A DNA stretch of 64,000 nt, taken from Pagrus major. Lineage: Eukaryota > Chordata > Actinopteri > Spariformes > Sparidae. The position numbers and the translations under genes were made by a program. Below are positions 1-64,000 of this stretch, piece by piece. The notes under the pieces are model-generated. The model was not told the origin of the DNA. It ran no database searches and worked only from the letters and a program-made list of their open reading frames with translations. The first letter of the stretch is position 1; each line of letters starts with the position of its first letter. The stretch is from NCBI RefSeq assembly GCF_040436345.1, contig NC_133224.1, positions 15,136,703 through 15,200,702 of the forward strand. Reading direction: 5' to 3'.

Positions 1-19
1 AGTGTACAAACAGATGTAC

Positions 20-3000
20 CTGGATCAAATGTTTGTGCAGTCTGTTGCAGTCCAGCAGGGGAAGCTCCTCTGGGAGAGACATCAACAAGTCCAACACTAT
101 AGCACTCTCTGAAGGACACATAACAATAACAGAAAAAAGGATTGATTTAAAGGCAGTGGTAGGGAAATGTCTATATATCGGTATCTGATAAATTTGAAAA
201 ACATTTTTTATTATTAATGTTTCCGAAACTGGAATTTCAGCTGACAACGACATCTAATAAAACACAGCCCTGGCTGCAGATGCGATGCAGCTCGATACCT
301 GTTCAGAGGGGATTTTGTATAGATCTGTCTGTACTGCGCGAAGGCAGACAGATGGACGGATTTGTTTTCTGTAGTCTCATTACAGAACTTGTTTGCAATT
401 GCTGTTTTGTAAAACATGTAAGCACTTTATAATTCAATTGTGGGACATTTAATGATGTATTTTATGTTGTAGAATGAAACTTGTAAATGTCTTAAGCCTG
501 TGGTTACCACATACATTATTTCAGGAATGTCACTTAAAACCCATTCTAAAAACCCATTGACATTGAGATGAGGGAACCGGATATGCAAAAATGCAAACCG
601 ATTATTGGGTTTTAGGACTCATGACTACGCCACTCTATAGCAAAACACATGAAACCATAATGCTATTATTGTTTTCTTTGGCACAGGCCATGGTATAGAA
701 AGGCAAAGTCCTGCTGATTCCTGTCTGCCCCATGGGACCTTATTTTGGAAAAAAAGGATACAGTAGTCAATGGCAAGGGACAAATAATGTATTGATCTCG
801 TTTTAATCATGCCATAAATGACACAAATTATGTGTGTAGTTTATAAAGATCATTTTGCAAGTCAAGAAAGTCAGTTAGTTGTAAAGATAGTAAAATACCC
901 TTTAGTTTTGTGTAAAACTGCTCAGTGAACTACATCGTTGTGCTCAATATACATCTCCAAAACCTACATGCCCATCACCTTGTCACAAATAAAGCATTAA
1001 AAAGGTAACAATCACAACAAGTCTGGACATATCAACAGCTGCAGTTATGTAAAGGGGAGCTGGTCAGTTTTGTGAGCTAGCTAATAAACGGGACTAGCTT
1101 TACAAGGCTTCAGTTATGAGACAGGACTGAAATGTAAGTGTTGGACTATTGGACATTCAAAGAACAAAGGTTTTTTCTCCCCCCCAATTGTGCGTCTAGT
1201 CTGTCTGGAGTTACCACATTGTGGTTGTATGCCTCCGCGCACCAGTCAAGTTGCTGTTCCTGAGCTGTAGCATTGAATAACAACCAGAACATTTTTTGAG
1301 GAATATTACCATGCATTTAACTTCTGACCTTCTGGATATCAAATGTCTAACTTCATAATTTTAACCATTTGCAGACATTTGTATGTCAAATTTTATGGTT
1401 ATTATCGCATGAATTCTTGAGTAATGGCCAAATATGTATTTTGTCCACCAAATTCTATTCAGTTCATCCTTCAGTCATAAGTCACAACACAACTGCAAAA
1501 GTCACAACACTCATGTCACAATCAACAGTCATGACACTTTAAGACACTTTTGACACTTTTAGATGATACCAAGCTGTGAATCTTCTACTCACCCATGGGG
1601 GATAGATAACAGTCTTCATTTGGCTTGTGGATGCAACTCAGGTAACGATAGATCCTCTCAAAGTCCACCACAGATTTGACACCGAACATCCTGCGACTGT
1701 CTTTAGTGCCAAACTTGCTGGTGTTACCAAACCTGGTATGAATTGCTGCAGCGGGTGTGGAAAGTGAGGGCGTGGAGTGGGTGAAGGAGGAACTAGAGGT
1801 GGCTGAACTGGAAGAGGCAACAGAGGATGGTGTAGTACTTGGGACTGGTGTTGGACTGGTGGCAGATGAGGAGAAGGGCGTGTGAGGCCTGGATAGAGTG
1901 GATTTGGTGGAGGTGGTGAAGATGGAGGTGGGGTGTTGCTCTGAGGGCTGCTGGGTATTCCGGATTACAGAACCGTCAACAATCTGAGTCTTCACCACTG
2001 CTGCAGAGCTAGAACTGGTTCCAACTTGCCTGGTAAGTGGGGTCATAGTCTGTGAGGCAGGATTTGGGTATGTAAAAGGCATGAGACTTTTTGCAGCACC
2101 TGGCTGGCAGGAGGTGACAGAAGACGGAGAGATGGCGCAGGCAGCAAGTGAGGTTCTAGCTGTGTTAGAAAGCTGTTGCTGGGGTGGAGGGATTTTGATG
2201 TTTGGCACTCTAACCACTGGTGCTGGAGACTTGAATCCCTGAAGAGGTTGGGCTGTGTTTGTGCTTGGACGCTCATCTGAGTAGGACCAAACACAGGATT
2301 ATACAAAGAACCTACATTCTTTAATATATATTTTGATAGTTTAATCAAAAGGCTCTTTCTGCCTGTGTTGGAGTGCACAGAGACACACACAGACCCAATG
2401 ACCTCTGACCTTAAGGAAGAAGGATTTCAAGAAAGACAAGGAACAGTACTGAGAAAACATGCCTGCCAACCACGGACTTTGCATCCTCATCCTTGTGTCA
2501 TAAGTCTATCAAGAGTCATAATTACTAATTTGGTTCCTCTCTCTCTTTTTTCTCCTTCTAGTCACAGCAAGTGTCTAAAATGGTCAGAACTATCATACTT
2601 GAATGAATAAATAATAAAATATATATATCTTGTGTTCAGAACACCAGATCATTTTAATATTATGAAACTCTGCTTCAATATCTGCTTATTTACAGGATTC
2701 AACTCTGCTATCTGATGAGTTTTAACACAATGATATTAGGAAATGCCAGTACAACCTGAATGTATTTGATGTTAACCAGTATTATTTACTTATGATTTGA
2801 GTTCTATTATCATCTATTATTTTAGATGGGCTCCACTGTTATATAATCCTAAAATACAGATGAGAACATGTTTATTTGTTATGTTACCTGTTACTCTGCC
2901 TTATTTGATTAATTCATCTTACAAGTGCTTACAGCCTCCATTGGTTCTTATGGCACGTTGCATATAATGATATCAGAATGAGTTTCCAATTTGCCGGCGC

Positions 3001-6000
3001 GTATAATTCAAATATTATTTTGTCAAATAAATCAAATAACTCCCCTTTAAGTAGAGGCCAGTTCTCCTTCCAGACAAAACAAGTGGCCAACAGGAGCTAA
3101 GCAAAGCTCCAGAATGAACTGAGAAGAAAGACTGCCAAGATTCCTTAAAGCGACATGAAAAAGCCCAATGTTTGCTATATGAATAATCATTACTTTTGCA
3201 ATCCTCCTTTTTATGTAGTTAACTTTTTGACTTTTGAAGACCAGGAAGTTCACTTTATCTTTATCCAATCCATTCCTCCCAGAGAAAAGTAGGAAATAAC
3301 CATGTTCATGCATTCTATCTGAGAATTCTTTTTTTTTTTTACATCTGTTAATTAGCATTTCAGTTCTGAAAGTAGTAGACACGGGTTTGTATAACCTCTG
3401 CTCGGTTTGGCTTTGATCTAAACGTAAGACCCGAGTGAACACGCTAAATTCCACCGCGTGAAGTATGACGTGTTATCAACATCCGGTGGTGGCGAGTAAA
3501 TGAGGAAGGAATTTGGGATGTGGTCTGTTAAGGAGGTTTTATTACTGGACTCAGTGTTGGAGACAGAGACCCGTTCAGTCCTATGAAAGCTGCTCAGGGG
3601 AGTTTTGAAGCCAAAAAGCTCGACGTCCTGGCTATGAAATACCTGGATCACAGACCAAGCCGGCTAACTTCCTGTTTAGCGCCCAGCTAACTTGAATGGG
3701 GATAAAATAATTTAATCCTGCTTTTCTAGACTTTCTAAATGTTATTGGACCGAATGGCTCAAATTATGATTTTGCAGTCATATTGTGGGGGTTGTGACGC
3801 TCAAAAGAATTTAACCAGCATTTTACAGACGCTTCTTTCACAATGGGTCTATTGTTGTTTTCTCTTCTGTTGCAACTGTTTCCAGCGCATTCGTGACGCC
3901 AAACGTGATGTCAGAGATAAAAATCATAGACGAGCTGACTTTCCTGTGGGAAGTGGGAATGGTGTCAATAGACAATTTTTTAGCAGGTCCACCCGAATCT
4001 ATGTGCCAAAGGGGTTATGAGTTTTGGACATAGCCAGAACATGTTACCCAAAGAGGCAGGAAATGCCCCACAACGGTTGCACAGGGGATCTTTATTTGGG
4101 TTGGAAAAGTTTATTATTGGAAAGATTAACCTTTGAAATATGGAGTTGATGCAACACTGAACTGTAAAAAGCCATGCCTGGTACAAATAGATGCTGAGTG
4201 CACCCCCTCCTGAGCCCTTATCTATTGCTCCTCTATTAAGCATATGCCCAAGTCCTCCTCCCATGCGGATTTCATAAAATTGTTTAGTCATATAGTTATA
4301 GATATATGATATGAACCCCCTAGATGACGGGTCTACAGAGAACAATGATTACATCTGCGCAGCCTATCTCTTATGTGGTTTAAATGCACATGGCTTTGGT
4401 CCTCATTTTAATCACAATATGTATTTTTCGTTTTAAAGCCTACTCTCATTGCAACAGAAACCTCCAAGCATGTTGTCTTTTTTTAAACCCCCATTTACAG
4501 TTTGATCAGAGGGAAAGTAATTAGGCCCTCTCAGACTTCTTTTATTTCTTAATTATCTTTGTGTTTTTAGTTCCAAAAAAAAAAATCCAACTATTCAATC
4601 AAATATGGATTTATTATGAAAGTAATGCAGTTACAATTTCAAGCTGTTTCAAGCACTTTATCTGAAATCCATGCACTTTTCAAACCTTAGAAAAAAAACA
4701 CATTAAAATTGTTTTTAAAAAGTGTTTTTAAGGATTTCCAGCACTCTTAGGAATCTCTGATGCGCCGGGCTGCCACACTGAGTCAAACCGAGTAGAGCTA
4801 GGCCAGCAGATGTAATGGAAAAACTGCAACAGAGGCCTACCTTGGACTGCCAAACGAGGCATTGGTCTCCAAGGCACAGTGCGACCAACAGGCCCATCTT
4901 TGTCTGAGGGCAGTCTGTGGACCTGAGGAGGGTCACAGTTCCGTAGGGTGCGAGGCTCAGTGGACGAGACTATCAGCATCTGAGAAACACGGGTTAGGTG
5001 CAGAAAGTTTTCAGATGTAACCTCAAGTGAAATTCACAGCAACAAAAAAAAGAGCAAAGATGCATCCTATCAATTTGTATGTTTCGACTTAAGCATCAAA
5101 ATGTAGTGGTATCCAAAGTTTTATCACCCCCCTTTGATAACACACCAACTGGAACTAAAAACACAAAGATAATAAAAACAATCTCTCCCACCCTGACTTA
5201 TCAGTATTGCAGTACCTGAGAGAAAGCAGTGGTAATTGGCTCTTCAAGTGTTCCAGCCACAGCAGAAGCCATGTGTGTCCACACCTCGATTGGCTTTCTG
5301 ACCTTCTTCTCCTCCCATCTCATCTTCTTTAACTTGAAGCTCACATGTGAGAATACTTTGTTCTTCAGCAATTCCACCATACACTGGACCTGAGGGTAGG
5401 AAGGGACAATCCTCAGGTCTTTCCACACATACAGCTACCCAAAGCAGTGTTTTCACTGAGGTGCTGACAAAATGCACAGTTTTGTACTAAAATGAATAGT
5501 TGCCAAACAGACAGGTTGATGGCATTCACTGGTTTGGATCAAATGTATATGTTTTGGATTGTAGGTCAGTAAACTCTTTCATTGATTTCTTTTTTTAACT
5601 TTGCAGTTTAAAGTATAACTATAGAACCAAACTGATTGAGGACATAAAATGCACCCATTCACGTACCATGTGTGTGAGTGTATGGTATAGGGATGGACCG
5701 ATATGGTTTTATCAACGCAGATAAATATACCTTTTATGAGCAATCAAGGAGATGATTTACTACAGTGTTCGAAGGTAATGCTTCCACTCCACTACATTTA
5801 TTTGATACCTTTGATTTATTATGGTACCCTGCAGATTAAGGTTATTCAGTTCTTTGTGTGCGGGACATTGAGTAAAACCACCGAGCACTGGCGTGAGACA
5901 GAAAGGATGCTGCATCAGAGCCAAAGAATTGTTTTAAATAATTCGTTTTTTCAGCACATCTCACTAAAAGGCACCTAAACAGAAAATGCTGAATATCAGG

Positions 6001-6360
6001 CCCAATAACCAGTCAGGCAGATAATCGGACTATCCCTAGAGTGAACAATAAATAACAAACTGCGTCTTGCATCTTTAGCCAGCTGGAACTACAGTGTGTT
6101 TGTAATATCCCTTCAAATATGTGAGACCCTGATGTAACAGTTACCTCTGAAATGGTCCGACTAGGAACGTATTTTGTCAGGAAAGCGTGGTCTATGTCTC
6201 CTTCGCCGCCGGTCCGGCTGAGCCTTCTCAGGGCATTCAGGAGCTTCCTCTGTTCCGCTCGGTGCCACTTTTTAGGGACTAGTTTATCTGAATGCTGCGG
6301 TACCGAGTCATGTTTTAAATTGCGATCTGGTTTAGTTCTTTTCCGAGGAGGCGGCTTCAT
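20..6360 (-). CDS. snapc2: snapc2, snRNA-activating protein complex subunit 2 (3' end outside window)
   Basis: SNAPC2 is a nuclear subunit of SNAPc, which binds the proximal sequence element of RNA polymerase II and III snRNA genes. Five coding exons are visible on the minus strand: 6360-6145, 5389-5216, 4979-4841, 2276-1593 and 108-20. All have AG acceptors and GT donors, and the phases join correctly (0, 0, 1, 1). The protein starts MKPPPRKR, as mammalian SNAPC2 does. Exon 1 holds a basic Myb-like helical stretch (KKWHRAEQRKLLNALRRL). Exon 2 has KPIEVWT and ends AFSQ, continuing in exon 3 with a TEP motif. Exon 4 ends in VDFERIYRYLS, and exon 5 reads ESAIVLDLLMSLPEELPLL. These blocks occur in the same order in the human protein. 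About 434 residues are present, more than the whole human protein (about 334), because exon 4 carries a long Ser/Thr/Pro-rich linker. The start ATG at 6360 is the first in the conserved frame. Exon calls rest on manual splice reading. Confidence 0.95.
109..1592 (-). other. snapc2 intron 4
   Basis: Intron between the Ser/Thr-rich exon and the last visible exon. It begins with a GTGAGT donor (1587-1592) and ends with a pyrimidine-rich tract and CAG at 109-111, both read on the minus strand. I see no coding sequence or recognisable element in it. Confidence 0.85.
2277..4840 (-). other. snapc2 intron 3
   Basis: Large intron with donor GTAGGC (4835-4840) and acceptor CAG (2277-2279) on the minus strand. 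It holds a Tx1/L1-type LINE fragment at about 3980-4345. The rest (2300-3980 and 4350-4840) is AT-rich, with no reading frame that I recognise. Confidence 0.85.
3980..4345 (-). mobile_element. Tx1/L1-type LINE fragment in snapc2 intron 3
   Basis: The minus-strand translation contains DPLCNRCGAFPASLGNMFWLCPKL-like sequence, given here as CNRC followed about a dozen residues later by HMFW/NMFW-C-P. This is the C-terminal cysteine motif found after the reverse transcriptase of fish Tx1/L1 LINEs. Only about 120 codons of this C-terminal part remain and the 5' portion is missing. It is a dead fragment embedded in an intron. The family call comes from recalled motif similarity. Confidence 0.65.
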
Positions 6361-6780
6361 CTCAAGTCACGTTGCTAATACAAACCAGGCTCACGTAACA
6401 ACAGGACGAGACTTGAAAGATTCATGAAACTAATATGACTAGTTCGTTTCGGCCAGCTAAGAGAGCTGTGTCTGTTACTGCGTCTCGCTGGATATAAACG
6501 TATTTTAACAATAATTCGCCTGTGTTCCGGTATAGCAGCAAGAAAAATACGACTTCCGTAGCAAGATTTTCAGAATAAAAGCGTTATCCCGCAAATGGAA
6601 CCGATTGAACATTTTACAAATCTGAAACTGAAACAACCTTTCAAACTTCATTTGCTCTTAGTAAAACGGGCAAAACAATTTTAGCATCAGTGGGTAATAT
6701 ATTTGTTAAATCCCTTTCGAATTGTTGATTAGGATTTCCTGGCTTTTAAACGTTTTATGCAGAATTAAAGTTCAAGTTCA
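6361..6780 (-). promoter_or_regulatory. snapc2 upstream region / probable 5'UTR and promoter
   Basis: This is the sequence directly 5' of the snapc2 start codon. I see no TATA box at a convincing distance. It is less repetitive than its surroundings and holds no other gene. A promoter is inferred only from position. Confidence 0.35.
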
Positions 6781-7095
6781 AAGTCGACTTTATTGTCAAA
6801 ACTGCAATATGTACAAGACATACAGAGAATTGAAATTGTGTTTCCCTCTGTCCAGACAGAAATAAGAAATATAAGAATATAAAATAAAATAGAAATATAG
6901 ATCTAAAAATAAAAATAAAAATAAAATATGTACAGCTAAGAGACATTCGGGAATATAAAGTCCGGAGATATAAATAGTGTGGAATAGGCATGTCAGTATT
7001 GGGATTGGATATAAATATAGATATAAATATGGCAGTTTGATATAAATATGACAGTATAAAATGGTGTAAACTGGTCTATGACAATGAAACATATA
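6775..7095 (+). repeat. retroelement-tail-like interspersed repeat with AT-rich stretch
   Basis: Begins with a TTCAAGTT..GACTTTATTGTCA block followed by ATGTACAAGACATACAGAG, a phrase typical of the 3' tails of fish non-LTR elements. It then degrades into a (WATAAATA)-like AT-rich tract. No coding part remains. Classification is from memory of similar fish repeats and is tentative. Confidence 0.45.
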
Positions 7096-7104
7096 CATAT
7101 ATTA

Positions 7105-7560
7105 CATATACGTTTTCAGACAGAGTAATGAAAAGATATGGCCAGTGTTGTAAAAGAAGTACCCAAAGGTCATAAGAAGTAACGATATCATATAACTTTG
7201 GTAAAAGTGAAAGTCACCCATACAAATAGTAGGGAAAGTCTTAAAGTATCTGATATTAAATGTACTTTATTATCAAATCGTCATTTTCTGGAAATAAATG
7301 TACTTAAGTAACAAAAGTACAAGGGAAAGTAATTATAAATATATTGACCTATATGTTTATAATATGACCAATTGTCAGAACTGATATTCAGCATTATCCT
7401 GATTATCAGAATGTGTGCTACTTTTGCTCTGATGCAGCATGTAGTGTAATCAAAGTTACCAGAGTTGTCAAATAAATGTAGTGGAGTAAAAGGTACAATA
7501 TTTGCCATATTTTATTTTCTTAAACTGTCAGTACATAAATGTACGATTTAAATTGAAGTG
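7105..7560. repeat. possible hAT-type MITE (TACTTAAGTA-rich)
   Basis: Non-coding stretch with AGAAGTACCCAAAGGTCAT near one end and repeated GTACTTTA, TACTTAAGTAAC and AAAGTACA words. These recall a common fish family of hAT-like MITEs built around TACTT/AAGTA. I could not define its ends or a target-site duplication. Confidence 0.35.
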
Positions 7561-7680
7561 TAAATAATGTTCTTCTAAACTCATTGACTTATCCATCAGA
7601 ACCACATAAACATTTTGAGTCTCTAATTAGGTACCATAATTTCTAGGCTGTCATCCCAGTACAGAGCATTTTGTCAAGCC

Positions 7681-7700
7681 ACACACACACACACACACAT
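7681..7700. repeat. (CA)n microsatellite
   Basis: Ten uninterrupted CA units. Confidence 0.95.
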
Positions 7701-8036
7701 GAATTTTAAGACATACAAAGTGCCAAAATAAAAAAGTGAACTGTCAGTCAAAGTTTTCCACCTTAATTTGAAGTCTAGGGGCCTAACTGCTTCCGGGATG
7801 ACAAGAAACGCATAAACTTTTCGCCCCGAATTAAAACCCTCAGGTATGGTTCACTCCTGCCAATAGCGAAATGAAAACTACCTGCAAGACAAAACTACGG
7901 GGAGGACATTCAGCGAATTCAAAAGCAAAATAGTCGGTTGAGAGAGCAAGCAAAAGCGGCACGCTGGCTATGTAGTTTTGCAACACAAAATCCAAACAAA
8001 GGGCGAAAAGAAAACTAAAGAAAGAAATAAAACAAT

Positions 8037-8118
8037 TGGCAGCGGTGGGATTCGAACCCACGCCCCCGAAGAGACTGGAGCCTTAATCCAGCGCCTTAGA
8101 CCGCTCGGCCACGCTACC
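8037..8118 (-). tRNA. tRNA-Leu (anticodon AAG)
   Basis: The 82-nt minus-strand sequence folds as a complete type II tRNA. The acceptor stem GGTAGCG pairs with CGCTGCC (one G-U pair) and the discriminator is A. Box A is TGGCCGAGCGGTC. The anticodon stem CTGGA/TCCAG encloses loop TTAAGGC with anticodon AAG. A long variable arm (CTCTTCGGGGGC) follows, and box B is GGTTCGAATCCC. A T-run about 4-7 nt beyond the 3' end can serve as the polymerase III terminator. There is no intron. All conserved bases look intact, so it is probably functional. Confidence 0.97.
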
Positions 8119-8223
8119 AACATCCATAAAGTGACCTTACAATCAATTAATATATGTAATATTCAACGAAACTGATTAGTTTGTTCTTGAAAGGTGACAG
8201 TAATGTTTTGATGTGGGCAGTCT

Positions 8224-8286
8224 ACATACACACACACACACACACACATACACACACACATACATACATACATACATACATACATA
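8224..8286. repeat. (CA)n/(CATA)n microsatellite
   Basis: CA units pass into CATA units and end directly at the TA that precedes the Tc1-like terminal repeat. Confidence 0.95.
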
Positions 8287-8731
8287 CACCGATCAGGCAT
8301 AACATTATGACCACCTGCCTAATATTGTGAAGGTTCCCCTTGTGCAGCCAAAACAGCTCTGGCCTGTCAAGACATGGACTTAAGACCTCTGAGGGTGTCC
8401 TGTGGTGTCTGGCACCAGGGTGTCTTATAGTGGATCCTCTGGGTCCTGTATGTTGGGGGTGGGGCCTCCATGGATCAGACCTGCTCCAGCACGTCTTACA
8501 GATGCTCGATCAGATTGGGATCTGGGGAATTTGGAGGCCCGGTCAACACGTTGGGCCCTTTATTGTGTTCCTCGAGCTGTTCCTGAGCAGTGTTTGCGGT
8601 GTGTCAGGGCACATTGTCCTGCTGGGGGCCCACTGCCATCGGGTAGTGTTGTTGTGATGAGGGGGTGTACTTGGTCCACAACAGTGTTTGGTTCGGTGGT
8701 TCTTGTCAAGTGGCATTCATATGAATGCCAG

Positions 8732-9524
8732 TGTTGCTTGGTGATTGACCGCGGCGCAGGCCATTGTTCTGCCACCTCTCTTGGCCTTCACTGTAGCTTT
8801 GCAGAGTGGTATGTATGAGTTCATTTTTCCAAAAATGTTGGTTTTAATATTTATTTGTGCACTAAATTATAGTTTGTGTGCCTTTCTTGTAGAGGCCCTG
8901 ATAAATGGTTGGCTGGTATTTAGCCATCTTTCCCGGGATCCACGCTGCTGTTTTGGCTCTACTTAAATGTTGGATGTCTTTGGCTTACCGTGACGACGTT
9001 CAGTTTGATTATACTCAGCCGTTGTGGCTCCCCCATGAACGTGTCCTGTCTGGAGCGTATTGTCAATTGAGCCGCTTTTTGGCTTGAGCTGCCTGGCTCC
9101 TCAGCGGGTGGTCACTCCTCTCATAAGGCTGCCCACTTCTGAGCTGGTTAAAGGGCATTCCACTGCTTTCAGTTTTAAGGAATAATTAGTTTCTATTTTG
9201 TTATTTAGTGTTTTGCATTTCTGTATTTTGTTTTCATTGTATTTTGCCACACCAGCTCTGTTTAGCACCCTATTGCATGTTTTAACTTGTTTTTTTGTGT
9301 TTTGGTTAGGTGCTGTTGGCCCGAGGTGGCAGTTTAATCCATGGTGGTGGTCCCCTTCACGAGTGTCCAGTGTGTGTGTGTGAGTGCAGTGTCACAGGTG
9401 TTTTAATTTACAGACCTTTCTACTTTTGATTTGCCTCTGCCGCCTTGTAAACCCCGGCCCTGCCCTTTAATCTCTGCTCCTGCATTGTGCTAATTTTTAT
9501 GTGATAATTTTATTATAGGTGACT

Positions 9525-9563
<39 letters not shown>

Positions 9564-9777
9564 GTGTGTGTGTGTGAACTTTTGATTATTTTTGCTGATT
9601 TACTTATGTGTTAAATAAAGTGTGCCCTCTTTAATTTAAAAAACCGTCTCTTGCCCCGTGGTATCATCGAACCTGTGTGACCTTATCCATTAAAAGTTAG
9701 CTTAGAATTTCCTGGGGGTGAAATTACCCCAGATGGCGTTGTCGCAACTCCATAGCTCCCCTCACCACCACGCCACA
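8732..9777 (+). mobile_element. LTR-like insertion (probable solo LTR, about 1.05 kb)
   Basis: This block interrupts otherwise collinear Tc1 sequence. It begins TG and ends CA, and is bounded by CCAG on both sides (8728-8731 and 9778-9781), consistent with a 4-bp target duplication. An AATAAA lies near 9614 in the plus orientation. There is no coding sequence, and a (GT)n tract sits at 9526-9576. TG..CA ends, the duplication, the polyadenylation signal and the lack of an internal region together suggest a solo LTR. The superfamily cannot be read, and other insertion types are not excluded. Confidence 0.6.
9526..9576. repeat. (GT)n microsatellite
   Basis: About 25 GT units with one interruption (CG). 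Confidence 0.95.
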
Positions 9778-9882
9778 CCAGCACCCAAGGTTTCCCAGCA
9801 GAACATTGCACTGTGATGAGATGATCAATGTTATTCACGTAAAAAAAAAAAAGTTTTTTAAATATATAAATATGTATGTATA

Positions 9883-9886
<4 letters not shown>

Positions 9887-9944
<58 letters not shown>

Positions 9945-9967
9945 TATGTATATATATATATATATAC
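9887..9967. repeat. (TA)n microsatellite
   Basis: Nearly pure TA alternation with a few C or G interruptions, adjoining the A-rich end of the Tc1 remnant. It can form cruciforms and is a typical Tc1 target. Confidence 0.95.
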
Positions 9968-11745
9968 ATTTCTTTTCAGTGAAACTAATGTACTGCTATT
10001 AAACATTGTACACTATGTAGGTTTTATACCATTAGCAGTGGAGGGAAATATATATATTACGGTGTGTTGTAATCTTTAATGTTATTCTGACCTGTCCAGC
10101 AGAAAGCAGTACACATCTGTAAACATTTCTCTATCCTCAGAGATTTCCATCTGGGAAAGGCAGCTCCAATGTTTATTATTGTTAATGCCCTCACTTGTCC
10201 CGATCTCTAGCGTCTTGGAGTTTTCATTTCTTTGAGAATTTTTCATGATCCTGTCATTTTTCTTGTACAAGCTAGTATGATTATCCATACTTTATCAGAT
10301 TGTGATTTCAAACTTCTCACAATACAGATTGTTTAGCAGGAAACAGCAGCCACTCGCTCTTCTTCTTCTTCGTCTTCCAACCAGGTCATTTCCAGCGGCC
10401 ATGCAAAACGTGAAAGGCCCTCACTAGCAACAGGTTTGTCCATTCTGGGCTACTGTAGAAACATGGAGGTGCAACATGATGACCTCTATGGACGGAGACT
10501 GGCTCCTTGTTTAGATATAAATGGCTCATTCTAAGGTAATGAATTCACAACAACTCTTATTTTCAGGAGATTATAGACTGAATAAAACATACTTATAAAT
10601 ATCACAATTTATTGCAATTTTTGTTTTCGCTGTTTTTTAACACTAGACCGTGGGAAAAAGTTGAATCATATAGTTCTAAAGACAATATATCATGTCCCAT
10701 TTCTAATAACAATGCACATCACATGTCAGTCAGTCTTTTTGGTTTTTGTATCTGCAGCATTATTGTTATACTCCATATAGAAGTGTTAAACAAAACACTT
10801 TCTGCTAGATTTAGCAGTTGGAGCTCATCAAGCTAGTGCCGTGAGTATGTTTAAAGTTTGAAGTTGCTGTAGCAGAGTAGCAAAGTAGCAGATTAAAGCT
10901 AGTTAACAATGTTAAGGCAGCAGTTATTAGTACATTTCCACAGATCACATGGCATGCTGTATTGACTGTAGGTATGAGCACACGTTTTATGTTAAGCTTG
11001 AGAGGTAAAATGGATAATTTATTCACATAATATTATCTCAGTCACAATGCTAATTTCTATCAGCACATTAATGGTACACATTCAAATTTCTCAGTTCAAG
11101 ACCAGCATTGTGAATCCCAGTGAAATATGGTCTAAATGTGAATGTGTATTAATGTTTTCAAATAGTCGATAATAAACTTTCATATTTGAACCAGTTGTGA
11201 ACGTCTTTTCAACAGTTACGATGGACGTTTGCAAATGTCTTTTCAATGGAAAAATTCTTACCAGACTGTTCCTGTCTTAATAGAAATACAATAAATATCC
11301 ATCTTTATTAATCAACATTGAAATTGTTGTAAAATCCTGATATAGATTACTGAATAAAGATACTATGATTATAGACTGGCTGTAGATTGCAAATTGAAGA
11401 GAGAGAAAATAATAATCAGTTTTCTCTCAAGTCCTGTATAACTAGCTAGTCCTAGCACAGTGATATCTAAATTATTAATACCTACTATGATCAGGTCAGC
11501 TGATAATACATAGCTGAAGCAAGTGTTCCCAGTGGAGGGAAGTGTTCCCCATGAAGAAACCTTTCTTTGGATTGTCCTAACATTGGCAAGAACACAAGAT
11601 TTACAGACAATGAAGTTTAATTCAGCTGTCGACGAGAGCAGTAACTGCAACTGAAGCTCACAAAAACAAAGCAGAGCTCACTTACACTTATTATGGTTTG
11701 CATTGGCTTTTGGTTGAATATGTAGGTACTGGATTTTTTCCCCCT
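9968..11745. other. gene-free stretch with degraded repeats
   Basis: No exon or RNA gene is recognisable. The part 10390-10560 (GCAAAACGTGAAAGGCC, ACATGGAGGTGCAACATG, ATATAAATGGCTCATTC) resembles a common fish MITE. The part 11085-11215 is a repeat with a second copy at about 36605-36745. The remainder is unassigned AT-rich sequence. Confidence 0.5.
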
Positions 11746-12071
11746 CTAAGATAGAGCAAGAACTGTTGTGGTATCACTGGAGAAGCCAAGGAGAAACAAA
11801 GTTACTTGAATTGCACACGAGAAAACGAAAAGCTTAACAACACTAGTAAATGCATTTAGCTGTGAGGCCATGTACCACATCACAAGGATGAAATAATCTG
11901 GCAGCGAGTAGAGCGAAGACCAAAGTATTTGATCAGGTGTGTGAGGGGGAGCTGCTCTGGACATTAGAGAAAACCACGCCCAGCCTCTGCAGCGCACCCC
12001 TGGTAGTACACAAGCTCAACAAACAACACCAAAACAACCAAAACCCCACATCAAAAGTTCAGATCATGACA
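11746..12071 (-). mobile_element. possible solo LTR of a Ty3/Gypsy element
   Basis: Read on the minus strand, the sequence starts TGTCATGATCTGAACTTT and then has GAGGCTGGGCGTGG and CACACACCTG. The same three blocks occur in the same order in the LTR at 17884-18092 (TGTTATGATTGGACTTT, GAGGCTGGGCATGG, CACACACCTG). No gag or pol adjoins it. The far end is not clearly defined (a TGTAGG..CCTACA limit at 11721 is possible), and no target duplication was found. Confidence 0.45.
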
Positions 12072-12339
12072 AGAACATGAAAAATGTCACAAAACAAAAC
12101 AGACAATAAAAATTGTCTGCTCTGTAGAGCAGTATGGTAGGACAATTTTTTAAAGGGGTTTTTATTGATTAAGGTCTTATCACAAAAACATATACAACTT
12201 GAAAGTAGAACAGCTGAATCGATTTCCTGTCCGACACCCTGTTTCCCAACCAAAGGATCATTAATAAGTTTGCAGCCAGACACTCAAAAAAAACAACCGA
12301 ACAAACAAAACTAAAAAACCCCACCAAAACAGTCACATA

Positions 12340-13858
<1,519 letters not shown>

Positions 13859-15050
13859 ATCGTCCAGCCATATCAGCATGTACGCTTGACACAGTAAATA
13901 GTATGTTTTTACTTATCAAAATAGCTACCCTGTAGCCTTTGAATGGAAGTTAGATTGATAAACTACACTTGCCCATCCTCTGCTAAAACAAGAATGATCA
14001 GATGAACATATATGGGTCTCATGTAGAAATGCACTGTCTACTTAAAGTTGTTTTAAGTGTAAAAAGATTTTCTGAAACTTCACTTGGTGATTGGGTGATT
14101 TGACATTTCAGATCACAAAGTTAACTGGCCAACCATCACACCTTCTAACATTCTTTACCATGGCTATTGCATACTTGTACAGGATTGTTTGACATGCATA
14201 CAAGCAGATAAGTCCAATAATTTCCACCCACATCATCTAAATGAACATGGTAATTGCAACATCCCTAACAAAAAAAATCCACACATTCAGTGCTTTCAGA
14301 TGAGAACTTCTCAACTAGGCGCTTGAGCTCCCACCAAGCCCCTCAATCAAAAAGAATAAGAAATAAAATAGTGTAGACTGAAAACATATTAACTGTATTA
14401 TCTATAATGCACAACTTACATAGTAGTTACTTTAGGGATTGGAAAAAAAATCCTTAGTTTCTGAAAAAAAAGCTCAATTCTGTAGCTAGAAATATCCATC
14501 TCCAAATAAGTTCAACCTTTAATGCTTCATTAGAGCATGCTTCCAAATGCTCATATAAGAATAAACTGAGCATATGCATGTAAGTGAGGATGACCTACAT
14601 TATGACTAGATAGTAAAAAACCTTAGCCATACTCCACCAGGATCATGTAGGGTGACATCACATGTCACCCTACAGAAAAGCAACTGTTATTGACCTTTAT
14701 AACCAGAAGTGATGTGAAAAGTTTAGACGTAACTCACACTTGGGTATATATCAATAATGACCCATCACAACATTACTTTGAATAGGGTGTCACCCTGCAA
14801 GGAAACAGCTCTAGCTGGAGCATACAAAATATGAAACAGTAATATGAACTTGTGACTGTGGACAGTCAACATTGTGGCCGTGGAAAGGATACAGTGATGT
14901 GCAGGCATAAAAAGATGCTCATATACGAGGATTTTCAGTCTTAAAAGTCATTCTCCGACCTCTGTGGATGAATTAATGTTCTTTCTGGTATATGCCATAG
15001 CTTTGTCCAGATCCGAGCTGGGAACATAATGCCACAACGAACACTCTGTC
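13859..15050. other. gene-free stretch
   Basis: AT-rich DNA with no recognisable exon, RNA gene or transposon protein. The one notable structure is a near-perfect short palindrome at 14647-14673. Confidence 0.5.
14647..14673. repeat. perfect inverted repeat, 12-bp arms
   Basis: GTAGGGTGACAT, spacer CAC, then ATGTCACCCTAC. A related GGGTGTCACCCT motif lies about 110 bp further on, near 14785-14797. Confidence 0.9.
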
Positions 15051-15052
15051 AG

Positions 15053-16800
15053 TCACGGAGAAGCCTCCTCACACCTGCCCAGGCTTTGGCCACACTTTGA
15101 CACAGTGTAATCCGGAAAGATGGTGACTGGATCCCCATTAAAACCAAGTGGACCCTGGGTTCTGGCAGGGCATAGCACCTCAACACAGTAACAATGTGGT
15201 TTGGCAATGATGCCGCAAGTCAGGACGCTCGTGGAAACAGGCTTGAGCTGTGAGACATGGAATGTAGGGTGGACCGGGAGGGATGCAGGCAACTTAAGGT
15301 GAATCGGCGCAGGACTGATGATCCTTTCAACCTCGAAAGGGCCAACATAACGAGGGGCCAGTTTGCCGGAATCCACCTGAAGGGGCAAGTCCTGGGAGGA
15401 GAGCCAAACCTTCTGTCCAGGCTGGTACTGAGCAGGGGAATGCCCTCTTAAGCCTACGAAAGGCTGACTCAGCCTCGGGGGACCAAGTGAAGGGGGTACA
15501 CGTAGAGGTAAGCTGGGTGAGGGGGGCGGCCACTCTGCTGTAGTTACCAGTGAATCTCTGATAGAAACTGGCGAAACCCAGGAAATGTTGCAGCTGTCGA
15601 CTGGAAGTTGGTGTGGGCCACTCCTCCACTGCTCTTATTTTGGCGGGATCCCGTTGGAGCTGCCCCTGTGCCACCACGTAGCCCAGGAAGTTCACCGCTG
15701 GGGAGTGAAACTTGCACTTCTCTGGCTTGACACAGTTTATTCTCCAGCAATCTCTGTAGGACCAAGCGTACCTGCTGGATGTGTTTTTCCATGGAGCATG
15801 AGAAAATCAAAATGTAGTCTAGATAGAAGAACACAAAGAGATTTAGAATATCTCAGAGGATGTCATTAATAAGAGCCTGGAAGACCGCTGGGGTGTTGGT
15901 CAAGCCAAAGGGCATTACTTGGTATTTGAAGTGGCCCAGGGGTGTGTTGAATCCAGTCTTCCACTTGTCTCTCTCCCGAACACGGACCAAGTGGTAGGCG
16001 TTTCGTAGATCCAGCTTAGTGAAGATTTGGGCATGGCAAAGTGGCTCAAATGATGGGTCGATGAGGGGAAGGGAGTACTTGTTCTTTAACGTGATGTCAT
16101 TGAGGCCATGATAATCAATACAGGGGCGTGATGACTTATCCTTTTTCTCAACGAAACAGAACCCAGCACCCAGAGGTTAGGAGGATGGTCGGATGAGTGC
16201 TGCAGCTAGAGAGTTGGTGATGTACTTCTCCATGGCCTCCCTCTCCAGGTATGACAGGTTGTAGAGAGGGCTAGCTCCTTGGTAAAAACCCGGGTGAGGT
16301 TGTGGTACTAGAGATAAGTCGGGGGGCACTAGAGATAGGTCGGGAGGGTCATAAGGAGATGGAGCTGGAGTTCTGGAGGTGGGTACAGTGAAGCAGAGAC
16401 AGTGGGAATGGCAGAATATGCTCCAGCTGGAAATTGAGGCAGAGGACCAGTCTATGTGGGGATTGTGGAGTTGGAGCCAGGGGAGACCAAGAACCACAGG
16501 GGAGGGAGGTGAGGAGATGACAAACAGTTGAATTTGCTCTTGGTGATTGCCAGAGATAAGGAGAGTTACTGAGATTGTGCAATGGGTGACCTTAGCCAGT
16601 AATTCGCCGTCTAAAGCGTTGACGGTCTTGGGATTGTCAGAATAGAAACTTGCTGGATTAGGGCTGAATCAATGAAACTGTCGTTGGCACCAGAATCTAC
16701 CAACACGTTGATAGGCAGGGACTTAGGTGACCACTGGAGGCAGAGGGATTGATTTGGTTAAGGGAGCTAGAGGAAGAAGTGGTCTGACTCACCAATGTGC
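15053..16800 (-). pseudogene. Ty3/Gypsy pol remnant (protease, reverse transcriptase, integrase tail)
   Basis: The protease active-site motif VDSGANDSFID lies at about 16668-16712, and GLPWLQLHNPHIDW precedes the reverse transcriptase. The catalytic box reads YLDYILIFS instead of YLDDILIFS, so the second catalytic Asp is replaced by Tyr (near 15820). [11 protein letters not shown] marks the connection to RNase H. The tail [24 protein letters not shown] is the usual end of fish Gypsy integrase. An internal deletion removed RNase H and the integrase core. Several frameshifts and stops are present. Confidence 0.88.
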
Positions 16801-16806
16801 TCCCTT

Positions 16807-17870
16807 TCATTGGCGAGCCTGGTCTTTTGGCATAGACAGGCACTTGGCTAGGAAGTGTACAGGCAGACCACAGTAGATGCAGAGTTTCTTCAGAGGGGCG
16901 CCCATTAGCTCAGTTGGTCGAGCGGGCTTCCCATGTGTAGAGGCCTTGTCCTCAGCCTGGGGTTCGAGTCCGACCTGTGGCCCTTTGCTGCATGTCACCC
17001 CGCCCCCCCCATCCTGTTTCCTGTCATCTCTTAGCTGTCCTATCAATAAAGCCATAAAAGGCCAAAAAAGGAGGGGTGTGAGGGAGAATGTGACTCACAA
17101 GGAGAGAAGGGGGGCTGGCTAAGGGTAGGGTCAGCTGACCTACGGTTAGCAGTTAGCCTCTCTCTCTGAGGCGGTTGTCAATACGAATGGCTAGAGTAAT
17201 TAGCTCCTCTAGTGTGCTGGGCTGCAAACTATCAGATAACCCCTTTTGAAATAAATGTATGCGCGCTCGCTCATTCCACCCACTCTCTGCCACGAGAATG
17301 CGGAAATCAATCAAAAAAACTGCTGCTGACTGTGTGCCCTGTCGTAACCCTAGTAATCTATTAGCTGCTTCCGCGCCTTGTACTGTGTGATGGAAAACCT
17401 TACGCATTTCAACAATGAAGGTAGAATAGGTAGTGATCACAGGTGAATTTCCCTCCCATAATGTGGCTCCCCACTGAGCTGCTCTACCCCTCAACAGATT
17501 AATTATGTAGGCAATAAATGCCTTATCATTTGCATAGCTAGATGGCTGCAAGTCAAAAACATGTGAACACTGAAGAATAAACCTACCACAAGTGCCTAAC
17601 TCACCGGAGAAATGCTCCGGAGGGGGGACAAAAGGCTCTTTAGCAGGGGAGAGGGGAAATTGGGCAGAACAGGTGGCAGGTGGGTTATTCATTGGTGCAG
17701 GCAGGGAGGGGGTTGAGGAAGTTGTTTGTGTGGTGAGCTGGTCGAGTTAAACGCTGAGTTGCGAGACACTGGAGCAGAGTCCTTGTATGGAGTCCACGAC
17801 TTATCGTGTCTTCCCACGAGGATCCCTTGAGAGCATGATGGATGGAGTTTGGGTCGGTTGGATCCATGTA
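16807..17870 (-). pseudogene. Ty3/Gypsy gag remnant, SINE-interrupted
   Basis: Starts MDPTDPNSIHHAL just inside the LTR. After a frameshift near 17690 it continues MNNPPATCSAQFPL..FSGELGTCGRFILQC and LRGRAAQWGATLW, the capsid region of Gypsy gag. The CCHC zinc knuckle (C-IY-C-GLPV-H-FLAK-C) is present at about 16835-16885, but a SINE separates it from the capsid. It is non-functional as read. Confidence 0.88.
16891..17076 (+). mobile_element. tRNA-derived SINE inserted in gag
   Basis: Box A (TAGCTCAGTTGGTCGAGCG) and box B (GGTTCGAGTCCGAC) of a tRNA-like head are followed by a body with CCCTTTGCTGCATGTCACCCC and a tail ending AATAAAGCCATAAAAGGCC plus A-run. A GAGGGG word on both sides (about 16891-16896 and 17071-17076) may be the target duplication. 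It has no anticodon-stem integrity and is not a tRNA gene. Confidence 0.85.
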
Positions 17871-17883
17871 GGCCAGATTATTC

Positions 17884-18092
17884 TGTAACGGTTGTAGTTA
17901 GAACAGATGGACCCAAAAGTCCATCTGTCTGGGTCCATCTGTCTGGGTATAAGAGCAGGTGCTGATTACATCCAATGCTCTGCAGGTGTGTGGACCGGCA
18001 CAGCTCCGGCCAGCAGAAAAGCCATGCCCAGCCTCACCAAGCACCACTGAAACACAAAGCACAGAAACACACCACAAAGTCCAATCATAACA
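17884..18092 (-). repeat. 5' LTR of the Gypsy element (shortened)
   Basis: Minus strand runs from TGTTATGATTGG to CCGTTACA directly before GAATAATCTGGCC and the gag start codon, which is the usual LTR/leader order of fish Gypsy elements. At 209 bp it is short, suggesting an internal deletion. Repeated GTCTGGGTCCATCT and ATGGACTTTTGGGTCCAT words lie in its 3' half. Confidence 0.65.
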
Positions 18093-18184
18093 AGAGGTTT
18101 ATCAAACAGTCAGTTGCTGAAGATCTCCCCTTTGTATCTAAATAAGTAGAGCATAATAGATATAGTTTGTGTGTGCATGCTTTG

Positions 18185-18345
18185 TGTGTGTTTTTCTATA
18201 TTTGTGGTTTCCCAAAACTGGGAGCCCACTTCCAGTGTGGGTCCAACAGCTTTGTGGGGACCAAAATGCTGAACCCCATAACTTACATCATTAAAGTTTA
18301 GGGTGAATACTAGGGTTAAGGTTAGGGTGAGGAGTCACGTGGGAA
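18185..18345 (+). repeat. GTGGGGACCAAA / GGTTAGGGTTAGG fish repeat, copy 1
   Basis: TTTGTGGGGACCAAAATGCTG followed by GGGTTAAGGTTAGGGTGAGG. This is a common teleost non-coding repeat whose interior mimics telomere repeats. A second, more diverged copy is at 23285-23412. Confidence 0.55.
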
Positions 18346-18617
18346 GATCTGGGAAATGGCAGCACCTTAGACACGCTCCTGACCCCTGCTGACAATTTTT
18401 CACAACCGAACTAGGATAACTCTCCATCCATTCTCTTAAATTTCTCTTACATTTTCTCTTACTTTTTTGTCAAGAGAATAAATGAGAGAAGTCAACCCTA
18501 GATGCACAAAACATTCAAACCATCCAAATCCGCTCTAACCCAGGTGTGCTGTATGATGAATCCCAGTTGATCGTAAATTGGAGGTGCGTGGTCGATTGTT
18601 TGTAATTAGCATAGGTA

Positions 18618-18950
18618 ATGCCCACAAAACCCCATATGAGGGCAGGTGTTGTGCCGTGTGCAAATACAGCTAATTCTGGCACAGCGATTGGAGAGATTCC
18701 ACCAAAAAAGTGTAGTAAGAGGACGAATAATGTCAGCAGCAGTAAACTTAAGGTATTGTTAAATCAAATAAAACAACCTAAACATGTGGTCTTCCACAGT
18801 GTCAGCACTGGCATAACAGGAAAGTCAAGAGCACAGCAATGGCAAAACATTTGTGATGCTGTGAATGCCATGTCAGCAGAGGGACGCACAGTTACTGAGA
18901 TCAAAAGAAAGTGGTTTGACATGTCTCATTGTCATATTGTGCAGTGTACA
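18618..18950 (+). pseudogene. Harbinger Myb/SANT-like DNA-binding protein remnant
   Basis: The frame reads GITGKSRAQQWQNICDAVNA..EGRTVTEIKRKWFDM, the signature of the Myb/SANT-like accessory protein of PIF/Harbinger transposons (AWQ..I...VNA, RT..EvKkKW.D). In autonomous elements this protein brings the transposase to the terminal repeats and into the nucleus. It breaks off about 30 residues after the domain, where the frame runs into the antisense of the transposase gene. Confidence 0.75.
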
Positions 18951-19919
18951 GCAGGCCCATTGCCATTGAGCATGCTTTCTCCAGGGTGAATATGAGCTTT
19001 CCACCTGCAGTATCGAGGCACATCCACCTGGCTTTCAGCACTCCATTGTGCACTCTACCACGGAGCGGGTACGCATGTGCTGGTGGTTGTCAGAGTGCTC
19101 CTGTCTGGTCTGGGGATTTGCCAGGGGGGCCATCAGCCATGGAGTGTGGGCATAACCTTGGTCACCTATGTTACATTTTTATAAAACTGAGTTTTATAAA
19201 AGTTAAACTGGATGGTGGTTTTTAGAATTACAAATCATTTCAGTCACCCATCTCCACCACTCCTCTCGCTCCGTGAGCCAGGCGCATCCCCACGGAACTA
19301 TTCTGCAGCATAAAGGAGTTGTGTGCTCCCCCTGGCCAACGGGCCATGACATTCAGAAGGTGGCAGTTTGCATCTGATATTATTTGGATGTTAATAGAGT
19401 GATACAGCTTTTGGTTGAGGAATGGGAATGGATCTGGAGAGGGTGCTTTGATCCATATATGCGTGCAATCTACAGCACCAATGATATTTGGTGCTACAGC
19501 AAAAAAAGCACTCTTAATCTATACCTGCTGATTAGCAGAGTACAGGAACGATATCTACTCGGGCATGAATGATATTATCACTTTCAGTACTCTCGCAAGC
19601 GCACGGCTCAAACAGAACCTGTCTCCTATCTCTCTCTGATATGATCCTGTGGCCAAAACTCTGAATGCGCTGAGTACTTGGAGGTGTGGAGGTGGGGATT
19701 TGACTGGTGTGTGTTTCGCCTAAGCTTAGCCTCCAGGTTATTGCACAAATCTACAAGCAGTGCTTGTGGCAATCTGAAACGACTAAGCAGCCATTCATGT
19801 GTCTCATCAAACAGATCTGTGCGATCTCCAGAAACATGATCTCTGCATAAGGCCTGGTTTGCAAAGCATCTAGTAGTGCTAGGTAAGCCATGATTCAGGT
19901 GCTGAATGCATGCAATCAT
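18930..19919 (-). pseudogene. HARBI1-like Harbinger transposase remnant
   Basis: The N-terminal part (19919-19626) contains LFDETHEWLLSRFRLP followed by a basic stretch, as in HARBI1-type transposases. Next come a decayed GIDCTHIWI-type catalytic block (about 19470-19440) and, around 19075-18950, a frame with RTRSVVECT, the conserved helix before the last catalytic Glu. Stops and an internal loss of sequence make it inactive. Confidence 0.75.
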
Positions 19920-20429
19920 CCCAGGGTTTTTATAGTCCTAATTAGGATCAAATGACCAATAGCATATTTAACTACAAATTAAACAATCCAATCATCAGAA
20001 TTCCTCTAAAACATATAGACTGATAATCTAAATTTGCTTATATTAAGAGTTTTTTTATGTGTCTATAAATTAAAATATGTTAACATGCATTGGACAAACA
20101 AATTGTGGACTGTGGGTGGGTACTAACAAAATAAGAGAAAATCGTGGATACAAACAAAAATAAGAGAAAATGTGTGTGTATATCGCTTCTTGCATGAGGC
20201 CCAATGTCACTGGTCGTCACATGTAGTTGATATTTATATCCAGCCACAAGTTAAGCAGAGTAATACAGGTTCGAGCCAGACAATGAACTAGCCGAGGCAA
20301 AGTGTGCAGACTTGCTTGAAAACTACAAGCGAGTCTGCACACAAAGTATCTGGCTACTGAATTAATTGGCACAAATCAGATGCTATGCTGGTATCTCAAA
20401 CTTGTTCCACTAACCTACTATCTGCTTTC

Positions 20430-21600
20430 AATTTTAAATGGCTTCCAAAAGGTATACTTTTTGTAATATTTTTTGGTAACACTTAGGAATAGAACTGAAC
20501 CCAGATATAGGAGAGATCATTACAACTAATATGGAAACACTGCTTAACAAAATTAAAGTTAATCTGGATAATTGGAGTAAGTTTCACTTGACATTAAGGT
20601 GAACACAATAAAGATGGTTGTAGCTCCACAGATAAATTGCCTAACTGGGATGATACCTTTATGCATTCTACAAAATGTATTACTAAGATATAACAACATG
20701 ATAAAATGCTTTCTTTGGAATGGAAAAAAGCCTTGAATCTATATGGACAAGCGTTGCCAACCAAAGAATGAAGGAGGTTTATCATTACCAAACATAACAT
20801 ATTATAGTATCTCTTTCACAGACAATGTATTGGGCTCAGTGGTTAAGAAAAGGTATCAGAATACCAAGTGACCTCTTTGAAGAGGACAACTTTCTGTCCT
20901 ATAATAGAATGAAGGAAAAAATTAATCTGGAAGGATATGGCCACTTCTGGAAATATTTACAGATCAAAGTGGTATGAGATGTGTCCTTAATCTTAGGATG
21001 ATATAGGGAAAAGACCTGGGCTGTACATTTGATGGAAAAACATGGGAGGAGATTCTTTCCAACACTGGGGAATATATTAGGGAAGCAAATTTATTCAATA
21101 TAAAATAATTCACAGAAATCACTTTACCCCAACAAGACTTAATAGAATGGGTCTAACTAAAGACGATATATGTTGGAAATGTAGAAAAAACAAGGCACAT
21201 ACATCATGTGATTGTCCCAGGGTTTCTTCCCTCTGGAGAAATGTTCTGGAACTACATGGGTAAATGTTTAGAACGTGAATCTCCCAGATCACCAAGATTG
21301 TGTCTCCTCGGGGACAAAACTGTGGTGCCACAACTAAGCAAATCTGCATTTAGAATATTAAAATCTGGCTTCATAGCCATAGATGCTGGGAGGAGCCTCA
21401 GACTCCTACACTGAATATGTGGAGGGTTCAAATGCTGGAAACTGTAGCATATGAAAAGATGCTGGGAAGACTGAACTGTAAAAATTATATGGTTACTGAA
21501 TAATGGGACAGCTTCAGTAGATAAATGACTGGAGGGAACAATCTGTCCTTATAAAGAAACTGATGGTATGTTGTAGTAGATTTGTAACTGTTGCCATGTA
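20430..21600 (+). mobile_element. L1/Tx1-type LINE 3' fragment
   Basis: Across several frames the plus strand encodes the end of a reverse transcriptase ORF. It includes a PKGILFVIF block, a WKKALNLYG-like region, then KIIHRNHFTPTRLNRMGL, CWKCRKN and CPRVSSLWRNVLE (21110-21260), the C-terminal cysteine motif of fish L1/Tx1 elements. Numerous stops are present. The 5' end is truncated and the 3' end is not precisely defined. Confidence 0.8.
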
Positions 21601-21713
21601 AAACTCACTTTATTTTAACCAAATTACTGCCTTTCTTATATGAATGTCTGTCAATGTCTGTCATACTATCTGTCTGTTCGTTCATTGTTTGTTTAACTGT
21701 CTAACTCTCTTTT

Positions 21714-21770
21714 TATTATTATTATTATTATTGTTATTATTGTTGTTGTTGTAGTTGTTGTTATTTTTCT
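21714..21770 (+). repeat. (ATT)n/(GTT)n microsatellite
   Basis: ATT units change to GTT units. The tract could be the tail of the adjoining LINE. Confidence 0.9.
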
Positions 21771-21926
21771 TTTGACCATCTTTTTATTCATCTAAACATT
21801 CTACAAAAATGTAAATTTAGAGTTAGGTCCTCCAAGCCAATGAGTAGTTTCTGTATATCAGTACCATGAGCTTCAGTTTCAGTAGCATTATCAGCACTGG
21901 CATGTGCTTAACCCATTTGTAATGAC

Positions 21927-22240
21927 TTATGTGTTTACATTAGCTGATGGTATTAAAGGTGACCTTACAGAAGTACCAATTTCACCCTCAGTGCTAGCTT
22001 TAGAAAACATTGTACTTTTGTCACAGTTTGCAATGACCAAATCAACAGTATCTTGTAAACGTAACAACATTGCCAGACCCTCATCTTCCAGTTCTAAGAG
22101 TCTTGGACTGTTCATGTAAGCAGAAATACACTCAACACAGCTCTCCTCATCATCTCTGCTCAGGTCAGTTGAATCCAGTCTCTCCACTGGATCGAGGTGA
22201 ATGGCAACTTCATAAGCTTCCTAAGTTGTTAACTGATAGA
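21927..22240 (-). pseudogene. unidentified acidic reading frame
   Basis: The minus strand is open for about 100 codons, including ERLDSTDLSRDDEESC and SPRLLELEDEGLAMLL, and ends at a TGA/TAA near 21927. About 30 bp upstream an in-frame-shifted MSDNEKKKSQLV start lies at about 22289. Codon-like composition and an acidic, helix-rich character suggest a real protein fragment. I do not recognise it: a retroelement gag or a processed gene fragment are both possible. Confidence 0.3.
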
Positions 22241-22299
22241 GTCTCTTCTTAATGGACCAGTTGAGATTTCTTCTTCTCGTTGTCAGACATGACGTGTGT

Positions 22300-23280
22300 T
22301 GTGGCCGACCGGGGCTTGCAGTCCTGCACTCCTTAGGCTTGGATCCCCTTTAACCGGGTCCCTCCAACTTTTGAGCGCTTACTGGAAAACCCCTTCACTC
22401 CAGCAACACATTGTCACACTGGCCCTTGGGTCCGAAGATCACTGTATCAGCATATGGTCCTTCCTCAGGCGATGCCAATACCAGATGAGCCCCAAAAAAT
22501 CTGTAACAGACCCAGCGTAGCAGTTTCCATTCAGACACATTCACCAACATTTAACAAATTCCATAAAACTATGTCATTGATATTACAACACATTATGACA
22601 GAATATAGACCTTTCATCACATATATTAGTTCACTTTAAACCCACTGGCAGGATAGCGGCTGATAGCAGCATATTAGCATTCAAGTGATATTTATATTAC
22701 TGACCTTAGACCAATATGGCACATATTTTATAAACACAATACCCATGAAACACTTGAAATAACAAAATAACCAAATACACTTGAGCTGTAAACATGCAGA
22801 CTGGAGCTCTACAATGACCAGGGAGCAGTAGTCTCTCCTAAAGGAGAATAGCATCCGCCATTTTTCATACTCACAACAACCTTTTCCCGGAGCCAGAGTA
22901 ACTCAGGTAAATATAATAAACTATAGTACAGCATGAACACAATATAAACCACAGGTGATAACACCTCGCTATGCTTTTAGGCCTTTTGTACACATTACTA
23001 ACCTGAAAAACAGGAGAAATAATGAAGCAGAGGAAACTTGCTGCTGTTCATCTGGTTGGTCTTGCCTGAATGACAAGGTTACAATAACTACATCATCAAG
23101 GCAGTCCCGCTACGGCAAGCACTTTGCTGCTCTCTACTATCCTCTGCTACAGGCTACCGTCTGTAGAGGTGTACATACTTGTATATTTTTAACACAAAAT
23201 CCTTGGAAGACTTAGTTAAATCAGTATTACCTGACTAGTGTTACTTATTCAAAATAAAGTATTACATTATATTTAACCAA
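22300..23280. other. gene-free stretch
   Basis: No recognisable exon. Phrases such as GGAGAATAGCATCCGCCATTT (near 22843) look like repeat ends, but I could not delimit an element. Confidence 0.4.
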
Positions 23281-23284
23281 AAAT

Positions 23285-23410
23285 GTGACCACATATTTTT
23301 GTGTGGGTCCCATATGGTTAGGATTAGGCAAGTAGACGTTAGGGTTAGGTTAAGGGTCCAGGAAATACATATTAGTCTATGTAATGTCTGCACAAGGGGT
23401 GAAAACAAGG

Positions 23411-23412
<2 letters not shown>
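23285..23412 (+). repeat. GTGGGTCCC / GGTTAGG fish repeat, copy 2
   Basis: TGTGTGGGTCCCATATGG followed by GTTAGGGTTAGGTTAAGGG and then a (TG)n tract, the same order of blocks as at 18185-18345. Confidence 0.5.

Positions 23413-23465
<53 letters not shown>
23412..23465 (+). repeat. (TG)27 microsatellite
   Basis: Pure TG tract ending in GTGTGAAATA. Confidence 0.97.
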
Positions 23466-23468
<3 letters not shown>

Positions 23469-23575
23469 TATAGTAAAAGATAGCCATGAGTTTTGGCTAT
23501 GTCACTATTTCTTTAATTTGCTGCCAGCAGCTATTGTATGCATGTATATATACTGTATGTCCTATTATGTGTGCA

Positions 23576-23580
<5 letters not shown>

Positions 23581-23632
<52 letters not shown>
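23581..23632 (+). repeat. (GT)26 microsatellite
   Basis: Second pure GT tract, about 115 bp from the first. Confidence 0.97.
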
Positions 23633-23633
<1 letters not shown>

Positions 23634-23639
23634 CATCTG

Positions 23640-25478
23640 CTCTGCAGTGGCTGCACAATGATGTTGGTGGATGAGTCATCCAGTCTTCACCACGTGACAC
23701 CATGAATCACTGCACCTCTCCATGGGCAAAGCTGCAACCATCAACCACTCCACTCCTCCTTTATCTCATCCCTCACTTTATCCCCCCGCCTCTGCCAGCC
23801 CTCTGTTACTTTTTTCTCATTTAGCTATTTCAGTTCAGCCTTAAACAAATTTTTACCTCATGACTCTGCCTTTGATTGTCTTATTTATGAATGAATGTCC
23901 CATTTCATCCTTTCTTGTCTTTTATCTTTGTGCATCCCTGTCACACACACCACCCAGTCAGTCTACTCATCCGTTTGTGTCATCTGTTTTTCTGTTCTGC
24001 GGTTGAATTACCTAACATCATTTGACATCCTGTGGAAATCCTTGTCTGAAGATATCAGAAGGTTAACTCTAACACACTATGAAAAAATAGCAGCCCGCAC
24101 TTCTCCAAAGCTTAATAATATACGATGATGCACTGAAGTGGCAGGAATCAACAGCGAACAAAACTCCCACACTAAAACATAGAGTCAACAGCAGACAAAA
24201 CTCCAGCACTCTCAGAGAACAAATCTAACACACCTCCATAAGTTCCAGTGTTTCCTAAACCTTGACATAGACATGCATATGTGGTTACGGCTCTGTTTGG
24301 ATGTTAGCACATCCCTGCAGCCCACAATCAGCATCTTGCTGCTCTGACCTCTAATCAGTCTGCTAAACACTGCCACCCTGAGCAGCACCATGTATCAAAG
24401 CATGACATTCCTGTCCTGTGTTCGCCTTTAATTACTCTCTGAAAGGACTAGAGAGGGATCACATAGGATTATCATTCTTAACCCTTTTGATTAATGTATG
24501 ATGATTTATAAATAAAAAGACCTTCACTGAGGCAAGAATTGCCTGCCCAGTCACCAGGAAAAAAAATGTTAGCAGTTATTGTTTCTGCAAAACATTAATA
24601 TTACTGCATTTTTATGTGTCATATGTTACGCACTGTATTGACAATCAACAAAATATACATGTTTAATAACTGACTTTCATATTGGGAGACAGAGGGGATG
24701 GTGGTGGAGTCAGAGGCAACAAGGCCAGCATTTCAACATTTGTACCATTGAAACATTGAAACCACCAGACGTACAGTATTTAACAGAAATTGGAATTGGA
24801 AGACCGCAGGACATCTCAAGCATTGTTTGTGGTGACCCACATTTTAAACCCAAAACATAGGTGTCTTCTACCAAGTGTTTTTTGTAAAAACATTATCAGC
24901 CCATAAGCACAACATTGTCATGAGATAAAGTTGAAAAATTGAAACCAAAAGAAACATCAAGTTGCAAACTAAAGAAATACAAAGTTTCAACATATCCGTG
25001 GTATGAAGAAATGTTAACTGGCAACATTTATTCTAATTCTGTAAATTGAATATTGGACCAAGTTTGAAAACAGTGTCAAATTTTATGAGAAATGCTTTAA
25101 ATCAATCATACCTGTCTGAATCCATGTTGGGACTGATCCTAATGGTTGGAAAAGGAGGCAGGGACAGCAAATTACATAACATTTATCTAAGACAAAGACA
25201 GCGTGTGTTGTTTTCCTCTGACTTGATGTCCAGCTCATCCTGTCCAAGCCACCACGATGAGCCACCCTCTCTCTCTGCTGCCATCTGGTGTATAACTCAG
25301 CTAAATGGCTGCGCCCTGCAAGCGCCTATCCCTTGTATAGACCACCATTATAAAATAGATGTCTGTAAAACTATTGACAGATCACCTCCAACTGCATACA
25401 AGGTAAATTCTGACTCTTTCTATTATGAATTTTTAGTCCATGAAAGTTTAATAACTGTAAAACCGAGAAAGGCGATTG
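23640..25478. other. gene-free stretch
   Basis: Only one moderately long open frame (25046-25483, plus). It has no family motif and no splice context that I recognise. No RNA gene was seen. Confidence 0.4.
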
Positions 25479-25491
25479 AATAAAATGGGAC

Positions 25492-26056
25492 TTCTAGGTG
25501 CTGTATCGTAGGCAACTGGACTTGTTTCAGTTTCTTGAAGACATGTCACCTCTCATCCAAGAGGCTTCTTCAGTTCTAACTAACTGGAGGAGAGCTGCAG
25601 GTTTTTAAACTCAGTGTGGAAGTGTTCTTACAGAGTAGTTAAGGACACATGTGAGCTGTATTGAACAGCATGAACTACATTACTCTGTTTATGCATACAT
25701 TGGCATACTGCTTACATTGGGGAGACAAAACAACCGCTCCATAAATTAATGGCACAACACCTCAGGTCAAGACTCTGCTGTCCACTTACATCTGAAGGAG
25801 ACAAATCATTCCTTTGAGGACAACAATGTAAACATCTTGGCCAGAGAAGACAGATGGTTTAAAAGAGGAGTAAAAGAATCCATCTATGTCAAACTGGAAT
25901 GACCGTCTTTGAACGGAGGAGGTGGCCTACGACATTACTTATCACCCACCTACAGTGCAGTACTGAGTTCCCTCCCCAGATAGATAGATAGATAGATCGC
26001 CTACGATACAGCACCTAGAATTACCATGACCTGGATGACTGAGAACCTTCATCAAC
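25492..26056 (+). mobile_element. Penelope-like (Neptune-type) retroelement 3' fragment with GIY-YIG part
   Basis: Frames at 25712-25980 translate to YIGETKQPLHK, then ILAREDRWF/KRGVKESIYVKLE-like and HYLSPTYNAVL-like sequence. This is the C-terminal GIY-YIG endonuclease of fish Penelope-like elements, with stops and frameshifts. The left 22 bp (25492-25513) are the exact reverse complement of 25999-26020. A 13-bp direct repeat AATAAAATGGGAC flanks the unit (25479-25491 and 26057-26069) and looks like its target duplication. A (GATA)n tract lies at 25979-25996. Confidence 0.85.
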
Positions 26057-26069
26057 AATAAAATGGGAC

Positions 26070-26560
26070 ATCTTCACAGTGTAAAGTCTATGGGCTGAGT
26101 GGAAATGGCAGGCGGGGGCATCAGGGGGAACTCTACTGCGCATATTCAATTGGCCGCATAACCAGGAAGTGAAGCTGGAAGCTAAAAAACTTTTTTGGCG
26201 TATGTGCTAGGTGAGCAGTTCTGATCGGTTTGAATGGGCGCTATCTTTGTGTCTGGTATCTAGTTCATCTTTTCAAAAATATGGAGTGAATGGGCAAACA
26301 TGTTTGCACCCTGGGCCAGAAATACATCACATCACTAACTTTGGACAACATAAAACACTTTTAATCTCCGTTTTTATAAAAATAATTATAAAGATAAAAT
26401 ATATTTTACTCATTAACAATATGATATTTACTCTGCTCATTTAAAAATGTGTATCATTAACTAATAACTAAGTAAGTAAGTCTTACTCCATGAAGGTATA
26501 TGAGATTCTTCTTCATGTGAAGAAGACTTTGGCACCCTAGCGCCCTCTGATGACCATCTG
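26070..26560. other. gene-free stretch with repeat-like blocks
   Basis: The block 26097-26215 (GCATATTCAATTGGCCGCAT, ACCAGGAAGTGAAGCTGGAAG) resembles a dispersed fish repeat. A CTCF-like word (TAGCGCCCTCTGATGAC) is at 26538-26554. No coding sequence is seen. Confidence 0.4.
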
Positions 26561-26564
26561 TAGA

Positions 26565-28570
26565 GCCAATCTACAGTGTCCATAGGAAGTTGAGCCTTTG
26601 TTGTGCTTTTTTTTTTAACCAGGGTGGTGATGTGAAATGACCATAATAGGTTTTCTGTGATGTTGATTTCCAGGAACCTAAAACTGGTCATCTGCTCTAC
26701 CGATGTAGACAGGGGTGTGTGTCTGTTATGTGTGGGCCTGCAGGGGCGCTGTTGCGCCCGGCTGGTTGTTTTCTCTCTCCCTCTGCCTTTTTCTCTAGCT
26801 CTCTCCCTCTGTTGCTCTCTGGCGCCCTCCCTTCCTTTGTCTGTGTTTTTGTCTTCCGGGATGACACAACTGCCCAGGTGTGTTGCAATTACCTGATGAC
26901 AGCATTTGAGGAGGATTGAGTGGAAAGCTCACACTCTCTCGAGCCACTGCCCAACTCACATCAGAAGGGGGATATTCTTCCCTTCTTCTCTTTGTTGTCC
27001 TTTCCCCCCTCCGCAGGTTTTTCAGTGCTGGGGTTTTGTTTTGTTAGTTTGTTTTAGTTTGGGGTTGGAGATCACCGGTAGTCCAGTTTTCGGGTTTTCT
27101 TTGGTTCATTTAGGGTTAGATTACTTTATTCTTTCCCTTTTTGATAGTTTAGAGGGGATAGCTGGGTGCCTCCTTTTTTAAAAAAAATCTAGAATCAGCT
27201 CCTTGGTTTTGCTGACGCTGAGCAGTAGATTGTTGATTTCCTCCCGATAAAAACTCATCATTGTTTATAATGTGGCTGATGATGGTGCTGTCGTCCATGT
27301 AGGTCTCTTGATGTATGGGAGAGCTGTCATAGTTGTACAGTATGAACAGGAGGGGGCTGGGCAAACAGCCCTGGGGGGCTCCAGTGTTGAGCACTAACAT
27401 GTAGGAGGCTGGATTCACATCAAATCAGGAGCTGTGGCATAAACACAGGTTTTCCTATTCATTTTAATGAGGGTAGTCTGTTTTGACTGTGGCGGTGCTG
27501 GCCGCAGCTAATGATCAGACTTGTAGCATGAATGACTGAATGAAACCACAGTGGATTGTAACGTAGTGTGTCATGTATATTCACTCAGTTTGGCTTTGTA
27601 CATTACTCTAAAACACATCCGTGGATGCCAATGATCACTGTTGGACCGGCATGCTTAACCTACTGATCTGCCTCGCGTCCTAGTTGTTAACTGTTATTTT
27701 AAATCCATTGATGATGACAAACAATCACTAGTAGGACCCACATGCTGTTAGTATAACAAGCAAACTGATCAGCGCAGGTCCCGAACATGTCACAACCACA
27801 GACCACGGAGTGACACCCCCACATTGCTGCACCACCGGATTTCATCTGAATGTACCCTAACTGTCTGGGGTTTGTTTGTGAGGCAGCCCAATTGCAGAGT
27901 GTTGTACTCAAGCCCAGAGTGTTAAGTTTGAAAAGGTGAGATTGTATTGAATGCTGACCCGAAATCAACACCAGCATTCTGATGAAACTGTTCTTATTCT
28001 CAAGGTGTGTGAAGACTGAGTGGAGGCGAGTGGGTATGGCATCCTTTTTTGGACATTTGAATCGTCTGCTACATATCTTTAATGCTGTTGGTGTTGGGGT
28101 CCCTCTTCAGTCTCTGCTGATGTCTCCTCTTTGTTTCCTTAGTACCAACTTTTAGTTTTGCTCTGGCGGTGTTGTATGATACCTTGTCTCCTGACCGAGC
28201 CCTTGCCTCTCCATTCATCCAGGCCTTGTGGTTCGGAAATGATTTTCTTTTCTTTATGAATACGATATCATCGACACATTCGCTGAAATATGATGTCACT
28301 GAAGATGTTTATTCCTCAAGATTGATGATGTTATCCTGAGTGGCTGCATCTTTGAACATTTGCCAGTCTGTGCCCTCAAAAGAGTCCTGTAAGGTTGCTG
28401 TAGCTTTATCTGTCCACACTTTGACAGTTATTACTGTTGGGACCTCATCACACGCTCGTAACCAGAGAGGCCTGCATGTAAACAAAAGCCTAAAATGCGG
28501 CCTCCACGCATTTACAAAGCCTGAAAACAAAAGGAAAATGGTGCCAAACCCAGCAGTCCAGGAAATCACA
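26565..28570 (-). mobile_element. CR1/Rex1-type LINE fragment with nested insertion
   Basis: Reading the minus strand from 28570: KVWTDKATATLQDSFEGTDW..FKDAATQ (pre-reverse-transcriptase region), FSECVDDIVFIKKRKSFPN-type sequence and a basic stretch. Then, around 27418-27190, LNTGAPQGCLPSPLLFILY and Y-MDD-STI, i.e. the reverse transcriptase GAPQG block and the catalytic xxDD box with A changed to M. After an interruption at about 26722-27175, the thumb region FLEINITENLLWSFHITTLV follows (26680-26600). Numerous stops. The same family has a second copy at 56375-57310. Confidence 0.85.
26722..27175. mobile_element. unclassified insertion inside the LINE
   Basis: Compared with the LINE copy at 56840-56900, about 450 bp of unrelated sequence sits between GATGTAGACAGGGGTGTGTG and AATCAGCTCCTTGGTTT. 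It is T- and C-rich, non-coding, starts near TGTTATGTGTGGGCCTGC and ends near an A-run. It could be a solo LTR or a non-autonomous element. No clear target duplication was found. Confidence 0.45.
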
Positions 28571-30493
28571 CCTGGTTGTTACATTTCTCCAGGTTCAAAA
28601 CTCCCTTCTCCCATTGGGAGAACGCCATGAAACAACCACCATCAGCTAGAAGGATGCTACAGTGGCCAGAGCCATGCATCCACGCCAATGAAACAAGCTG
28701 GATCGATGAGGCAGGTTCATCATTTCATCAGTCTCAGCAGAATCATCCGCCATGACCAGTATCAGTGTCTGTACTCAATGGGGAATTTTACTTGCTGCTC
28801 CTCGGTGCAAATGCCCCTTGATTCAAAAATCTGCCTGTAGAGACTAAGAGCCAAAGACTTTCTGTCAAGACTCAATCATCACATATCATCTGCTGTAATA
28901 AACATTCTTTTTCACTTCATATACTTGTCTCACCTGATTTCTCAATGACTTTCCATCTTGACATGTTTTGACTGTTGTTCACTTTGCAAAGAAGTCTACA
29001 GGAAAATGAGAACTTCTGCATGTTTGATTTACTATAAATATGATTGGCAGATAAGGTTGCAATTTGTTCGACAACCCTGCCTTTGTTGACCAGAGCCTTT
29101 TGTATGGGCTCCTCTGGTGTGCCAACACAGTGATCTGACTAAAGTAAATATAAGGTTGCATTTATTAACACAGTGCTAAAGTCAACTGAGCACTCAACCA
29201 CAACTAATTAAATGCGTCTTCATGATGGCCAGTGTCCATCTTTCTGTCTTTCCATTTAGTTCAATTAAATCAATCTATGCCAACTACCTTGTCCAGGACC
29301 ATTATAATACATGTTACAGTCCTTTCTCAGGTGTTCATGAAAATTCAGTACAGAACGATATAATATGATAAAATATGATAACAATATGAATGCTCAGTGC
29401 TCCCACTGGTGGCTGCAAGCAATATGACACTATCATTTTAATTACTAATTTTGTTGTCATTTATTTTGATGACAAGCACAATAATGCTGAGATCCACTCC
29501 AATCAGTGAGAGAGAGAAAAACTCTGCACCATCTTTGATTACACATTGTTTGTATTCATTTTAATGGAAGATTCAAGAATTGTTCTTTTTTTTGTTGTTA
29601 TTTCAAGACTTCCTGAATTTTCTTAACCTTAAAAGTTGCTTGAAAAAAGCTACCCAAGATCTTTGCTGTCTTCTCTCGCACTCACATAAAAAGTCTCTCT
29701 GTCCACAATGAAGCATTTTTGTAATAAAATATTTGACTTTATTTGTTTCATTATGTGTAGCAAAAGTAGTCATTGACATGCGCATATTTACATCCAGCAA
29801 ACGCATGTTTATTAACGATGGTTACAACAAGGTACATCTAGAAAGACCATAGACAACAATCGCCGCATACATGACTTAAACAATGATTTTAAGGTACACC
29901 AACGTCATTGTTTCGGTCATCTTTAAAATTTTTTTATACTTTTTAAATTGATGCTTGTATGTCTTCAAAGAAGCAATTTTTGATGCAAGTATACATAAAC
30001 GTGCAGACAGTGTACCCTCACCTCTGGTCTGTCGATTCATATCTCATGTCTCTTTCTCCCATTCTTTTTTTAATGTGCATCTTCCATTTTAGTCTCATAA
30101 AATAGATAAATAAATAAATAAATAAATTACAAAAAGTATCCATTCAGTTTACTGTCGTTTTTGTCCTCATGTTGACATTTATTTATTTTATTATGAGATT
30201 GTCCGGCTTGGCAACAAAGATGCTCAGATTTGTTCATCCCTTAGCAACAGATGGCAACAAAGGTCAACAATACAGACAGACCAAAGAGCAACATCTGCTA
30301 TTTTTCGCAGTGACATATTTGAAAAAGAGGAAAAGGGGAGAAAGGAAGTGTTTATTGATAACTGATTATCAGTAGCCATTTAAGGAAAGGGAAATTCAGC
30401 ACTGCAATCTTTTTTTAAGATATAAAACTTCTTTTCAATCATTTTTTATAGCACTGGCATCCAATCCAATCAGTGGAAATGCCTTTATCATTA

Positions 30494-30514
30494 TAACCCT
30501 AACCCTAACCCTAA
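30494..30514 (+). repeat. short telomere-like run (TAACCC)3
   Basis: Three perfect units plus a partial one. Too short to mark a chromosome fusion, and probably part of a common fish repeat. Confidence 0.8.
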
Positions 30515-31009
30515 AAATGTGAATCAAGCTTACTAAATATGAGCAAACTGTTTCCAAAAAAACTGTTGCCATTGGAATCTGTTCCAGAGAATCATTTTCA
30601 TTAACCCATTTGTTCCATTAAAGAAGATATTATAGCCTTGATCTAATTGATTATATTAAATGGTACAAAGAAAAAAAAGTGTAATGGTAGGGATGTCACA
30701 GTGACATGCATGGCAGCCAATTTCTGCTGGTTGTGGAAAAGCTTTCAAAATAATCTCTACGTTGATATTGAAAAAAACAAAACACATGTTGAAAACTAAC
30801 ATCATTAACATCTTTGTTGAGCTTTGGGATTTAGGGCACTTTGGAGTGCAATAACAAAACCATGGAAGGTATTTTCTAAGGATAGGATTTGCGATTTTCT
30901 GTATTATAAATATAGTGTTGGTGATCTTCAGTACCACAAATATACATACACCATGTGTGGAGCAAAACCAAAAACGAATGTAGTATACTAACAAATATTG
31001 TGCATGTAC

Positions 31010-31770
31010 TCAAATTGTATATTCTTCCTCCGTGCCATGGAGCTCCAATGCTGTCCAAAAACTATGACAACATATGAATGCGGCACACTGTTGCCCTGGG
31101 TGACATGTTCCTTCATTACTATGAACATTGACTTGGTCCCACATATACCGTCCTGCTACTTACTTACTAACTAGAATAATAAACCCTCCACTGAAAATAG
31201 TCTGCAACAAACGCACCATTGCACAAAGTACAAGTAGGGATGTGAAATTATCCAGGGTTTAACTTTTCTCTTAAGCTCTCTTTTTCCATTCAAACACAAC
31301 TGAGTGCAACACCATAACTGTCTTAGAGCAAGGGTCTCACTAAAAACTTGGTACTGCACCCTGATGGGCATGGTTTTGCAGGCCGTAGCAGCAGCGAGCT
31401 CTGTGATTCAGCCTGTGCTCTGAGTGCATGTTATTTTTCAATAATTTGTGTATTTGACCTCACATCTATGCACATGGAAAGTGACAGTCTGCCCTGTAAG
31501 ACGTTTGGTTGTTTATATGGGAAGGTTTCTGCCAAAAAGCCTCTAGGAAGTCTTGTGGTGTGGTAGAAAGTGGGACAAACACTATTTTCCAAGCAAGTTC
31601 TGATGGATGAAAGGATCTTGTTAATTAAACTATGTATGTTTTCAGATTTTTACATGCATACTACAAGCAGGCTTGTAGCTGAGTGCTACAGACAGGGTAG
31701 GGAAGTCAGCGAGTGATGAGAGACAACCCTGACCCATTTGGTTTGGTCTTTTCATGGGACTAGTTGACAA
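31010..31770. repeat. dispersed non-coding repeat, copy 1
   Basis: Blocks such as GTGCCATGGAGCTCCA, CCTTCATTACTATGAACA and GACAGGGTAGGGAAGTCA..TCTTTTCATGGGA match, in order, blocks at 59417-60290. The second copy carries a Tc1 fragment between them. Nature unknown. Confidence 0.5.
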
Positions 31771-32290
31771 TAAGTAAAATATAGACTAACACCAGCCTTG
31801 TCCTTTAAACTCCATGTGTTCAGTGAAAAAAGTGTGCCTCCACCAGTGCATCATCCTCTGAAGGCATCAACTCTAAAAGAATGCAATTTAGAGTTTGGCC
31901 AGGGTTTGGCACCATAGCAACAAGGTAATTGAAGTTATGCAAAAGGGTGAGTCATCCATTATAGTGGTGTTAGTGTGGCTTCAACAGCTCTGTTATGAAA
32001 TATGCCTTTTGGTGCATTATATTTCATTGTAAAGCTGGGTATGTGTGAGTACATAATGAAAAGGTATTCTGAAAATGTGTGCTGTATTTTTACGCAATGA
32101 CATGATACATTTGCAGAAAAATGTACTCTTTAAAAGATTAGATACATATAGAGAATGGCTTTGGCATGAGGCTATTCCCACATTAGGTATGATCTTGATC
32201 TTGAAGGGAAATTTTTAAGCTCCAGTGATATTTTAGATAACTGTGAGACTCCAACTTTGTGTGAGTTTTTTATTCGTCCCTTTCCTGTTT

Positions 32291-32645
32291 CAACGCGACA
32301 ATGTCCCCATGTAAAAAGCGAGATCTTTAAAGAAATAGTTTTCCCAGTTTGGTGTGGAAGAACTTGACTGGCCTGTACACTGACCTCAACCTCATCCAAC
32401 ACCTTTGGGATGACCTGTAACGCTGACTGTGACCCACCATCAATGTTAAATGTCAGTAATGCTCTTGTGGCTCAATGGAAGAAAATCCCGCCAGCCATGT
32501 TTCAATATTTGGTGGAAAGCTTGCAATCAGAAGAGCAGATGTTTAACAGCACATTCATGTTGCTGTAGTAATGGTTTAGGAATCACATTTTCAACTGTCA
32601 CATGTGCCTGAAAGTTGGGGATCCACATGCTTCTGACCATGTTGT
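32291..32645 (+). mobile_element. Tc1-like transposase 3' fragment
   Basis: Plus-strand sequence reads GACAATGTCCCCATGTAAAA (from the QQDN.P.H block), then TGGTGTGGAAGAACTTGACT and ACCTCAACCTCATCCAACA (the PDLNPIE block), and ends in the transposase C-terminus GTGGAAAGCTTGCAATCAGA. The tail TTGGGGATCCACATGCTTCT..CCAT resembles a terminal repeat. It is frameshifted and 5' truncated. Confidence 0.8.
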
Positions 32646-33223
32646 GTATGTAATTTATTCTGCTTATGAAATATTTTTCCAATTTTCCTGCCTGAGATAA
32701 TTAAACAAATGTTCTTCTTGTCTTAGATAGTGAAAGTCCATCAGCCATTAAACACTTTCCAGCATCCATCATTGCCTATGATTTACCCAACTCTCACTTT
32801 CTGAATCTAAAAAAGATTTTTTTAAATATGCAGGTAGCAACATATTCAGGCATCCTCCTTTGTTGGCATTGTAAAATGTCCAAATGGAGAATGCTGTCGT
32901 GTCGAGATTTTGGATAAAAAGTTCTAGCATGATTCAAATCTTGGCTTCCCATTTTCCAACAGACCTGTTTCCCATCCTTCACAGAGGAGTGCAAATGTGT
33001 ATCTTTCCTCCACAGTTCCATTCAATCCAGACTACCTCTGAGAAAAAGGCCCACTGCAATGTCTTTGTCCAAATCAAAACCAATCAAACAGGAGAAAGAA
33101 ACTTGTGACATAATAATGTAAAATAAAACCAAATACCAACAAAACAAAATCATAAAAAATACACTCTGTTCTGCTCATCTCTCCTATTTTCCTTTTTCTC
33201 TATTCTCTCCTCCCTCCCACCTT
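32646..33223 (-). other. probable vgf 3'UTR
   Basis: Downstream of the vgf stop codon on the minus strand. A possible AATAAA lies at 32659-32654, about 565 nt beyond the stop, at the edge of the Tc1 remnant. The real transcript end cannot be decided from sequence. Confidence 0.4.
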
Positions 33224-35428
33224 TCAGTCCAATATTTGCGGTCTCTTCTTGAGTATCTGTTGTATGTATTTCTCCAGATCGTCACGGTTACTACTCTCTG
33301 GCTGCTTTCCATCCACATAATAATCTTCATTTCTCGTCAGTGGAGGTACCGGGGCTGAGTAATAAACCTGCCTCTGTTGAGCAGGGATCACAGGCATTCG
33401 GGGAGGAGAAAGTGGTTTGGGGAGGGGTACTTGATGAAATGTCCAGGGGTACAGAGGGAGGGGGTAACTAGTGTAGTAAGGCTTCTGCTGGAGGCTGGCA
33501 GGGGGCTTTCTCAGCCGAGGTTGCACCCAGCTGCGGTAATGGCTTTTGGAAGGGAAAGGCTCAACGTCATCTACAAAATTTCCCAGGAAGTTGTTGAACT
33601 TGTGAGCAGGTTTGGGGATGTAATGACGAGCTTTGGGTCTGGGGTAAAGAGGAAAATAGATGGGGTGATAGTCTGGGTAGGGCTTCCTCTGGTAGTAAGA
33701 TGGGTATGTGTAGGGGTAAAAATTGTAGCCAGTCCAAACAGACTTGGGTGATTTGAGCAAAAGTTCCTGTTTCATTGACAGAGGTTTCTGAGGTATGGGC
33801 CAAAGATTTTGATTGGCTGGCAGAGGCTTTGCAAGTTTGCTCCAGGGATTCTGCGATTTTGTTGGGGATTTCTCCTGGAACCATGATTTGAGGAGATTGA
33901 CAGATGGAGGAGGGTGCTTAGTGATGGGGAAGCCATTTTGATTCGTCGAAATCTGCGACGGAAGGAAACCATTTGCAGATGAGAATGAAGAAGACAATGG
34001 AGTTAGAGGTCGCCGCCAGCGAGACATCATCTCAGGCGGCACGTCTTTCTTCTTCTTCTTCTCCACATCACTGATGATATCCACCACGTCGTTGGCAGGG
34101 AGGTGGAGCTTGCTCGAGATCTCAATCAGCTTGTCAATGGTCTGGGGATCGATATCGTCCTCCTCGGTGACTTCCTGTTCCTCATCGGACCTCTTGTCCT
34201 CTACAGCATTGGAAAGAGATGAGCTGTACTTCTTGTTCCCGTTATTCTGTTTGACCATGTAGCGCAGTAGCATGTCTGAGGCGATGTCAGCCAATTTCTC
34301 CTCCTCCATCTTGGCTCTCTGTGCCTCAGCCGCCTGCCTCCTCATCTCTTCCTGCTCTGCTTTTGCCCTCGCCTCCTCCTCCTCAGGACTCAACACCTCC
34401 TCATCTTCCTCCTCCCCCTCCGGTTCATCATCTTCCATCACCTCCTGCTCTATCGGAAGCTGGGACTGTGCTGCATTACTGGCAGCATAATTACTGTCTT
34501 CAAAGTCATCCATAAAATTCCCTCTGAATGTTGGGAAGTTCAGAGCTTTCTGCGTCTCCTCTTGCCATTTCAGTTTCTTCTTAGACATTGCTAGGTCACT
34601 ACCTTTGTTGACGGGTATGATGTCATTGTAGCTGCTGTAACCTCTGCTCTCTCTCTGGTTTTGCTCAGAATCTCTCTCCCTCTTAGTGGCAGTGTTCAAA
34701 CGAGGAAACTCCTTCATCATGGTCTCAAGGCTCTTTAGCTCTTCAGGGCTGAGCTGCTCCTCCTCATCATTGCTGCCTTGTTCAGGGCTGTTTGGTCCCT
34801 GCTGGGGTGCAGTAACCTGCCCATTCTCCCCTCTTCCATCTGGACCAGCAGGCTGCTGCTCTGTGTGGACCTGGATTGTCTGGCTTGTGGTATGACTGGT
34901 CACCTTCTCTGTAATCTTCTCCTCTTCTTCCTGAGCGTTCTTGCGCTCTTCTTCCTCCTCTCTCTCCTGCTTCCTCCCCTGTGCAGCCATCAGCAGTTCT
35001 AACTCATGTCGTGCATCTCTGTCTTGGTCTGCTTCCTCCATCGTTCTCACTTCTCTGTATGCCCCTTCTACCTTTCCTGTCTCAGCCTTCACATCTTCTT
35101 CCATGCCATCATGCTCCTCTCCCTCCCTTCTTCTCTCTACTTGTGAGCGATTCAGTGCCTCCAGTAAAACTGATGCCAGTGTTTTGGGATCCACATCTTT
35201 AAAGAGCTCTTCTTCATCCTCTGCCTCTTCTTTTTGTGATGATCGTCTCTCCTCATCCTGTCTTTGCTCATCCCCCGACACTGACAGCCCAGGGAGAGTA
35301 TCTCTGTGTGGGTAATTTACATCTCCAGGGGTATTGATCAGGTTGGGGGTGGATAGATGGAGGAAGGAAGCCCCAGTCAGGAGGACCAGGAGGGTAAGGG
35401 CACTTGAGGCATCATGGTACCCAATCAT
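33224..35428 (-). CDS. vgf: vgf, neurosecretory protein VGF
   Basis: 734 residues in one exon, as in mammals. VGF is a granin stored in dense-core vesicles of neurons and endocrine cells and cut into neuropeptides. The N-terminus has a hydrophobic signal segment (LTLLVLLTGASFL, residues 11-23). ELFKDVDPKTLASVLLEAL (from residue 74), EEKLADIASDMLLRYM (about 375-390) and IDPQTIDKLIEISSKLHLP (about 425-445) match conserved blocks of mammalian VGF. The C-terminus ends EKYIQQILKKRPQILD, like the mammalian YIEHVLLRRP end. Basic cleavage sites (EDKRSDEE, KKKKKD, RWRR) and long Glu-rich, Pro/Tyr-rich stretches fit the family, and I see no cysteine. The start is the ATG at 35428 (context GGCCATGA); an upstream in-frame GTG is ignored. 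It is longer than human VGF (615), mainly through a Pro/Tyr-rich region between residues 470 and 690. Confidence 0.97.
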   Translation of the reverse strand: MIGYHDASSALTLLVLLTGASFLHLSTPNLINTPGDVNYPHRDTLPGLSVSGDEQRQDEERRSSQKEEAEDEEELFKDVDPKTLASVLLEALNRSQVERRREGEEHDGMEEDVKAETGKVEGAYREVRTMEEADQDRDARHELELLMAAQGRKQEREEEEERKNAQEEEEKITEKVTSHTTSQTIQVHTEQQPAGPDGRGENGQVTAPQQGPNSPEQGSNDEEEQLSPEELKSLETMMKEFPRLNTATKRERDSEQNQRESRGYSSYNDIIPVNKGSDLAMSKKKLKWQEETQKALNFPTFRGNFMDDFEDSNYAASNAAQSQLPIEQEVMEDDEPEGEEEDEEVLSPEEEEARAKAEQEEMRRQAAEAQRAKMEEEKLADIASDMLLRYMVKQNNGNKKYSSSLSNAVEDKRSDEEQEVTEEDDIDPQTIDKLIEISSKLHLPANDVVDIISDVEKKKKKDVPPEMMSRWRRPLTPLSSSFSSANGFLPSQISTNQNGFPITKHPPPSVNLLKSWFQEKSPTKSQNPWSKLAKPLPANQNLWPIPQKPLSMKQELLLKSPKSVWTGYNFYPYTYPSYYQRKPYPDYHPIYFPLYPRPKARHYIPKPAHKFNNFLGNFVDDVEPFPSKSHYRSWVQPRLRKPPASLQQKPYYTSYPLPLYPWTFHQVPLPKPLSPPRMPVIPAQQRQVYYSAPVPPLTRNEDYYVDGKQPESSNRDDLEKYIQQILKKRPQILD

Positions 35429-35671
35429 GGCCACTCAGAACAGGACCTGCTGTGAGCAGCGAAAGAGATCAGAAATACCTGGAAGAGATAGAAAAATACA
35501 GTCAAATATCATTATTTCAAAAAAATATCAGACTTCGGTAGCACAAAATAACAGCACAATATCATAGAAATGTTGTCCTTATTGGATTATTCTGCAGGAA
35601 ATAGGAGGTCAGGATGAGCACAATTGAACCTGTGTGAAATTAAGGAAGCTGAAAAGTAGATGCTCAAATTC

Positions 35672-36272
35672 AGTTAAAGAAACAGTTCACCCAAAAATGA
35701 AAATTAAGTCATTATCTAGTAACCAGTCAGTCCACCAATCAGTGGAAAGTCAAGAGAAATTTTGTTGTCCACAAAACATTTTTGAAGCTTCACAGCAAAA
35801 CAGCGTTGCAGCATTCACATTAAAAAACTGAAGTAGCATAGAGCTCGTCCAAGAAAAGAAGAGTTAGATCCCAAATTTTACTGAAAAGATGTTATTTATA
35901 TCCTCAATGGAAAATTGAGCTCATGCACCCAATTCAGATGGGTGCACACTAATGATTTTAGCTTAGCAGCAACAACAAAAATTTCAGCTTGAAAAAGGGT
36001 AAAACACCTTTTATAGTCAATTTGGGATTGGATTGGATTGAATTATGCCAGATGAGCTGTATGGAGCCATTTTATGTTTATTTTCTGTTGTTTGTTCACG
36101 TTTTAAATCATCTCCAGCTACTTCAGTTGAGTAGCAGAATGCTGCAGCGCTGTTTTACTGTGAAGCTCCAGAAATGTTTTGTGGACTACGAGACTTCACC
36201 TGACTTTATATCATCATGGAAGTGATTAGATATTGACTGAATTTGAATTTGCAGTGAACTGTTATAATTAAA
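35672..36272. mobile_element. foldback-type MITE in the vgf intron
   Basis: The left arm contains AACAGTTCACCCAAAAATGA and, at about 35757-35818, TTGTCCACAAAACATTTTTG..AGCTTCACAGCAAAACAGCG. The right arm carries the reverse complement of the same blocks at about 36128-36195 and a partial GTGAACTGTT end near 36254. It is non-coding. The family is common in fish introns. Confidence 0.75.
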
Positions 36273-36604
36273 TAGAATAATTAAATGACAATAGAAAATG
36301 GAAGCTATAATATAATATAGTCAGAGTGAAAATGTGTAGGTCTGGCTTGGGGCAGGTAATGGATATTGTAAAAAGATGGGTAAAACAATGCCATCTGAAA
36401 GCTATAAAATACAACATGATTAACACAAACAAGACTAAAGAGAGTCAAGACTCAAGACCACAGGTATGACAAAAGTTGACATCAGTTACATTTTTGCAAG
36501 GAGAACAGAATATTCTGTGTTTCTCAACAATTTTTAGGACATGCTATGAAGACACCTTTCATTCTCTTTAATGTGCAAATGAGAGCATATCATCATTTTG
36601 GAGC

Positions 36605-36745
36605 CTGACTAAGAAACCTCATTCAAATTTCTCAGTTGAAAGCCAGTAAATTCTGGCAAAATACAGTCTAAATGTTAACAAATAGCTAATTATTGTCTTT
36701 AAAAAATCAGTTAAAAAACTTTCATTTGTCAACCACTGTTGAATT
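36605..36745. repeat. dispersed repeat shared with 11085-11215
   Basis: CATTCAAATTTCTCAGTT, GTCTAAATGT and AAACTTTCAT blocks occur in the same order and spacing in both places. Non-coding. Confidence 0.55.
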
Positions 36746-38244
36746 TTTTTCAACAACAAAAAAAAATCAAATTAGCTAGAAAGGCACATGTATAGCCTCC
36801 TGTGTAAGGTGTCAAGTTTCATATGTCACATGTACAGAAGATTGGGTCCACTGTGAAAAAAATGTTTGAGTTCTGACTTTTTTTCTCAGAATTCTAACTT
36901 AAATCTCAGAATTCTGACAAAAAACCAGAACTCTAATACATGCATAACATGAACTTCACATGTGCTTTTACCAACATCCAATAAGCTTGATCATGTGTGT
37001 TCAGCCAAGGAAGAGCTGGAAGGCACCAAATCTTGATCAAGTGAAACCTTACTTTATTTAATGAGCTGCTGGTAGAGTGTGGAGAGATGAAATGGCTTGG
37101 CTCTCCGGGAGCAGGAGTCAGCAACACTATAACATAGCAACGGGCATATTAGGCTTTTCAGCTAAGCACCAAAGAAAGCTTCTGATGCAGCTGGCCCTGG
37201 CGGGGGAGGGACCCGCTGCTGTCCTTGGTGCTGAAATATTCAACAACGCATTCTGAAGCGCAACAAGTACATTGAGATTTACTGGTTAGTCTAAAATAGT
37301 GCAACAGCCAGATATAACATAACATATATGTTATTGCATTCCTTCTTTTTAAGAGGCAGTACGTATCTGTCTACTCTCCAGTTTAATATTTTGGAGATGG
37401 CCATAATAACAAGCTCTTCTTATGATGAACCACCGCCGTGCTATATGGCACCACGCCACTGTGTTTGCCACCACTGCAAACAAATATCTGCAGTAATTCT
37501 GTCTACTTAAACGCCATAACCTTGTTTCATCGAGACAAGTAAAAAAAAAAAAAAATAGAGATCATTTGTTATACAAGTGCAGATATGTTTCAAGACACGC
37601 ACATTTTTTTCCATGACCATCTCTGAAACAAGTTCATTTGTTAAGGAAACGTGTTGAAATTTAAAGAGCCAGAAACAGACCAAATGGTTGAGTCGGGCAT
37701 ATTCTGCAGTGGAGGCAGAGGCGCTGGATTGCAGGGGATGTGTGATGCGTGATGTGCAAACACGCAGCGGATGATTAAGATAAGCAAGATCTAATACGAC
37801 TGATCTGACTCTCCATATAAAAACCAAACAAATCAGTCTGGTTCTATCTGTCTTATTCTCTCCAGCAGAGGGTTGGTTCTCTGGCCCGAACAGGTAAATC
37901 TACGGTTTCTACCACCAGCAAAGCGGATTAATAATCCGTTTCTGAGACACAAGAATCAAGAAAAATCTTTCAGCATAAATCCACCTCCAGACTTCTGTCA
38001 ACATGAGTAACCTCTCCGCAGCCTACACACAAAACCTCCAACAGCATGAACGTCAGTGTTGGGCAGACAGTTTAGACACGACAAAGGACTGTCATTGTCA
38101 CTGTGGTATCATAACATTTTTTACTGTGTACGTGACCGCACCTGAATGCACATAAAGGGTGCAGTTTGAGACAGCTTCTCCTACTTCATTTTTCAATCTC
38201 GCAAAACGAATCATTGTGATGATGACTGGAAATGACGATAATTG

Positions 38245-38245
<1 letters not shown>

Positions 38246-38288
<43 letters not shown>
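38246..38288 (+). repeat. (GAT)n microsatellite
   Basis: About 14 GAT units followed by a GGAGGAAGA purine run. Confidence 0.97.
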
Positions 38289-38759
38289 GGGAGGAGGAAG
38301 AAGAGGAGGACAATAAGGCCACCTTTGTTTACACCATAAACAAAGAAATATGGTAGTTCAAGTATACATCAGCTTGAACAGGGTCCGCAGTTCACCCCAG
38401 CATAATGCAGTTTCATTGAAAAAACGCTTATATGTCTAGAATGATTGACTGTAAAAGATGAATGATCATTAAAATATTATATGTCACTGTTCACATGTCT
38501 AAAGGATATTTAAGGGAAGTTTTCTGATTCAACTATCAAACCTGCCTAAACCCGAACACCAGGCTCCACTCTTTTTCTTTTTCTCTTGTATTTCAATTTA
38601 TTGGCTGCTAGAGCTTTGATTTGCATTTAAGTCTGTAGAGTGGTCTTTAAAATTAAAAAAAAATATTTCTCAGTAAACTGATATTATCGGCCAGTCAACA
38701 GATTTCCTTTCCAGAGGAGAAGGTAGAGTAAGTCTAATGTCAGATAAGTTGACACTTAC

Positions 38760-38997
38760 TTGCAGTTCAGTGGGAGCAGCGGGGGGGATTCCAGTCTCCC
38801 CTCCTCGTCACGTCACACTCAGAGCGTTCGAAGTCCTGCTGACATGCACAGAGCCCACTGCATGCACTGCTAGGTTGTTGTTGCGTGTAAGTTGTGTTGT
38901 CAAATGTTAAGTGTCGTCATGGATGTTGTTGTTGTTATTTGTTACTGAGTTGCGGTCTCCTCCCGCGATCCTCTCCCGGGATTCCGCTCCTTGGCTC
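38760..38997 (-). other. probable vgf 5'UTR exon 1
   Basis: Begins about 28 nt downstream of the TATAAG box and ends at the donor ..CTGCAA|GTAAGTG. It has no long open frame. Its position and structure match the non-coding first exon of mammalian VGF. The transcription start is inferred. Confidence 0.6.
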
Positions 38998-39165
38998 GTC
39001 TGTTTTTGGGCGGCTGAGGCTGTCTTATACCTCCGCCCTCCCGGGTCACGTGATTTATGCGTCAAGCGGTCCCCATTGACGTCAGCAGACTGGGATTCAT
39101 TCATAAGATTTTTCTGCAACCCCCACCCTCGGATCCCCCCTCCCCTTTGATCAAACCAATTAGCT
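38998..39165 (-). promoter_or_regulatory. vgf promoter: TATA, E-box, CRE
   Basis: On the minus strand, upstream to downstream: ATTGG (inverted CCAAT) at 39156-39160, a perfect CRE TGACGTCA at 39077-39084, an E-box CACGTG at 39047-39052 and TATAAG at 39029-39024. The CRE lies about 80 bp before the predicted start. Mammalian VGF is induced by growth factors and cAMP through a CRE at a similar distance, so CREB-dependent control is likely conserved. Confidence 0.8.
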
Positions 39166-39654
39166 GCAGTGCTGGAGCTGCTGAATGAACAGAAGCTGGT
39201 GAATGAATTCACAATTCAGCGTGCCATTTCTCAGGGCCGCACCCAGCCTTTCTGGGGCCCATGAGGACTAGGTGCATGTATCAGAATGTAAAGAAAGTGG
39301 GCTTCATCATGGACTCATTTCTGTAGGCCTTCAGTCAAGAACTGACACAGCTAACATGTGAGCAGACGAGCAGGTTTACAAAGATTATGGGATGCTGTGG
39401 ATTGACATAATGGTCCTGAAAAGTAAACATGAGAACCACAGCATATCACATGATAATATGACTGGCAAGACATTCACAATTACAACTAGAATGGCACTGA
39501 GTTGAGCACATACGTCCACCAAGTCCCAACAGTCCCCTTCAATTCAATCAAGCTTAATTCAATATCAAATAAAACATATCGAAATTATATATATTAAAAT
39601 GTATTCCCTGACAAACAAACAAAAATGTTGAAAATGCCCTGTCTTGCAAAGTTG

Positions 39655-39835
39655 AACAAAGAAAGAAAAAAATCCTGGATCCATATCTTTATCCGGATCA
39701 GACCCAAAAGTTAATGGGGTTTATTCTGGGCCGAGGCCCTTCCTCCATCCAAGTTTTGTGGAAATCCGGTCAGTAGTTTCTGTGTAATCCTGCTGACAAA
39801 CCAACAAACAAACAAACAAAAACCCACATGGGTGA
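39655..39835 (-). repeat. dispersed repeat with (GTTT)n edge
   Basis: Minus strand contains GTTTGTTTGTTTGTTGG, then GATTACACAGAAACTACTGA, a FRISTKLGWRKG-like phrase and GATAAAGATATGGATCCAGG. This phrase recurs widely in fish and other animal genomes as a short non-coding repeat. Class unknown. Confidence 0.6.
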
Positions 39836-42800
39836 AAACATAACCTCCTTGGCAATGGTAAATTTACAAGTTGAAGAGACTGATTGATGTAAATTAAATA
39901 AATTATGTTTTTGAAGAATAAACAATGATACAATGCAAATACATACGTTATAAATAATCCTAGAGTAATTCATTGTCTTCATTTATGTTGGGCCACTACG
40001 GCTGATTATGTATCCACCCAATTACAGTAACATGTAGGACATGTATTAGAGATATAATTGATTATTTTATCAGAAGTGAGCCACCTGTTACAAATCTTTA
40101 ATGCGTCCCATAACAATGATATACAGTTTATATGCAGTGGATGCAATGTGGGTGACTGTATTGCAGGAGCTGTACGATATGTGGTGTGAAAAAGACAACA
40201 TTTTGCTCTAACTTCTCTCTCTGATGTAAACACTGATTGCACATGGCTGTAGAAAACAATACCATCAGTGTATAGACTGATCAAGGAGGACATTCACATC
40301 TGTTACCAGAGACCATCTTTGAACAGAGACACAGCTTTCCATCTCCCAGCATAAACAACCATGTGTTATCATCTGACTAAAGGTCCATACAAGTCACACA
40401 CATTTCACTGTAACTGGCCACATTTTGTTTCACAACCGAGACTGTTTACTAATAATGCTTTCATTAAATGTGATTAATAGAAATCTAATTAGAAGCACCT
40501 AATGAATGTATGAATGCTTACATACAGTGTGCACCAAAGTTAAAATAAATAGTTTTGAATACTTGAATATTCGAAGAGGGGCTAAAGGAGAATAGAGCGC
40601 AGCTGCAGCACCACCTGCTGGTCATGACCTTTACTCTGAATAAGGAATCAAGTGCAGTGAGTCACCTAATGTTCAGTAATTGCTGCACTGCTGCATGTTG
40701 GTGTGAGTGCTGGGTGTCTACCCACTCATTAGATACAGCTTTAGTGTCAAGACACTATACTTTTTCTTAAAGGAGGGTGTGGATAGAGAACCGGTGGAGG
40801 ACAGAAAAATAGATCACAGTAAAATTAAGGTGTTCAAACAAGCAGGCCAGGATGAAAGGTTGAATTAAAGAGTACCACACTGGTAGATATCCAGAAGGAA
40901 CTGCCACCCCACCTCACTGAGAGGCAATTGAGAACAGGATGTAGAGTTATAAGGCTGATGTGTACAGGTTTTGAGATATCTCGTGTCCAGGTTGTGAAGG
41001 GCACAGCTCCCTGTTCAAAATCCATCTGCAGTTTGTCATGTGCTGTAATCATTTGGCTACCTGGTTGCTACAGTCATGTATTTTTGCCTATATGCAAAGC
41101 ACATATGCACAGTGATTCACCATACTTATTTTTATTCTTTTTCTTTATGTTCTTCTCGTTGTGGATCTAGTCCTGCAACACATGCCCAAAATTTTGACAT
41201 AAGAAATAATTGGAAATCATGGTTAAATGAGTTCAAACCCTCCACTCTTTGGGGCCTTTTGCTTTGCCATACCTCAACGTAGAGAAGTGATTCAAAGTTT
41301 AAATGGGTCACCAGACTTGGGACTTTATTGGCCTAAATTGGCATTTTCATTGCAAGCACTTCACAAAATCACAGTTTACGTTTCGGCCAATTTTCTGTCC
41401 ATTTCAAAACAGTGTTACAGTGGGTGACATCATCGCTACAGTGGAGAGGAGCTGGAAACTCTTCTAAACAATTCCACAAATTTCTTTTTTTGTGGTAGGC
41501 TATACAGAAGCCCTGAGGGGCAAGTAAGATCCATTTTTTGAAGTTCTAAAAATCTTTTCTCTACACTCTAAACACAATATGCTTCTAATATGTGTCTATC
41601 TTTTACAAGGAATGTGTCATACTTGGCGCTAATCTGCCATTAATGTCATGGGGGGAACATGTATTATCAGCCTTCTCATCAATGTTTTTTACAGTGAATA
41701 GTGAATCACGGCCACAACAGAGAGGATGACGAAGAAAAAGTTTTATGTGTTTGAGATGGAAGTTGGAAAACACTTGTTATTAATTTTTCCATCCATGCTG
41801 TCCTTTAGCAGTGCGAGGACAGTGAAAATTCATGCATCTATCAGCATTACGCACGTATGCCACCGCAGTGCCCAAATTATGCGCGACAATCAGTGGTATT
41901 CCTCAGCCTGGGATATCATTTGAAAATGGAAGTTTGATATGTGAACGTTATTTATTTAAGTGTAGTTACGGTGAACTAGGTGAATCACGAATCACAATGT
42001 GGATACGAAGTGTAAGGATTCTGTGAGAGCTGTCACTGACTTTATTTACAGGCTTTGATAAATCATATAATCCATATGTTCAGGTGATAAGTGTGATAGA
42101 CTGATTCTATATAAGCTCCTAAAACAGTAAAAGGTCACTAAAATCAGCTTAAAAACAGTCAATAAAATCAGTTGTTAAAAATAGTTACAGTGATGAGAGA
42201 AGTCATTAATAAATAGGGCAGCTAAAAATGTAAAAACTGCTTTCATAAGTCATAATTTCAATTTATGAGAGATGACTTGTGATTGGTTAGTCACGCCTGC
42301 AGAGGCCAGAAGGGGGCGCTGTCGGCCACGATGCTTCATACTCAATTATGCTGCCAGAGAGGAAGCATTGTGTCCGAGCATCTCTATTGATATTGCCCCT
42401 TTTCATGAACGAAATGATTATTTATGTTCTTGAAATTCGGAATATGTGTGCTAAATAGTTTTGTGTGTATTTTATGAACATGCTAAACACATTTTGTGTG
42501 GTTTAGAATATTTTTTTATGATGTTTTGATTCCTAACTGGTATGCTGGTAAGCAGCTAGCTTAACTCCGTCCTCTCGGTGGGCGGCAAGGAGCATATGTT
42601 GTGTAAGCACAAGTATGACCCATATTATGTGCTTTTTGATTATGGTGAGTAATACGGAACACATACAGAGTATAATGCTGCAAATGTGTTTGTGTGTAGT
42701 TAATTAGTAATGTGTTTGTGTGTAGTTAATTACTAATGTGTTTGTGTGTAGCAGCTATGTGTTTGTGTGTAGGCTAGTTAATTACTAATGTGTTTGTGAG

Positions 42801-44180
42801 TTCATGTCTAAAGCAGCTGTTCAAGAAACATTAAGATAAGAAACAAGGAATATAACAAATATAGAGAAAAGAGTGTTTGACATTTTGTTATTCCATTACA
42901 ATTGAGTTGGATAATTTGAATTTATGTTTATCCATAGACCATTTGGTGTCTACCTACCGGTTGTATTTTGTTTGACCTGCTAAAAAGAAAGTGAAAAATG
43001 CAAATATATTTTAACATAACATGGACTTGCAAAAAATATGTATTTTTGTATATTGTAATAATTTGATTCTCAATGAAGCTGCCATAGAGGAAGCATTGTG
43101 TCCAAGCATCTCTATTGATATTTCCCCTTTTCAGGGTGTAACATAAGGATGTACCAGATGAGCTGACTGGAGAATGCAGAGTGCACGGTGTGCGCCTGAC
43201 AGCACAGTTGTGTCCACTGCAGCAGTTTGACACAACAACTATATGAAAACTAGAATCGTTCTTGGTGAAATATGCACAGTATTCATTCTTTAATGCTATT
43301 TGATTTAATCTTGGATTTCTACCATCAATTATGATAATTTCATCAGTTAGTTACCAAAGAGTCCGGCCCTCTCTGCTGCGCTCCGGGGAGGGAATGTGAC
43401 GGTCAGCCAACGCTGACTGAGGAAATACTGATTTAAGATTTGAGTTGGCTGATAATTTTACAACTGAAAGGTGTTAGTGGAATAATTATTACACTTAACT
43501 GCAAGTGCAAGTACGTGTAGTGACACTGCTTGTTTGAATGTTTATGACAACATGGATCTAGAATTAACATTTGCTATAAAGTGAAATTAAATATGAGATG
43601 CATCATTATGTGTAAAATAATGCCTCCCATGTTCAAATTCTACAATTGGGCTTTACTTTACCCTGTGTCTCCAGTTTCTCCAGCCTCTTGTGATCAACAT
43701 GAGTATTACAAAAGCAAACACTTACATCCTCTTGAAAAAGTTCCACGCATGAACTTTTTTTTTTTAGAACTTAAAAAATGGATCACCAGAAAAAAAATGT
43801 CTCACTTGCATATTTTAACACGTAAAACCCCATGTTTTTCAAATTGAAAGTTTGGAAAGTTACTGGCCTCTCTACCGTCTCAGCAAAAGAAAGGAGAGAA
43901 CAGAGTCCTGATTGGTTGAACGACAAACCCCAAATCCTCCAAAGATAAAACAACTGGAAACATGGGTTTCGCTCCCTTGTGGTTTTTTGACTAGTATGTT
44001 TTTTTAACTCTCAATACGTGTTTACTCTCACCCTCTTACTAGCTTATTCTCTTTCTCCATACCCTTTCTGCATGTTAGTTTTGATTCTTAATTCTTGTCA
44101 CCAAGTTTTAACGCAAACTGATCCTACTGCAACTTTTTAAGTTTTATACACCATTGCAGTTTTTCCCGACTTTGAAGGTT
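39836..44180. other. gene-free stretch with minor repeats
   Basis: No exon recognised. It contains a minisatellite (42683-42800), a 56-bp direct repeat (42350-42405 and 43078-43133), a CTCF-like site (42306-42320), and an inverted TAGAACTT.AAAAAATGGATC word (about 41530-41552 and 43763-43784). These suggest old transposon debris. Confidence 0.45.
42683..42800 (+). repeat. minisatellite, unit AATGTGTTTGTGTGTAG plus spacer
   Basis: Five copies of an AATGTGTTTGTGTGTAG core separated by TTAATTAGT, TTAATTACT, CAGCT or GCTAGTTAATTACT. Confidence 0.85.
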
Positions 44181-44585
44181 TGTGATGTTTGGCCAGTGCC
44201 AAGTCTCCAGCAATGCAAATAACAAACAAAAAAACGTTTTTTGCCATAAACCCGTCAGAGAAAGGTGCAGGCATAGCCTACTGGACCTTGTCTGCCTTGC
44301 CGCCTACAGAACCACCACTAAGCTGCTTGTAGTGAAAAAGTCTGCTGGCAGCCTCCCCCACCAAACCTCTGCATAAGAGAGCCCGGTAGAACTCACTGAC
44401 TGGCAACCATATGTCGCCTCAAGGACAACACCATCCAAAGTCCGCCGTGAAGAGGTTTATCACCACTGTTCCAACTGAGCTCATCTCCTGCATGGCCTTC
44501 ATAGCTCAAAGTAGGCATGAACCACCTTCTATAATTGCTCATGACCGGGTTGATGTTGAGGTCGCACTTTATTTTACAGTACATT

Positions 44586-44824
44586 AATAAGACGTAACAG
44601 GCCGTACTTTGTATCAAATTAGACAAAACCAATAGCCAATAAGACGTAACAAGCCGCACTTTGTATCAAATTAGACAAAAACAATACTCTAATAAGACGT
44701 AACAAGCCGTACTTTGTATCAAATTAGACAAAAACAATATGCTAATAAGACGTAACAAGCCGTACTTTGTATCAAATTAGACAAAAACAATACGCTAATA
44801 AGACATAACAAGACATACTTTGTC
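44586..44824 (-). repeat. 53-bp tandem repeat, about 4.5 copies
   Basis: Units start AATAAGACGTAACAAGCC at 44586, 44638, 44691, 44744 and 44797 (period 52-53). The last partial unit ends in the stop codon of the FEN-like pseudogene. Units differ by only a few bases, so the array is young. Confidence 0.95.
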
Positions 44825-47800
44825 ATCCCATTTCATCCACTGGAGGAAGATCAGGATGTGGCAGGTGAGCTTGGTTCCAGATTGCCGCTTGATAGTGTGA
44901 ACACATGATATGAAACTTCACTGCATATGAGGTTGGTGGCAGAGTCTCTTGTGGGCGACCTTGGCAAAACAACTTCACTCTTGCTTTGTTGCATGTGTCA
45001 ACCTCGGGCACACCGTACATCTTACAGATGAATTTCTCTGTTGAATTCAAAACATCTTTCGTAAGAGGGCCCTTCCCAAGGCCCGTAAGATCAGTGTGAT
45101 GTTGCTCAAATACCTGCCAGGCTGTTTACTTTCCGTGACCGCTGAACTGAGACACACTATCACAGCCAGTAACGGCATGGAAGGCAAGGAGTGTGTCCAC
45201 TTGAACATCAGATAGTAACTTGCAAATGTCATGTACTGGAAACTACTTTGGATCCTTTGATGTCCCGGCTTTCATGTAGAGATGAGTACATCTGATTCTG
45301 TCATGGTGTGCTAGAAGTAGAAGAAGCACATCTGTGTCACGTGCTGACACAACTATTGTGTCCATAGGAGCCTGGATGCAGTGCAAAATCAGTCGTGTAT
45401 CAGCCTCCTCGTGGTCAGCACTCAGAGAGGAGACTTCAAAATCTGGATCTGATGACTTGACAGTGGTCGCTTCAGCAAACCCACCTGATACTACAACCAC
45501 AGGCTCATCCTTTGGGCTGTGTTCTATCAGATGGTTTGAGAGTAGTCGAGCGAGATCTGCTTTGTTCTCTTCCAGTGCCATGAAGCTCGACCAGTCTGCT
45601 GGAAATGGAACAGAGTCATTTAGGATTTCTCTGCATACTGTCCGGTGGTGCTGTTTACGTTTCCTTCTTGTGCCTGTTTTGATGGACTCATCATGGTACC
45701 TGTCGAAGACTACATCAACCCTCTGGTACTTCTCTCCCATCTTCAACACGGTGTTAGCAAACTTGTTGGCATAGTCGCTGAATGTCGTAATGTCTGGCGG
45801 CTTCCCAATTGCCATTACAAATGCTTGGCCATCAATAAGCAAGCAGCTGGGACATGTTTTGTCAATATATTTGCTAAAACAGATTTGTTGGTGGAATGTA
45901 GACTGCCGTCAGTTGCGGCCAGAGATGGTGGGATGGGCATGAGTTCATGCTGGAGAATATTTTCCAGGTCTACTTTGCGACCTGCTCTGTAAGCTGTGAT
46001 GAGCCTTTGTAGAATCTGCCTGTCCACTTTGATGGTGTTTTGCTTGTTTTTGGAAAGTTGCACAACTTCATACAAAGAGGCAAATGTCTTGGCTTTGTTC
46101 TTCGTAGGTGACTTCAGATCCAAGTGCTGGTCACTATCTGGAGGTTCACACAGACGTTTGTCCACAAACACTTTCATTTGTGCCTGTCCAAAGCGTTCTG
46201 CACCAAGCAGAGATTCTTGAATCTCCAATGTGACCACATCCTTGTTGATTATGTTCCTGATTGTGTCACCGCCATATTTAAACACACTGTGCTCTTTCAG
46301 TGATAGACATATTCTGCTTTCATCCATGTTGTCTCTTTCCATTCTACTCTTTGTGCACTCTGTGTGTGTGTACTCATCGTCTTCACTGTCTGTTGTCAGT
46401 TTCAGCATTTCTGTTGTCTGAGAAGCTATGACTGTTCTCAGATTATACGACAGTGTCCATCTACTGAGGGATGTTGCTATCCTGGTGATACCTACTAGGC
46501 CTCCACTCTTTTTTCCTGTAGTGTTTAGCCACTCTGTACTTTGATCTGCTGAAACCTGATTGAAGCGTCGATCACTGCGTTTCACCACGAAGTTGCCTTT
46601 CTGAAAATCAAGGAGGATTTCTGGTGGGAGAACAGACATCTCAGCCAGGTACACAGTACCCCATCTGGCATAGTTTATATGATCGTACCTGAAGAAGAAG
46701 GGCAGCATATGTTTGAGAGCATACAGGTGGAGATCCCACAATCCATCACGTTGCACTCTTGTGAAGCAGAGTAGGCTGCTGACCATAGTCATATAGTCCC
46801 ACCAGAATGCAGCATTCGGGTCATCAACTGCAAGTGATGCAGCAAACTCTTTCATAGGCTGCTGGAATCGGTCTGTAGTCAGTTTGTCAACCATCTGTGC
46901 AATGTGATCAGCATCTACAGACTGGCAGAGATCCAAGAGTTCAGCTCTCAGTGTAACATCAACCTTATCCAGATATGTGTAAAGCTGTGGGAGTAGTAGT
47001 TGCCAAAGAGCCTGCAGGGTAAGCTTATGGGTCCTCATGGCACGTGCATACCCCTTTCCTGCCATGACATGCTGAGCAGCATTTGCCCCCAGAAGATCAC
47101 ACTTGACCCATGGCTCGCTCAGGCCAGAATCAACCATGTGTTGTCCTATCACACCCAGGAAGTTCATGGCAATGTGAAGGCCTCCAAGGCAAGGTATAAG
47201 CACGTCCTTGTATTCTTCTACTGACCACTTCAGTTCTAGCAACTTCGGATAAAGTGCTTCATCCACTGTCAGAATGACATGCTGTTGTTCCATTGATTTG
47301 GAGACATGGAGCACTCGCTTGACGACTCGCTTGACGTTCAGTGTATCAAGTTCAGATGCAGGAGCCTGGATGATAGGTAGGTACCCTACTGTAGTTTTCT
47401 CCGGGTTGACTGTGCTTGCCTTTTGATTGTACAATGTCCAGGAAGGTATTGGTTTTTGAGATGTCCTGGACATGAAAAAGGCCATGTCTGTAGCTTGTGC
47501 TTTCTGTGCTGCAGGACATTGTTCATACGACTGTGTGAAGCAATCTGGTGCTACTACACTGAATGGACACTCTGTGATTCCTCTCTTTGGTGCAGGTATG
47601 ATGTCAGTCATTGCCTTGGGGATGTTGAGGGTTTCTGACTTGGAGTAAAGATCAATTCCTTCAAGGAGATCACCTTCAGGTGGACCACGTTGCACCGTCA
47701 TCTCCCATGGTCTCCAAGGTCTTCTTAGCCAGTGCAGTGTCAAGTTTGATTACCTCACGGTAACTCATAACATGACCTGCCTGGTGAAACATGTTCACCA

Positions 47801-49039
47801 ACTCCTTGGAACGTGTAGCTTGATGAAGGGAACTGGCCAGTCCTATGTGCTTTGGAGTGAGGAACTTGTCTCCACTGGCTGTGTACATAAGATCCTGTGC
47901 AATGCTGAGGACTCTAAGCTGGCGTTTGGCTGTGTTCTTATCATCATCTTCAACATCATCCTCCAGCAGGCGTTAACCACCTAGTAACAAGTTGAGGAAC
48001 ATGTACAGGCTGTTGGGTATGCTGTCTATTGCTCTGTTTTCACTGATGTCTATCCCCTCTTGTTTTGGATGGGAAAGCATATCATTTCGGATCTGCAATG
48101 CCACATGGACCATGTTCAGGAACATATCTTGATCCTCATGTTTGAATGTAGGAATGACTCTATGAATATTGGAGGTGTCATCTTTCACCATTGTTGATAC
48201 TGGAATATGCCGGTATTTGGATGGAACCAAAACAGTACGAGTTCATTTCGAGGCTGATCACGCAACACAACAAAGTCATATACGCCCTCAAGACGACCAG
48301 CTATTTGTTCCTTGAAGGTGTTCCTTCGGCTTAGAAATCTAGATGGTATATCTAATTGAACCTCATTAGCTAGTGTAGAGTACCGGTCCCACACATGTAC
48401 AAGATCTAGAATATCCGCTTGCTTTGCTGATTGTTCAAGTTCTTGGCAGATCCACTCTAATGGCATGTCTGTGCTCGGAAGTGACTCCATGCGTTTGGTC
48501 CTACGTTCAAACCTGTTCTTGCAAGTCACGTGATATCTTCCTTCTGCAGCTATAAGATCATTTACACAAGCTAGTCGCACTCTTAAGAATGAGTCATACT
48601 TTGCTGCTTGTAGGATTCTGCTGCTGACTTGTTGGCAAAAGATACACTGCTTCCATTCTATTGGAGCTATTTTGCTCCGTAGACTAACATTTTGCCGAGT
48701 TGATGTGGATGCAGACGAACTTTGTTTGGTATCTCTTTGCAATTCTGCCTTCAATTTCCTTTCAATTTCACGTTTATTCATGTATTTTGCTCGGCAGTCC
48801 CTATGCCACAAGATTTGCTGAGGCAAGTCTCCTTGAAGCATCTCAGTAATTCGATTAGTTACATCTCGGAAATTGTCATTATGTAATTTCAACCGGAGTT
48901 GTCTTATAGTGTCAGCTGACTGGAGGCCATCCTTACTCACTGTCATGAGATTTTGCTTATTGTCTTCCTGGCATATGATGCACAACTGTGGCTTTGATGA
49001 GATTAAGCTCTCTTGAGTATAGTCTATTGCTTCAGCCAT
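44823..49039 (-). pseudogene. large FEN/XPG-like (PIN-fold) nuclease-domain gene, decayed copy
   Basis: About 1,400 codons in one intronless stretch. ATG at 49039 (MAEAIDYTQESL); stop TGA at 44825-44823. The N-terminus has two similar modules, each with a CxxC and a distant HxxC-type pair: CIICQ..HRDC (residues about 20-95) and CIFCQQ..HVTC (about 140-185). A middle part of about 600 residues is unfamiliar. The C-terminal region reads LLIDGQAFVMAIGKP, VDVVFDRYHDESIK..RRKRK, ADHEEADTRLILH, VSARDTDVLLLL and HAVTGCDSVSQFSGHGK. That is the order of acidic motifs of FEN1/XPG-type nucleases (VFDG, EAD, S.DTDv, GCD.. with a helix-hairpin-helix). Breaks: a frameshift near 48230, TAA at 47975-47973, a frameshift or deletion near 47700, a frameshift near 45855, TAG at 45245-45243 and TAA at 45128-45126. 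Otherwise the frame is well preserved, so inactivation is recent. I know similar predicted proteins as multi-copy families in fish and cnidarians but cannot name the family. Confidence 0.75.
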
Positions 49040-49162
49040 GGCTTCAGTTGTCAATTGACTAATTCAGACCTACAAGACAGTGTGAGTTTTCTTAGAATAC
49101 AAATGCAAAGTCTAAGACATCGATATGTATTCAATTAGCTAGCTCATTTGAGCCTGTAACAA

Positions 49163-49195
49163 TTAGCCAGCAACTAGTTGCTAGTTGCTGGCTAA
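49163..49195. repeat. perfect palindrome, 15-bp arms, 3-nt loop
   Basis: TTAGCCAGCAACTAG, loop TTG, then CTAGTTGCTGGCTAA. It lies about 125 bp upstream of the start of the FEN-like pseudogene. Confidence 0.95.
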
Positions 49196-49199
49196 CATT

Positions 49200-52100
49200 A
49201 GCTAGTTAGGCTTCTTTTAGTGATCAAAAATGCTAAAATACATAGACTGCAATTATTCAAACTACATAAAACATGTCACATTATCAAAATATACACTGGA
49301 CATGACTTTACCTGTTATCTTTTATGTTGCAGATCAGCCATTCTGTGAGAATTGCGAAAAGGCGAAAAGAGAAGAGCGTGCTTGTGTAAGGGGTTTGTGG
49401 GTGGGTGAGGGTGATATTGGGGATGACCAAGGTTCCATTACAGCACATTTGACCTCAAATTAAAATACAAAGTAAAAGAAGCCTGATAATAAAAAATATT
49501 ATTAATAATAAAAATAATAGCTGAGTAGTTATTCGCTAAACAACTATTTTTGCAATATCTAAGCAGTTTCTTCACATTACATCTCAAATCTGAATATGCC
49601 ATCGGATTGCTCATGTCGGAAAACCTACAAAAGCACATTTAATTCATGTTTTTACCTTGTCTAGTCAAAAAGATACACTGAAAAATAGATTTCAGCCTGG
49701 CGGTGGCGGCCATGTTGGATTTCTCAATTTCGAGGCATTTTGGGGTATTTTTGAGCTTCATATACAGCAGATTTGGATTCAGCACCCCTTAATACCCCTA
49801 GAAATGTTGTATATTATAAATATTCACAAATTGCCTTCGGGGTTCTGATTTTGTGAAAACTGACCCTGTCTAATAGTCATCAGTACCATTCAGTGTTGGG
49901 CTTTTCTGCTCCCAATAATTGGTGTGTCTGTCTCAGTAATGAAAACGAGATGCTTCATCACATTTCATGAACAATAGTTATCTGAATCACAACCTCATGT
50001 TCAATGCGCTAACATTAACCTCTAACGTTACACTATCAGAAGCGATACCTCCCTCCTAATCACAGGGCTGTCAGGTGTCTAAACTTTATCACTTGGCAAG
50101 AAAGCTATCAGTTTAATGTTTTTTTCCCCTAATGTCTGTATGTCCTCTAGTGGCCGGAACGTAGAACAACCACATGCTGATAGTGGCATCAGCAATGCAT
50201 AAGCCTGTGTGTACAGTGTAGAGGTAGGCTACATAATGAATGTTCATTATAGCCTAAATTTGAGCATTGAAAATTTAAATAGAATATGAATGTTGAAAAT
50301 AATACAGAATTAAATTGAAATGGGATCACAGAAAGAGATCACTATGATACAGTGTATATTAACTTTTTATATCTTCTTTATGCCCATTATGTCCACTTAT
50401 TTTGTGTACAATTGATCTGCATGTGCTGCAATTGTTTCAACTTGAATTATTTTTGTATTGTTCTTGTTCTAACTAAAATAAAAAAAAACAAGAAGCAGCC
50501 AACCAGGGACTGCACTATGCTTCCTTGCTTATAGAGGAAAATGATTGATAAGGCTGACGGTTTGCAAGTAAGTGCTGGTGCAGAAGGATTGCTGTGTTTT
50601 TAAATAAATGTCAAAAGAGTGTTTGCTGTGCCCTTTCCTTGGTTTTCTTATCAAGACTTTGTGGGTCCCAACCAAGGGCATCACTTTGTGTTAAAAAGTG
50701 TTGGGCACATAAGGGTTAAGATAATATCACTGACAACCTACAGCAGCTACAGAAAACATGTCACAAGTTATGTTTTATCATACGCAGAGGTTGGTGCTCT
50801 TTTAAAATAACAAAGTGGTGCCTTACAAGCTTTAAGTGCCTTAAATTGACAATTATTAGTTTGTTCTTTGCACAATGTAAGCAACATTTGCAAATACAAG
50901 TCAGAGATGCAGTTTAGCTTACAGCTATTACTCAAGCCACACAGTTTAGCTCTCATCCTGTAGTGCAGTTTGCATCTTTCATCAGCTTCCCACTTTTCCA
51001 GCTTTTCATTTTGTTTTCAGCTTGTACCTAGTCATTCATACTTTAAGGCAGAAACTCCATTCAAACCTTAAATTGTTCCTCATCTTATTCTTATGCCTCT
51101 AATTTATGAGTTGTATTCAATTTTTAGAGCCAGCATTCCAGTTCAGTGTCAGCTTTTCATCAGCAAGCATTCACAACTGCAATTTCTTTCGTAAATTTGT
51201 ACAGAGATTCCAGAAATACAGCCTCAGTTACTAAGGTTATTTCATTTTTGCAGGCGTGGACCATAGTCTTTAATTAATTTATCCACAGAGACCCAACATT
51301 TCCCTCATGAACAAGCACTTGGTGACAGTGGTGAGAAAAAACTGCCTTTTAATAGGCAGAAACCTCAGAGCAGACCATCACTGATATGGTTCGTTAAGGA
51401 GGGTGCCCCATAAATGTTGGTTATGTTCTTATGTTCTCAACATCAATGTGTATGCCGCACCCATTCATTTCTGTACAAAAGCATGTAATGGTACCTTCTA
51501 TTTTTCTTAGTGCTGTATTTTTATGTGAAATACCTATATTTTACATACTGTGATCCAATTTGTCTTTACAAAACATTAGGAACACACCATTTAATTTGGC
51601 TTTAAATGCTTTATTTCTTTATAAAATTACATTTACACATCGAGTCCCTTTAGCTTTTTGCCTGTAAAAAATAAAAAGATCCATTGAGCTTCTGCTGTCC
51701 TACACTAGAGCCCCTTTACAGCTGTCTCAACCATGGCCTCCCAGCTTTTCTTCCTCAATGGAATCAAACAACTTTTAACAAAAGATTAAAAATCGAAATC
51801 TTCATATTCTGTTGCATGAATTAATTTATGATCAAGATAATCACCACATTGATTAAGACATTGTATATGATGAGCTGGCTGACCAGACAGTTCAAACTGA
51901 AAATCAAAAAAAAAAAGTTTACCCAGTGGAGTAGAAAAACATGGGTCAACACACTATTAAAAATGTCCCTTTGAAGGAAAAAATGGGCAGCAGAGGTCCT
52001 CAACTGGGTGCAAGCTCAAATGTACAGAAGAATGTGAGGAGGATCAAGGACTTTTCTTAGAATATTCAATCCAGTCTCAAACTCTAATTTTGTCTCTGTA

Positions 52101-54950
52101 ATGCTGTTCCACAAACTGGAAAAAGCATTAGCCACAATCTGATGTCCTTGTCTTGTAGCAGTTTCATATCTTTCAATATTGTTTCATTTTCAGTTTGTAT
52201 TTGTATTAATTTATTTGTTCATTCATTCATTACTGACAGACTGAAAGAATGTGAAAGCATGTTCCCCAGAAGATCGCTTTAATTTTGAAATTGGTTCCTC
52301 ATCGCTCTTAATGCCTAGCATATACGCGTACCACAAAACAAAGTGGAGGCTGGCTTTACCGCAGTAGGATTGGTTAGTATTTCATGTTAATTAATGTTCT
52401 GTGTTCTTCTACACATCGAAAGGTCACACACTGTCCGGATTCATACAGTAAAATAGTTTGGAGTGAAGCAGCTGTCCTGATAAATCCTGAGATCCTGTCT
52501 AACAATATTTCTTTTTAGAAGCTAGATGCTTAATTCTGTTTCCTTTTGAGAGTTTATAACTACTGCTTTTAGTTTTGCTGATTAAATGTGCCACAATATT
52601 TGTTACAGTGACATTAATGTGTGCATGGAAATGTTTAAAGACAACTGAAAGCAGCCTGTCAAATCCTAAAATCAGAGTGTATGAACGGCGTGAACCCGCC
52701 TGTGTAGGAGCGTCTAATGCATCCTTTAATTATCAGGAAACAGACTGCACCTTGACTTTAGACCAGCTTTTTGTTGGTCTATGGCGCTGCCACTTTCCCC
52801 TGCCTCAAGACAGCAATCCACCATCAGTGCACCTGACCACACCTTATTTTCAGACCAACATGCCCAGGAGCACACAGGTGGGTGCAGGTACATTTGCTAT
52901 TCACACAATGTGGGCACTGGACGTGAAAATGAAAACTGCGTCGATCTAAAACTAGCAATGACACTTGCGCTGCGCTGTGCGCCTCTCTGCCGAGCATAAT
53001 AGAGCCTAAGAGTTCAGCAGAGAAAAGGTGACTCTGAAGTGCTATTGGCCTCTTTTTAAGTCAGTTTCAGGCTAAATGTCCTGCAGCCTGTTCCTGCCAG
53101 TGACCTCAACATCTTCCTCCTAGCTTTCTCCAGGAGATACTATTGTTCAAAGGTCATTTTAGGATGGAGTAACATTTTAAAGAACATATTATTGGAACAG
53201 TCTGATATTCACATAGAAGTTTTCTATCTGTACATGATCAGAAAGTCACATGAAGTCCATTCATTTCTGAAATGTGTGAGAAACTTGGCTGATGGGTACT
53301 TGGTCTTCGATGATATGCAAAAAAGTTGAGGAATTGTAGACAAACTTGACTGATTTTAAAAGCACCAACTAGTAGTCACAAGACAAAAGGTTGAGAATAT
53401 TTCCAGTCTTTCTCTACACCTTTTATTTAAAAAAAACATGGCACTGGATATTTTAAAAGGAGACCTGGGGACAAATGCCAGCTGTGTTAGTGGCAACAAC
53501 ATTTTTTTGAAGTTGGGACATCAGCCATTTTGTTGGTGACCAAAACTGGAATTTCAAGGCAAAGCCTAGCGACAAACTCTATTAGCTTCTCTTTTTGTAG
53601 TTTGTTCAGTCTGCTGCTGACACTACTTCACATCCTGACATACTGCCCCCACAGGTGATAGCCATCTTCATTTTAATCCTACCCTGACATGTTTTGACTC
53701 TCAACTATCTCCGTCTTGAATCTTGGACTCTCTTTCTAGTTCTAGCTTTCATTCCCGCTTGACCACTATCCTAACTGTCTCACCTTGAATGTCAGGCCCC
53801 AATGCCTGAGTGTCAGAATGCCATGACCCTTCCTGCTGTGCCGTGTTATCTCGCTCTTCATGTCCTAGACCTTTGTTCCTTGACAGGGAGCTGGCCCAAA
53901 CCCCAACTGTCTTTGCTTTGACACCCAGAGCAGGAGATATACTTGCTTTAAACAATCCCTCCACATGATGGCTGCCTATTATATCCTGCGTCTGTTTGGA
54001 GCATCGGTAGTATAGGGTCAGTATGGGGATGTGTTAATGTCAGGGGTCGGTAAACACATCACCAGCAGGGACAACAATGGGGGGAAGTTTCAGACAGGTT
54101 AACTTGTGCCATCTAGTGGTATCCTCCAGTAACGTGTGTAGTACATGTACTGTATATATTGAAAGTGGGCCCTTGGTGGGAAGAGCCATAGAAATTTGCT
54201 CCAATAACCCTCTAAATTTAACCCCTTCTGAGGACTTGGGTAGCCATCATGTGCACATAGATAGATGCAAATGTATCACTAGCACAATGGACAGAATTAC
54301 TACAGTGAAAATAATAATTTACCATTTCAAAATGATGCAGGTGGAGAGCACTGCATAGAATAAGTTCGGTAAGTTTGAAAAGGGACCCTTCAACCTAGCT
54401 ACTCACACAGTGTGAAAGCTTGAAGCATAATCTCTACATCCTAAATAATTTTCACTTGAAGAGATAAATAGATCATACTATGATACTACATCATACTCAC
54501 ACTCGTCCTGTAGACAATGGCATCCGACTTTGAATCTTAACTTTCTCAGCCACATCTACTATCATCCACTATTTTCCAACAACCACATCACTGTCTTTCA
54601 TAGATTACAAAGATTGTGATTAAGGAATGTGATGAGTGTACAAATGAATTACCTATTTGAAATGAAAGGGTGGTATCTGTCCAGAACTCTTTGAGGCATC
54701 ACAAGGAGGATTTTCCTCCATAGGATTACATTGAATTGGAAGATGTAACAAAACCATTATAAGCAACAGACACTGAAAAAATATCTTAAGAATGTGAGAT
54801 TGCTAAAAGAAAATGTTTTCCAAAGATGTCTTTTTCTGCTGCGTGAAATGAAAAATACATACATTTTCCCTGAGATATCTCATCTGGTCCTATTTTAGAT
54901 GAAAGATTTTTATGAAAGCACTGACAGCAATACCTTACATTGTCACAGTA
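49200..54950. other. gene-free stretch
   Basis: No exon or RNA gene recognised. The block 51260-51400 (GAGACCCAACATTTCCC, AAGCACTTGGTGACAG, CCTTTTAATAGGCAGAAACC) resembles a frequent fish repeat. An open frame at 52575-52949 is not supported by any motif. The rest is unassigned. Confidence 0.45.
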
Positions 54951-54957
54951 TGTAATA

Positions 54958-55740
54958 CTACAATAATAATAATGATAATAATAATAAACTTTATTTGTAT
55001 AGCACCTTTCAAAAACAAAGTTAACAAAACAATGGTAATGCAGTAAATCCCAGAAGTTAAAATATGGACAAGATAAAATACATAAATAAAAATAATTATA
55101 ACAGCATCAATTAACAAAAGCAATATGATGAAAGCTTTAAGAGGAGATTTAAAAGAAGACACTGAGTTCGCCTGCCTGAGATCCTCAGGCAAGGAGTTCC
55201 ACAGCTAGGGTGCCTGGACAGCAAAAAGCCTGGAAACATTTGGTCGCAAGACAGTATTTTGGAACCATTAGTAGGACCCTGCCAGAGAATCGCAGACAGC
55301 AATCAGGCTCATAAAGAGTCAGCACATCACAGATATAGGCAGGAGTCAGACCAAGGCTTTAAAAACAAGCAGTTAAATCTTAAAATCAATCCTAAAACTC
55401 ACAGGTAACCAGTGAAGGGCATCAAGGATTGGTAGAATGTGGTCACTCCTCTTTGTACGTGTTGAAAGCCTGGCAGCAGCATTTTGTAAGAGATAAAGGC
55501 ATGGACGACCTTTTCAAAGTCTATGTAGGAAAGGGATGACTTGATCTTGGTCAGCTGTCTCAGTTGTTCAAAGCAGGACTGTACCACTTTTGTCACCTGG
55601 GTATCAATGGACAAATTCAAGACAAAGATAACACCAAGGTTGAGGGCCTCCTTCCAAGCATTATCAGATAGGGCACCCAGACCGATACTGATGCCATGTC
55701 AAAAGGATTTAGTTGATATAGCCTAGCTTTAATCAACAGT
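54958..55740 (-). mobile_element. L2-type LINE 3' end with (TAA)n tail
   Basis: The minus strand encodes the reverse-transcriptase thumb LGVIFVLNLSIDTQVTKVVQ..LRQLTKIKSSLS..DFEKVVHAFI, followed by decayed sequence and the terminal SLPEDLRQANSVSSFKSPLK-type block, the usual C-terminus of fish L2/Maui-like LINEs. It ends with CTATACAAATAAAGTTTATT and a (TTA)n/(TAA)n tail at 54958-54988. 5' truncated with several stops. Confidence 0.85.
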
Positions 55741-56137
55741 CTATGGGCAGTTAATAGGAAACCACTGCATAATCACTTAGTAAGAAATAATCAGTTAGGG
55801 TTTTATAACGACTATACTTCAAGACATATTAATTTAGAGAAAGTGAAACTTTGCTGAAATTTTTCCAGGGGAAAATCTGGTTTGTTCTATATCATGACTG
55901 ATCACTTATGAGCTTTATTATATCCTACATATGATTGCAAAGGAATTTATAGTATAGCTGACATATTCATCCCAGCCCAAAGCTTTTTGTGACTTAACAT
56001 TGGATCTAGCTCCAGAATATTCTGAGTATGACATTTTTTGTAGTTACACAGGACCAGAGTGGTAAGCCTTACCTGGTGAAGCAATCTATGTAACTGATCA
56101 CATGACATCGATTTCATGAGTTGGAATCTCTCTGTCA
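55741..56137. other. short unassigned stretch
   Basis: No gene or recognised repeat between the L2 fragment and the inverted arm. Confidence 0.4.
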
Positions 56138-56334
56138 AAGGGTAACTCGACCAATTTTTCACAGTAAAGTGTATTGACAGGTCTTGGGGTGTACTACTGC
56201 ATATGTGAAAAAAAGGTATATAAAGCCTTTTGTGGCTCCAGAGGAAGCTACATGCAATCTGATAAATTGCCTTCAGTGATGTCACTCTTTCTAAGTTGCA
56301 TTGTGGGTAATGCAGGTGGCAGGTTTTGAAAGGT
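56138..56334 (+). repeat. left arm of a long imperfect inverted repeat
   Basis: Blocks GACAGGTCTTGGGG, CCTTTTGTGGCTCCAG, CAATCTGATAAATTGCCT, AGTTGCATTGTGGGTAATG and GGCAGGTTTTGAAA occur in inverted order and orientation at 57361-57543. This is a common fish non-coding repeat sequence. Confidence 0.85.
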
Positions 56335-56374
56335 TACAAAGTAAACGTATTATAATTTTTTAAGATTCAAGGGT

Positions 56375-57310
56375 TTAAAACATAAAACTATATGTTTGAG
56401 TCTTTGTACTACATCTATAAAATGGAGTGTTGATAATCAATTGAGGAGTCTCAGGGCCTGGGGAGTGAAGTTGCTCTGTAGTCTGGTGGTATGGCACAGA
56501 TACTTCTGTATCTTTTGCCAGATGGCAGCAGGGTGAACAGACTGTGGCTGGGGTGCGTGTTGTCCTTAAATATACTTTAGGCTCTGTGCAGACATCACAC
56601 GCAATTTTAATCACCCGCTGTAGAGCTTTCCTGTTCTGTGCTGTGTATGAACCATGCCAGTTTGTGATGTTTCCAGTCAGGATGCTTTCTATTGGTCCTC
56701 TGTAAAAGTTTACCAGAATCTGGCTCCAGAATTTACTACTTTTTACAACTTTTCTGTGCCTTTTTTTTTTTTTTTTTTTAAACTTAGGTGGTTCTCAGAG
56801 ATGGTAACCTTAAGCTGTTCACCTGCTTCACCTCAGCTCCAGTGATGTAGACAGGAGTGTGTCTCTGGCTCTTTTTTTCTAAGATCAACAATCAGCTCCT
56901 TGGTTTAGCATTGACGTTGATCAGTAGATTGTGTGCAACACCTGGCAAGATTGCTGATTTCCTCCCGATATGAACTCTCATTGTTGTTTGTAATGCGGCT
57001 GATGTTTGCGTCGTCTGCATACTTCACAGTAGAGTTCTCATGATGTCTGGGAGTGCAATCATGGGTGTACAGTGTGAACAGAAGGGGGCTGAGCACACAG
57101 CCCAGGGGGGCTCTGGTTTGAGCACTACCATATAGGAGGTGTGACTGCCAATCGTACTGTCTGGAGTCTGCTTCTGAGGAAGTCCAGTATCCAGTTGCAG
57201 AGTGTTGTACTCGAGCCCACAGTTTTCCAGTCAGCTTCATAGGTGAGTTTGTGTTGAATGCTGAGCTGAAGTCAACAAACAGCATCCTGATGTAGCAATT
57301 TTAAGCTGTC
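56375..57310 (-). mobile_element. CR1/Rex1-type LINE fragment between inverted arms
   Basis: The minus strand reads VDFSSAFNT (reverse-transcriptase start block), LGCVLSPLLFTLYTHDCTPRH and VKYADDANIS (catalytic YADD box intact) and SYREEISNLARCC, then ACLCTEPK/SHL..AKDTEVSVPYHQTTEQLHSPGP (3' end of the ORF). Internal frameshifts and the lack of the 5' half make it inactive. Same family as the LINE at 26565-28570. Confidence 0.85.
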
Positions 57311-57360
57311 CATAATAAGTACAACAGTTTTATGAGTGCAATACTAGACCAGTGGACTGG

Positions 57361-57543
57361 TTTTTCAAAACCTGTCGCCCCCATTACCCACAATGCAACT
57401 TAGCCACTATATGACATCACTTGAGGCAATTTATCAGATTACATACAGCTTTTCCGGAGCCACAAAAGGCGTTATACTCCACGTATGCAGTAGTGCTCCC
57501 CAGGACCTGTTAACTCACTTTAATGTGTAAAATTGCCCTTTCA
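57361..57543 (-). repeat. right arm of the long imperfect inverted repeat
   Basis: Reverse complement of the arm at 56138-56334, about 80 percent identical by eye, with small gaps. Confidence 0.85.
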
Positions 57544-57549
57544 ATTTCA

Positions 57550-59270
57550 TTCATATTCAATCAACTGTTTCAGTTTATTAACTTAAAAGTTTTGGATCAG
57601 AATTTCCAATATCTGGGAAAAAAATCTTTAAAAAATAAGTCAATAAATAACGCTTAGACTACATTTGTTTGGGTTTTGATTAGTTTTAACTTTGATGAAA
57701 ACTGATAAACGATTTGGACTCAAATTGAATAAAACCTAACTCTTTGCATTAGCATAGAAGTAAGCGTTTGTAGAACCACGCATACATTTGACAGAAACCT
57801 TCATTACGCCTGCCAACTCATTGACATTAAATTATTTGTCTGATTACAAGCTGATCCAAACCAAGTCAAACTGAAGGCCAGTTGAGATAGAAAAAAAATC
57901 TTCACTTCACTTAGGAAACCAAATTGATATTGATAAGTTTGCCTTTTTTTTAAAAAAAAGTATGGATTTAACCAACCCTGACATAAAACCTGAGGTATGG
58001 ACTCAATGTGACCCTGGTAAACTGTTACACCCCTGAAGAATGCATTAAAAAATTAAAGCAGATGTACTACTGTTAAAGAAATGCACTGTGTTGAAAATAA
58101 AAGACAGATTATCTAGCTTGTACAATTCCTAATTCCTATAGTCTAGCAGTGCTCGTCCTGCCCAAGATGGCATTGTAGACAGATCACCAACATCAGTAAA
58201 AACCACACATTAAAAAATAAGAAAAAACATTGTAAAAACATGTATGAGACAATAATATATACTTGTCTAAAATTCAGTTTATTCTAATTGACGTGAAATT
58301 TCAGCCCAGTTTTAACATGAAGTACCAGTTTGTAGTACCAACAGAACAATGTCAAGTTCCCAGTCGGACACCAAACTCTGCTTATTTTCATTCCATCTAA
58401 GTGTATGCGTGCTGCTGTCTGGAGGAAAAGTATGTGAGGTGTAATTCTCAGTTGCACTTTGTTAAATTGCATAATACAGACTTGACATTTCCACCTTGTC
58501 TGGCACATCAGTCCACTAACAGTACATATGAATGGCTCATATGTAAACAAAATATTTAATGTCGTAATGCAAATGTCAAATGTCTTTGGTTCATTATTTA
58601 CAATCCACAATGCGGTTTATCACACTGTGCCTGTTATGTTAGGTAAATGAGCCAATCACAGATTTAGGACTGAATTCCAAACAATACAACTCTGCCTTCA
58701 TCAGAAAATTTAATAGAATTTCTTAAAACAGCGAGTCTAATTCAAACAAGTGATCAAATATACTGAGGTGTTTTTGACAGCACCTCAGGATTAGTAAGTA
58801 CAAGCACGCGTAGAGAGTGGAGCCTGAAAACAAATGAAAAAGTGTTACAACCTCCCATCATAGGTATGGCCCTCAATCCTATTTGTTAAAGATAACAATT
58901 TACTTTTATTTCAGAGAACTGGGGATTCAATGCCTCGACATGGCTTTAATGCATGGGTTGTAAATTGGGGCCCTGGTTTGATTGCCCAGTTTAAACAATG
59001 CTTATAAGTGGTGAGAACGAGGGACAACACTACAAAAATAAGTTGTAATTAAATTGAATAACCCTTTATACAAGAGAATAACAGACTGAACACAGCTTTT
59101 GCAATGTGTGAGAATAGTACTCACATGTGTCCAGATATTGAAAATAGCAACACTTCAGTGGAGGACTGTGTTTTTCACATTGCACATTGCATGTTATTTC
59201 CCTTGTTATGTTATAAAAAACACAACCAATAGGAATAATGGCAAATGCTATCAATACAGATTTCTATAAA
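57550..59270. other. gene-free stretch
   Basis: No exon, RNA gene or transposon protein recognised. Confidence 0.45.
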
Positions 59271-59384
59271 CACATAATAATAGTAACGTTCTAGAAATAT
59301 TCTATATTTTTTTGATTGTCACCAAATCTCATGTGCAGAGCCAAACAATGAATGTATCCTCATAACAAGTATTGTTTGTGTATC

Positions 59385-60290
59385 CAAAGCCTGGTATAGT
59401 ATTGTATTCCACTGTGCCATAGAGCTCCATATTTGTCCATTAAAACACATAAATAAGCCACACTGTTGCAGTGATTGTTTCTTCATTACCATGAACACAC
59501 ACACTTCAATTTATTTGACTCAATCCCACATACACAATCCTGCTGCCTGAAATACTCACTACAGAACTTAATCCGTCGGTGAAAACTGTCCCCAGCAAAT
59601 GCATTATTTCTTCCTGTTTGAGTAAGTTTGCTAAAAATACAATGTCCAGCTGTTTAAGTGGATTAATGAGCTGTTTTTAAAAATTAAACTATTTTTGGGA
59701 GGGAAAAAATGTCTGACTCATAATTCTTCTATTTTGCATTTGTTTTGAATGTTCATTAGGAATGATAACATATGCTTACAAATTTATTGAAAAGTTGAAT
59801 CTTTTCAATCGAAAAGATTGAATCTCCCAGCAGGATTTGACAGTGTTCCACATTGCAAAAATTTGCCAGAAGTATTTGAAGACCACAGAAGACCAAGGAG
59901 TCCTGACTGTCATGGACTTTCCTCCACAATCACCTGACCTCAACCCCATTCAACATTTATAGGGCACATTTTGTGACATTAAAAGAAGCTTTGTGAAACT
60001 GTTAAATCATGCTAGGATAACATGAGTCATCAGGTTTTGCACAAACTTATAGAGTCCATGCCAGCTTGAGGACATCATGAACAATTTTCAGAGATTCAAA
60101 CAAGTGCAACATACAAGTACGTTGACTAGTGGACTCAACATTTGGACCCTACCGTATATGTGACCTATTTTAAAATATTTATGTCTTCAGTAGGAAACAT
60201 TGCACTTAGGGCTTAGAGCCACAGACAGTAGGGAAGTCAAAATGTATTAGGAGACTAACATATGGTTAGCTTCGGCCTTTTCATGAAAAT
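59385..60290. repeat. dispersed non-coding repeat, copy 2, with Tc1 fragment inside
   Basis: Matches 31010-31770 at both ends (GTGCCATAGAGCTCCA.., TTCATTACCATGAACA at the left; GACAGTAGGGAAGTCA, CTTTTCATGAAA at the right). The middle is occupied by a Tc1 transposase fragment at 59828-60150. Confidence 0.5.
59828..60150 (+). mobile_element. Tc1-like transposase 3' fragment (family A, copy 1)
   Basis: Plus strand encodes decayed AGFDSVPHCKNLPEVFEDHR, then QSPDLNPIQHL (catalytic Glu position changed), and a C-terminal SFVKLLNHARIT..ESMPA block. The copy at 62195-62500 has the same wording (GTCCTGACTGTCATGGAC, CACCTGACCTCAACC, GAGTCCATGCCAGCT). Confidence 0.75.
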
Positions 60291-60598
60291 CGTGAGAATT
60301 TTTGAAAATACAAAAATTATAGAATAACTTATTTAAGTGAGGCCCAGCTATTTTTTCTAATTACCCTAATCCCTGTTCAAGTCCTGGTCAACAGTCAGTA
60401 TCTGAAAAAACTTCAAAACAAGGCATGACCTGTTCAACCAGCTCTTTGCATCAAAGCACCAGTCAAACTGTCACCCCACCTCAACTCTGTCTGTATTCAG
60501 TGTGGGCTCCTAGCACTCTGATAAGCAAAGCTGGACTCACTCCTTTAAAAAGCCACACACGTTTAAAATTTATCCCAATTTCTCTTCCCCATGCTCAG

Positions 60599-60934
<336 letters not shown>

Positions 60935-60982
60935 CTACGCCAAGCCCATCTCCTCCAACACACTCCTAGGCGACTCATCCTC
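60935..60982 (-). CDS. ap1s1: ap1s1, AP-1 complex subunit sigma-1A, last coding exon
   Basis: Sixteen codons translate to EDESPRSVLEEMGLA and a TAG stop, identical to the C-terminus of vertebrate AP1S1. The exon follows a strong acceptor: a branch-like CTAAC, a pyrimidine run and TTTACAG ending at 60983. AP1S1 is the small sigma subunit of the AP-1 clathrin adaptor, which sorts cargo at the trans-Golgi network and endosomes. The remaining exons (about 140 residues) are not found before 64000, so they lie past the right edge. AP1S1 neighbours VGF in mammals, which supports the call. AP1S2 and AP1S3 have different C-termini. Confidence 0.9.
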   Translation of the reverse strand, partial: EDESPRSVLEEMGLA

Positions 60983-60985
60983 CTG

Positions 60986-62194
60986 TAAAGGAAAACACAG
61001 AAACGTTAGAATGGACGAGTCACTTACACTTTTTTTTAAAAAAAACTATGTAAAAAAATGACAAATTACAGACATGAATCACTACAGTCAGCTGTACCAT
61101 TTATATCACGTAACATTATGGCATAATGAATCCCTGAAACATTTAGAAATGTGGAAAGAAAAATAAACATAATCCAGTTTATGGCAGATCACAGACCATA
61201 CTGCACTGGGAAAGTTCTACTCTGTATTTCTCAAAAATATTTATTGGAGATGTGAACTACTATATTACACTTCTGCTTATAAATAGGAGACACTGTGCCT
61301 CAAAATAAAGGGCGGACCTGATAAAATGAGTAGAATTTCAGTGAAAATTTCCTCATAGAAATGAACCGTGACCCAAAGCCAGTTTGGCTGCAAGAATAAT
61401 GAACCTTAGTAAAGGCAAGCAGAGTGCAGGCACTGCTGCCACACCAGGCTGAAGTAAGTTTGGTAATCACCAGCTGGGCAACGGTTTAACCCAACAGAGT
61501 CTGCATTAAGTCTGATCATAGATTTTGTCCTTCACAATGCCACCCTGTTGTAGCATGTGCCCCCATAAGCCTATAGCATAACTTTCTAACAGATTTCATG
61601 TAATATGTTGAGATAATCTGCTAACTGATAGATATAGAAATGTGGAGCTAGAACAGTCAAATAAAACTTAACTGCAAATGAAAACAGCTCTTTGTTTTAA
61701 ATGTCATTAGTTGTCAGTTTCAACTTTCTGTCCATGTTTTGGGGTGGAGAAGAGGGGTTTAAGAGTAGGGCCATAGTGTGATTTATGTTTATGAGAAAAA
61801 AAGTCACTCCTCTGGGTGGCAAAGTCTGTTCTGGTCAACCCACGATGGCATCCATGGGTTCACCCGGGACTGCCAAACTACAAGTATGTTTAGTCTGTCT
61901 ATCTGTGCTGTCATTTCTTCACATCATGCCAGGCTGCATTTAAGGTAACTTAACTAACGGCATTCTGGTAGATGTCTGCCAAAACATCCTCTGACATTTA
62001 CCAATGTTAGCTAGCATCAGCGATAATCTTTATCCAGCTTACACTAGTTTAAAATGAGTTTTTATGTGCTTCAGACTGACAATGAAACATCTTGGTGGGA
62101 ATATTCAAGTCTGAGGGTGTAATGCCTACTCTGGAGTTAGAGACCTGCACAGAAGTAACTCCACCAACTCCATCCTTCAGAGACATGTTATAAA
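60986..62194 (-). other. ap1s1 intron sequence (partial)
   Basis: Upstream of the last ap1s1 exon. No further ap1s1 exon is recognisable here, so this and the region to the right edge are inferred to be one large intron. Confidence 0.5.
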
Positions 62195-62500
62195 ACTCTG
62201 GTTAGCATTTTTGTGGAGAAGGATTCACACTGCAGCAGGATAATGAGCCCAAACACCTCAAAGCTTTGTAAGAACTACTTGAAGACCAAAGAGTCCTGAC
62301 TGTCATGGACCACAGTCACCTGACCTCAACCCATTCGACATTTATGGGGGCACTTGAAGAGTGAGAAAGTCAAACATTCAGTGACATCACAAGAAGCTTT
62401 GTGGAACACTGTCAAATCATGCTGGGATAACATGAGCCATCAGGTTAGCACAAACTTGTGGAGTCCATGCCAGCTCAGTACATGCTGTCATTAATGAAGC
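62195..62500 (+). mobile_element. Tc1-like transposase 3' fragment (family A, copy 2)
   Basis: Contains CACTGCAGCAGGATAATGAG (QQDNEPKH block, with the second catalytic Asp), GTCACCTGACCTCAACCC (PDLN) and GTGGAGTCCATGCCAGCTCA (C-terminus). Frameshifted. Same family as 59828-60150. Confidence 0.75.
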
Positions 62501-62734
62501 AAAACTGTGAAGACTGAATGCTAATATATAAGTGGCCCTATTAGCTGAATGTAGTCTGCCTGCACTGCAAGTTTGGATGACGGGGGAGTCACAATGGTCA
62601 ATGGGACTCAGCTCGACCAACCTCAGCCACCTCCCAGTGAATATTGCTGGACACCAGACTGAGAATGAACACTGCTGCATGGCTAGCTGGTTAGCATGCT
62701 GACTTCAGTAGTATACTTTGCAACACAATACATA

Positions 62735-62937
62735 CAGCGGGGAAAATAAGTATTGAACGCGTCAACATTTTTCTGTCAATGGTTTTAATGTTGTGGCTGA
62801 TCAGTGTATATGTTTTGATTTCTTTGTATGTGTGGATTACTTGGGTTGTTACCGACATCTGGTGACAATTTCATGTCAATAGCCCCATCAGAAATATATT
62901 TACTGAGAAAAATGTTGATGTGTTATTTTCCCCGCTG
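62735..62937. mobile_element. Tc1-type MITE with TA target duplication
   Basis: Ends CAGCGGGGAAAATAAG and its inverse ATTTTCCCCGCTG, each flanked by TA (62733-62734 and 62938-62939). The first 40 bp are repeated inverted at the right end (CAACATTTTTCT against AGAAAAATGTTG). Near the left it carries AATGTTGTGGCTGATCAGTG, the terminal phrase of a different Tc1-type family. Non-coding, 203 bp. Confidence 0.85.
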
Positions 62938-63072
62938 TAAGCATAAGTTCACCACTGTTGTTTATTTACACTATTGAAAATTCTGGCCATTTCTGACAAA
63001 TTGCTCCTTCATTGCAGTTGCAGTTTCTGGTGAACTCTTGGATGCTTTTGCTGTGTGCTAGGTGTGTGACTA

Positions 63073-64000
63073 CAGGTGCATCTCAATAAATTAGAATATC
63101 GTGGATTACACACCAAGTGAAATAATTCAAGCCTTTATTTATTTTAATCTTGATGATTACGGCTTACAGCTCATGAAAACCCAAAATTCAGTGTCTCAGA
63201 AAATTTGAATATTACATAAAACCAGTAAAAAAAAAGGATTGTTAATACAGAAATGTCGGCCTTCTGAAAAGTATGTTCTTGCATATGCACTCAGTACTTG
63301 GTTGGGGCTCCTTTTGCATGAATTACTGCATCAATGCGGCGTGGCATGGAGTCAATCAGCCGGTGGCACTGCTGAGGTGTTATGGAAGCCCAGGTTGCTT
63401 CGATAGCAGCCTTCAGCTCATCTGCATTGTTGGGTCTCGTGTCTGTCATCTTCCTCTTGACAATACCCCATACACTTTCTATGGAGTTCAGGTCAGGCGA
63501 GTTTGCTGGCCAATCAAGCACAGTAATCCCATGGTCATTAAACCAGGTACTGGTACTTTTGGCAGTGTGGGCAGGTGCCAAGTCCTGCTGGAAAATGAAT
63601 GAATTCCGTGCCTCTCCACTCTTCCTCCAGACTCCGGGACCTTGATTTCCAAATGAAATGCAAAATTTACTTTCATCTGAAAAGAGGACTTTGGACCACT
63701 GAGCGACAGACCAGTTCTTTTTCTCCTTAGCCCAGGTAAGACGCTTCGGACGTTGTCTCTGGTTCAGGAGTGGCTTGACACGAGGAATGCGACAGTTGTA
63801 GCCCATGTCCTGGATACGTCTGTGCATGGTGGCTCTTGATGCACTGACTTCTGCCTCAGTCCACTCGTTGTGAAGCTCCCCCACATTTTTGAATGGCCTT
63901 TGCTTGACAATCCTCTCCAGGCTGCGGTTATGCCTGTTGCTTGTGCACCTTTTCCTACCACACTTTTCCTTCCACTCAACTTTCTATGAATATGCTTGGC
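63073..64000 (-). mobile_element. Tc1 transposon (right end outside window)
   Basis: The left terminus, CAGGTGCATCTCAATAAATT, follows TA at 63071-63072. A non-coding subterminal region then runs to about 63290. The transposase gene fills the rest in minus orientation. The opposite terminal repeat is beyond 64000. Confidence 0.88.
63291..63985 (-). pseudogene. Tc1 transposase with internal in-frame deletion
   Basis: The reading frame is open from about 63985 (KCGRKRCTSNRHNRSLE-type, GR-rich linker and second helix-turn-helix) through ASRATMHRRIQDMGY, LLNQRQRPKRLTWAKEKKNW and VLFSDESKF (first catalytic Asp). It continues FQQDLAPAHTAKS (second Asp) and SPDLNSIESVWG (Glu), ending GAPTKY and TGA at 63293. 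Between GEARN and SFIFQQD about 60-65 residues usual in this family are missing, without loss of frame. That segment contains the WG-box core of the RNase H fold, so the protein cannot be active. The N-terminal part lies past the edge. Confidence 0.85.

Follow-up and report, generated by a model that had tools for sequence, protein, structure and literature searches.

A broken intronless coding stretch lies on the minus strand of the window

The window, the whole 64,000-nucleotide stretch of DNA analysed here, carries on its minus strand a single long intronless coding stretch (44823-49063), which the list of open reading frames and a reading of the DNA resolve into several pieces. The N-terminal frame (48185-49063) has its ATG at 49039 and encodes two CxxC...HxxC modules that are putatively zinc-binding; similar paired modules occur in the relatives L048/L122, and those of L049 follow the pattern more loosely. 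Two continuation frames follow. The first (47973-48242), compared with the frame of the closest copy (L047, on contig C1; the C1 copy hereafter), ends at a premature in-frame stop, and the second (47676-47972) reaches a 122-bp gap that is apparent in the alignment to the C1 copy. The putative transposase core, recognized from the open reading frames and from relatives, occupies a frame at 45815-47749 and comprises TVDEALY (putative second Asp), an NYARW block, and SADQSTEW (putative Glu). It is followed by a probable FEN/XPG-like nuclease domain. Part 1 of this domain (45243-45908), delimited by the open reading frames and alignments of relatives, contains the motifs LIDG, VFD, EEAD, and DTD, and the TGCDSVSQFSGHGK piece (45129-45242), read from the DNA and aligned in the C1 copy, is bounded by two premature stops. 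The C-terminal frame (44823-45125) is, by comparison with the C1 copy, broken off before a Cys-rich tail. All of these frames are on the minus strand, and all five motifs quoted in the initial annotation, which had described a long intronless minus-strand coding stretch, were located in them.

The initial annotation had also counted six discrete lesions. With the C1 copy as reference, six lesions do break the frame in the coding part, three of them gaps and three in-frame stops. The gaps measure 1 bp (48241/48242), 122 bp (47693/47694), and 31 bp (45851/45852); the stops lie at about 47973, 45243, and 45126. The 122-bp gap deletes the putative first catalytic Asp (in DNVD of the C1 copy), a further ground for regarding the window copy as dead. 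Another gap, of 39 bp, leaves the frame intact, and the other gaps between the two copies are located in the leader or correspond to sequence missing from the C1 copy instead.

The coding stretch adjoins a 53-bp tandem repeat on its broken 3' side (4.5 copies, 44585-44823, without strand assignment; repeat analysis), and this 3' limit is a truncation rather than a natural C-terminus. On the other side the element extends to a 5' terminus at 49872. The element thus extends beyond the interval 44823-49039 that the initial annotation had given for the gene.

The window copy shares its 5' terminus with dispersed copies

The genome comprises 786 Mb in 25 contigs, within the normal size range for fish. 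We searched it with the 3' coding part of the window copy, which matched its own locus and C1:1265013-1266204 (93%) as the two places found. An end-to-end gapped alignment of the window from 49872 to 44824 to C1:1263000-1271200 (L047) gives 97.3% identity over 4,693 aligned columns, gaps excluded. On this alignment we assign 44824-49872 (minus strand) to an AcademX-like DNA transposon, present as a truncated copy that has kept its 5' end and lost its 3' end. Homology with the C1 copy begins at 49872 with TAGACAGGG... (TAGACAGGGTCAG). The first 20 bases, TAGACAGGGTCAGTTTTCAC (49853-49872, minus strand; flank ...TAT), are common to the copies on C1, C14, C19, and C23 with no more than two differences in 20 bases, and the flanks of these copies are unrelated; the variants found elsewhere include TAGACAGGGTTAG on C1, TAGACGGGG on C19, and TTGACAGGG on C23. 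A shared start, with small differences, within differing flanks identifies 49872 as the 5' terminus of the element.

The C1 copy runs 64 residues past the broken end of the window copy and finishes in a Cys-rich tail; beyond the point at which the window copy breaks off, it also repeats part of the 5' end in inverted orientation. A 3' terminus (in reverse TAGTCTAGGCAG) is present in three other copies, but was seen neither in the window copy nor in the part of C1 examined. The ends of the family are long, imperfect inverted sequences in which the final ~40 bases differ.

The window copy retains one end only, and the target site duplications (TSDs) of its family were read from other copies. Two short elements have both ends present: C14:7341473-7344028 (2,556 bp) with AGA on each flank and C23:15257787-15259776 (1,990 bp) with CTG on each flank. 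Thus TSDs of 3 bp are found in 2/2 short elements, the boundaries of which were fixed while viewing the flanks.

The 221-aa nuclease piece of the window has at least 24 matches in the same genome, a count in which its own locus and two rows from the C1 copy are included, and the coding stretch is therefore not a chance occurrence. With the same domain from the relative L048 as the query, at least 73 matches were obtained. Both counts are lower bounds that include the query's own locus and count fragments of one copy separately. Together with the 97.3% identity to the C1 copy and the shared terminus, the matches bear out the earlier proposal that a mobile or amplifying gene is present here as a dead copy. 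The family is multi-copy and its frame intronless, as opposed to the single-copy, intron-containing gene that the initial annotation had named as the contrary case.

A related family has intact copies and target duplications

The L048 family shares ~30% protein identity with the window copy across the nuclease domain. Its own copies are 98.6-99.8% identical at the DNA level per aligned stretch, a range that excludes L009, which is the same place as L048. The initial annotation had suggested a search for intact copies; in two copies of this family a frame of 1,508 aa is uninterrupted, one of them being C18:25279135-25285373 (L122/L048), and two more have a single stop in the nuclease region. 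Three copies are full length, at 6,239, 6,256, and 6,275 bp.

The terminal inverted repeats (TIRs) of the L048 family, TAGCTGAGCAGACAA / TAGTGGAGCAGACAA, begin with TAG and are accompanied by longer subterminal similarity. The ends read 5'-TAGCTGAGCAGAC and, in reverse, 5'-TAGTGGAGCAGAC, and comparison of copies gives the same TAG...CTA ends as in the family of the window copy. All six copies tested, three full length and three internally deleted (C12, C4:15512211, and C13), are flanked by TSDs: TTCT, TAT, ATT, AGG, CCA, and CCT, five of 3 bp and one of 4 bp. Among mismatched flank pairs, used as a control, 0/30 match. A seventh copy, C14:910474, was outside the test since no 3' end was located for it in the sequence examined. 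The copy flanks, to which the initial annotation had pointed as a source of termini and target duplications, thus yielded both, in the two families alike. In another family, L049, the open frame is 1,570 aa long as read from the DNA and 1,586 aa by the genome search, and the element ends in ...CTA; its 3' end sits inside a CTA repeat, where the TSD assignment is ambiguous. No relatives were found in the viral contigs scanned.

Termini and duplications provide good support for movement of the element as DNA. An intronless frame is also what retrocopying of a spliced host nuclease transcript would leave, but the genome's seven XPG_I matches lie at other places, L048-family copies finish in ...CTCCACTA rather than in poly-A, and TIRs with 3-4 bp TSDs contradict such an origin, which we regard as hardly credible. 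The initial annotation had also considered a domesticated family. A host gene family of transposon origin, of which the window copy would be a pseudogene, could account for the long open frames kept in some relatives; near-identical dispersed copies with full termini and target duplications, the existence of non-autonomous, internally deleted derivatives, and the transposon terminus of the window copy itself all argue against domestication and make it very improbable. We therefore retain the reading of the window copy as a decayed DNA transposon.

The encoded protein combines a putative transposase with a probable FEN/XPG-like nuclease domain

The order of parts in the protein is two CxxC/HxxC modules, a candidate DDE region, the FEN/XPG-like nuclease domain, and the Cys-rich tail. 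Candidate D (DNxD/N), D (TxDxxxY/C), and E (DQ/KxxE) residues are present in the copies covering those positions. We infer that the three conserved acidic positions (DNxD, TxDxxxY, and DQxxE) form a DDE triad, and what the initial annotation called a large unknown middle part is, judged from these motifs, most likely a DDE transposase domain. The transposase profile gave no meaningful match to PDB sequences.

FEN/XPG nucleases have seven metal-binding acidic residues. In the nuclease domain, the motif order IDG, VFD, EEAD, DTD, GCD...GxGKK is the same as in these enzymes, as the initial annotation had noticed. Four Asp motifs lie at 45, 87, 204, and 264 in L048 and at 26, 78, 172, and 234 in an archaeal FEN1, a spacing that is similar but unequal. 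In alignment A1 (8 rows) six acidic positions are invariant, namely one Asp each in IDG and VFD, the Glu and Asp in EEAD, and the two Asp residues in DTD. The Asp of GxD is found in 9/14 rows of alignment A3, including L049 (GED), and the other five rows end before that point in the open frame. The one exception is the relative L020, excluded from A1, which is without the VFD Asp. With this exception, the seven ordered metal-binding acidic positions of the FEN/XPG superfamily are largely conserved among the diverse relatives.

Profile comparisons gave weak support. Against solved structures, the top matches of profile A1 were four EXO1 sequences at sub-significant E-values (0.38-0.53); with profile A3, two apolipoprotein A-I entries (0.11 and 0.19) outscored EXO1 (0.24). 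Pairwise hhalign against 19 archaeal FEN1 sequences, of which three (L093, L103, and L112) contained a stop, its symbol being removed prior to aligning, gave E=0.0068 for A3, with GCD...GKGKKTAW correctly placed on GTD...GIGPKKAL, and 0.16 for A1, compared to 0.49 for the transposase profile A2 used as a control. Aligned to six short XPG_I exon pieces from the host, the nuclease profile reached E=0.1 in the wrong register, with 0.53 for the transposase-profile control. Pfam searches returned sub-threshold matches only, both for seven window pieces (GM_CSF 0.034, Phasin_2 0.13, RNA_pol_Rpb2_2 0.24) and for six pieces of relatives (DUF6589 0.089 for L015; DUF677 0.15 for L048), and searches of PDB sequences with single window pieces gave no meaningful match.

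We conclude with moderate confidence, chiefly from motif order, that the domain is a FEN/XPG-like nuclease, with a putative PIN/FEN fold. Its likeness to FEN1, EXO1, and XPG consists in the order and rough spacing of I-D-G/A, VFD, E-x-D/E, D-x-D, and G-x-D followed by G-x-G-x-K. In contrast to these enzymes, the family of the window copy is too diverged for a significant sequence match and has no XPG_N or XPG_I Pfam match, and its nuclease-like domain is embedded in a transposase.

A probable assignment to AcademX

The AcademX nuclease is called XPG-like in Repbase. Beside the TIRs and termini, TSDs of 3-4 bp and a protein that probably joins transposase and nuclease agree with the published description of AcademX, and on these grounds the feature is in all likelihood an inactive, 3'-truncated DNA transposon of the nuclease-bearing AcademX lineage in the Academ superfamily, a name given by matching features rather than by sequence comparison. 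Two Academ lineages are distinguished in that description, one encoding a helicase and the other a nuclease; AcademX makes duplications of 3 or 4 bp and AcademH of 9 or 10 bp, which is related to the nuclease or helicase encoded (PMC10045372). Other papers count Academ among the DDD/E transposase superfamilies (PMC9587614), mention a helicase in Academ (PMC3627910), and record the superfamily from zebrafish, medaka, and stickleback (PMC4746887). Curated bivalve Academ elements average 5,565 bp (PMC10294476), compared to 6,239-6,275 bp for the three full-length L048-family copies.

Compared by description, the present elements resemble AcademX in having a putative transposase and a probable nuclease in one element and in TSDs of 3 or 4 bp, and the superfamily is known in teleosts (PMC10045372 and PMC4746887); the same comparison shows no difference, and the window copy is broken and without its 3' end. 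AcademH belongs to the same superfamily but combines a helicase with 9-10 bp TSDs (PMC10045372), whereas a probable nuclease and 3-4 bp TSDs are found here. We rejected AcademH, as no helicase Pfam match was obtained in the pieces scanned and the TSDs are not of 9-10 bp.

The YARW-type block in the putative transposase region resembles KDZ (Kyakuja-Dileera-Zisupton) elements, and KDZ membership was considered for this reason. TSDs are 8 bp for Zisupton and 7 bp for two Kyakuja families (PMC12730594), unlike the 3-4 bp seen here together with a probable nuclease domain, and KDZ was set aside on TSD length.

The initial annotation had proposed an undescribed class of selfish element. A related alternative is a superfamily distinct from Academ, in which a DDE transposase and a FEN-like nuclease were joined independently. 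Academ was matched by features and not by direct sequence comparison, and Pfam gave no significant match, which leaves some room for this view; the 3-4 bp TSDs, the single very long protein, the probable pairing of transposase and nuclease, and the presence of the superfamily in teleosts all agree with the published accounts of AcademX and Academ, and a separate superfamily is accordingly improbable. Literature searches for a link between XPG nucleases and such transposons showed no relevant paper among those listed. The window element is very probably an ordinary decayed member of an already described transposon lineage. A candidate new class is thereby removed and given a name. A modest side result is that one genome holds several lineages of the same kind of transposon.

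A possible role of the nuclease in transposition

An intact relative encodes one intronless protein of ~1,500 aa. Its putative N-terminal zinc-binding modules probably bind the ends of the element, and its putative RNase-H-type DDE transposase domain would cut and join DNA, most likely by cut-and-paste. The FEN/XPG-like, metal-dependent nuclease probably trims or opens DNA ends at excision or insertion. The element inserts as DNA and leaves target duplications of 3 or 4 bp.

We tentatively suggest, while considering it somewhat doubtful, that the nuclease domain has flap nuclease activity needed for transposition, for example in processing cut ends or setting the short duplication, and that the near-identical intact copies are still mobile. 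If so, the mechanism of this type of transposon would be directly testable. The lineage whose copies are nearly identical, with unbroken frames and clear TSDs, would be a convenient source for testing the role of the built-in nuclease.

Insertion site of the window copy

A search for the empty site of the window copy was negative: among 12 loci of a dispersed repeat, none matches 41501-44823, on the far side of the truncated 3' end. This repeat includes the 328 bases that precede the element, and 3/12 of its loci align to within 2 bases of the 5' edge of the element, which fits insertion inside the repeat or at its end.

Sequences adjoining and within the 5' region of the element

The DNA immediately outside the 5' end of the AcademX-like element (window 49873-50200) consists of dispersed-repeat sequence, and numerous matches to it, at about 68-88%, are spread over the genome; three of the 12 loci tested can be aligned as far as the element's 5' edge (within 2 bases). 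Inside this edge, alignment of the element with its closest relative, the copy on contig C1, revealed a 300-bp leader stretch (49100-49399) that the C1 copy lacks. The stretch, in which positions 49163-49195 form a perfect inverted repeat of 15 bp, may be a nested insertion or may have been lost from the C1 copy. In a related element of the same genome (L049, C22:6152000-6158500), the 3' end lies in a CTA repeat; an integrase-like frame of retroelement type, recognized by eye, is also located in this C22 stretch.

Other features of the window

Sequences of two other mobile-element types are located on the minus strand. A Tc1/mariner-type transposase at 63291-63983 matches the Pfam families HTH_Tnp_Tc3_2 and DDE_3. 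The region 15053-17746 appears to be a remnant of a Ty3/Gypsy-type retrotransposon, with a gag match at 17153-17746 and further frames assigned by eye.

The same strand carries a Glu-rich open frame of 736 aa with many dibasic sites (33224-35434), which yielded no Pfam match at E 0.001 and which may resemble a granin/VGF-type neuropeptide precursor. An exon-like open frame matching SNAPC2 (1585-2298, E 8.7e-10) and a tRNA gene (8037-8118; Rfam RF00005, 57.3 bits) are also on this strand.
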